From contig NC_058046.1 in assembly GCF_020085105.1 (NCBI RefSeq), positions 15,297,175 through 15,361,174 on the forward strand: 64,000 nucleotides of DNA, given 5' to 3'. Numbering within the stretch: the stretch's first letter is position 1; every line of letters begins with the position of its first letter. The position numbers and the translations under genes are program-made. The notes below the pieces were generated by a model that ran no database searches, was not told where the DNA came from, and saw only the letters and a program-made list of their open reading frames with translations. This document shows, piece by piece, positions 1 through 64,000 of this stretch. The DNA is from Siniperca chuatsi (Eukaryota; Chordata; Actinopteri; Centrarchiformes; Sinipercidae).

Positions 1-149
1 CTAAAACTATAAACTGTCAGATTATTTGTCATTGCTGTCATTTAATCATATCCTTATCTGTGGATCCATTCCTGCATCACATTTTCAGATCTGTAGTAAT
101 ATTGGTTGTTCCATTGTTTTGAGGAATGTGTGGGCTCAGTGCAGAGATG

Positions 150-215
<66 letters not shown>

Positions 216-2590
216 TTCTATTATGTCACAGTGATGATGTGGCACTGGCAAGCAGGCGTACGGGGGCCTCAGCCCAACTCTCCCCATCCATGCTGAACGT
301 GCCTGGTCACAGCAAGCTGCTGAGAACCTCTGGATCACAGAGGCTTCTGGGTAGTGGGATTAGCTGTTGAGAGGAAACAGCTGAGGCCTGTATAGCGTCA
401 GCACTTGCTAATCAACACTCTCACCGCAAACACAGACATGCACGCCGCCCCAATCGATCCTCTCCCTCAATAATCCCTTCCTCCGTTTTTTCAGTCCGCA
501 GGGGTCAGACACCCACAAAGGCCTGGGCCCATAAAAGTCAAAGGGGGCCGGGGGTGGTGGGGACAAAGGCACACTGAAGTGCTTGGTCAAAGCTGAAAGG
601 GCTGCTGAGTCATCACTGATGCTTGTTTAAACTGATAATGTGCAAAAATTCCCAGTAAAGTTGATGAGGTGTCGCTTTGTATTTAACATATCAGTTTTGG
701 GTAAAGGTTTAGGAGCAGTCTTTCCTTTCTTTACACTAAGTTACTGCAGGTTCCTGCATCACAGAGGACTTTGAAATGTCAAAAACTGATATGCAACAGC
801 AATGATATTCATGCTTTTTCAGAGATCATTCCAGCTTGACCTACGAGACATACAGTGTTTTCATTCATATCCGGCATGATCGAATTTGCTGAGCTCATGT
901 ATGCACACATGCTCATATTTTCCAACTAAATCAATTAGTATAAAACCTTTGTTGACGTAATACGCGAGTCGATACACTAAGAGTAAAATTGATTGACGGC
1001 TCACGAAACAAACTGTTGAACATTATAAATAGGTCATGTGTAGACAAACTGGTACCAAAATGAGAGCAGCCCTGTTTAAAGATAGAAAGCTGCAACCTAT
1101 GCAAGTTAAAAATTTACTTCAGCCTGAAACAAATCAAGCTACAAGGATTACTTACTTCCACTTGGTAATGTATATCAAAATGTTAAGTAAATATTAACAC
1201 ATTTGTGCAAAGCAGTGCAAAGTAATTATTTGATTGTTATTATTATTGTTAGAATTATTTGAACATTGTGTATTGGAGATTACAGAAGATTAAAGACAAT
1301 TGTTAGTACATTTAAGTCTCCTGCTGATACCTCCTCCATCATCGCTCTGCAGTAGGACAGCATGTCCTTTCTTGTGCATGCATCATTCAGCAGGGATCAA
1401 TAAATCATGTGTTTTGCTATATGTCAACTTGTGACTGTGGTTCACTTGGCCTGTGGCCCTCAGCTCATATCAGGTTTCACTGAGATTTTCCTAGAGAGGG
1501 GTGAATTGTCAAGTTTCTTTTCAAAGGGTGCAACAGCAAAATTATGATTAAATTTTTTTGTTTGTTTGACACACTGGATCATAATTAGCATCTGGCTTAT
1601 CAGTGATGTGTCCATTTAATAAGATTTCAATAGCTAACTCTGCCTGGTCAGATATGCTCTGCGATTTCAAAACCAGCTGTTTCTATACAAGACACATCTG
1701 ATTTGAGGGACATGAACTTTTTTAATTAATTTATTAATGAGCCTATAACATAAGGTAAGAAATGATTTGGCCCTCTGAATCACTCAGACCTGAAGTAGTC
1801 ACATAATTCACATAAGTGGTACTTAAGCAAAGAGGAAAGCGCAGATTTTCTCTCTGGCTTTGCTTCTCCTCTTCTGCCCTGAGGAATCCCCACAGTTAAC
1901 CCCTGGAAACTTTGCTCAGTAAAGACCAGTGTGGACATGTACAAACAGAATGAAAAGATGAATACATCCTGAGCCCTCTGTGCCATGTTTGTCTAGGTTT
2001 TGGGTACAATAACAAATATTTCTGTTGTGGGGGGGATTCCATCTTTGACATAAAAATGGACACATGCCCTAAAAACAAATTTTAGATATAAGGGAAGTGT
2101 ATTTTTCAATGAACTGCCACTGTCTCGCCGCTCATGATTAAAAGTAAGGCTTGTTCAGTTTAAGTCTTCGGGCTCTACTAACATGCAACTTTCTGCCAGC
2201 AAGGCCAGGTGAAGTTTTTAAACCACCTCCAGGGGCAGTATTGTACTAATTTTTAGAGGATTATCTGGGTCCAGCAGAGTGGCAACCTGGGTGCTTCTAA
2301 TCTGAAGCTGCCATGACCCAAATAAAATTGTTTTTCTGTCAGGGTAAAGCAATGGGTAATGATTAATCATATGCAGCTTCAGTTTCCTCTTCAGTTGAGG
2401 GGATGTTTTCTTGTAATTCTGTTAAAGATTGGTGCTCAGACAAAACAAAGGGGGATGTCATATGTATAAGTGCACTTTATCGTCACTTATTCAAGTACAT
2501 TTATTAATACATGAAAGTTTATAGTGTGTATGGCCCACTTGTATAATTGTGCTCAATCTTGTACAAAAATTCACATCACAGTCCTTTGTA
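1..2590. other. Gene-poor flank downstream of arrdc3
   Basis: I see no exon with family resemblance, RNA gene or clear transposon here. The only notable structure is a TG microsatellite near the left end. It lies beyond the likely polyadenylation site of the minus-strand arrdc3 gene, so it is probably intergenic. Short open frames here are interrupted, low-complexity or without recognisable motifs. Confidence 0.6.
151..213. repeat. (TG)n dinucleotide microsatellite
   Basis: About 31 uninterrupted TG units. The repeat produces artificial Cys-Val (plus) and His-Thr (minus) open frames that are not genes. Confidence 0.97.
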
Positions 2591-2605
2591 ATTTAGAACA
2601 AAACG

Positions 2606-3910
2606 TTTATTCAAATCAAAAGGAAGAACTAGACAAAAGGTTAAATCATTCAGAACATAGTATATTCATGGAATATCTAAACCGTCATGATTAACAGACC
2701 AAAAAAAAGATAAAAACAAACATACAAATGGAGAATGAAGAAAATTCAGTGAGTGATATTGCACTTTGTTTCTAAAATGTTTCAGATCCCGTCTCCCAGG
2801 TTCTTTTTCTCTGAACATTTCAGTTCCTGCCTTTATTAGGTCAGGAGTTTAGCTTAGTTTTGACACTGGACTACTCTGAGGACCAAGCAAATGGACTATG
2901 GAATTGACCTGAAACGAATATGTGAGCTTATTCATTACCAGTTTCCCTAAGATAAAAACTGCAAACAAATAGAACATGAGTTTACTGTGGAAGAAGCGGT
3001 TTGTCTGCTATCCCATGTTACCTAAATGTTTCTCAGAGGGGGGGGGGGTGCTGATCAACAGCTGCCACCCCCAGGCCTGAGGGGGATCAGAGAGGTCAGG
3101 GAAACTAACTCAGAAAAGGTTGCTTTAAATTAGGAAGCCAACTATATCAATGCCCAGAAATACATGGAAAAAAAAAAAAAAAAAAAAAAAGTCAACCTTC
3201 ATCAGCTTCAGAAAAATAACACAATGGAGAGGCCTGTCCAGGATGTCATTTTTTAAAACAACTGCTTATAAAAAGGACTTTTCCCCTCTTCCCTTTTTGT
3301 CCTTTTGAATAAACTTGGAAAGGTCGAAAACATACAGATGTGTACAAACATAACAAAAGGAGAACAAGAGTTAACAGACACTGAAAAATGAAGAATCATG
3401 ATCAGGTCTTTTCTGTGTCAAGGCCGCTATGATAAGATCACTTTACCGTCAGAAGCTGTATATTTAGTTGTCAGCTGGATCTCGATGCACACACACACAC
3501 ACACACGTTTCAGCTACGTTTAAAGTTTAAAACTTTAAAAAAAAAAAGTCACAAATCTTTAAAAAAAAAAAATGCCCTACACAACACTGCGTTACTGAAA
3601 AATCCTCTAGTATAACATGGTTAGTATCAAATGGTTTTTCTCCAGACCTTCACCATTGAATGCTTCTTTTTCTTTATTTTCCTATCAAAAAAGGTGTTGC
3701 TTTTCTTTTTTCCAGACTATGTCAAACCTCTGATGCAGGTCTTTTGTGTTGAATGAGTTAGAAAACCAATGTATTACTCATGTCAACCTACTACTACTTG
3801 TTCTGACCAGTCTCAACAGAGGTTTAGCAATGTCCCCAGCTTTTCAGGGTTTGGGTTTGCTCCTTCAATGCAGAAGCAGTGTCAGACACAGCCTTTTTTT
3901 TTTCTTCTTC

Positions 3911-3944
<34 letters not shown>

Positions 3945-5498
3945 AAGTAGCATTCTGGCTTCACTGGTCTGGTAAAATCTAACTGTTGGTTGGATGAACT
4001 GGGCAAGTGCAGCAGGACAAAAAGGGAATGTGATTAATCTCAGAAAGCTGGCTTGCTTCTCTGCAGGTCTATTCTCTCATTCTGGAAGTTAAAAAAACTC
4101 ATTATTTTTAACAGTGCAATTTAAAAGAAAACCTATAACATTTTTTCTCTTTTTTCCCCCCAACCGTTTGGCAAGTGAGAAGACCACCTGAGACAGTGCT
4201 TTTTGGGCAGTAATGCAAGCCTGGTTTGCCCTGAGATTAGGAGTAGAGGGGCTGCAAGCAATTAGGGTGAGGCGAGTCCCTCCACAATGTATCACCCTCT
4301 GTTTCGCACGCGCACACACACACACACACACTTTTCTCTTCAGCTACAATTGAGCGGTAAATGCAGGTCTGCAACCCTCCTAGTCCAAATCCAGAGCAAC
4401 CTCAACACAAAAAAGGCTAAAAGCTATTCTATGATTGGCGCTAATTACAAAAACTGAATAACAGAACTAGACTAAAAGAGGAGGGAAGCCACACTTGGAT
4501 CCAAGCTGAGGCAACATCTTAAAGAGCTTCCATTTGGAGATAGTGTGCTGCAGCTGTTGTAAAAGTCCAGTCTAGTTGTTAGAAGTCACTGAGGAAATGT
4601 CATTAGGAGAAAAAGAAAATTCTTAAACAGCTTAAACAAATTCAGTGCATTGTTCTTGTCCTTTTCAGTCTTTTTTTCCAAAATCAAATCCTGCTGCTCA
4701 AAGTTATGCAGTTGAAAGTCTTACAAGTTAAGCCTGCAGTCTCATATTCTTAGTCTGGCGCATTACAAGACTGAAACCAAACTATTAGTGATGTTTTTTT
4801 TTTTCAATTCTCATTAAACAGAGCCATACAACTCAAGTAAAGAATAAAATGTGCAAAACAAAATCCCAAATGAGACAGGAGGACCTAGTCTTTGCTCTGT
4901 TGTTGAGCGCTGAATGCTTTCATTCATACAGACTATGGTGGTTAGAACGTTGTTGTTGTTGTTGTTGTTTTTCTCTCTTCATCCCGTTTTCTTTAGGTGA
5001 TTCTGCTGAAGTCTGGACATGATTAGTCCTGCCCTTTGTGTGAGGAGCCATGTCCTTATGTGCCATGAGTACAGAAGAATCAAAGGTTAAAGAGGAGCTT
5101 GGCAAGTCGAGCCTTGCTCATTCTTCCTTTCGTTATCAATACTATCACCAGGGCTCTTACTACTAGTGGGGTTTTTCATACAGACTGAATATGTGTTAAT
5201 CTGTACATATCCCACCCTCAGCAGGCTGACACAGGAAGGAAGTGATACCCCAAACTAGTGACTCCTGTTTCTCTCGCTGAGGGAAGGCAGGAACAGATTT
5301 GTCCAACCCAACTCAACTGGGGGTATTTGTCCAAGTCTTTGTTGGGTAGTTGGTTGGTTGGTTGGTTGGATACTTTGTTTTTCTCTTGACGTCAACAGCG
5401 TTGTGTGAACGTTGTTGTTGGAGAAAAATAAACAAAGCTGAGCCTTGCAAGCAGGTTCCTTTGAGTTCCCAGAGTCAGGGGAATTTCAGCAATAGCCT
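2606..5498 (-). other. arrdc3: arrdc3 3' untranslated region (inferred extent)
   Basis: The region downstream of the arrdc3 stop codon is AT-rich and has no other gene signal. A minus-strand AATAAA hexamer lies at 2606-2611 and is the most distal good candidate polyadenylation signal, giving a roughly 2.9 kb 3'UTR. Long 3'UTRs are usual for this gene in vertebrates. Inside are an A tract (about 3168-3190), a CA repeat (about 3488-3506), a T tract (3894-3940), a CA repeat (about 4311-4330), a GTT repeat (about 4950-4969) and a TTGG repeat (about 5348-5369). The extent is inferred; only the hexamer and the lack of other genes are seen. Confidence 0.45.
3894..3940. repeat. Interrupted poly-T tract
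   Basis: T-rich low-complexity run interrupted by CTT triplets, lying within the inferred arrdc3 3'UTR. It would read as poly-A on the gene strand. It may be an old retroposon tail or simple slippage; no retroposon body is recognisable beside it. Confidence 0.8.
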
Positions 5499-10183
<4,685 letters not shown>

Positions 10184-10500
10184 GGTGAAAAGAGATAGGC
10201 TACAGAGACCTTGAAATCAAATAAAAAAAGTCTGTGAAAAAATAGTCTCATAAGAAAAAGGGGATGCAGTTTTTAGACACTGATCAGTATCTCTGCCCTG
10301 CAAAAAGCAGTAGGCACGATCAGTGGCTTCTTTGCGAGCAGTTCATTGAGATGTGTGATGGCTGAATAACAGCAGAGGATGCTGTTATCATCCGCCTCTT
10401 TGCTAGTTGGTCTCCAGTCAAAGACAAGGAAACCCCCGTAGCTCAGCTCACTTTAAGCGACAGGCTGTGTGAAAAACAACCTTCAGCGCATGCGCAGGGC
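10184..10500 (-). promoter_or_regulatory. arrdc3: arrdc3 5'UTR/promoter with NRF1-like site
   Basis: The segment upstream of the arrdc3 start codon contains the palindrome GCGCATGCGC at 10486-10495, a strong match to the NRF1 consensus common in CpG-type vertebrate promoters. No TATA box is evident. The transcription start cannot be placed from sequence alone. Confidence 0.4.
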
Positions 10501-12091
10501 TTCTGCCCCCTCCTTCCGCCTTCTGGAACAAGGCAGAGAGGGAAGTGTGGCTCTGAGCCAGATGACAAGTTTGGTCAAACAGCTGAAAGATTGCAGAAAT
10601 GTTAACCACAGTCGTTTTAAAGGTGAAACTTAACAGGGCATCTGCTAGCATATTGTTATATATTATATGTATTTAAAATACATGAATACATCCGCCCAAA
10701 ATTTCTCATCCCAACTTGTTTCCAGATTTTTAATTCAGAGATGGATATAAGGAATATGTTTGCTGATTGAACTAGAAACAAATGAAAACACTCTTTATAA
10801 TATGTGATTATATAGTAACCATTCATAAATAGTACATCAACTCAGAATCACTTTTATATGCCTACCGCTCCCAGTCTTATGTCTAGGCATATGACTTAAG
10901 TGCCTGCACATTTATCTGTGATATAATCGATACATATGGTCTCACATATATCCAGGCTCACTACAATCTCTACATCCATGTACAATCAACAGAAAATCGT
11001 GCATGATGTCTGCAGCACAGATCATGTAGAATTGCTGTAGGCCTACGATTCAAGGGGGGTGGTGAGCAGAAAAAGCTTCCTATATATTCATCTATCGCAT
11101 ATATTGTCTTTTTAATTTCGATTTAAAGATCCATGAGCATATGGGGGGTTGGGATTTCTCATTGTGTTGAACTCACGGTTTACAGAAAAACAACTCAGAG
11201 GCTCAAAACGCCACCTGGTGACCATCGTGGCTTCTACAATGAGCTGCAGTATCACCTGTTGAACAGCACTGTAACTCATGTATTCATCAAACAATTCATG
11301 ACTGCAAAACAACCCTTTCATTTCTAATTCATTGTGATTATTTACAAGGTGCCACATCAATTCAGCAATACAATTTGCCCATAATGAGCATTTAAATTAC
11401 AGGAAGTAGGTGTATAATACCTGGGTCTGTGGAGCTCCATGGTTGCAAGATCCGCAGCAAACATCAACGTTATTGGATGGCATCTGATTAAAATCGGATG
11501 GCGTTTGATTCAAACCCATAAATTATTGATCATATTTCATGCTACTTCCTATAATTTAAAAAGTGCATCAATTCACTTTTCACATCAATCAGTCATATGA
11601 GGTACTATTTTGGTTTCACCATTCATTAGCCTAACTAATAAATAGTTGTGATCTTGACAGTGCCAGCTCAACAAAATTGTGCAGCACAGATGTTTTGTTA
11701 AAAGATGAATGCTGCCCTCTAGAGTTTCCAGTTTGTTATTACATGGTAAAAAGCGTATGTATCCCCCATTAAGCGTTTTTCCCTTCTGATTAATCTGTGG
11801 AATGATTGGGTGTTTAATATTTATGTTTGTACGTTAAGTTTCTTTTCCAAGTTAAAAAAACACGATATTCAATTTGCACTGATGACTTCTTCAATTTAAA
11901 TGAATCAAGAAAACTCTTATTTTGAAAGCGTAACCGGGATGTTAATATCAAGTCCCTCAGACTCTAAAGTAACTTGCAGTCAAAGAGGAACACTTTTTGA
12001 GTGTCTTCTCTGATGAAATACATCCAGTTCAGACAAAACTTTTCTTTTACAACAGCAAATCATCAGCATTTGAAGTAGGTGAAACGCTGTC
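10501..12091. other. Divergent arrdc3-arsk intergenic region
   Basis: About 1.6 kb separates the divergently transcribed arrdc3 (-) and arsk (+). It is AT-rich with several short open frames lacking family resemblance. It should hold the arsk promoter and 5'UTR, but I see no TATA box or splice pair I can defend. Confidence 0.5.
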
Positions 12092-15000
12092 ATGAATATA
12101 GGAGTGTTGGCTTTGATTTTCCTGTTTCAACTTCATGGTCAAAGTTTGTGCCAAAATGGAACCAGACCCAACATTGTGATGGTGATGAGTGATGCATTTG
12201 TAAGTATGTTACAGTACAGTGCTTTACTACTGTATACAATAACAGTAGCTTTTGTTTATTTTAGGCTAAAGCACTATGAGAGGACAAGATTAAACTCCAT
12301 ACAGAGATGCTTTATTTTTCCCATTTAATCTTTGTGTGACTGTATATCTCAGTCGGTTTGGGTCTAAATGTCAGTTTTCCTCTTTCTTCAGGATGGGCGA
12401 TTGACCTTTGATCCTGGCAGCAAAGTTGTGCAGCTGCCATATATAAACTACCTCAGGGAGCTCGGTACCACATTTCTCAATGCTTACACCAACTCACCCA
12501 TTTGCTGCCCCTCAAGAGCAGGTAAGTTATCCTCTAAAAGGCTCTGGGGATTTCCCTTTCCCTTGCAATTAGAAATATATTGTGGTATTCAAGATGGTAA
12601 TAAAGGTGGAATAATAAATGTATTTCAACAGTTTAATCTTTGTTCTCAGCAATGTGGAGCGGTCAGTTTGTTCACCTCACTCGGTCATGGAACAACTACA
12701 AGTGCCTCGACGCTAATGCAACAACATGGATGGATTTGCTGGAGGTGAACGGATATTCTACCAAGATGATAGGCAAGCTGGACTACACCTCAGGGAGTCA
12801 CTCTGTCAGGTAGGCAGACACTGTCAGAGATGTGGACAAGAGTGTCTGTAAAGTTGAGCCTGTAACTCAGATAAGTGGGGTCTCAGTTTATTCCTATTCA
12901 CCAAACTCAATATAACACATACACACCAATATACACAGAAAAATTGTTAGTGACCTACTGCATGAATAAGAAGCAACAACATACTGTGAATGTGGGAAGC
13001 TATTTTCCAGAGCAGTGTGAATCATTTTTTTGTCTGCCTGTCCTCACATGTTTTTTTCCACTTCCCATTATTTGTGTCTCTGCCTGCATCTTGTTGGTAT
13101 TTGTGTGTGTTTGTGCAACTTCTGCAGTAATCGAGTTGAGGCCTGGACACGAGATGTTCAGTTTCTCCTGAGCCAAGAGGGCCGGCCTGTTACGCAACTT
13201 GTTGGGAACATGTCAACAGTAAGGATCATGAGAGCAGACTGGAAAAACACAGACACGGCTACACAGTGGATCAACCAGAGAGCTGCATCCTCACACCAGC
13301 CCTTCGCTCTTTATCTTGGCCTCAATTTACCTCACCCCTATAAAACTGAATCCCTGGGGCCCACTGGAGGAGGATCCACCTTTCTTACCTCACCATACTG
13401 GCTGAAAAAGGCATGCTTTTTCTTTCCCTGTTTCTTGAATGTTTTTTCTCCATTATTGCAGAATTTCATTGTATGTTTTTTTTATACAGATCACTATAAA
13501 AGTTCTTATTTTACACACACAGGTGTCTTCTGAGCTCATCACTGTTCCTAAATGGCTGCCTATGGCTGCCATGCACCCTGTTGACTACTACTCCACCTTC
13601 ACCAAAAACTGCAGTGGTGTTTTCACTGAGGAGGAAGTCAAAAGCATAAGAGCCTTCTATTATGCCATGTGTGCTGAAGCAGATGCCATGCTGGGTTAGT
13701 AGACAGCAGTAATTCACCAGGGGGTGGCCTCTCTAAGCAGGAGGTAGTGGGTTTGACAGCTAACTTTGAGCTTAACCCTGGTGTTTTGGGCTCTGTGATA
13801 ACATTTGGAGTACAGCCAGTGTACCACTCTGGCTATAAAACAAGGCTTTGCATAGCAGGCAACAACAGGTAACTAGATTGTTGGCGTATCAGTAATACTA
13901 ATATATACAATTTACAGAGCAACTTGGACTGAATTTCTTTAGCAGTATTACTGTTGATTCAGTGCAGCATGTTTGGCTTCTTTGACTTGAATTACTCTCA
14001 GTGAAACTGCCCGGAATAAATAAAGGCTAAAAAAAATAGTAAATGCTTTTTATAGGCACTATGATATGAAAGTGTCGTAAGATCTATTCCTATTCAGGCT
14101 TTTTTTTAAAGAAGCAAGAAAATCCACACTCTCCTCTCTGTATCAGCAAGAGAAATATTACTGTTAAATGCTCAGTATTGCCCATGTCCATTGTAATTTC
14201 TTCATTCACTTTCCTTCTCAAAGTTACTTAACATGTTATAATATTAAAGTCTATACAATCTTTTCTCTATAGAGTACATGCTTTCTCTGTGTCTCCCACA
14301 CCCTCTGTCTCACCAGGCCAGGTGATTTCAGCTCTGAGAGACAATGGCCTGCTTAACAACACTGTTGTGATCTTCACGGCTGACCACGGAGAGCTAGCCA
14401 TGGAGCACCGGCAGTTCTACAAGATGTCAATGTTTGAAGGCAGTTCCCATGTTCCCCTGCTGGTCATGGGGCCTGGGCTGAGGTCTAGCATGCAGGTCAA
14501 CCAGCTTGTGTCTTTGGTTGATCTCTATCCCACTGTGCTGGGTAAGGAAGTAGACAAAAAACAGAATTAAACTGTCTATTAAATATTTGAAATCATGAAA
14601 ATGTCTGTTGACAGGTAGAATAAAAGCGTTTTAGTAGTCAAGATGTGGAGGATTTGCCTACTGTCAACAGAATAAAAGCACTAGTAGATTTTGATTTCAG
14701 TATTTTAACTTGATGTAACACACTTGTGTATTTTTCAGACATTGCTGGTATTTCAGCAGTAGGTATTCTCAGTGGACACTCGCTCCTTCCTCTGCTATCA
14801 AAGGCCAGTGCTTTTTCCAAGAAGCAACATTCTGACTGGGTTCTGAGTGAATATCATGGTTGTAATGTCAATGCCTCTACATACATGCTGAGAAGTGGCC
14901 GGTGGAAATATATTGCCTATGCAGATGGCCTGAGTGTCCCCCCACAGCTTTTTGGTGAGTACCTAGCTTCAGAAACTAAACTTCAATCACTCATATGCTT

Positions 15001-15333
15001 TCAAGAAGAAAAAAAACTCTGGCTCCCTTTTATTTTCTGTACTCTCTGTGTTTTGCAGATGTTACACTGGACAAGGAAGAACTTCATAATGTAGTTCTTA
15101 AATTCCCAGATGTGCGGGCGCATCTGGACAAGCTATTGCGTAGCATTGTAGACTATCCAAAAGTCTCTACAACTGTCCATGTCTACAATAAAAAAGCATT
15201 TGGTGCTTGGCGCCATAGTTTGGGGAGAAACTACAGCCAGGTCATTGCTAACCTCAGGTGGCATATGGATTGGCAAAAAGATACGTTAGCCAATGAGAGA
15301 GCTATTGACAAGTGGCTCTATGGCTCTGTGTGA
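12092..15333 (+). CDS. arsk: Arylsulfatase K (lysosomal glucuronate-2-sulfatase)
   Basis: Eight coding exons: 12092-12199, 12392-12521, 12650-12809, 13128-13410, 13523-13694, 14317-14541, 14739-14954, 15059-15333. They total 1569 nt (522 aa; human about 536) with phase preserved throughout. Residues 1-20 form a hydrophobic secretion signal. The sulfatase signature C-C-P-S-R lies at 74-78, with Cys74 the residue converted to formylglycine. Exon 6 carries the TADHGE metal/sulfate-binding motif, and the C-terminal block typical of ARSK (DYPKVS...IANLRWH.DWQK) is intact. Asn22-Gly-Thr is a likely N-glycosylation site. Known role of the family: removal of 2-O-sulfate from glucuronate in glycosaminoglycans, in lysosomes. 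Intron 4 (13411-13522) must use a GC-AG pair to keep frame. Head-to-tail with skic3, 1.2 kb upstream of its start codon. Confidence 0.94.
15291..15325 (+). repeat. 35-bp direct repeat, copy 1 (arsk coding end)
   Basis: This segment encodes the last residues before the arsk C-terminus and is repeated exactly at 15416-15450 in the 3'UTR, offset 125 bp. The downstream copy lies past the stop codon. Confidence 0.9.
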
Positions 15334-15415
15334 TATTTTTATGGTTATAATAATGGTTAATTTTAAGGTGTCTGTTTTTTGAATGAGCTGGACTCTTTTA
15401 CAATCACACCTTTGA

Positions 15416-15450
15416 CAATGAGAGAGCTATTGACAAGTGGCTCTATGGCT
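15416..15450 (+). repeat. 35-bp direct repeat, copy 2 (arsk 3'UTR)
   Basis: Exact copy of 15291-15325 placed 83 bp after the arsk stop codon. Sequence between the copies is not repeated, so this is a short transposed or templated duplication of the terminal coding segment. Confidence 0.9.
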
Positions 15451-15502
15451 TTTAAAATGGGGGGAAATTAACTAAGTTAAAGGAACATGATTTATGTCGG
15501 TA

Positions 15503-15508
15503 AATAAA
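15503..15508 (+). terminator. arsk: arsk polyadenylation signal AATAAA
   Basis: First canonical AATAAA after the arsk stop codon, giving a short 3'UTR of about 190 nt. Cleavage would fall around 15520-15535. Confidence 0.55.
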
Positions 15509-15559
15509 AAACAAGAGTTTGCTGATGCTATCGTGCTGACCTGAATCATTTATTTTATT

Positions 15560-15711
15560 TCAATCAAATTTAATGTCCTTTTTTATTTGTTGCTCCCCCA
15601 ATACTGTGATGTATATTGATAAGAATTCAATCCGTTTACATGTGGTGGAGGGGCATGAACATTTTTCGGCTTCTGAAGGGGGACATGACAAGAAAAGTTT
15701 GAGAACCACTG
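15560..15711. mobile_element. hAT-like MITE remnant
   Basis: The right edge reads, on the minus strand, CAGTGGTTCTCAAACTTTTC (15692-15711), the typical Charlie/hAT terminal inverted repeat. Upstream runs of purine-rich sequence fit a non-autonomous hAT. The left terminus is not recognisable, so the left boundary is approximate. Confidence 0.45.
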
Positions 15712-16525
15712 CCCTAGACTCACATTCAATCAGGACTTTTACTTATATGTCACATCTCTGACACGTCTCCACTTCCACACAGACTTTCAGTGGGGCTCAA
15801 ATGTAACATGACCATGACATGAATGTAGGTATGTTAAATTCCTTCCATTATTATTATTTCTTCATTGAATTATTTTTTCAAATAAATACATTTTGTTCAG
15901 TTTTGTATTTTTTTTAGTTATTTTTGCTTGTATCTGCACATAATCAAGTGGACCAAACGGCAAGTAATTTTATTTTGAAAATCCAGAGTAAGTGTAGCTG
16001 CTTCTCTTTCACTTCCGTGTCACCCAAAAGGCGTAGAGCATGTTGTCAACGTAAATAGTGGGTGGCCCCTACTTTTGTTTAGATTTGCAAAATCTACATG
16101 GGTAACACTTCAACCACCTGAATAAATAGCATCTTATGTATCCATTAAGGTTTGAAACCAGTTCTCATTCTGAAATACATAGTTTAGAGGCGCTGATAAG
16201 CTCACAGACAATGCTAAATTGTATTTAGCTAGCTAACTCTGCTAACAGTTACGTTAATGTAAACTTTAGCTACCTAACTGTCGCGTTTACTGTCAAGTCA
16301 GCTGTTAACTTCAGTCAGGTACATCACCGCTACTCGGTGACGTTAGGCATAGCAAACGTTTGTAGTTTACTGTTAGTCAAATAAATAGTTTTAGCATTCA
16401 TTAGCTCATAATTCATTCATACAGACGCCTTGTATGTTGCAAGTTTATCTACTAACGTACTATCTGTTATTTTAGACTCGTGTTTATTTTAATATGTATC
16501 TTTGTTTCACTCAGATAATTGCAAG
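15712..16525 (+). promoter_or_regulatory. skic3: skic3 upstream region with ETS-like site and 5'UTR acceptor
   Basis: CACTTCCG at 16010-16017 is a reverse-orientation ETS motif typical of housekeeping promoters. A pyrimidine tract ending in CAG at 16512-16514 lies 11 nt before the start codon, implying that the coding start exon is preceded by a noncoding first exon. The rest is AT-rich with nothing else I can support. Confidence 0.4.
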
Positions 16526-19500
16526 ATGTCTAATAAAGAAGTAAAAACAGCATTGAAAAGTGCCAAAGAGGCCATAAAAAACAAAGAGTTCAAAGAGGCT
16601 CTAAAACACTGCAAGGTAAAGTATCTCAGATTCAGATACTCAGAAAAGTGAGGTATTTACATAAGGCCTTGGCTCTTTATGTGCATTTGTTCCATGGAGT
16701 CTGGGTACTGAATGAGGCAATGTACCTCTCGAACAGAGATGTTGTATAGCTGACTTTGCTCTCTTCAATGTGGTTTTAGGCTGTTTTGAAACTTGAGAAA
16801 AACAATTATAATGCCTGGGTATTCATCGGCTTGGCAGCCAGTGAACTCGAGCAACCAGATCAGGCACAGACAGCATATAAAAAGGCTGTGGAGCTGGAGC
16901 CTGAGCAGCTACTGGCATGGCAGGTAAGGTGGGGGAAATGTTGTGGTCCGTGCTTGCAGGTCCTTCCAGGTGTTAAACGTCTCATACTAACTAATACACT
17001 TTACATGTCTTACACTGAGAGCAATTAATTTACTGATAATGTGTATCACTTGAGCTGAAATTAAACCAATTAATTTCCACCTGGATAACACTGTTGAGTG
17101 GCACAATCCTTTAAAATGTGTTAATTTGTACAGAGGATGTTGCATATTATGTTACCTCTCTCTCCATGCCCAGTAATTGTGTCAAAAATGCATTTGTGTT
17201 TTAGGGCTTGGCAAATCTTTATGAGAAGACTGATCAGTGGGATTTTAAAGTCGAGCTACCTAACGTCTATGAGAAGCTTGTTGAGCTGTATGCAAGGTAA
17301 CATATGGAAAAAACTGCAAAGGAAGTTATGATTTTGCTAGTATTTGCTTGTGCCCACCTCCTGAGTTCTTAGCAAAATGTAGTTTTGACTAATTTAACAT
17401 ATTTGATTTGTGATGTTATTGATTCTCCTTATGTTCTCCATTAACAGCTCTGCCAAAAATAAATGTTATGAGATTATCAGAAAGCTCTCAGATATTTATC
17501 AGTCTGATAAAGAATATTTAAAGGTATGTAATTTAAAGCCACATGCTTTCAATGGGGAAAAAAAGACACTGTTTTGTGTTCTTTATACATGTTTGAATGC
17601 ATGTGTCTGTTTGCGCATAGCTGGCAAAGGTTTGGCTGCATCTCCTTCAGCTGAAGGAGGAAGAGGCTGTGGACAAGAAAGAGTTACTGCAGCTATGGCA
17701 ACAGATGACCCAACTCCTCTCAGACTGCCTTAATGAGGAAGAGCAGGAAAATGAAACTCAACAGCATGTAAGATTTCCCCAAATGTGAACTTCAACTCAG
17801 CAACATGTCATGTTTCTTTTTGTGTATAAGCGCTTTGCAACACATAAGAGTCTATCCCCTCCAATCTACTAGCCCTGAAGGGTTATAGTCAAAACTTATC
17901 TTGTGGAAGGCAGAAGCTCCACTTTCTCCCACTGATGGAAAAAAATAAAGATAGTATTTTCTTAATGTTGTTTTTAGTGCACATATCTCTATGCCATCTG
18001 CCCTTTGGTAACTGTATGTTTGTTTGTGGTCATCAGTTAATCACAGCATTTGAGAAGACCATGGTTCTCGTGGATCCTGTACCAGGAGAGGAACACAAGA
18101 AGCTCTCAGCTGACTATGTCAAATGTCTTTCTAAAGTAAGCGCACCTTATCTGATGTCTGTGTCACCACCAAAGAAATGCAAGGACAATTCGAACGTGTT
18201 CACGTTCATCATAAATATCAAAAGTAGGCCACCTCATACTTCGTCCTGAACAGTTATTTCCTTAAGCAGCTGCTCATCATGAATCTCCTCTTACCTTAGC
18301 TGCCACAAGAAGAAGCCAAAATGAAAGAGGCATGTGAGTCCATGCTGTCCCTGTACCCCAACCAAAGTTATCCTCTTGAAGTCCTTTGTTCTCACTACCT
18401 CAAAACAGGTAAGATACTGTTGTCTCGCTCATTCAGTCTAAAATCACAGAATGCAATGATTGATTTATAGATATTCAAGAGTTTTGTTCAGTAAAATGCA
18501 ACAAAATGTCACTTTCAGGCATTGAGGGGAATCTTTGGCTTTTACACTCAGTCTCACTCTTAATACATGTTTTATGTGAAGGTGTTCAGAATGAGGATGC
18601 AGTCAGCTGTTTCTCCCGGCTCCTGGGTCTGGCCCCTTACAGTGGATTAGGTCACTTGGGTCTGGGCACCAAAGCACTGCAAGAAGGAAGATTTAAAGAT
18701 GCCATTAAGGACCTTGCACAAGGTTTGTTTGTTTTCAACAAAGAATGGATTCTGTTCTTAATGTAAAAGGCACCTAAACACTTTATACATATGTATGAGA
18801 CATACACTTCATGACCATCTCTGTAATTTAGAGTTGTTGTGCTAACTGCCCATGATCTGTCTCTTCTGTTTTATTAGGGTTGAAGAAAATGAGCTCCAGT
18901 ACAGGATGGTACAGTCTGGCTGAAGCTCAGTTTAAAATGCACAGATACTCAGATAGTGCTATATCATGCTCCCAAGGTATGTTTAGTCTGCTGTATATCA
19001 CTATAGTTATCCAGATGACCTCACAACAGCATGTAATCACTGATCCAGCTAGTCCAAAAGAATATGTCCAATCAGACTTCATCAAGAGTTCATTTGTAAA
19101 TGAAACAAGGATGTTTACCACCAGCTTCAAAGGGCAGCTGTCTTTAGTCCCTGAAGCAGATACTGAACTACAACTGTTTCTGGTTCTGTTAGGTCTGACA
19201 GTGTGTGTTTCTGGGGACAAGGAGCTAAGGGTCAAACTGCTAAGGCTGAAACTAGAGGCTTTAGTCAGGAGTGGAGGAGAGAAGGCTGCAGATCCAGCTT
19301 TGGAGACATTTTCACAGGTAATATGATTGACTAATACTCTGTTTATTCAGCATGTTGTATGTACTATATTTTTGAATTTAGATAATTGTGTATTAAGTAA
19401 TTCAGCAGTTAAGTGTTTTATTTATTTATGAAGATATTTTGCAGTTAAAATCTTGCACATACGTGTATAGCGCTACGTAATGTAAAAGTAAATATCCTAT

Positions 19501-22500
19501 CTATGTTTTTTGTTTTTCTTTTTTTAAGATCCCAGACGCTGAAAAAGACCCAGTTCTAGTAGCCCTTAAAGGACGTGCATACCTTAACAAGGGAGAAGTT
19601 GATCAAGCACTTAAGGTTGAAAACCTTTTACCTTCTGAATTCTGTCTCGGGAGATGTAATATTTATAGGAAACACAGTATTGCAGTAAATTATTTAATGT
19701 GTAACTTTAATAGTAATAATAACAGCCTGAGATACATTTTGCCTTCTCTTTTAAAATATGGAAAAGAAGAAAAATATCTCTTGTATTAGACACAAGATAG
19801 ATTGATGCAAAGTAAACTATTGTGTCTTCATGTAGGTGTCATCAGAGCTGGTGGCCTCTAACCCTAACCTGGCCCAGGGCTTGGCACTGAGAGGGCTGGC
19901 ACAATTGGCTCATGACCAGCAGCAGCTGGCAGAGGAGAGGTAAAAACTGCATGTTTCTTTTTAATCTGTGGCACTCCACTCTGTTAAACTTTGGTAAAAT
20001 CAAACAAATCCATTTGTGTGGTCCAAAAAGGTTTAGTTGTCCTTACTGAACTTTTCTCTCTTCTGTTGTTTAGTTTCCTAAAGGCAGCTAGCCAGAGCCC
20101 AGGCTGTGGAGAGTATTATTCCCTGCTGGGACGACTCTACTGGGACATGGGAGAAGAGACCCGTAAAGACCGGAGCAAAGCCCATACACATTTGCTCAAG
20201 GCTAGTACAAATATTATTATTGAATTTTTGGTAGGAATGGGGTATTGTATTTTGCTGTATATTCATTTAAAAAATGGTACAGTCTATAAAAGATTAGTGT
20301 TAAAGGACTTGACTTCTAGCAAGCATCTTAGTTTGAAAGCTTAATTTGTCCATTTCAGGCTGCAAAGTTAGACCCACACCTTGGTTGTGTATTTCGCTAC
20401 CTTGGACATTATTACCGAGAGGTGGCAAATGATCATGGCCGGGCACGAGGCTGCTATAAGAAGGCGTTTGAGTTGGACAACAATGATGCTGAGTCTGGAG
20501 CTGCCTCAGTGGATCTCAGTATGGAGCAGGACGATATGGTAAGTGGATGTGTTGGCAAACAGACACAAACTCCAAAAAGCCACAATATTAATGTGTGGTG
20601 TTCGTACTTTGTTATATTGTTTCCTGATGCCTCTCTTTTGTCTTGGCCCTCCCAATGTTCCTGTTTTCCCTATCTTCCCTTTTTATTCTTCCCTTTCTCT
20701 TCCCTAAATGCCGTAGGACACTGCCTTAGCAATACTTCAGTCAGTGATTGAGAAAGCCACTCCAGGCTCAGCTAAATGGGCTTGGATGAGACGAGGGCTG
20801 TACTATCTGAAGGTTGGCGAGCATCAACAAGCTACTGCTGAGTAAGAGTTTCATATCTCAGACAGTAAAATGTATTACCTTAGGTCTTTATTATTTTCTA
20901 CGTTATCACGGGTATTTTAAGTGTATGAGCATTATTGATAATTTCATTTGTGTTTATAGTCTACAGGCAGCTCTGAGAGCAGACCCAGGGGACTGGGTGT
21001 GTTGGGAGTGTTTAGGTGAGGCCTACTTAAACCGCCGGAGCTTTACAGCAGCCCTGAAGGCCTTTGGTAAAGCCCATCAGCTTCAACCCTCCTCCATCTA
21101 CAGTGTCTATCAGGCTGCTGCTATCAAACAGATCCTGGGAAAGTTCAAGGAGGCAGTTGCAGAGTACTTGCAGATCACAGCGCAGCAGGACTATGTTCCT
21201 GCTCTTAAAGGTAGGTGTTTGTATCAGTGTATCCAAGACCTTCACTTTGGTTTAATGTTATGCTTTTTATTGCATATGGCTGAGACATATATCTGAACCA
21301 GGGCATTTAGATTGGTATGATCTGTTGTTCAGGTCTTGGGGAGTGCCAGCTGTCTCTGGCAAAAAGTTTAATGGAAGACTGCAGAGATGGCGGAGCCATT
21401 GACCTCATTCAGCAAGCCATACAGAACCTCTTCAGGTAATGACTAGAGATTTGTTTAATTTGTAAATCTTAAAATGAAATAAGGCTTTGTCTGTGATTCA
21501 TTACATTGCTGTATCACACAGACTTTCTCTGATTTCATCCGTCTATCCTTTTACATTTCTGTGCTCATCAGAGCTGTGGAGCTGCGTCCAGACCTGTCCT
21601 GTTTGTGGAAGTTGCTAGGAGATGCTTGCACTGCAGTCAGTACCGTGTCACCAAACAGAGCCCGGGTTCTAGTGCCCGCCCTGTTGGCTGGTTTAGACCC
21701 TAACACCCAGAGCCATCCTCTGAACCAGGCCCAGACACTCAAAGTCGGTGAGAGGTATGACCACAAACAGGAATATATGTTTTCCGAGCTACCTATACCA
21801 TTGCTACACTTTTAAATCATACATTTTAAACATCAGTACACGCTAACAAAAAAGTAGTAGAAATGTTTACCTCATAAAGTCACTAAAGCTTATACCTCAC
21901 TTGAAAGAAATAGTATTCCTGAGTTCAGTTGACTCAGTGTTTAACATTAGGCTATACCTAGTTCAGTTCAATTTTATGGCAGTCACTCACACTTTCATGT
22001 TGAAACAACTGAACCAATGACTCAAACGGGCGGCTTGATTTTAAATGTCAGGATTCAAATGTAGCCTATAGAATACTTTAGAGTTACATCAGACTCTAAT
22101 TCTGATAATTTGTTATTAATTTTATGAAGATCAGTTACAGATTCTGAGGATACATGAAGCACAGCTTCCTGGCTGTGTTTACAAGACGCATGAACCATTA
22201 CGCACAGGTGATAGGTATGTTCCAATCATTTTAAACATCTTTTCAGCAGCTAAGATTGTCATTAGGCTGTAGGATCTTACAAACATATATTTTTACTACA
22301 TTCCTCCCGCTGTGGCGGCTGCACTCGTCATCTGGTTTAAAACAGGTCGAATGACATCAACAATCCGTTATTTATGATAGCCTAATCAGTGCAATAGTGA
22401 AAACACATCAATAATGGCCTACTCTCACATATTTTACAAAAACAAACATTTTTTAATAACTAAAATCAGCGCTCCAAAATACACAATACTATCTGTGCAG

Positions 22501-25500
22501 CCTTTTTCAATACTACTGTGTCATCAAGTCAGGTCTCCTCAGCATTTTTGCCCTTAAGTCTCAAGTCAACTCGAGTCTCACAGCATACAGACTGTTCTCG
22601 TTTTAGCTTATTAATATTATCTATTATTATTATAAAGGTTCATTTTCAGGACAGGATTCGGAATTCGGGACAACTGCTCGGAATTCGGGACTGTCCCGAA
22701 TTTTTCAGGACGTCTGGTCACCCTAATCTGAACACTGACACATGCTTGTGTCTGCAGGTGTTATGCCCGTGCTTTGAAGCTGATGTCTGAGGTCCCCAGC
22801 CTTTGGTATGACCTAGGACTCAACTATTACCGCCAATCCAGCCTACCCTGCTCTAGAGAGGGAGAACAGAACTCCCCATCTCTGCTCCTAGAGAAGGCCC
22901 AGCAGGTAATTAACAGAATCCTGCACAAAACATTGTTTGCTCCCAGAGGTAGTCTTTTAAGAGTTTTTTTTCCCCCTCTTTTTAGTGTTTAAAAAAGGCT
23001 ATCATGATGGACAGTGGGAACCATAGCTGCTGGAATGCCTTGGGAGTGATTTCCATGAGCAAAGGTGATAATATGCTACCTCACTCTTATAAATAAAAGC
23101 GATCTACCCATTCTGGTGGACAGATTGATTGGTTGGTCAATGTGTACTTGACCCATTAATATTTCATTGGTCAAAACAAACCTCTGTTTTAAGTGCAGTA
23201 TTGACTGCATCCTCTAACTAGATTTATTTATTCTGTGTAGGACTGATGCTGTAAAATGTTTTTATTTTGAGTTGATAATGAAACATTTTATTTTAAAATT
23301 AAAATGTTATGTATGTTTTTAGAGCAAAAGCCTTTACATTTTGTTATACTCTCATTGGTCTGCCCTTAGAAATTAACAACGTAGATCCAGTGTCATAACG
23401 CAAAGAACTGCAATCATCAGTTAGTGGAATCAGCCTAAAAAGGATTAACATTATTTTGTATTCCAGATGCACAGCATGCCGCTCAGTAAGAAGGGTGGCG
23501 TCAACAATAAATGTTTTTGAGGTTTTTTGCATTAGGGAATACTCAAGTTATTACACTCATTGAAATACAATTGAGTTCCATTTTAATTGATTCAGGTAAC
23601 CTACACTATAGATTATGGTTTTATTAAGTCTAAAAAGCTGCAATCTTTCAGACAGCCTAATAACTGCTGTCCCACACAGGGTTGGTGGTTCCATCCCCAC
23701 CTCCTCCTCCTGTCCACATGTCGAAGTGTCCTTGGAACCACTGAATCCTTAAATTGCTCCCAATGTTGTATTTATTGAAAGTCATGGGTCTGTATAATAA
23801 AAATAGGATACATTAGAAATATCAAAATTGTTCTTTGATTAATACGGCTACTTTTGATTGATCTGTGTCACTGGAACTGATGCAATTTTATCTTATCACT
23901 TTCTTTCTGTTACGTCAGGTCTTGAGAAGTTCGCTTTGGCTCAACATTGCTTCATCAAGTCCATACAAGTTGAACCAAATGTATGTACTGCACATTTGTT
24001 CAGGTGATCAATAGAATTCTCAGAGAATATTTTGATGTTTTTATGTGATTTCATTTTTTTTTTTTTTTTTGTGATTTCACGACAGAATGTCGTTGCTTGG
24101 ACCAACCTCGGTAGCCTGTATTTGAAGAAGGACAATATAGAGGTGTGTGATCAATTTTCTTATGCTCATTTAGTTTTTAGCATAGTTGGCTGACATTTTC
24201 CTTATTAAAGTCTGTTCTTATTTTCTTAGCTTGCACACGAGGCCTTCAAGATTGCCCAGTCCCTGGAGCCACTTTATGTCAACTGCTGGATCGGACAGGT
24301 ACAAAGACATCATGAGACAATGTTTAAAGGTCACATTAATTGACCATGTCAAGGAAATAGACACACTAATTTTTAATAATTCAGTGTGTCCAAGGGTTGA
24401 GGCTTCTCTATCACATACATATATATATTTCCTGTACTGTATATGCATGCATATGTGACACAACGTCAGGCAAAATTTACAACAAGGAAAAGGCTAATTA
24501 TGTAAGATAATTAGATTTACTTGGGAAGGTACAAATGATTAGCAATGGTAAGACATATGAAAGAGATGTAAGCTGGGTGAGGGGCCTCATAATGTTTTTG
24601 TTGAGTGAGTTGTAGAATGAGTACAAAGAAGAAGCCATTTCTTGTCTTTCTTTAGTTCAGTTATATATAAATTTCATTTAGCAATGCAAGCATTTCAAGT
24701 TCAGTGGTAGGTAAAAAATTCTATGTTCTTGGCTAAAAATAATTGTAATTTGAGTACAAGGTTTGAAAGGACTAAACGAAATTGTATATCAGTGTGCTAG
24801 TATTCATAAGACTTAATGAATTTCTGTCTTTGACCTCTTTGTCTTTATCTGTTTAAATGACAGTTTTATCCTTTTGTCCTCCCACCAGGCGCTGATAGCA
24901 GAGAGAGTGGGAAGCTATGACACCATGGATCTTTTCAGGCACACCACTGAACTCAGCACACATGTCCGTGACCTGCCAAAACCACTGGGGTTGCTTTGTA
25001 GTAATACCCGCTAATTAGCTGGCTAATAACAGTTTAATCTTTGCTTCAACTTTCTCTGTCACTCTGCTAAATTTTCAACTATAAGCATTTTGCTACTACT
25101 AGTTAGTAATTAGGGTTGGTACCACAATGAAACTGAAAAAAAAAAAAAATTTGTTCCACTTTGTCAGACTGTATTTATGCCTTGCCTTTCTCTGCTTTTT
25201 CTCTCTTTTCATCTACATCTCTCTACCACTCATCTTTCTCTGATAGATGGAGGGGGTGAAAGGTTATGCCTACTGGGTGTGTTCCACCCTGCTGGATAAA
25301 AGCAACAGAGACTCTGAACTGTACCGCTACAACATAGTCCAGATGAACGCCATCTCTGCTGCTCAGGTGGCACTCAGCAAGTACACAGGTACAGCATCTG
25401 TTTGTGTGTTGATGCGCATGCAGTATCTACAGATCCCTTGGTTGTATTTGGGTCATGTGTTAGAGACAGATGTTGTGTGACATGAAGTTTCTTTTGCATC

Positions 25501-28500
25501 CCTCTCAGAGAGGATCCAGTCTGACCCTGATGCCTTCATTATGCTTGGCTACCTGAATGAGCACCTGCAGCTGAAGAGGCAGGCCTTACATGCTTACCAA
25601 AGGTGTCTTTCTGAATTACACTGACTCACTCTTCAGGATCACAGATGAGGCAGTGTACCAAGAAAAGAGAGACAAAAGATGTTGTATCTCTATTTAAGGA
25701 GCACAGATACAAATACATATTTGTTTATTGTTCACATTTCTCAAACTTAACTCTCTTTCCTCAGAGCTGTTGAACTGCTTCAGTCCATGTCCTTGACAGA
25801 AGAGCTGGCTTTTGCTCTGGGCAGCTATGGCCGTGCTTTGTGGTAACAACCAGCTGTCTCATTACCATATACTGTACTTTAACTATCTTTGACAATACTT
25901 AACAGATACGCCAAACTTGTATCGATTGCAGCACCTCGGGCCAGTGGGAGGAAGCGGTGCATGTCTATAATTCCACTCCACTGCAGGAGCTTAGTGATCT
26001 GGTTGGGCTGGCTCTGGCCTACTGCAGGGCAGGACTCATCCCAGAGAGCATTAACGGTGAGGACTGGTAGACACACTGAAATCAGAGATTGTATATGTGT
26101 TGACATGCCAGATTGACTGTGAATAATGACTGTGTACTCTAGCCTATGAACGTGCCTTGGCTGTGGCTTCCGGTGAGAAGGAGAAGGCTTACATCTTGAC
26201 AGCTCTGGCCCTGCTTCAGCACCGGCAGGGTAACATAGACTCAGCCAAGACTCTGCTGTTTAAATGGTGAGTCCACTGTGTTGTCTGGACCTTACCAGTG
26301 GTTTTGTATGTTTTTGTCCTTGTCCACCAACTAATAAACTGTATAGGTTGTTTGATGTGTGTGTCTTCATTTTTAGTTCATGCCAGTATAAAAATAAACT
26401 TGCAAAGACGACCACTGGGTTTTTTTTAAATTTCCGTTTCAGTCTGGGACTATTCAAGTTCTTGTGGCCAAACAGTATTGCATACACAAGCTAAGACAAA
26501 ATATTAGGAAGAAAAAGATTGATGCAAAAGGATCATGTAAATATGGTAGTTTCCTGCATTTAAAAGGATGCTGTTTGACAGCAAGCTGTCAAGTCTTAGA
26601 TGCCAGAGCTTCCCAAAACATGATGATAATGTGTGATAATACTTGTACTATACTTGCTTGCAAGCTAAAAATATTTATCTGTCTGCTTTCTGTCTTTGTA
26701 GCTCGATGTTAAAGGAGCCAATCTCAGAGTCTCTGCTGTGTTTATGTGCCCTGGGATTGGTCCACAGTGATGCTACACTATCTGCTGCTGCCCTGACTGA
26801 GCTGCTGAAGCAAGGTTCAGCCTCTAGGAATGTTATAGAGCAACGATGTCTACTCACCTGCGCCTTGCTGGCCCTGCAGGGCAACTACAGTGCAGTGCAA
26901 AGAGAGGCTTCCAGAGCTGTACACAGGTGTAAACTGCTTGTTTGAATTGTTTATTGATGTGCTGTACCCTACAATAACCTAATCTGACTTTTTTTTTTAA
27001 AAGACCAATTATACATCAGTGTGATCAAACTGCCCTTTGACCAGATTTACCGTTTACACCTTGTTTGATGTGCATTTTGTGGAGGATTGCACAAAAGCTG
27101 GGAGGTAGTATGATAAGTGTATTTGATTGCATATATCACTGGATTTACTGTCATTAGTTTTGGGTCGATTCTCTTCTGCCTCCTTGGAGACTTTTGAACA
27201 TTAAGTATTATGTTGATACTTTGTTGGTTCTCATGCAGTCCCTATTAATTTGAACCTACACACCTACTGATAAGAAGGTGAAGTTATTTGAAGAATAATC
27301 AACAGTTGCAACATTTCCCTGGACAGTGTAGCAACATATCATACACATAATAATTCTTAGAATATTTTTATTGGAAAAGCCTATACATAAGGTACAAATT
27401 CTATAGTCTTTGTCTTGTTTTTCTGTCTTGTTTACAGTAATCCTGGAAACCCATCTCTGTGGGCCCTACTGTCCAGACTGGTACCACAATACTACCCCAG
27501 GAAGGCAAATGTAAGGCTGCATACACACACAAACATTACACACATCCCAAGCATAAACCCAGGAAATCTATTATGCTCGCACACATTTAACTGAGCAGCC
27601 TCATCCACTTTTGCTGTAGTGCTGGACAGTTATAGTGGAAGGGTTCATGGTTTTGTCTGCTTTGTATTTCAGGGCGGAGCGATGGCTGGTCATGTTGCCT
27701 GTCTCTCCAGTATGACCCAAGGAAAGGTAAAAGAGTGACTGTGTGTTTATGTTGAAATGGCTTTGTGCACCTTTATCTGTTGGATTCTCTGTCTTATTTA
27801 CACTTTCTGCAACCTCACTGCTATTATCAATTAAACTCAATACTAAATTATCTTATCTATCTTTGCCTGCACTCTATAGGGTTTAATCTATTTTACATTC
27901 TAGATATGTCAGCATCCAAAATACTATAATACAGTCAATGTTGACTCTTCTATCTTAATTGCTAGTGTTTGTATATGAAACTGGGCTGATCTAACTTGTG
28001 TACCTGCAGAGGGCGTTGTTGTACAGTGGAGTAAACCAGCTGGCTAGTGGGAGACACTCTGGAGAGGACAGTCACAGGAATGCACTGAAGACTATGCAGA
28101 GAGCTTTGCTGCTCTGTCCTGGTATAAATACACACGCACACACACACACAAAGGCATTAAACTACCTCACATAATCACACAGTTTGGAAACTGAAAAAAT
28201 AGATGTCTTGGAAACCAAATCAGTCTTGAAGTGAGGAAAATGTCAATATTAGGAAATACGTTTGTGTAAATTCTCTTAGTTAGATGAATTCTAGTGAAAT
28301 ATTGTGTATGGTACACCACTGTGTCCCTGATATATACTGTAAATAAAGTTTTGCAGCTTTGTTGCACATAGATGCTTGTTTATGTTTATCCCTATTAATA
28401 AATAATAATAAATTAATTAAATTGGAAATGTAAAGCTACCTTAAACTTACCATTAAAGAAATCCTTTGAAACGTCTGTGTGATCTGGCTGCTCTCCATTC

Positions 28501-31500
28501 CTCTCTCTACTTTCAGATGATCCAGCAACATGGGCTGGATTAATGGCTGCCTGTCACACAGAAAACACTTCCTGTTACCTTTCAGGTTCTGCTCCTTGCA
28601 GACAAGGATTGGAGCAAATCCTTATGTCGGTGGTTTCTGAGAAAGGTGTGTATATTGGTGCGTGTGTCTTTTATGGTGTTTACTATTTTGTGTGTGTTTT
28701 CATGTATAACCGACACCTTTCTTTATCCCAGTGCGTAGTGTGGAGGAGATGGAGCGCCCTCTAGCCCAGACTCTAGAGGCCTGGGTACTGCAACAGGCAG
28801 TGACTGGTCTCACTCTGGGGGGAAGGCTGGAGCAGGCAGAAGCCCTCTGCTCACAAGTGGGATATGAACACACACTTTCACACACAACCTCAATATTATT
28901 CTCTGATTTACGTAATTGTAGAAAGGGTTAGACTTGTTTTAGACAGAAATTAACACAGATGAAGTAATGCAAGTTACATTCAGATTTATCTCATGTGTGG
29001 CCTCTTGTTCCTCATGCTCTACCTGCTTTGTCCCAGGTGCTCAATGTTTCTCCAGAACACCCAGCAGTGATGCTGTCACTGAGACAGGTGCAGTGTCAGC
29101 GCCTCCTTGTTGCCAATGGTGGTACTGTCCTCCCAGACTCTGTGCTGGAGCAACTCAACAGCACTGTGATGGTGAACCCCACCAACCTTGGGGCATGGCA
29201 CGTAAGGGGACGCTTCATCATTTAAGATACCACACCAGTTTTTGTATTGCAGTGACTAAATGACAAGCTATTACTGTTTCATTTGAAGCACCAGTTGTTT
29301 AATGGTACAAACAGTGTTGTACCACATTATTCACCCAGACATATATATGTAACAAAAACAACCAACCCAAACAAACTCTATTACATAGCGAGGCTTGAAA
29401 ATATTGATGGTCCCAGTCTTGGGTGGTCACTTGTTGAGAAATGTTGAGGTCATGTTGTATTGAAATGATGTTTGTTTTTTTCTCCTCACCACAAACAGCC
29501 ATTTTGTCTTGCTTCCACTGAGACACTGGTCTTATGAGGACCATTTCTGTGCCTTGTTTGAGACCTCAGATTGCTGCACTTAACATCAAATGGCTGCTAC
29601 CAGCAGGGAAGAAGCAGCATAGAAGCCAGACTCTCTCTATTAAGCCATGAACATATTGGCAGATTGTAGCTTGTTAATGGCCACAAATGTTACAGTATGA
29701 TTGTGGAGTTAAAATGTGTAGCAATATCAGTCAATATCTGTACAAACACACATACAGTCATTACTGAATCAACATGCAGTCAACAATTTTATGTAATGAT
29801 ATCAAATAATTGTCTACTCTATTTCTGTCCTAGTCCTTATATTTTTGGATAAAATAATTTTTTTGCTTTGAGATTTAGATTTTAGATTTTTCATTGTTCC
29901 TGCAGGTAAGCAAGTAGAAGTTTGGCTTAATTCTTGAGAAGTCATTGTATCGTATTACTAGCTGAAGATACTAGCATTTTTGTACCAGTAGTTTTATATT
30001 TGCTTCAACTTTAAGCAAGAGGCAGTGGATTATTTTTCAGTTATTATCAGATGTAAACTCATGAGTGATTTAAGAAAAATGATTGAATAATTTTTACCCC
30101 TTTCTTTGTTTCCACTCTCCTTCTAATCTTTGTCCCATTCTCACCTCTACTCCCACCAATCCCTGATCTTCCAATCACTCTCATACTCTCCTTCTTTCAG
30201 TGGCTGGCTGAGGTGTATCGTAGCCAGGGCCTGCTGGTCCAGGCAGTCATGGCTTACAGGCAGAGTCTGCAGGTAGCCTCACAGCTCGGCCTGCACAGCA
30301 GCCAGGTAGCCAGCCTGCTCCGACTAGCCCTGCTAGCCCTAGGACCCCTTATGGTGAGTTCCCGCACAGGATATAACATGAATCTAGATCCAAAATATTC
30401 CTAATTTTAGGGTGTTAAAGTACAGCTTTTACAGCACAGCTATCTAGATATTACAAATGTAATGGTATTGCAAAATAGAGGTTAAAATTAGCAGTATGTA
30501 AGGAGAGCACTGTTTTTCTTTTGCCCCAGGAGCAATGTTTTAGCAAGAAGGACTAGTAGTGATTTAGAATAATGACAAGAAGGTTTGCATATTACTACGC
30601 ACACACAAAAGGCCAGAGGCAGCTCCTGTCTACATCCCTGTCACATGGGCAGAAACAAGGTAGAGGAGATGAAAGATGCATAAATAAACAGCAGAATTAT
30701 AGGATCACCATTCGAGGCCAAGTGGAAATACAAACAAGACAAGAAACTGCCTTTGTGATTTAACTGGAGAGGATGTGTAGTTTTTAGTCCACTGCTGGGA
30801 CAACAAATCCCATAGTTGCCTACCATAATTAAATACAATCCTTTTTTATTTGACATTTTGCTAACTCTGTGGATATCACCTAAGTTTGATTACAGCCACT
30901 GCTCCTTTGAAAGCAGTCACTGAAACAGAGGAGGCAGGTGTTACGCATATTGTTAGCAAACAATACGGTTAAAGGCATTACAAGTTTGGTAGATGAATAA
31001 AACTTAATTTTGTGTAGGCTTCTTGTAGCTGGTTTTATTCCTAGTTATAACCCTGTGTGATCTGACTTCTCAGGCGGGTGTCCCAGGAAACGACTGGACT
31101 ACGCTGATACTAGAAGCCACCGCTGAGGTCTTGAAGCTGGGTTCATCCCCTATGGCCCTCCTTTTCCAGGCCCTGCTCCAGTATGTGACCAAGATGGCTG
31201 CTAGGTCAGTGCTTCTCACAGTGTTCTGTTTCCACTGCAGCAGGTAGTATGCAAATGCACGTGCACGTTGCAGGTGTGTGGGTTGTTCTGCGTCGATACG
31301 CAAATTATTTTATCCCATTGGCATGTAAGTGTAATGTATTATCTAAAGTGATTAAATTAATCATAAGATTCCTGAAACTTCAGATGTATGCCTCCATCTG
31401 TCTTTTCAAGATGTTGGTACTTTTGGAACTGCAAGGCAATTTACAAAGCAAAGTTTTCCTGTCCTGACATAATAGCCTTCTGTCTACCTCACAAGCCTGC

Positions 31501-32418
31501 CAAGACACTTAATTAGAATGCTACATTCATCAGAGAGCTGAGGACAACGAATATGCCAGTCATGAACTGGCTAAATTCTTTCAGAGATGCTACAGGAACT
31601 CCTCTTTGCCAAGCATAATCACAATATCAAAGGCCCTTTCATGTCAGAGACAAGTTTCATTTTATCATCTATATTGGAAAACAGAGAGAACAGTTATAGA
31701 TTCAGAACAGAAGTAGGATATTTTTGCCAGCTAATTTCAGCTAGACAACAAACAAGATCCAATTCCTTATGTTTTCGAGAGCTAATGAGCATAGGTGTCA
31801 TTTACATCAACACAGGCGGCACAATTAGGAATACACATAACATGATTCCCGGCCATTTCGTTCACAAGCTCCACTCCTAAATGTAGGCCTGGGTGTATGA
31901 GACATCCTGACAATGCAATGGAAATGATTTTGGTTAACAAGTACCAGGGCTCATGTTACACTTTTGCCCATTTCTGTGTGTGTCGTCTGCAGGGAAACAA
32001 GGCGTTTGTTGGAGAAGCTGGTATACGCCCCCTCTCAAGACTTCCCAGTGACAGTGGTGCAGGTGGCCAGCTGGTACCTCCTCAGACACTTGCATGCCAA
32101 AAACGACCAGGAGCTAATGAATGTGAGCACACAGCTGCCTAATACCTGCAATGCTACCAGATCGAATCATTATTGTGGTGATATATATTAATTTGAAATC
32201 CCTATTTCCAACCATGACCCCAGTGGAAATAGCGGTAGCGCATAAATTAGTCGTACTTATGTTCTTACATCTGTATTGGTTGTTTACTTTCACCAAAACT
32301 TTAATAGTGAACATATTTTCTTCATCTTTTTTTGCAGGTCCTTTTGCAACATGCCAAAATGAATGGAGATCAAAGACTGCTGGAGTTTCATTCACTGCTT
32401 GCCTCTACTTCATCCTGA
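16526..32418 (+). CDS. skic3: SKI complex subunit SKIC3 (TTC37, TPR scaffold)
   Basis: Forty coding exons totalling 4713 nt (1570 aa; human about 1564), all phases consistent; the exon map is in the next entry. The product starts [20 protein letters not shown], as in vertebrate SKIC3/TTC37. It consists almost entirely of tetratricopeptide repeats, recognisable for example as [22 protein letters not shown] near the N-terminus and [15 protein letters not shown] in exon 16. Known role: scaffold of the cytosolic Ski complex with the helicase SKIC2 and the WD40 protein SKIC8, feeding mRNA into the exosome for 3'-5' decay; human loss causes trichohepatoenteric syndrome. Two features are unusual: a GC-AG intron 13 and a weak GTCCGT donor after exon 24. 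The last exon is copied in decayed form at 35288-35360. No frameshift or premature stop was found. Confidence 0.95.
22640..22728. mobile_element. Transposon terminus-like segment in skic3 intron 18
   Basis: Within the roughly 1 kb intron, GGAATTCGGGAC occurs twice in close tandem and the right edge on the minus strand begins AGGGTGACCAGACGTCC, a motif found at ends of vertebrate DNA transposons. The superfamily cannot be named from this fragment. Confidence 0.4.
23650..23775 (+). repeat. tRNA-derived SINE-like remnant in skic3 intron 20
   Basis: Contains a B-box-like GGTTCCATCCCC followed by the phrase GTCCACATGTCGAAGTGTCC and a downstream AAATTGCTCCCAATG, which I recognise as part of a widespread teleost tRNA-derived repeat. 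The 5' A-box portion is not clear, so this is a truncated or diverged copy. Confidence 0.5.
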
Positions 32419-32572
32419 ATTTTGTCTACAACTGCATCGCTATGAAATCATGCATCTTAGCGGGCTTATCCATAGGCTTAAGTGCTCACCAATTCAGCTT
32501 TTCTGGGTCTCTTCACTATATATGAAATCATATCAAACTGGACATTATGGGTCTGATATCATGAATATGACA

Positions 32573-32578
32573 TTTATT
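32573..32578 (-). terminator. gig2a polyadenylation signal AATAAA (minus strand)
   Basis: TTTATT on the plus strand, 317 nt past the gig2a stop codon. The same hexamer in the same surrounding sequence occurs in unit B at 35503-35508, supporting shared use. Confidence 0.45.
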
Positions 32579-32703
32579 GGCTTAACATGATTCTTTGGTT
32601 TTACATTATACAATGTTCAGGAAATCAAATCAATTAAGTAAATCAAAATCACATGTTTCAAAATGCACTTCCCTTAAGTAACCAATGTCCACATTCAGGC
32701 TGA

Positions 32704-32709
32704 AATAAA
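32704..32709 (+). terminator. skic3: skic3 polyadenylation signal AATAAA
   Basis: First plus-strand AATAAA after the skic3 stop at 32416-32418, giving a 3'UTR near 300 nt. It lies past the minus-strand AATAAA of gig2a at 32573-32578, so the two convergent transcripts would overlap. Confidence 0.5.
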
Positions 32710-32894
32710 GACATCTTGCTCAATATATAAAGATTGTCTCATCTTGATTGTACATAATCCTAACCTAATCTAATAGTAAATTTCAGTGCTTTCAATTTCA
32801 GCTTTCGTTTTCTCTCAACCACATAAGAAGGCCATATGGACCTGGATCCTTGTTCCATCTGTTTAACAACAGCACCGTTTTTCCTTACACCCTC

Positions 32895-33581
32895 TCAGTT
32901 GCTAACTGGACAGAAATGTTTGGTCATCAGAGTGCAGATGTTTTGCCCACAGCCCCAGCAAGGTTGCTTGATGTGTGGAGAACCCTGCTGGGTCTTTCTC
33001 TTGCACAGTGAACACACATCTGCAGCACCAGCACCATGCCATGCTGCACCTCCATCTCTACCCCAGGGATTTCTTTGACTATTAGCTACAAGCTGTTGAA
33101 GCTCTGTCAGTACGGGGTCTGGTGCCTTTGCAATGCCTACCACCAATACTCTTTTGGGGTCAAACACGCAATCCTCCTGTAGGCCACTGGGCACTGCTTT
33201 CATGCCACAACCGGGGGGTACCCAAGCAGTGTCGTAGCCCTGTGTGCTCCAGGTGTACTGCATAGGATGGTTGTCCTTGTCAATACGCTTGACACGGCCA
33301 ACACGCACACGTAGCTCAAAGACCACACGGTCTGAAGGGTTATTTTGTAAAGGATAACGTTCGGCCTTCTTCTTATCACGACTGACATACACGCCCTTTC
33401 CCAGCATGCCACCCGATGACTGTTTAAAACCATTGGCAATGATGAGCCGCGCATTGGCAACGCTGGTGCCATGGTACATGGTGTACACGCCACTGTCTTT
33501 GGGCTCCTGAGACGCCCCCAGCTCCACACGAGGAGAGTCATCATCATAAGTCACCTCCCAGCCAAAGAACTGCAGTGACAT
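32895..33581 (-). CDS. Gig2-family PARP-like protein, copy A
   Basis: Single uninterrupted coding exon of 228 aa. It starts MSLQFFGWEV and resembles fish Gig2, the virus/interferon-induced family with a PARP-like fold. Visible PARP-type elements are YHGTS with His37 and GKGVYVS with Tyr65; I cannot identify the third catalytic residue with confidence. After the PARP-like region (about 25-175), residues 190-224 hold Cys190, Cys193, His203, Cys208, Cys211, Cys216, His222 and Cys224, a zinc-ribbon-like pattern close to that at the C-terminus of piggyBac transposases. An acceptor at 33620-33621 and a donor at 34129-34130 indicate one upstream noncoding exon next to an ISRE. The gene runs tail-to-tail against skic3. 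Family role known: interferon-induced antiviral response in fish; the enzyme activity of this copy is not shown. Confidence 0.85.
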   Translation of the reverse strand: MSLQFFGWEVTYDDDSPRVELGASQEPKDSGVYTMYHGTSVANARLIIANGFKQSSGGMLGKGVYVSRDKKKAERYPLQNNPSDRVVFELRVRVGRVKRIDKDNHPMQYTWSTQGYDTAWVPPGCGMKAVPSGLQEDCVFDPKRVLVVGIAKAPDPVLTELQQLVANSQRNPWGRDGGAAWHGAGAADVCSLCKRKTQQGSPHIKQPCWGCGQNICTLMTKHFCPVSN

Positions 33582-33619
33582 CCTGCTTCAACCAGGGAAG
33601 CTGTCCAAGACCAGCAGCT
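33582..33619 (-). other. gig2a 5'UTR portion of the coding exon
   Basis: Bases between the acceptor CTCACAG (minus strand, ending at 33620) and the start codon. The identical acceptor context recurs at 36741 in copy B. Confidence 0.6.
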
Positions 33620-34130
33620 CTGTGAGACATAAATACAAAAATGGCGTCATGTATAAGATTCAAGAGTGATTGCGTGTTACTTTTCATGACCAGTGTTTTA
33701 AAATGTATTGCATGTAGCTTGCCCCTGTCAAATGCCTTTTATGTAGTTGACCCTCATTCGTCACAGAATCTGAGGTAACAAATTTCGGTACATAACGTTA
33801 AAATCTAAATACTATAGGAGACAATATGATTGGTAAAAGCTATCAAAATAAGGTATGCCGTTTGCAGATTCTGGTTTAAGTTAACTGCGTTAATAACCAC
33901 AGGCTAGTTGTCGTTCTTAGCTAGTATGACTTAACGTTAACACTTCAAGTTACGTAGATGTGCTAATACTAATGTAGCTAGGCTATACTAATGTGATGTT
34001 AGGAAAGGCTCAGTAACTATTCCTTAAAACCATAAAACAGACTATGAACAAAATGAACGAATATTAATTTTATATATATTATATATATATAATGTCGTTT
34101 AAACTGATGACTTAACGTTAACTAACTTAC

Positions 34131-34165
34131 CGTCAGTGAGGAGTCGTTTTTTTGTCTCTTACCTC
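34131..34165 (-). other. gig2a noncoding first exon (approximate)
   Basis: A minus-strand donor GACG|GTAAG at 34131/34130 closes a short exon starting just downstream of the ISRE. The same donor context occurs at 38376/38375 in copy B. The transcription start is inferred. Confidence 0.5.
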
Positions 34166-34171
34166 AATAAA

Positions 34172-34181
34172 TTTCACTTTC
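34172..34181 (-). promoter_or_regulatory. ISRE (GAAAGTGAAA) of gig2a
   Basis: The minus-strand GAAAGTGAAA matches the interferon-stimulated response element core GAAANNGAAA bound by STAT1-STAT2-IRF9 or IRFs. It sits about 40 nt upstream of the gig2a first-exon donor. A second IRF-like element, ACTTTCGCTTT on the plus strand, is at 34233-34243. Conservation of the first site in copy B argues for function. Confidence 0.75.
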
Positions 34182-34232
34182 GGTTCAGCAGATTTTAACA
34201 AACTCTGTGTCTGTCTCGCGTCATCGACTTCG

Positions 34233-34243
34233 ACTTTCGCTTT
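34233..34243 (-). promoter_or_regulatory. Second IRF-type element upstream of gig2a
   Basis: Minus-strand AAAGCGAAAGT fits the IRF-binding GAAA repeat. It is about 50 bp upstream of the ISRE. I find no counterpart at the same place in copy B, so copy A may have a stronger promoter. Confidence 0.45.
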
Positions 34244-34318
34244 AAAATGAAAGTAAGAATATATGCCATTCATTCATACCAGACATTCATTTGGACAACT
34301 GTATTGGAAATGGTACAT

Positions 34319-34392
34319 GGCCGGTTAGCTCAGTTGGTTAGAGCGTGGTGCTAATAACGCCAAGGTCGCGGGTTCGATCCCCGTACGGGCCA
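34319..34392 (+). tRNA. tRNA-Ile (anticodon AAT)
   Basis: A 74-nt cloverleaf without intron. The anticodon loop reads CTAATAA with anticodon AAT. Box A (TAGCTCAGTTGG) and box B (GGTTCGATCCC) are intact. Acceptor ends GGCC/GGCC pair with discriminator A, and a short TTTT run follows within 12 nt. The sequence agrees with the canonical vertebrate nuclear tRNA-Ile-AAT as I remember it. Confidence 0.96.
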
Positions 34393-34400
34393 ATACACTT

Positions 34401-35254
34401 TTCTCAACCTCTAATATTAATATTGCCTTGGCATTTTAAAGATACATGAATTCTACTTCTGAATTTAAGATATTTTTTTTGCCTTGTTATAAAACTGAAT
34501 TTAGTCCTGTAGCCTATAACATTTCATGTCAGATGCATGAATTAGAAGAAGGAGGATGGATTAACAACTAGGCAAGGGCCACTATATATATATATTGTAT
34601 CAGCTGACATGATAAGTGCCTTAGGGTCTGTGATGCTTTGGTACCTGATGTTGAGGCCCTGTCTTGAACAGGGGCCCTGTGTTGAAATCGAGCTTTAAGA
34701 GCTTAATTGTCTATTAAATATAGATATTGTGCTTACATGGTGTTTAATCATATTACCACACAGCAGAGTCTGGGGCCAGGTAGTATTCCAGCACAGGAAT
34801 ACTGTATAAAGTGTACAGACATAGGGGGGACATGAAGCTCATTTCTGCCCCGGGGCCCTTTTGCAGGTTAAGCCAGTCATTGTGATGATGTGGCAAGCAT
34901 GGCCAAGTGAACAACCCGATGGAGTGTGCTGCGAGAAGCTGTATCCTTTTTCCTTCTTTTATAACATATACAGTAGTGGTCCCAGATAACAAGGTCATTA
35001 CATTTTGTTACTTCCATTGCTTTACCCTCAGAAATCAAACTACACAGGTTTGTGTCATGTAAAGTGGAAAAATCTTTCTATTTTTGTATCAGCCTGAAAA
35101 AACAAAGACTATTTGATATTCCAGCCTGTCCTCATATCTTCAGTTAGACTTCAGACTGCAGCTGGCAGGTCTGTCTCTCTGTACCATATGCATAGGACAA
35201 TGAATATAGTCACACTGTTAGTCACACCTGCTGCTTAGTTTTCCCCACAACTTT
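34401..35254. other. Spacer between duplication units
   Basis: AT-rich sequence with a short TA repeat near 34584-34595. No gene, tRNA or recognisable transposon end was found, and it has no obvious counterpart in the other unit. Confidence 0.5.
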
Positions 35255-35287
35255 GATTGTTAACATATTCTTTCATTTTTTTTTGCA

Positions 35288-35360
35288 TGTCATTTTGGAA
35301 CCTACAAAAATTAATATTTCATTCGCAGCTTACTACTCTTCACCATCCTGAATTTTGTAA
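35288..35360 (+). pseudogene. Decayed copy of skic3 terminal exon
   Basis: Aligns with skic3 exon 40 (32338-32418) through the shared upstream T tract, the terminal CTTCA.CATCCTGAATTTTG motif around the stop codon, and the following 3' flank. The acceptor AG of the parent is mutated (GCAT in place of GCAG) and the exon interior has lost bases, so it cannot serve as a skic3 exon. Confidence 0.7.
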
Positions 35361-35502
35361 CAGCAAAAGTATTAAATCATGAAGCTATGGGTTTATCTGA
35401 AGGCTGAAGGCATCCCTACTAACTGAGCCTTTCTGAATCTCTTCACTAAATATGGAATCATATCAAACTGGACATTGTGGGTCTGAAAATATAGCAATGG
35501 CA

Positions 35503-35508
35503 TTTATT
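35503..35508 (-). terminator. gig2b polyadenylation signal AATAAA (minus strand)
   Basis: Positionally equivalent to 32573-32578 of unit A and embedded in conserved sequence; 513 nt past the gig2b stop codon. Confidence 0.4.
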
Positions 35509-36020
35509 GGCTTTAGTTCTGTTTCATGATTTAGTATACAGTACATTTAAATCATTTCAGTAATTCATAAAATTACTGTCAGGCAGGAAAAAAGTCAGTT
35601 TGCTTTACATGTGGTGTCTACTCTTGATTGCTTGTGATCATAATGCATGCTGGTCAGAGAATAATATAAAGCTAGTGCAGTAGAAAAAGAAAATGGACAT
35701 AATAGTAAACTTAATGATTTATTGTAAGCTGATATCAATTCATGAATAAGATATCGCAGATCACTTACAGAGATCCCCAAAACATGTCCAGCAGTAACCA
35801 TCTGAACTTGTTGCATCAATTACAGTTACTGCTTTATGGAAGGAAAAGATTGAGACTATGAGTCCTGTTTACAAAGTATGATTACACCGTGAGTTTAGAA
35901 TTACTCTAATCTATATCAGTTTAGTTTTCCCTCCACTCGCCTTCAGCACATACAAAGGCCAGATGGACATGGATTCTCTTAGCATCATGTTTTTCAAACT
36001 ATCTTCTTCCCTCATCCCTG

Positions 36021-36689
36021 TCAGGGTTTGGCTGGACAGAAATGCTTGGACATGAGAATGCAGATGTTTTCCCCACACTTCCAGCACTGTTGCTTGATGT
36101 GTGGCGAACCACGCTGGGTCTTTCTCTTACACAGTGAACACACATCTGCAGCACCACCACCTCCTCCTCTGGGTCTTTTGGATGTTTTTGATAGAAGCTG
36201 TTGAAGCTCTGTCAGTACGGGGTGTGGTGCCATTGCAATGCCTACAACCATCACTCTTTTGGGGTCAAACACACAATCTTCCTCTAGGCCACTGGGCACG
36301 GCTTTGAGGCCACAATTGGGGGGTACCCAAGCTGTGTCATAGCCATTTGCGTGCCAGGTGTACTGCATAGGATGGTTGTCCTTGTCAATACGCTTGACAC
36401 GGCCAACACGCACACGTAGCTCAAAGACCACACGGTCCCCAGCATGACTCCTCAATGGATAATTACATGCCTTTTTCTTATTCCGACTGACATACACGCC
36501 CTTTCCCAGCAAGCCACCTGATGACTGTTTAAAACCACTGGCAATGATGAGCCGTGCGCTGGCAACGCTGGTGCCATGGTACATTCTGTAGACACCCTGT
36601 TGTTGGGGTGTCTGGGACGCCCCCAGCTCCACACCAGGAAAAGAAGCACCATCGTCCACCACCTCCCAGCCAGAGAACTGCAGTGACAT
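36021..36689 (-). CDS. Gig2-family PARP-like protein, copy B
   Basis: Single intact coding exon of 222 aa, closely similar to copy A over its whole length. It has the same start (MSLQF.GWEV), the YHGTS and GKGVYVS elements, the block GRVKRIDKDNHPMQYTW and the same eight Cys/His positions in the C-terminal zinc-ribbon-like tail. Differences are concentrated in the acidic N-terminal loop (residues 11-30) and in a Gly-rich linker before the tail, which is shorter than in copy A. The 5'UTR acceptor is at 36741-36742 and the noncoding first exon is near 38376-38410. No stop or frameshift is present, so the gene is probably functional. Confidence 0.85.
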   Translation of the reverse strand: MSLQFSGWEVVDDGASFPGVELGASQTPQQQGVYRMYHGTSVASARLIIASGFKQSSGGLLGKGVYVSRNKKKACNYPLRSHAGDRVVFELRVRVGRVKRIDKDNHPMQYTWHANGYDTAWVPPNCGLKAVPSGLEEDCVFDPKRVMVVGIAMAPHPVLTELQQLLSKTSKRPRGGGGGAADVCSLCKRKTQRGSPHIKQQCWKCGENICILMSKHFCPAKP

Positions 36690-36875
36690 CCTGGTTTAGG
36701 AATGTGGCTGATTGTTCACGTCCCGTAAAGATCTGCAGCTCTGTGAGAAATTAATTCAGAAACGTAGCATCATGTTATAGCAGATTTTAGAGCAATCAGT
36801 GTAACCTTTAACTTTTAATAACATTTACTTAACAGTAGCATGTAAAAGTCATGGAGCCATTTGGTTAGCCTAACC

Positions 36876-38163
36876 CAGCGGTTCTCAAACTTTTTCTGTC
36901 AATCACCCCGTTGGAAGAAGAAAGAGATACCCCCTCATTCCTAAACACTAAAGCCAATTCGAACTTAATGGAAACAATGTTATCTATTTTGAACTGTGTT
37001 TCTCTTTACATGCATGTTTCTCATTAGGTTTTGTTGTGCAAATGAAAATGCAAATATAAGTCCCCCAACACTTACCATAAAATGAGATTTCAGTCATCCT
37101 TACACTATAAGACATTAGGTAACTATTTACATTTTAATCCAATCAAGGAGTACAGTACATTGTAGGATGCTATTAAAACACACTGCGCCTGACAGCTACA
37201 GTAAATATGGACGTTAGCTAGCGTTGGTGTTAGCGTAGTGTTGACCTAACATTAGTTGACACAGCAACAATGGCTACAGGGAAAAAGGATGACTGTATGA
37301 TCATATTTTCAGATTTTTATATTAATGTGACTACCATAGCTGTTGATCTCAACGCAGCTGGCTACATAGCTAGCTAGCCACAAGTACCCTTGGCGAAGTG
37401 TCTCATAATAGGGCTAACGTTAGACTGCTATGTGAGATGAAACCCTCAATAACAGTTAAGTTTTGGGTCTAAATACTATAATGAACAGTTTACAGTAGTT
37501 CTGAACTTTAATTTACCTTCGACATGACATATTGGTAATATATTGGGATCACATGTCCACTCTGTTCTTAAAGAAGGGCGACCGTTTTTTCATAAGCGGA
37601 CCAGTCCGTCACTGGCATTTTGGACCCATCAAAATTTTTAAAATGATTAATTCACGATCATAATTATTTTTCATTTTTTTGGAAAAGTGATACTTTTATT
37701 CCGCACCTTTCTAAAAGCTTTGTGGATGTATTAAACAAATATCTACATAAAAAATTATCAATATTACCTTTAAAATCTTATTTATGTGTCTTAGTATGCA
37801 CTGAATTTATTTTGTAACTTATTTTTTAACTTATCTCCTTTTAATGTTTTATTTAAAGCACTCTGAATAGCCTAGTTGTTGAGAGGTGCTATACAAATGA
37901 ACTTGCCTTGTGTCTTTTTTTGCTTCCTAATATTTTTGGATTTGAGTGACATTGAATCACCTGTGTTTACTTCCTTGTCAGAAGTCTGTCCATCTTGCTT
38001 TGCTGTCTCAATAAATGTTGCTAACCATGCTAGTTGCTCAGTGCACTCTTATTCGGTTAGTGTTCCTTTATTAATCATATTAATTCAGCTTTACTTCGAA
38101 TGCCCCTCACACTCTTTCCTGTATGTCCCTCCAGTGGGGCAGCCCCCACTTTGTGAACCACTG
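36876..38163. mobile_element. hAT-like non-autonomous element in gig2b 5'UTR intron
   Basis: The left end starts CAGCGGTTCTCAAACT and the right end, read on the minus strand, starts CAGTGGTTCACAAAGT; these are imperfect terminal inverted repeats of the Charlie/hAT type. The interior of about 1.25 kb has no transposase that I recognise. The flanking 8-mers (GCCTAACC and GCCTTGAT) share only four bases, so the target-site duplication is decayed or an edge is off. No counterpart is present in unit A. Confidence 0.6.
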
Positions 38164-38375
38164 GCCTTGATGATAACTTATATAACCATATTTGTGGTCC
38201 GTGTGTGTCAGAACATTATATATCGTTCAAATAAAACTCAGGACCCAGGACGACTACACTATCGACTACGACTATCATTCTACATTATACTGTTTATGAC
38301 GTGTTATCTTGTTGACTTTCTCTTTAAATCTAGCAAAATACAAGTACCTTTAAGGTTAAAACATTTAAACCTTAC

Positions 38376-38410
38376 CGTCAGTGAAGAGTTTTGTCTCTGT
38401 CAGCCCAGTA
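38376..38410 (-). other. gig2b noncoding first exon (approximate)
   Basis: Donor TGACG|GTAAG (minus strand, 38376/38375) and surrounding sequence match the gig2a first exon. The start is inferred from the position of the ISRE. Confidence 0.45.
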
Positions 38411-38412
38411 TC

Positions 38413-38422
38413 TTTCACTTTC
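38413..38422 (-). promoter_or_regulatory. ISRE (GAAAGTGAAA) of gig2b
   Basis: Identical 10-mer to the gig2a ISRE, in an equivalent place relative to the first-exon donor, flanked here by further GAAA-type bases (AAAGAAAGTGAAAGA). This is the best conserved non-coding piece of the duplication. Confidence 0.75.
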
Positions 38423-38477
38423 TTTTTAGTAGGTTTCATTTATAGTTTTGATTACGTCATAGTCAACACAAGCCATG

Positions 38478-38551
38478 TTCTGTAATCTCAGTCGGTTAGC
38501 GCGTGGTGCTAATAACGCCAAGGTTTCGGGTTCGATCCCCGTACGGGTCAT
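38478..38551 (+). pseudogene. Degenerate tRNA-Ile (AAT) relic
   Basis: Matches the tRNA-Ile at 34319-34392 from the D-loop to the 3' end, with the AAT anticodon and box B intact. The 5' acceptor strand and box A have diverged, the acceptor stem no longer pairs well, and no TTTT terminator follows closely. It is the tRNA copy carried in duplication unit B. Confidence 0.8.
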
Positions 38552-38552
38552 G

Positions 38553-39470
38553 GATGCAATTGTGACATTTACAACGTCTGTCTGTAATATACTTACTGTA
38601 CAGTATGTTCCAGACGATTCCAATGATTGTTTGCAGTTCTTCTACCTTATGTTTTGACGTGAAATTGGAAACTGATTTTTTTTGGTCACTTGAAGTTGTG
38701 AACATCATTAACATATCATGACCTTTTAAACTGATATGGCAAACTTGTTATCAAACTATTGCTTATACACATCCAGCAGTTACGGAGAAACATTATCATT
38801 CATTTGGAGTCATGTTTCTGTCCACCTGGTGAATATAACTCAAATAGTCACTCTTTTTTAGCTCTGCTTTTGGTCTCTACCAACTCCTGAGGGACATCTC
38901 CTTAGCTGCTAAATGCTCCACTATGTTCACCAGCTGGTCACTAACCGTGTCTGTCTAACATTAAGGGGTTTTTCGCTGAAAACAGTTGTCTGCTGAGGCT
39001 AAAAACAACGCTGTGAGGGCGGTGACAGTGAACCACAACAGTCAAGTTGCAGGCCACATCGAGCTGAAACTCTATAAAGCTCCATGAAGCTGAGGGGAGC
39101 TGCAGGTTCGGATGATAATATACTGTAGGTTCATCGCTTCCAGCGACCCCTTTCACGTCGTCACATTGTTTTCACATAACGTAATTCTGTCAATTGATAC
39201 AGCGTTATTGGAAAAATATCGATTATAGCCACTTTAAGCGACAATATTACATTTCGCGTGAGCATGGTATTAAAGGAGAGCAGGTAGCCTAATGATTTAT
39301 AGGGTGACCAAAGCTGAGTGAAAATCCGAGTAGAAAATCCCAGTTCGCCTGCACTGTGTACTTTGTTTCGATTTCATTTTGAGTATGCTGCAACCTGCAA
39401 CACTATTTACGTTTTCCATGTCTACTGGTATTTTGTCAGACTGCTTTTGACAGCAGGGCTTGCCGTCATA
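38553..39470. other. Intergenic, between tRNA relic and tRNA-Phe
   Basis: AT-rich with no gene signal. An AGGGTGACCA motif at about 39301-39310 resembles one end of a DNA transposon, but no partner end was found. Confidence 0.5.
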
Positions 39471-39543
39471 GCCGAAATAGCTCAGTTGGGAGAGCGTTAG
39501 ACTGAAGATCTAAAGGTCCCTGGTTCGATCCCGGGTTTCGGCA
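39471..39543 (+). tRNA. tRNA-Phe (anticodon GAA)
   Basis: A 73-nt intronless cloverleaf with anticodon loop CTGAAGA. The acceptor stem GCCGAAA/TTTCGGC pairs fully, boxes A and B are intact, discriminator is A, and TTTT follows within about 10 nt. Confidence 0.96.
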
Positions 39544-40353
39544 GGCGACATTTTCCTTCACTTCTAGCAACGTACTCATATTTACAGTAGCTCTAAGTCT
39601 CCCGTCTACAACATCTTCAAAACTGGTTTATAACGCTGGTAGGATTATTCAACACTTTGACCTCCAAATTAGACTTCAGCAGGGCGATTGTAGACTTTAA
39701 CAGTAACAAACTGGTTTGAAACAGGGTGAGCATTAGCTGTTAAATAATGGAGACATACCATGTGACCATACTTGTATCTCTTTGTCATGACTGCCCCAGT
39801 CTGAATTAGAAACATCTTAAAATAGCTAAAAAAAACACTTATATAATTAATTTATAAAAAAAATAAAAAGCATTAAGTGTGTGTCAGTATTTTAATAATA
39901 ATAGTGTTACAATAGTCAAGAATTAGTCAGGTCTAACAAGACTTATACATGTGTATACATGGATCCTAGTAAAAAAAGATGGAGTTAAAGTTTCAAATTG
40001 CACAAAAAATCTGTCTTTGTCTTTGACATTGGCAAACATGAATGGGTTTTCAAAAAAAAATCTTTCACAAAAATATCAAATTTCTGACATTTCACAAAAT
40101 GTCAGAAATTTGATTTAAAATTTCACTTCAAACTGCAAGATCATTTCTCTGACTTTCAAAGACTGACTCAATTAAATATTGCCATAGCCTAAATAGCTGT
40201 GGGCTCGTAGAATAAGATGTGAATAACGACAGCCAGGAAACAGTTAACACTATCACTGACAGGCATGCCTTTTGGTTTAAAAAGAGTATGAATCAAGCTA
40301 TCCCTTCAGGGTAGTTGCGACAGTAACAAGGGGCTCCTCTTCAGTTGATAACG
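39544..40353. other. Region between tRNA-Phe and fam81b stop
   Basis: AT-rich; the right part is probably fam81b 3'UTR (minus strand). It holds a perfect hairpin at 40075-40114 described separately. Confidence 0.5.
40075..40114. other. Perfect 18-bp inverted repeat with 4-nt loop
   Basis: Left arm 40075-40092 is the exact reverse complement of right arm 40097-40114, separated by CACA. It lies about 240 nt past the fam81b stop codon, within its likely 3'UTR, and could form an RNA hairpin or a cruciform. Such an arm length without mismatch is unlikely by chance; it may be a MITE relic. Confidence 0.85.
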
Positions 40354-43300
40354 TCACAAGTCGTTGAGCTCTGCCACCTTGCTGCAGATGTGCCTGATAT
40401 CTTTCTGAAGCTTCTCCTTGTCAAGGCGGGATTTGATGTTACCTATCTGCCTCAGGGACTCAATGGCATCGTGCACAGACAGGAACCCTGTCCAGAAGAG
40501 AAGCAGTGTGTGCAGAGGATCACCAGACATAATGCATTTGAGGTGAAAATGATTCTCTGAATACTGCTGGCGATTGAGGTGTGATATGGGTATTGAAGTT
40601 GGGCTTTTGGTCTGCTTGTACAGTGCTTATAACTATCTATAATGTTTGCTTTCTGATAGTTAGTGGTGGCTCTAACCTTGTTTCATTTACTAACAGTTGC
40701 AAAGACATGTTACATTTCTATGTAGTTTCAATTCATTTAGTGATGTTAAGGTGTATTTTGCTCTCTTTAATATCTTGGTGGTCTCTGTTTTTAATCTAAA
40801 ATAGTCTTTGGCCCTAATCATCAGTTATCACGACTTCATTGGGTAGTTAAGAACATACTGCCTAAAATGGATCCATCAATATTGCATGTATTGTAAGAAA
40901 TATTATTCAGTGAGGGATAAACTTTCTTGTACAATGATGGGATATTAAATTTCTCTCCTTCTCTTTCAGACTCCCCCGGCTGTCTTACGAATATTTACGA
41001 CACTCATCAATTATGCATTGCTTTTCTCCCCTCTATTACCATCTCCTTCCATCTTTTCATCCTATGCTTAAAATAGAGCAATGGATGGGTGGATGGTTCT
41101 ATAGCCTTGAGTTCAACGGCTGAGCGGTGATTCATAGAGTAGTTTACCCCTGCTCTTATTTACTGATGAAGGACTTGCCTCTTTTCTGTTTGTCTACACT
41201 TTAATAAGAGCTGGAGACTGAGAGGTTGACAGAAAGGGGGGAAGGTTTGAGATCTTATGCCAGGGCTCCTGGGAAATTAACTTCCAATTGGCACATCAGT
41301 GAGCTGGGGATGGATGTTCACAGCAGCTCGATGCAGAGCTGAGCTGGTTGCCTAGATAGCTGTGTATTCCTATGGCTTGTCCTATGACTTATTAGCTTTG
41401 AGGTAGCTACATGAAGCTGAGATGTAGCTCACATCCATGTAATTTAATCTGGTTAAAAATCCTGCTGTATTTGCCAGTTAGCGTGTTGCTGATAGTTTTC
41501 TTTGTCACATAAAGAGAGAGGGAGTCTTGAGTGGCTCAGCTGACCATGTCTCTTTGATATGATGTAATTCCATACGTCTGATTTGTTCAGTGTAACAGCT
41601 ATAGACTTTAACCTTGGCCCAAGTCTGTTGCCACCGATATGATTCTGATCCTGGCCTGTCAAAGAGATTTTCGGGCCAGATAGAGGCCAATCCTCTGTCA
41701 TTTAAACCATCACTGTACTGGTTCTGATTAGGTTCCATAGTCATGTTTCTCCTTGAAATTATAATTAAAATAGTTCCAGCTACCTAGAATGAGAGAAATA
41801 CACAAGCCCACTTTACACTATGGTTGTCAACATTAAGTATAAAATGTATAAAAATGTAACGATTTGATGAAACCACATGACGAGTTAGCTGCTGAATTAG
41901 GCATGTTGCCTCCTGTGTATGCAAGCTCTGCCGCCCTTACTACCAGAATAATTCAAATATAGCTCACTTCTCATGCTTAATTTAAGATGTCATCACCAAG
42001 TCATTGACCACTGTCATTAACTGGCATATTAGGCATCTCATTTGTGGGCAAAAGAAATGAACCATATTAGTCAAGTAGTCAGGTCACTTCAATTTATGAC
42101 TAATTATGAACAGCCTCTCTCTTTTTTTTTCTGACTCTTTTGTGCTCCAAGCGTCCAAGCGTTCTTGGATGTGCATTTTTTCCTTGACGCATATGGTAAG
42201 GTACATATAGTATGTTTGTGTTTACTCACTGATGACAGCAAGTTACCGACAGTGATCACCCACCTTTGTGGTTTTCCTGTTTGAGCAGCTGCAGCTCCTG
42301 ATGAAGGCTGCTCTCCATTGAGGTCATTCTTTTACTGAGTTTGGTTTCAGAGCGTTTCAGCTGATCTGCCTGACTGCGGTTGGCCTGGTCCCGCTGGGTC
42401 TCAAACTGCTCCACACGGGCCACCAGAGCACGTAGCCGGTCAGCTAATCTAGACGTTGACTCTAACTGAACACAGAACACAGATAAAAACTAACATTTCA
42501 AACTTACAGTACTGCACGATAGGTTTTTAATCCTCACACTGTGTATCTGACCCGTCCAGACAGTTTTCCTGATTTTAAGATTCTACTTGTAACATTTGAG
42601 CTTTACAAATTCACAACCATACTTTTGAAATATTACTGTAACTGACAAGGTCACGACCGAGAAGACTTGCAGCCTCTACAATGCATTTTACAGTTTTTCT
42701 ATGGCATGAAACAGAAAGAGGGTGCTGTTCATCAGGCAAAAGCTAAAACTTTCACAGATTCATGATAAAAAGTTGTTTTCATCTACATGATTTTTTGATG
42801 TCAGTAAAATGAAAGAAAAAAGAATATTGCAATAAAATTGGAGAAGAGGCAAGAAGCAACACCCTCAATTATATGATAGGTCTCATAATTCATTTAAGGA
42901 TGACACATCGAGCACTTTGGAAGAACTCACCCATACAAAACACCCCCTTTAACCCTCTGCAGCTTTCTCAGCATCTGTTCCACCTCATTATCATTTTTCA
43001 AAGTTTAGTCCTTTTTTTCCTGCTGAGTCACAGCTGAAAACGTGTGATCGAAGCCTGCACATTTGAACACCACACACAAAAAAGTTGTCTCTTGCAGATC
43101 TTGACAACTTGATCGTGGAGGCATGAGAAAACTTGAAGGACAGTAAAGGCAAAGGAGACAAAATGTACAAATATGCCATATTCTGAGTGTGGCCTGTGCA
43201 ATATTACTTGCATTTTGTTATTGTGGACATCATTGTATGAACTCTGGGTCAAACTGACAGCTACGGTACCATTTTGTCCTGCTGTTGTGTGCAGTGCTGG

Positions 43301-46300
43301 ACTGAGCTGTTGAGCTGTTGTTCTGTCCACTTCCTCAGCGAATCTGTCTGCTCCTTGGCTTCCTTCAGTTCACCTGACATCCTGCAAAGCCATCAGGAAA
43401 AGAAAGAAGAGAAATGTAGTAGGCTTTATTTTGAAAATGCAGTCACAGATGAAGTTGCAAGTTGCATTTTTTGGTTTCTTTTGTCAAACGAGACACCAGA
43501 AATTCCATTAATAGATTAGATTATAAATGTCTTAAAAATGCATACAGACTGGCTAATACCTGGAAACCTGAGAAATGCTTGCTGTAAATTTAGGCCCATT
43601 ATACACAGTTCCTACTTGGCACTGCTTGGTGCTTGGCACTGGAATAAGAATTTGTCTGTTTCCATAACCAATACTTTTTCGGCACCTCCTTGTCTTTGAG
43701 TGAAACGTCTGGTGTGAAAACAGAATGTCAGTCATAAATCAATAACTGATATTCTGTCACTTTATTTTAAAAGCTTTATGTTCAGCTGGTTGGAGCTGTT
43801 TGAAAGTCAGTGTTCAGAATTGCGTTCTCTCTTAGTAATTAGAGGTGAGATTTCCTCAGCAATAGCGTTTCTTTTTTTTGGCAGCCTCAGCAGGAAGAAC
43901 ACTGTCACTCTGTGGTTGGGTGTTGTTTCGATATGTGCATAGAGGCACACAAACTCACATTCACACCATTGTCACCAAATAACTGAATGCACATCTGCAC
44001 ACATGCAAACATGAGCATAATTGTGCTTAGAGATTAAAATGTGCAGATTGTTTATTTTATTCATCAAAGTACTAATATTATTTTGGTGGAATGATGCTGC
44101 ATAAGAAACACTTGTTGCTCACATTACTCACATAGCCCGTTGGGTCAACAATGTTAAAGTGTCTTAGATGAAAGCTGCAACCTTGGACATGCTGAGTGAA
44201 ATATTATGTGTGCAGTATTGTAGTTGAGGACACAAAACACATTGTCTCATGGGGAATTTCTCTCTTGGCTAAAATGTTTTATTATATATAAAACATACTG
44301 GCACTTCAATTCAATTGACCTTCTTTCCTCTAATTCCTCCAATACGATGGATTCGTCCTTAATGATAAAATCAATGAGACGAATGTCAGGACTTGTGTAT
44401 GTGTGTGTCTGTGTTTGACCGCAATACAAATCAGACTCCTGCTACAATGAATTTAACTCTGCATGTCTGCTGCTACAGATACACTTTTATAATACCACGC
44501 TGCCTGGCTAATCTGGTTAATGTTGACAGTTGTTAAGCCAGGCGTACACTAAACAACAGGACAGCTGATTTGGCCGTGTTAGATGGGTTTTCAGAATCCG
44601 CCTGTCTCCATGGAGGTTTATCATTTCCCTATTGTAAGAGGGTGAGTGTGTCTCCATTTAATTGCGGCCTTTGTGTTCTTGAGCTTGTCTGAAACTTATT
44701 ATTAAACATGTTTGATTCTTTCATCAGTGGTATTGTACTGTGAGCAGTAGAACAAGCTGAATTGTTGCTCTGGGCAACATCTAGACAGAAGTTACAGTCA
44801 CATAATGTCGTTTAACAAAATGATCCTGTGGGTGGCTGGCCATTCTATTGAGTATGTGTAGGCATCTTAGAAGAGGATTCAAAAGGTGTCTAATTCAAAC
44901 TGTCAATGACACCATTTGAATCACCTGAGGTGACAGGATAAAAATACTCTTGCTAACACACTGGACAAACATGGTGCATCAAACTGTTGTAGACTTTGGA
45001 TATTGGGTTTCATTTGTGAAAACCAAAGGGACCTTGATTAGACATTGATAGATGTTTTGTTCCAGGTTTTGAGACCTGATTTACTGTAGCTAAGTTGCTT
45101 CTAACAAAAGTGGCCTGACAGTAGTTGTGACTCAGTGTATCTTAGCCACAAGTTAGGTGGTCAGAGCTGAAAGGGTTTTGAAAACGCCAGGAGGATGTAA
45201 AATCTACTGAGGTCCTGTGGACTGAAGGTTAATGAAGGACCCTCTGAAATCACCTGGGTTTGCTTCAAACTGACTTGGCAACAAAACAGACAAGGCAGGT
45301 CAAGAGAGTAAATAAACAGGGAGCCAACATCACTGACGAGTTTAGGACGAGTTTATTTAGGGATGACACATCAATGGTCAACCCTGGATGAGTGGATGGA
45401 AGATATAATATTGTTTTTTGTTCTTGTTATTATTTCACCTGTTTCAGAAACACAGACCGTATTGGTTTTCATCTATTTTTATCTGTTGTTCTTTTGGTTC
45501 TAACATGATCAGTGACCTGGTTTTCATTACAGATCTACAACATTACTAAATAAAGCGTAGTCATCATTCATGTTTCTCTGCTTCTGTTTCCCCCATGGCA
45601 AAACTATGTGATTCATTTTGCATATTGCTTCCAATTGAGACTATTTATCAGCTGGATCAGTAAATCAACTTAACTAACAGCTTTTCTGAGCCTCTGGTAT
45701 CAATATCTTGAGATTGCCATGGCTCTAAAATGCCCAGCTTGAAACAGCTGAGAGTTAGGACTGGGGACATTATTTGATAAGCAAATTAGTAACTCAGATT
45801 TTTCTTTATTATGTGAGTCTGGGCAGAATGAAAAAGGGAACAAAATCACTCATGGAGCCCTGCTAAAAGGCAAATTAGAGAAATTAGACAATGGCCATGC
45901 TTCCTAGTCACCAGCAGCACATTGAATACAGAATAATCTTCAAGACAGTCTGGAGAAAGTATGGAATTTAAAAAAAGCAACCATGTTTACAAATTATAAG
46001 TTATGTACATGGACATTTCTAACATACAATGATTTTACAGGAGCCAATCATTGTGAAAAACCATCTTCATGTAAATATTAATATTATAATAAATATTAAT
46101 ATTATAATAAAACTGCAGTGTTTAGCAGCAGCCCAATTTCCCCAAAAAAGGGTTGGCAACAGGTGAATCCCTGGAGGGGTATGCTGTAGCAGTTTGTATG
46201 TCTGCATGAATCATTAGCACCACGAGATAAGATGTGCTGCTGTGAAACTGTAATACAAGTTTGTTACCTACAGAACCATTTTTTTCTGTCTTCGCTTTTT

Positions 46301-47336
46301 TTTTTTACTCCTAATCACAGCTAACTGTGTAGCTGTTAGTGTACAGAGGCACCGAGGCCACTCCATTAAAAGAGAAGAAAGAAGACATCAAAAGAAATCA
46401 GACTAATACATAAATGCCTTAGTATGTTTGGGTTGTGTTTACTCTTTAATTAATAAACTTACCTGGCCTCTAGTAGTTTAACTTGTGTAAGCAAATCAGA
46501 CATGGAGCTCCTTTGGCCCTGGGAATGCTCTGACAATGAGGCCTCCAGTCTCCCCAGGTCATGATAAAGCTGGTAATAGGAAAACACACAAACAAATGCT
46601 GTTATGTGACAGTGGAGCGTCTTGTGGTGCCGGCTCCATGATCTGACCTTTACCCTTTGGGATGAGTCAAACTGATTGAGCTACTGCACCACTCCTGTGG
46701 CCTGCCAGGACTGGGAGTAACAGCGGTGACCCACTTTCTCTGCATTTTCAATTATCTTTATGGTACATGCTTGACCACTGCTCCACAGCTAATGTGCTGT
46801 CATCACAATGATTTACCGCCGTGTGTCACCAACAGAACTGAGTGCAGGCTGAATCAGTGTGTGTGTATGTGTGTGTGTTGAGGGTAGCTGTGGTTGACTT
46901 AAGATTTAGTAAAGTGATGGAAAGCATTATCACATGTGACATATGTGTCCTAATCCAGGGTTTTAATATTTTTATAATATTGATCTTGTCAGTGAAAGCT
47001 GTTTATGGAGAGACCTTGACATCCCTGTTTGGATTAGTTTCACATCTCATTTCCTTCTTTCAGAGTCTGTGGTTGTGGTTGAGCCTTTGAGTTTACTTTA
47101 TAAGGCCAGTCTCACTCAGCAGCAATAAGCTCCAAATCACCTGCCAAACAGCCAGCCTTCCTCTCTAGGATAAACAGCAAAATACTTCCCCTGTGTATAT
47201 TGTCAGATTATTATTTTCTTAATGCAAGCAGCATTTAAATGAATGAAATCCCCATTTTATATCTAATACATTCCCAAAGGAGAACATTATTCCATCATTT
47301 GAGACTGGAGTATTTAAATTAATCCAAGGCTCAACA

Positions 47337-47387
<51 letters not shown>

Positions 47388-50300
47388 TGTGCGTTAAGAC
47401 AAAGGAGGGGTAAGGATTAGGTTAGGGTTGTAGGTTTTGTTACTTAGTGTAATACGGCATAATTTAAGAAATATAAGAAATAGATTAAGAGTGTACAACC
47501 ATGTTAGCGGGTCTTTGAGTCTGTACTTAGGCTAAGCGGTGCTTTGCACTAAATGGTAATGCCAGCATGCTAACACACTCACAATGATAATGCTAACATG
47601 CAGATGTTTAACAGGTATAATGTTTAACATGTTCATCATCTTAGTTTAGCGTGTTAGCATGCTAACATTTGCTAATTAGCACTAAACACAAAGTACAGCT
47701 GAAGCTGATGGGAATATTATTCACTATGCAGGTATTTGGTCATGAACCAAAGTATTGGGCAAATTGAAATTTTTAGTAAATGATGGCACTAGATGAAAAG
47801 TTCAGGGATGAACAAATTTAGACCAAAATTTAATGGCAATCCATCAAACAGTTGTTGAGACATTTCACTCAAAACCACAAATGCCAACCTGCTGGTGGCG
47901 CTAGAGGAAAAGTCAGAGGATCACCAAAGTCATTAGGAATCATCCTCTGGGAACTATGAACGTCTGTACTAGATTGTGTGACAATCCATCCAGTAGATGT
48001 TGTGATATTTTACAGGATAAGTGAAAACTTTTACCAGCTGGTGGCACTAGATGAAAAGTTGGGGGATCACCAAAGTATGAAGGGTTCATCCTCTGGACAC
48101 AATAAAGTCTGTACCAAATTTCATGGCAATCGATCCAATAGTTGTTCGGGACATGTCACTAAAAAACAAAAATGTCAACCTGCTGGTGGTGCTAGAGGAA
48201 ATGTCAGAGGATCATCAAAGTCATTAGGTTCATCCTCTGAGGACCACGAAATTCTGAACAAAATTTCATAGTAATCCATTGAATAGTTGTTCAGATATTT
48301 CCGCCTGGACCGAAGTGGTGTACTGACCGATTGACATACATTTCCATCCCTAGAGCCATGCTGCTGTCATGGCATCATAAAAATATGCAATGTACCATTC
48401 TAGTTTTGCAATATTACAGATTTCAGAATGTTCCCTCTTGCACAGTTCTGCCAAGTTGTCTTGAATGCCACAGAGAGAAAGAGGAATTTTGATATGTTCA
48501 AGTATATCAGAGGATTGATTTTCAGATTTTCTTTTTGGCACTGGTGTAGCTGCTTTGTACATAATGTGGACTTCAGCTAAACTGCAGCCTTATGTTTCGT
48601 TTGCCAAACCCTTTGTCAGCACTGATGCACCATCTCTTACCTTGACTTCCAGCTCTTTGAGCCTCACATCCACAGCTGACCTGAGCTCTGCCACCTCCTT
48701 CTGCAGGCTAATCAGCTGCTGCTCCCCAGAGCTCACGTCAGCACTCAGCTGGGTGATGCTGGCATCACACCTGATAATAGGAGGGGAAGCAGAGAGGGAC
48801 CACTGAATGAAAATTGTGGGATGAGGAGGGAGTTAGGGAAAGGTGTGAAGACAGGGAGATGAGCAAAAGGCTGGAGAAATCAGGGAATTTTACTTCAGAT
48901 GGTAGACAAACAGGCAGATAGATGGAAAAAAAATCAGACAGCTGCCCTTATCAATACTTTCCAAGGCGAGCTGATGGAAGACAAAAGAAGGTTCCGCTGA
49001 ATCCTGAGTAGTGATAGTTTATCCTTTGAATGCTGAACAAACACATTTGAATGTTCCAGTTGGTACATGTTTGTATGTTTGTGTGTGTGCCAATATATTT
49101 GTGATAAAATACAATGTGAGCTCATCAACCACATCCAGCAGCTAATTGTGGAGAGGCCCAGTATGAAATTTGGGTTATTTCCCCTGTAGATCACTACAGT
49201 TTTTCCATAAAGGGATTCACAGAACAATACAGTTTATCAAAAACCACTGGCCCTTAACTTACTTCATTATTTATGACTAACGTACAAGAAGTCATTAGAC
49301 TGAGTGGGTGAAGTTTTTCTACAGCCTTTATTGGACCATAAATCAACTGTTTGTTGAGTAATAGGCAATATCTCTTCTCACCACTGACCTCTTAAACGCC
49401 ACAGCGGAGGCAGGTCTACTGTGAAACAGGATGTTCACAAAACAACACTACATCTTTGACCTACTGTCTGATGAGAAATGACATTATCTCAGATGTATTG
49501 ACCAATGATTGCCAGGGATGTTCAAAATAATTCAGCCTAGATAGCTACACAGTAAAAACACCACTCCTAATGCAAGTCCTGTTAAGCAGAGCACAAAGAT
49601 GACAGCCTCTCCTCAGCAATCCAATCTAACAATTGCACAATCTGCTCAGACACAAAATAATGAGCAAGTGCTAATCAGCATCTCAAGTGTGTTCAAACCT
49701 AGAAACCTCACTCTGGTGAGAACAAAATAATGAATGTGTGCATCTCTTTGAGAGTGTCAGAGGTGATGCCATGGCAGATTAGAAGTTGTGAGACTGTGAA
49801 GAGCTGCCAGACAGGATACAGGCTATACAATTTCACTTCATTAGAGGTAGAGAAAAACAAGTAGGACATCAGCAAGTAAACTTAATCAGTCAAATCACTT
49901 GTGCATCAGACCTGGGTCTAAATAATTGTACAACTCCTCCAAATAATGTTTTGGAGGAAAGTTTCAATCTGCTAGCACTTGCAAGTCATTACATTGCTGT
50001 ATTTGTTAACACTCTGTACAGTTTGTACCTCAGCGTTTGCATACATTGTTTGACACAGGCCTGGTGTGCATACCTGGCTACTCTTCCTCTCAGGTCTCCA
50101 ATGATAGCCATGTTCTTCTGGTCCAGGTTTTGAACAGCCATTGTGGTTCCAGAGGTGATGGAGTCCCGCTGAGCGATCTGTCTCTCCAGGGCCTGCTCCA
50201 AACAAAGAGAGCATATTTGTCTATTTTATGTTAAAGGAATGCAAAAAAAATTTCAGCAAGTTAATGTGGAATAAAACACAGATGCGGAAATATACAAATA

Positions 50301-51049
50301 AAGCATTTAGTATGTTTATAAAATAGTTTGTTGGCAGAAAACAAAAGATGACAATAGATAATCGTGTGTTAATTCCCTTTCTGCCCCTCATTTTAATGCT
50401 GTATAAATAACCATTGTGGGTAAAACTACCATATGTCCTTTGCCAAGAACTTAAAACTGCCACCTTTGCATGAATAATCATTGTATATGATAGGCCATTC
50501 ACACATGCGCAATGTATCTCTGATAACCCAACATCAAAGACACGACCCTCTGGCTTACCATGACAGCAAATAGAATGTGTGATGTTCCTTTCATTTGATT
50601 TAGCAGCATATTCACTTTACAGCTTAGCGTTTTATTTCCTCGTGTGCAGAATGAATTAGCTCTTAGGCATTTATGTAATATTTCAGTTAATGACAGCCTC
50701 TAATCATCTTAATGGCCCATTTGGTATGCACTGATTAAGTTATGTATTTCATTTTTGTGCTCTGTTTATGTGGCTTGTTCTGTTCAGCTCATCCATGAAT
50801 CCAAAGACTAATTTGTTTCATGAGTCAAATTTCCATGCACTTCCCAGTAATTCTTCTCACTGCAGTTTTTCAGAGGTTAGTGCATAACTTGGCAGTAATT
50901 ATTTAACCACATACTGTGTACATCATTAGTTTTTTGCTTGTACAGACAAAATGTCCGCAAGCTGATGATGATGAGGAGTCAGGCAGGCTTTGCTCAGATG
51001 CTGCACCATTCTATCAGGTGTAATCAAATCAGCTGTGAGTTTGTGGGCA

Positions 51050-51080
<31 letters not shown>

Positions 51081-52185
51081 GTGTGTGTGTGTGTGTGTCC
51101 GGATGTTTGCTGCACATCAAAACAGACGAGGAGAAGAGATAAGGCAGATAAAAGAATGAGCACGAAAGGAAGACCAGACAGGTAGCGAGAAAAGCGAAGC
51201 CACACAGATGGATAATGACTTTATCCACATAATGAGACATAAAGATATTTCTGACAAAAAAACAAGGCTACAGGACACATGGCAACAGTATTACTTAAGT
51301 GTATTAGTACATTTGCATATAACAAACACCCTGCCCACTAACCTCCACAATCTACCCACTTGTATACCTGTATGTCCATGCTAAGCTGCTTGACAATGCG
51401 TGTGATCGTCAGTATGTGATTCTCCAGCAGCTTGCGGGAAAGTGCCTCGACCTGGACGGAGCCCTGGGTGGACTGCAGACCTGCTGCCACCTCCTCTTTG
51501 ATCCTGAAAGCCTGCTCCAGCAGCACAGCCAGTGTCCTCTCCTGACCACTCAGACGGCCCTCCAAGACATCAGGCCTTAATCAGGAAGTAAACAGAAACA
51601 GAAGAACACGCTTTGAGTCAAAACATTTTAGAAGCTCATTATTATTGATTTTGGAAATTGAGGGATATCTGTTGCAAATCAAGAAAAGTCAAATTAACAT
51701 TTTCTAGCAGTGAAGGCACAGGAATACATTCAGGTATTTAAAAAAAACTTTTACAGTGTAATTCAATGAAGCATTCATCCACCCAGAAGAATAATGAAGG
51801 CGGAATGAGATGATGTGCATTGGTTTTCATACCCTCAGGTCATCCTCAAACCAGATCTCTCATTGACTTCATGTCACTGCACATGCTGTGTCACCCTGAT
51901 GCTACTGTGGATTAAGGATTAATCTGATCAATGTGATTCACAGCGCTGTTAGAAAGGTCGCTGGTAGTTCTCAACCGTATTTCCATCCTATCAGCAGGGG
52001 GAAATAGAACGTATCTACCTCTCTGACGCAGATTGATTTTAAAATTGAATTAGTGACCCACAGGAAGGATGGTGAAAAATATGAAGGTACTGTAATAGTT
52101 TTGATGGTTATAAAATACAGTAATTCAATAAGAAAACTTACCTGGTGCGATTCTGATAGGGCTGTAACTTTGACTCATGTGACAT
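40354..52185 (-). CDS. fam81b: FAM81 family coiled-coil protein, FAM81B
   Basis: Eight coding exons, minus strand: 52185-52142, 51575-51368, 50192-50074, 48770-48641, 46569-46463, 43381-43270, 42465-42264, 40487-40354. They total 1056 nt (351 aa) and all junctions are in phase. Recognisable FAM81 blocks are LLEQAFRIKEEV (exon 2), DLRGRVARCDASI (across exons 3-4) and VHDAIESLRQ in the last exon. The protein is almost wholly coiled coil, with no membrane segment or enzyme motif; cellular function is poorly known. FAM81B rather than FAM81A is chosen because the gene sits between skic3 and mctp1, as in tetrapods. Human FAM81B is about 450 aa; the difference is an N-terminal extension missing here. 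The start at 52185 is chosen because the preceding exon (ending near 52454) has an in-frame stop. Confidence 0.86.
47341..47391. repeat. (GT)n microsatellite
   Basis: Twenty GT units followed by an imperfect ATGTGTGTGTG run, in fam81b intron 4. Confidence 0.97.
47500..48362 (+). repeat. Teleost interspersed repeat with internal tandem units
   Basis: Begins with TTAGCATGCTAACA-type sequence and ends near CATCCCTAGAGCCATGCTGC. It contains three or more diverged units of about 90-130 bp sharing CACCAAAGT..T.AGG.TTCATCCTCTG and CAATCCATCCA.TAGTTGTT phrases. I recognise this composition as a repeat very common in percomorph genomes. Open frames inside are incidental. Confidence 0.7.
51050..51098. 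repeat. (GT)n microsatellite, imperfect
   Basis: GT repeat with one GC interruption in fam81b intron 2. Confidence 0.97.
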
Positions 52186-52620
52186 TCTTCTTGTCTAAAA
52201 AGAAAAACACATATTACATATTTTGGTGTGATATACAGTAGTTTTTACTCAAATATGTTTCTAATCTGCTCTGCTAACATTACTGCTCTGTTAAATGTAT
52301 CATAATTTTTTTGTTAAAATCAACAGAACAAACTGTTTATAGCCCTGTCTGGACATGACGAGATCCATGTAATGCTATATAATATGTTCCCTTTTTTTAA
52401 GCAGCAATATATTAAGCAGTAATTTTCATATTTTTACATTTCAGAATACTCACAGGCCTGTGGTGTTCTTCAGCTAGCTCTTGAGTTAATGTGTTTGTGT
52501 TGTCACTTGGTAACTGTGGTCTCCTTGAGAGGGGTGCCAGTTCCTGCCCGTGTGAATTTGAAACGCAGTAATGCGAGAATGATGCATTGTATACTTGGTG
52601 AAGCAGCTTTGCTCAGCAAA
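52186..52620 (-). promoter_or_regulatory. fam81b: fam81b 5'UTR exon and promoter region (approximate)
   Basis: A GTGAGT donor on the minus strand near 52453 and an acceptor just before 52189 define a noncoding exon upstream of the start codon. The upstream exon has a TAG in the frame of the chosen start, so it is 5'UTR. No core promoter motif is recognisable. Confidence 0.4.
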
Positions 52621-55250
52621 ACAGAACACTGAGTGTGAACATTACTTTTACTTAAACTCTAAGGAATGTAGCTGACTAACTGACCAGTCTACAAAGTAGC
52701 AAATTCTCAAGGCAATAGCTCTCAAAACCCCAGTCAAAAGGCAACCGCACTTGTTTGTCAAAGAGTCTAGCCGCCTTTGAGTTAGTTCCTCTAGATAGTC
52801 TATGACCTGGATGGTTGATTACTTTATCAGAAATCTAAAAACAGTTTTGTAATGTTATGGTGACTTATGTCAGATCTTCACTTCACTTGTATCGCTTTTC
52901 TCTGACTTATTTTAAGCTGTTAAATAATCATTTCTTCCAACATTTGGGTTTCATTTGGTGTCTTATTGTACTTGACACCCCCTTTCACTAGCGTTAGCTT
53001 AATCGTGATATAAATAAATACCATAATCATTTATGGTTTAAAGTTTTTATTAATTGTATTTGTCTATGAAGTACAGCAATCAAGCCCTCCTGGGGTGGTC
53101 CTTCTAATGCGACTCAGTGTTGCTAATTACAGATTACAAATGGTAATTATTGCTTAAGGAGCATATTAGCATTTGATTAAAATTCCAACAAATAGTTTTA
53201 ATCCACATTCAAATCAATAACACACTATAACAAACCAAAGCATGTTTCCCACAGAACAGTTGAATTTGTTCTATCCTGCTGTACATGGCTGATAGTAGCC
53301 ATACTTTTACATAGATACACTAAATCTCAGAATCTTCAGGAAAAATTGAAGGCGAAAAAAGAGCATGAAAGACCCTTAAAAAACTATTCTAAAGGTGTTT
53401 GAGTCAAGCATCAAGCTTTAATGACTTCAATGTACTCATTTATTGGCTAGTACTGTCATACCAGGCATCTCCAATTCCTGTGGCTGAAGCAGGCTGCGGC
53501 TAGAAAACAGAATATGTGATTATTTGAACTGGACATGGGCAGTAAAGGAATACTGGCCACATCATTAAAGGCATCAGCTCCATATGCCATTCTTCTGCTG
53601 CACACAATATAACTAGCTATTCATTGAACATTCAGCTTTTGTCTGACTGAATGCTTTATGAGATGCATGATTCAACATCTAGAGTGAAAATGACCGTATC
53701 ATGTTTCACTTAACCAAGACCTAACCCACATTATAATACAGTCTGAGTCAAGTACATTTAGTAGTCTCACTGCCATTTATATCTAATTGCAGTCAGTGGA
53801 AGAACATGATTCTGAGTTTTTAACCTGTCTGTGTCTGTTTGCAGGTGCGTGCATGGGCAGCCACACACATACTGTGGATTAGTGTATTATCAACAGGACC
53901 AGGATCATTAAGAGGAAAGGCCTGCTCACTGCAGACTCATCAGTTATCCATGTTAGCTCAATAGAAAAGCTGAAGACAGCTGAAAGGAATTGTTTGGCTC
54001 ACGTGCTCACATCTCCATCTACTTAACTGAAAGATTGGTTCAGGGCAGTTCACTGTGTTGCTGCCAGTGCTCTCCTGCTTGTAATTAAAGTGTTTTATTT
54101 TGTAGGATGGATGAGATATCAAGCAAAGTGATCCTACGCTACAACAAAACACATTATTGGCTTCTCATCCAATGTTTGACATACATCCAGATTACTCATA
54201 GACGTGTCTATATGTCAGAAAACTCTTAAGGTTACAGAAGTTATATGAAATCTTCTTCTCTAGAAGTCAATGTTGCCATAAATCACCACACACCACTGAA
54301 GGCTGATTATCACTTTCTCATTATTAGAGGCCAAGAGCTCGCAACAGAAGGCTTTATCATCTACATCACCTTCATCATCACTCTTACAAGTGACGCCATG
54401 GTCATATCACTGTGTCTCAGATGAATAAATGTCCATGCAAGCAGCATACAAGGACTTGGACTCTCTGTGTAGTGGGATGAAGTTAATCCAGTTATAACAT
54501 CCCCTTTGTAATTTTCTTGCTCAAAGTAAAATTTCATCAGCCCTGTTTGCAGATAAAAGGTCATTCTATGACCTCTTATGTGTGTGTACATGTGCGCTAC
54601 AGAGAGTCAGATGGAGAGAGGTATTCATCTGTGTAATTTTTGTCTCTGTGTGTTTGTTTATGTGAAAGTGGGCACAGTGTTAACCAGGGGGGTGGAACAG
54701 GCCAGCACTGAAACAAGGGCCAGAGGGGAAGACGTAATGAGTTATTATACACACAGCACAGCATCTAAAAAGAGAAGAGGCTGTTAAGCGCTGCCTGTTC
54801 GCTGCTGCATGTGGGTGATAGCATTCACTGAAGCCTGACCTATTTGATGGGGAGAACATATCCTGACATGGCTACAGTGCAGGAACATCCACATGTCACA
54901 AAAGAGAACAAGTCTTTAAAACCTGGAAGGCTTCAGACTCACTGTCAGCTCTATATTTACCAAGGTCACTGCTTTGAAAGAGTGAATCTAGAGGCTGTAA
55001 ATCACCATGCACAAACAACACATATCAAACTACAAAGATATAAACTCAGATGGGGGTGACAAGGGATCCACAGTTGAATTATAAACGTATCCACGAGGCA
55101 TTGTGGGGTTGCATTATGCAATCACCAGCATACAGATTTTCAAGTCAAGGGACATGGTTGGCCAGAGGGAGGCGCGGTGCATCCTTCGTCCTTCATTTGA
55201 ATATAACAATTAATGGGGAAGTTTGACTAAACCCTGGTAAAGCACAGTGG
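52621..55250. other. Divergent fam81b-mctp1 intergenic region
   Basis: Head-to-head spacer of about 2.6 kb, AT-rich, with no gene or clear mobile element. It should contain regulatory DNA of both genes, but no motif stands out. Confidence 0.5.
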
Positions 55251-55622
55251 ACAGAGCCGGGACGCAAAGACCGTCAACAACCAAGCAGAGCATTTAGCTA
55301 CCAAGCAGTAATCTTGCAGAAGTCACTGCATGTGCTCCAACTTCACCACAGAGGTGAGATAAATCTTCAATAGATGAGGCTATTGCTTGCCGTCTAACAA
55401 GCGTGCTGCACACAGTGTGGCATAAAATTTACAGTGCTGCCTGCATAGGCATTCTACAAGGTTCGTTGGGAGAAACCCCCTTTCATCATCACACTGTGCG
55501 TCTCCTTCTTGGCGCTCTGAACTGATCATCAGTGGAAGTGCTCCTGAGCTGCAGCAGCCCAACTGTGACATCCTTCCACTATTCAGTGTGTGCTCAGGCT
55601 GGCTGGCTGCTGCACAGGCACC
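55251..55622 (+). promoter_or_regulatory. mctp1: mctp1 promoter/5'UTR region
   Basis: Base composition becomes more GC-rich and CpG dinucleotides increase from about 55140 up to the start codon. The transcription start is not determinable by eye. Confidence 0.35.
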
Positions 55623-56159
55623 ATGGAGCAAAAATCACCTAAGGATGAGAGCACCGCCAAGGGACAAGAGTCTCTGTCCTACCAGCGGAGGATGTGGAAG
55701 AATTTCCAGGAGAAAACCAAGCCTTGGCTTAGTCCTAAACTGGGATCGGAGCGTCGGGGTGCCGGGGGCGCCGAGGGCAGCAAAAAGGAATCGGGGTTAT
55801 GGATGTTTAAGAGGAAAAAGAAACAGTTGGACCGGGTGTTTTCGTCGTCTCAGCCGAATCTGTGCTGCTCTACGCCGGCGCCTTTTGAAGGAGAAAAGAA
55901 GTCCCTTGGAATCGACGCGGTTCCCGGCACCAGCAGCGACGGGCAGCCTCTGCTACAACCCCTTGGCGCAGCTTCTGGAGCCACGGGGAGCAAACCCGAG
56001 CTGACGGCGCACGGAAGCCCCAAACTCCCCGTATCCCAGCTGATCGTGTACCAGCAGAAGAGCTCCTCTCTCGGCTCGGCGTGCTTCGAGAAACTGGTGG
56101 TGGACCCAGCCGCGGTGGTGGGAGAGGAGGAGCAGCTGCGTAAAAACGCAAGTGATTCT
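55623..56159 (+). CDS. mctp1: MCTP1 first coding exon (partial gene)
   Basis: N-terminal exon of a multiple C2 and transmembrane domain protein. The start is MEQKSPKDES, in a good ACCATGG context. Diagnostic MCTP1 N-terminal blocks are present: QRRMWKNFQ (about 26-34), the basic stretch FKRKKKQLDRVFSSSQPNLCC at about 62-82, and QQKSSSLGSACFEKLV near 145-160. The region is low-complexity and positively charged; the three C2 domains and two membrane helices of the family would be encoded by exons beyond the window. In the family, MCTPs sit in ER membranes and bind Ca2+ through C2 domains. The end is set at a consensus donor GTGAGT (56160); the frame stays open to a second donor at 56216. Position next to fam81b fits vertebrate synteny. 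Paralog a/b is not resolved. Confidence 0.85.
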
Positions 56160-59007
56160 GTGAGTAAAAAGCATGTGGCAGAATACGCATCTGGTAGATT
56201 ATCTGCTACTACCAAGTAAGGCTATTGCAAAATTTCGTTTATTAAATAAATAAATTAAATAAAGGAGACAAGTTCCATGATGGTGATGCTGATGCGACGT
56301 GCTCACTTGTTCGTATCATGTGATGCACTCATCGATTTGCCAGTCCACTGCTTTCTTTACTCTGTACTGTAGCTTGTAGGGCTGTATGGGCCAGATGACT
56401 ACAACCAATGCCAGTGTAGGCCTGTGTGACCATCACCAACAACAAGCTTACATCACAAACAGCTTGGTTTGGTATCATGTCACCATCACAGTCGCCCCAT
56501 GCTACATATCCACGCTATGTAAGGTTATTTCAATTAAAGACTCCCTGATAGGATTTCTATACAGGCCACATGCTCTGATGTCACTGACAGCCTCATTTTG
56601 CCTCCTCACATCCTTTGCTTCCAGTATAGGGATTGTCCCTGTCACAGTGTCCTTGCGTGCTACAGGCCCATGCATGCTCAAGGGTTCATCATGGCTTTCC
56701 TTTTTATGAAAAGTGGCCAGTTGGCAAATGGTTATCATGTAGCCACCAGCAGTGTTGGAGCCTGATGGCAGGTATATGCCCACACATCTCAACATGCTGA
56801 GGGTGTCAGGGTGTCCTATAGGAGAAACATTATCAAAGGGATATGTCAGCCACAGTCAGCTATTGTGAAGGCTATATTCACAGAAATGACATACAACCCT
56901 AAAAGTCTGAGAGAAAACTTGAAATATTAAGTCAAATCATATGGAAAACACTATCTGATGAGAGTAATAATTTAGATAAAGATCTGTATGGTCATGTCTA
57001 GACTCACGCCTTGTACACTGATAGCATTTCAGTTCACTAGTCCTAGGTCATGTCATTTCAGACAGGCTGTTCTGATGTTTAATAGTACTGTCAAATAAAA
57101 TTGAAGATACAGTATGCGGGCAAGCCCATAAGCACATTCTGTTTCAGTGGCAACAGTTATTGTAAAGCTTTTCATCTCACCACTCTTGAAGTGCTCCAGA
57201 CCTGCTTCTGAGCATCATCCAGATCTCTGTCTAAAAGTGATTTAGCATATAAGTACACTTCTGCCCACTGAAGTTGGAGCCAAAGACCTTTTATCCATTA
57301 AATCTCTATAGAAGTGCAGTGCGCTCAGCTGAAGAGGAAAAAGAAAGCAATTATTAATGACTTCACTGAAATTGATCTTGCAGCTTCATCACAGCACTTA
57401 TCAGGTCAGTTACATAATACACAGAGAGATCTCACTTTGCCAAATAAAGTTTTAACATTCAGCATGAGCCATTAGTTACCTCCTGATCTTACCATGTTTA
57501 TCCAAGCTTCTGTTATTTATTCTTTGGATTATCCACATACTGTAGCTGGAAAGAGGAGAGCAGTGGTAAACACTACTTACAGCATCATCTTCTCAGATTA
57601 TAGTACAGTGATAGAGTAATTTATTGTTTGCTTGACTATATGCATGTACAGTCACAGATGTAAGATATACAGTATGATCTTAATCTATTATGTAGAAATA
57701 AAAATGAAGAAATGATGAGATGATGGGTGATAGAAATAAATAAAGGTGATGAAGACAGATCAGACAGGGTTAGAGGTAATGAGCAATGATGAGGAGATGG
57801 GATGAGGTCAAATGAGATAAGATGAGAGATATGATGTGATGTGTGATAAGTAAGAGAGAGCAGATGAGAACAGATGCGATTAGATTAGATGTGCTTTATT
57901 AATACCTGAGAGAAAATCAATGAAGTCAGTGAAATAAACACTTAACATCACAACACACAGGAAGATAATCTAGCTAAAAATGTCAATGGTTGATGCATTT
58001 TTGCATTTGCTTTTGTTCACATGTGCATATTGGCGATGCACTTATGTGCGGCCTAAACACTTTACTTGCCCAACAAGGTAAATACCTCAAAATCACACAC
58101 TTTTACAGTCATCCACAAATCCAGCATTAGGTGACTGCATAGGTGACTGCATACAACTTCTCATCACTAAAATGAGAGCATAAAGCTCCAAGCCACAATT
58201 TCATAAATTAAATAAGAATATATGGTACATAAACAAAATGCCATTTCACAGTTTGATTTGGAAAGTAGGTGATGCAAGGGATTAATGCCAAGTTCTGGAA
58301 GTCATTTCATTATTGACTCAATGGAGGGAGAAAAAGCATATTTAACATTTGCAGCTTGCAGTGCAGGTACCGTAATAACATGACAGGGGAAAGCACCTGC
58401 TGACATAGAAAATACATCTCGATTTCACACTTTTCTGTGCTTCTGTAGCTTCAGTTCCCTTCCCCCGCCATCATCACCTGACTGACCTGCTAGAAGCCCA
58501 GTGTCAAGTACAACATTACTACAACAAATGATTGTAAATGCAGGTTCTTAATTCCAGTGAGTTAATAAACATGCATTAATCGATGGTATCCACATTCCCA
58601 CTGCTCCAAGACTGCTTTCTCTGTGGCACTGGGTTTTAGGCAGTCAATTGGAGCTGTGCTTGCATTTATTTCTTGAGACACAGCCTACCATGTTGGTGTG
58701 ATACAGGTTTCTACTCCTCACTGGGACTCCCCCTGGCTGTTTTTCTTCCTATAGGCAACTGCCACTCAAATAAGTTTAGCCTCATTAACTAAACATGTTA
58801 CTTTATCAGCCTGTAAAGCAAGCTATGCTCACTTTCACTCTGAATCAATCAATTTGCTATTTGCTGTACACTGGAAGACTTTGGATCTTAACACGTTATA
58901 TAGGCTATTAGAAAGACCTCAAATCTAAACATTTGTTTTCCAAATTTAAATGGGTTGCCACAAATCAAAGGGGCAATCAAGACCATTCAATATCTTTGAA
59001 ACAAGAA

Positions 59008-59551
59008 GGTTAGGTCACCTCCCAGCCCTCCCTTAACCACTGGAGGTTGACTCAGGGACCATCAATAAGCTTAAATAACATAATACCAAAGTTTTTTTCA
59101 ATACCTTCATGCTGACTTGACTATATTAGTAAAATGTTTGATTAAAAACTTATACTAAATTGGTTTCACGTAGCACACTTATTTTGATTGCTAATGTGTC
59201 GTTCATTTATTTTACATAAATATTTAAAAATATATATAATGGCAGTTTTTTCAATAGCTTCCATGTAATATGACCCAGTGAGTCCAAATCATTACCAAAA
59301 TGTATTACTACACCGGAAAAGATTTGTAGTCACTGGGTCACATTGTGTGTTATACAGTCTATGGTCACATTACATGGTTATTAAAAAAGGTATGAACACC
59401 CCCCCCCCCAGAATTTTCTATAAAAATATTTAAATATGGGCAAGTTAGCATGAAGGTCTTGAAAAAAACATCGGTATTGTGTCATTTAAACTAACTTATT
59501 GATTTTAGTCAACCTCCAGGTTAAGCGCGAGGGGTGGGAGGTGAGCTAACC
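59008..59551. mobile_element. Foldback (long terminal inverted repeat) element
   Basis: The left arm starting GGTTAGGTCACCTCCC at 59008 is complemented by a right arm ending GGGAGGTGAGCTAACC at 59551. Complementarity continues inward, for example AATACCTTCATG (about 59100) against CATGAAGGTCTT (59450), and TGACCCAGTGA (about 59271) against TCACTGGGTCA (59331). Arms are roughly 230-280 bp with scattered mismatches. No coding capacity; a MITE/foldback element is the simplest reading. Confidence 0.7.
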
Positions 59552-59846
59552 GTCCTCCTGCTGCCAACTCTGGGTGAAACTGAGTAAGAAGACGCCAACC
59601 GGATTCAAACCACGCACCTGAATTAATTAGCTAACATTTTTTCTCGTGACTTAGTCTAAGGTACACCATCACCAGTACGGAGGTCAGAAACTACCGCGCC
59701 TGAATAAATATTCGGGTCCAAAAAAGCGAGGGAAATTAGCGGAGGTCAGAGGTGAACGAAGCTTAGCGGCTAACTGTTAGCATACCGTGAACCGCGGCCG
59801 CCCGCCGCAGGACTGGTTGTCACATCAGACCGAACCAAATCTATTC

Positions 59847-59888
59847 ATGGCGGCACCCACTCCGTTAATAGAAAGATGGAAAACGTTA
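59847..59888 (+). other. Possible alternative first coding exon in mctp1 intron 1
   Basis: In a CpG-rich patch, an ATG opens 14 codons (MAAPTPLIERWKTL) ending exactly at a consensus GTGAGT donor in phase 0. I do not recognise the peptide. It could be an alternative mctp1 promoter and first exon, or chance. Confidence 0.3.
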
Positions 59889-61934
59889 GTGAGTGCATTA
59901 TAAGAGATAAGGACAGACACCGGTTAGAGAGTCAAAGCATTTGCTGCAAATTATTTCCATCGCTATTACTTTTGTAGCTTAATTTACTGCGCGGCAACAG
60001 CTGTCCCAGCTTTTACTGCATTCAAACATGCCTCTTCTGCCTCGTGTGAAAGGCCCAAGGAGTGCTGTAATGATTATCCTGTGACGGTTCAACACATACA
60101 TTATTTAATGGTGAGTCAAGCTTTGGCATTATTTTCATGACAAGCTAGCACGTGCTTCTGTTGTGCTGTACAGTAACACTGCAGGTTCATCTTTCTCGGC
60201 CTGCTCTCCTATGTTTTGTCACTTCAAGTGTCGCTGTCCATGGAGTTGATCAATGGTATTGAATCGTAGATGTAATAAATCTGCATCCCGAACCAGACTA
60301 GTACCCTAACTTACTTAAATGGACATCAGTGGGATCAACCTGTAGCTCTGGTCACATTTCTTTATCATCTCCAGCCAGTTTAGTTGTATTGGTCTCCATG
60401 TTTAACCATTGAAGAGAATCAAATAATTTTTCTGAGTGTTTGGACTTTCCTATGAATAGGCTATGCTGTTAGCACAACATGCAGCAAAAGATGAATGTTT
60501 AATCAAACAAAACAGGCTTTCTGAGAAAAAATCTCAGTCTCTGTTTTCTGCTTTTAGTCTGAGACTCAACGCTCTGCTTCCAGTTCTCAGTCATGTCTTA
60601 CTACATTCTTCCTTTTGCTCAGCTCATATGGAGTACTTTAAAATATTTAACACTTATGAACTAGGGAAGTAGGTTTTTGTGTCACAGAGACTATACTTAC
60701 AACCTAATGCTAAATTTATCAGATGTAAAAGATGTGTGGTGGGTATTTCCATCTGGTTTGACTGGATGTTTACTGACTAAAATCAAAATAACCTTGTTAG
60801 TTTCTGGCTGGCAAGGCCAGTCAGTTGTTTTAAACAGTTTAAATTTACTGAAAAAGTATCACATCCATGAAATATAGCTTACAGATCTCAGTACATGTTT
60901 CATATCAGATACTGTAACTTTGCTTTGATTTTGGTTATTGTCCTCTTTTGATAATGCAGTGACTGTGAAATAAGACATATTTGGATGTCCTGTAGGAATA
61001 AGTGTCTTACTTTGTGGCTGTTATCTGGGTTGTGTTGTGAGAACAGCATTGTGGCCACTTGGAAACAGCCTGTGGCATCGTTCTGGAAGTGTCCTGATGG
61101 CAGCTTAAATTAGGATTCATTACAGCCCAGGGGACCTTCGGTTGTAACACACGCTGACAAGCACATGATTGATGCTGACCTCGAAGCTGTGTGGGCATCG
61201 TGAAGTAGATTTTTTTTTTTCTCACATTGGCAAAAGTATGACTGATACAGCTTGGGGATTTTGATGGGTTTTAGCTCTCACTTTGTGATTAAGTGTCTTG
61301 TAGTGCCCGGTGTCTGGCTCTGTCTGTGTCTCTCTGCCATGGATATCTGTGAATGACCTGTCATAGAGGATTCAAGTGGTTTTACCTGTAGACAAGTGCA
61401 ATTGTGAGCAGCAAATTTACATTTAATTTTAGTTTAAGGAGGTGGTGTGATGGCTCAGTTGTTTGCAGTGTTTCCTAAAGGCCCAGAAGTTGAGGCTTAT
61501 TCCCAATCCCTTTGCTTCAGCTTTGTCTGTGCTCACAAGGGCTGTCAGCATTTGAAGACGAGGAACTTGGATTCATCGAAAACTTAAAGTGCTTATATGT
61601 ATGAATGTGAGTGAGTATTATGTATCTGTTAGCCGTGCTATGAACTAGTGAGCTGACAACATGGCGTCACCTTGCTTTCTGCTTATTAACTATACCCCGG
61701 AAAAAGATGGAAGAATAAATAACATAGCCTTTTTTCAGTTTTGAGTCATTTAATCATTTTTTTGTGCCTCTGGGCATTTTTTAATGTCTCATCAGATTAT
61801 TTCCGTTATTCAAAGTACTGGAGGAACTTGAGTAATTCTTGATTCAAATGCTCTGCCTCAGCACTTTGTTTTAGCCATGGAACTATTATGCTGTAAATGA
61901 ATTCATGGACACTAATCAAGAACTGATTGTGTGA

Positions 61935-63771
61935 AAACCTGAAAAAGTCATGGAATTAGTAAAATCCTTCAAAGTTTTGGAAAAGTCATGGAATTTTGTT
62001 GTGTGTAATGAAATTAATTGTTACAGTAATCTTCCGTGGATAAACGTCCACATAATGTAACATAACGGTAAATGCATTTTCTGAAGCTGTTGACGTAACG
62101 TAGCTCTAATATGCATCGATGCGTAACAACGTTTTGTTTACTATCATGTACGTTTCTTCATTTTCTCCCCGTGTTCCGTCTCTCCCTCCATGTATGCCAG
62201 CTAGCTGAAATGATCTGTTTGAATAGAGTTTGAATCTCATATGTTTGAATAAGGCAAGTGTAATTTAATATGTCATGGCCAATGACCGATACAAACTTTG
62301 GTTAGAAACTGAACAAGAGAATGACCAACGAGATGTAAGCTTTGCAATAAGAGCTTCATTATTAGCAATATGGGGGAGGCAGCCCTCCCAAGTCATACTA
62401 AGGGAATGGAGCACATACATCATCGGAAGACTGTGAGAGATGGCTTACAAATCCAGGCAAGTGGACCAGGGTCTGCCTCCAACCAGAGCACTGTTGCTAC
62501 AGCTACCCAAAGCACTTTAAATGTAATACCAGCAACCACTGCTACCGCGACTTCGGCTGCTGAGACATTTTGGGCACTTACGGTGTCTGGGTATGGCCCG
62601 TGAGGTATGTCTGTGTGTTTATAATCAAATGTATTAAGAATACACAATATATTCAGTTCAGTTTTCCCTGATGCTTGATAGCCAGTTCCAGACTTCGTTA
62701 CAAGTGCTTGTTACAAGTGCTTGTTACAAGTGAATTTTAGCCTCCTTGAGTCTTTCAGGCATGCAAACTAGATAATTGACCAAATACTCACTCAGAGTGA
62801 CGGACAGCTAAGGTAACGTTAGCTAGCTAGCTAATTTTACAGCTTTGTTTCATGTGATGTCCATCTTAGTCCATGGGCCAGACCTGGAAATTTCACAGAT
62901 CGGTACCATCTGAGGTGGGAAAGGTTTAATTGTCCTACATTGTTATTCACATTTCAATGACCAAATTGATATATGATAGACCTGTCAAAAGAGTAGCTAA
63001 ATATATTTTATAAGTCGTAATAGATCGGCTCATTTACAGAGACCAGTAGAAGTAACCTGGATGTAACGTAACGTTACCCCTTAACAGAATACACTAAGAT
63101 GCAATCTCTCTCTTCTTGCAGCAGACGATAAATACACATGTATAAAACATGAAACGCATGCATGAGCTAGCTCTTATCAAAGCAGAAGAAAACATTTTTT
63201 GCCGCTTGTTTTTACATTAATTAGCCTATCCTCCATTCAACATATTGGATACAATAGCAAACGATAGACCAGATAAATAATTGTACTAGTTTGCATGTCT
63301 GATGTTTTTAAAACAACAGTCTGAGCGTATGCCTACATAATTATGCTCAAGAATTGTTTTGCAGACTTGCATCCAGAAATTTGTTTATAGTCAAATGTAT
63401 TAAAAATACACTGACTGTACAATCAGTTCCATTTTGCCTAATGCTTAAAAAGCAGTGCCAGACTGATAAAAGTGCTTGTAAAGCTATTTATTTAAATAAA
63501 AGACAATGTATTGAATGTACCTGTAGTATTTGAAGTAAATATGAACATACTCAACTATTAGACCTTGAAAAAGGTTGCTGTTTCATTTTCATACAAAAAT
63601 TAACATTTGGAGCAAAGTACACTGTACAGTATAGTACACGAACAGAACTGTATAATACAGTTTTACTCGTGTACTTATGTTAGGTTTTAGGTTCTTAGGT
63701 TTTGAATGGTCATGGAAATTTTATTATGAAAAGGTTTGAGGTTTTGTCCATGAAAATGTGTGAGAACCCTG
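61935..63771 (+). mobile_element. Decayed hAT-type transposon with BED zinc finger
   Basis: At 62334 a frame reads CKLCNKSFIISNMGEAALP followed by SHTKGMEH, a BED-type finger (C-x2-C...H-x5-H) like those at the N-terminus of hAT transposases; upstream the matching frame is shifted, and a stop truncates the product at 62603. The right edge ends GTGTGAGAACCCTG (63771), a hAT-like terminus. The phrase AAAGTCATGGAATT near 61965 and 61981 is typical of fish hAT ends. The left boundary is uncertain. Confidence 0.55.
62698..62732. repeat. 13-bp tandem repeat, 2.7 copies
   Basis: Unit TTACAAGTGCTTG in direct tandem. The core ACAAGTGCTTGT is nearly palindromic. It lies inside the decayed hAT element. 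Confidence 0.9.
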
Positions 63772-64000
63772 GAGGCTGGAATTGACAACATTTTGATTAT
63801 TACAGTTGTTAATTAATTTTCAATTGTTAGCTAAGCCTTTCAGCATTAAATTTAAAACAACCAGATAAACTGTCACTTGATCAAAAGCAACCATTTACAC
63901 TATTGTGATTAGCCTAAGCTCTTCTCTGCCTGTCAGTCATTCCGTATCCCTTGTCTGAATTATTTCTGCAGCAAGGTCACAAACCTTGTGTTTTTGTCAG

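Follow-up and report, generated by a model that had tools for sequence, protein, structure and literature searches.

Two minus-strand gig2 genes lie beside the end of skic3 (ttc37) in the window, the whole 64,000-nucleotide stretch of DNA analyzed here (contig C5 15297175-15361174 in a 718.8-Mb genome of 65 contigs, the only fish genome covered by the genome searches). This arrangement raises the question of whether the two genes arose together with their neighbors by segmental duplication, which parts of the duplicated block have been kept, and whether the remaining parts can date the event. Tandem duplication of a block comprising the skic3 end, gig2 and a tRNA gene, with gig2 retained and the passengers decayed, is very probably the correct account of the locus.

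Two colinear units beside skic3

Comparison of the window with itself (blastn) yields four same-strand blocks that are colinear across unit 1 (32288..34392, delimited also by boundary sequences) and unit 2 (35240..38550). They correspond to the terminal part of the last skic3 intron together with the final exon and its 3' flank (32288-32648/35240-35570; 69% with gaps counted, E 8e-46), the gig2 coding exon and its surroundings (32792-33684/35910-36809; 78%, E 0), the exon 1/promoter stretch (34126-34195/38371-38436; 73%, E 1e-6) and the tRNA (34316-34392/38474-38550; 87%, E 3e-18). Both units accordingly share one order, namely the skic3 last exon and flank, minus-strand gig2, a predicted noncoding exon 1 with GAAAGTGAAA, and tRNA-Ile; moreover, colinearity extends beyond the gig2 coding exons, since the similarity of the skic3, exon 1/ISRE and tRNA blocks exceeds that of shuffled sequence (z 23.5, 7.9 and 16.7, respectively). 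The original prediction of two tandem units generated by segmental duplication is thus borne out by blocks in and outside gig2, and the coordinates that it gave for the duplicated stretch are correct to about 8 bases.

Unit 1 contains the intact last coding exon of skic3 (32338..32418, plus strand; limits read from the sequence), which ends in a TGA stop codon (32416-32418); a phmmer comparison of the joined last skic3 exons with solved SKIC3/TTC37 gives a match to its C-terminus (E 3e-29) that reaches residue 1567 of 1568. The corresponding element of unit 2 (35289..35352, plus strand) is a relic, in which the acceptor AG has become AT, 20 bases are missing and the reading frame is lost. A genome search with the skic3 block matched the two C5 units only, among the best 40 of 47 candidates, which were the ones scored.

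Within the flank that follows, an AATAAA at 32704..32709 (plus strand) is a candidate poly(A) signal for skic3, and another at 32573..32578 (minus strand) is a candidate signal for the first gig2 copy. Because the latter aligns with an AATAAA on the gig2 strand of unit 2 (35503..35508, minus strand), the skic3 flank may be gig2 3' UTR; judging from this hexamer, of which roughly one per kb is found on each strand, the gig2 and skic3 3' ends may be convergent and overlapping. Another copy of it stands at 35718 in unit 2.

At its other end, unit 1 carries a tRNA-Ile (AAT) gene (34319..34392, plus strand) that is called by ARAGORN and at the Rfam gathering score, followed by a tRNA-Phe call further on. 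The unit 2 copy (38477..38550, plus strand) is called neither by ARAGORN nor by Rfam at gathering score, differs at 10 of 74 bases and has lost two of the four D-stem pairs. In addition, one pair of its acceptor stem is lost and another, unpaired in the first copy, is now T-G; the T stem is without its former G-T pair, and no change affects the anticodon stem.

Structure and retention of the gig2 copies

The frames of gig2a (32895..33581, minus strand) and gig2b (36021..36689, minus strand) are both open, encoding proteins of 228 and 222 aa that are 78% identical and match the Pfam PARP catalytic domain (PF00644) above the curated cut-off (E 3.2e-9 and 9.5e-7, respectively). The PARP-like domain is accompanied by a Cys-rich C-terminus, which comprises about 45 residues in this pair. 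The name Gig2 is suggested by similarity to the PARP domain, by the predicted organization of the gene and by an identity of 50-56% to the eight longer of the matches found on contig C21, which are situated between a C2H2 gene and a putative XYLT1-like frame (see below).

Upstream of the coding exon, the predicted intron 1 of gig2a (33620..34130, minus strand) has a GTAAG donor and a CACAG acceptor, read from the sequence and compared with unit 2, and that of gig2b (36741..38375, minus strand), read in the same manner, is enlarged by an insertion. Comparison of the units places the predicted noncoding exon 1 regions at 34131..34181 and 38376..38422 (both minus strand), and a gene made of a short noncoding exon 1 and a single coding exon 2 would agree with the splice sites and the similarity seen in each unit. 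An ISRE-type GAAAGTGAAA occupies the same aligned place in both (34172-34181 and 38413-38422); GAAANNGAAA sites are common, with 17 in the window, two of which have the GAAAGTGAAA form, and among the nine gig2 loci of C21 just two carry such a site when 3.1-3.4 kb of coding strand per locus is considered, points that count against the interferon reading. The motif is compatible with interferon control of the predicted gig2 promoters, which it supports, and, together with the family to which the genes are assigned, it suggests that the pair may be interferon-induced and have an antiviral role.

Unit 2 is longer than unit 1 mainly because of the repeat insertion in gig2b intron 1 (36876..38163), which has inverted ends CAGCGGTTCTCAAA and CAGTGGTTCACAAA and which may be hAT-like. 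Its interior (~37066-37784) matches dispersed repeats (at least 76 matches including itself, with the best 40 of 876 candidates scored). Since the end motif was absent at the three other repeat loci examined and no clean target-site duplication was seen at 36876..38163, both the family of the insertion and its status as a single element are putative.

Substitutions between the two coding copies amount to a dS of 0.305 and a dN of 0.156 (dN/dS 0.51; Fisher test on rounded counts, p 0.0018), so that silent sites have diverged at close to the flank rate and amino-acid sites are constrained. When neutral evolution of one copy was simulated, a frame of at least 200 codons was kept open in 173 of 5000 runs with 0.13 substitutions per site and no indels, in 2 of 5000 with 0.13 and the skic3-block indel rate, and in 33 of 5000 with 0.15 and an indel rate of 0.005. 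With four of the eight rows from C21 taken as outgroup, a Tajima-type count gave 4 changes unique to gig2a against 8, 9, 6 and 6 unique to gig2b (chi-square at most 1.9), amounting to no clear rate difference. The original observation that both gig2 frames are intact, and the second skic3 exon and second tRNA decayed, is supported by the sequences; as for the proposal that an immune gene had been retained, retention of both copies is supported by the open frames and the dN/dS ratio, and the immune label is suggested by family resemblance and the promoter motif.

By segment, identity between the units is 78% for the skic3 intron end, exon and flank (336 aligned columns, 12 gap events, K2P 0.267), 75% for the flank after the gig2 stop (K2P 0.304), 85% for gig2 coding sequence (K2P 0.165), 89.5% for the exon-2 5' UTR over only 38 columns, 76% for exon 1/ISRE (K2P 0.296) and 86.5% for the tRNA (K2P 0.149 over 74 columns); intron 1 without the insertion stands at 70% (K2P 0.38) in a weak alignment (z 5.0 against shuffled sequence). 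Partial homogenization of the gig2 copies by gene conversion, which would make the event older than the coding divergence suggests, could explain an 84-bp identical tract (33250-33333 = 36355-36438) of a length reached in 6 of 20000 codon shuffles. However, such a tract can also result from amino-acid constraint, the longest run of identical silent sites is ordinary (27 of 163 codons, 22 differing; p 0.30) and the dS is about equal to the divergence of the flanks (0.27-0.30), so that gene conversion between gig2a and gig2b is possible but unlikely.

Origin and age of the second unit

For the tandem duplication favored here, we infer the following order of events. A block of about 2.1 kb, bounded by a point within the last intron of skic3 and by the 3' end of tRNA-Ile, would have been duplicated in direct orientation, the second block now lying about 850 bases downstream of the first. 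It would have carried along a complete interferon-type gig2, with promoter element, short noncoding exon 1, intron and coding exon 2, and probably also the gig2 3' UTR, which seems to extend into the 3' end of skic3 from the opposite direction and may be shared with it. Unit 1 contains both the last exon required by skic3 and the called tRNA; the unit 2 copies would have been useless and have decayed, and both gig2 copies would have stayed under purifying selection; later, about 1.3 kb of repeats would have entered gig2b intron 1.

The units resemble each other from about 50 bp ahead of the skic3 exon as far as the 3' end of the tRNA and are parted by an 847-bp spacer (34393..35239) that lies outside the repeat unit and includes a dispersed repeat at ~34598-34830 (at least 40 matches including itself, with the best 40 of 114 candidates scored). 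Nothing corresponding to the spacer follows unit 2, so that a simple head-to-tail arrangement would call for some sequence to have been lost or inserted. The idea that the spacer is the lost end of a unit was rejected, since it does not convincingly resemble the DNA on either side.

Both the spacer and the end of similarity at the tRNA would also suit a separate insertion of gig2b and its neighbors, with the tRNA arriving on its own, in place of a tandem duplication. This is quite improbable, given that order, orientation and neighbors are identical in both units and that the skic3 exon has no other genome matches among the best candidates. Matches to the tRNA part, again among the best 40 of 47 candidates scored, are limited to C5, C15, C22 and an array on C24, which makes the chance occurrence of two such tRNAs within 4 kb unlikely. 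Finally, although tandem similar units are a usual class of assembly artefact, the notion that unit 2 represents a second haplotype of unit 1, left uncollapsed by the assembly, is excluded by divergences of 15% in coding and 22-25% in flanking sequence, which are larger than those between alleles, and one copy has a repeat insertion; the two units are thus real.

The tandem duplication had further been proposed to contain an internal neutral clock in the form of two unrelated passengers, a claim that the data do not support: the skic3 block and the tRNA disagree (K2P 0.267 and 0.149), the tRNA is over-conserved, and the skic3 flank, which has a gig2-strand AATAAA in both units, may be gig2 3' UTR and hence not an unrelated neutral passenger. 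In particular, the differences between the tRNA copies (10 of 74) fall below an assumed neutral 25% (binomial P 0.012) and seven of the ten are found within the first 25 bases (Fisher p 0.026), as if the tRNA had been constrained for part of its history. Duplicated passengers are thus not automatically neutral clocks. At fish substitution rates of 2-4e-9 per site per year, which are assumed here, a K of 0.27-0.30 would correspond to a duplication age of roughly 35-75 million years.

Segmental duplications generally retain a complete gene and let its truncated neighbor decay, and there is no difference of principle between such cases and the C5 units. The event is real, old and ordinary for gene families of this type, its kind being already known, and offers a clear example in which the duplicate of a putative immune gene is kept and the passengers, being truncated or redundant, decay.

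A probable second Gig2 locus

A genome search with the gig2 protein, in which all 12 candidates were scored, gave 11 matches: the two copies on C5 and a group of nine on C21, at 2.23-2.27 Mb. When the C5 copies were placed in a tree with eight of the nine matches from C21 (10 genomic rows), they formed a clade of their own (support 100/100), and their Cys-rich C-terminus is absent from the eight C21 rows compared. The pair beside skic3 marks a second Gig2 locus, distinguished from those rows by its C-terminal region. On one side the C21 cluster is bordered by a 517-codon frame with C2H2 zinc fingers and on the other by a frame without a Pfam match, which we take to be the N-terminus of XYLT1; a scan confined to the two 9.9-kb flanks of the cluster found no tRNA. 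Together, the C2H2 frame and the presumed XYLT1-like frame agree with the ZG57-Gig2-XYLT1 order in a table of PMC9122973, so that the C21 cluster is apparently this known locus.

As described in the main text of Zhang et al. 2013 (PMC3617106), the Gig2 family is non-amniote, has a PARP-like N-terminus, has undergone lineage-specific tandem duplication and occupies two teleost chromosome sets. Those clusters resemble the C5 pair in their PARP-like N-terminus and tandem duplication; however, that main text mentions neither ttc37 nor an intron or ISRE, whereas the C5 pair adjoins skic3 and its block includes part of a neighboring gene and a tRNA. Flounder Gig2, according to the text of Graham et al. 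2022 (PMC9122973), has a small noncoding exon 1 and a coding exon 2, and the flounder antifreeze genes are Gig2-derived and were amplified with pieces of the flanking genes ZG57 and XYLT1. The predicted exon structure of the C5 pair and its co-amplified pieces of flanking DNA recall the flounder locus. The counterpart of ZG57-Gig2-XYLT1, however, would seem to be the C21 cluster and not the C5 pair, and that text contains none of the terms tetratricopeptide, superkiller and tRNA. PMC9503650 mentions Gig2 solely in a reference, and a search of the open-licence literature for gig2 with ttc37, or skic3 with teleost, found no paper.

With respect to the proteins, the YHGT and GVY motifs that contain candidate H-Y-E catalytic residues of an active ADP-ribosyltransferase align weakly with PARP3 (E 0.007), and the third residue may be located at EDCVFD. 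A structure model generated from the two-row alignment, with the first Met left out, has a mean pLDDT of 37.6. For the Cys-rich C-terminus, a search with one of the two copies detected no solved relative, and all Pfam matches are sub-threshold, copy a scoring best with FYVE (0.052) and copy b with DZR (0.032). Viral contigs scanned for relatives gave 22 pattern matches with the two C5 copies and 116 with five of the 10 gig2 rows, none of which was confirmed in either case.

A bolder scenario, to which we attach very little probability, would have the overlapping, convergent 3' ends of gig2a and skic3 produce interferon-driven RNA antisense to the 3' UTR of skic3, which encodes part of the SKI complex. 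Duplication would have freed the immune gene from this conflict by supplying gig2b, which faces only a dead skic3 relic; the C5 pair would also represent a separate Gig2 subtype, in which the PARP-like domain is combined with a C-terminus that is Cys-rich, may bind zinc and was not found in the C21 copies.

Putative catalytic position of Gig2

At the position that, by its motif, would be that of the third catalytic Glu of PARPs, both Gig2 copies in the window (32895-33581 and 36021-36689) carry Glu, whereas two gig2 loci on contig C21 of the same genome, L017 and L018, carry Val; judging by this residue, catalysis may therefore be altered in some Gig2 copies.

Cys-rich C-terminus

Both proteins of the window's gig2 pair also end in a Cys-rich stretch (32898-33029 and 36024-36155, minus strand) with the pattern CxxC ... 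CxxC ... C ... HxC, which is present in none of the eight C21 gig2 matches compared; all domain matches to this stretch were below threshold.

Neighboring frames, tRNA genes and repeat

Upstream of skic3 lie a minus-strand frame encoding an arrestin C-terminal domain (6678-7043) and a plus-strand frame (12368-12745) that has no Pfam match and contains CCPSR, presumably a sulfatase motif, the gene perhaps being arsk. A tRNA-Phe gene (GAA; 39471-39543) is located about 0.9 kb past the second unit of the tandem duplication. Elsewhere in the genome, at about 5.18-5.28 Mb of contig C24, many tRNA-Ile-like copies form an array, with one block on each strand. The window additionally contains a tandem array of 3.3 copies of a 145-bp unit (47824-48301).
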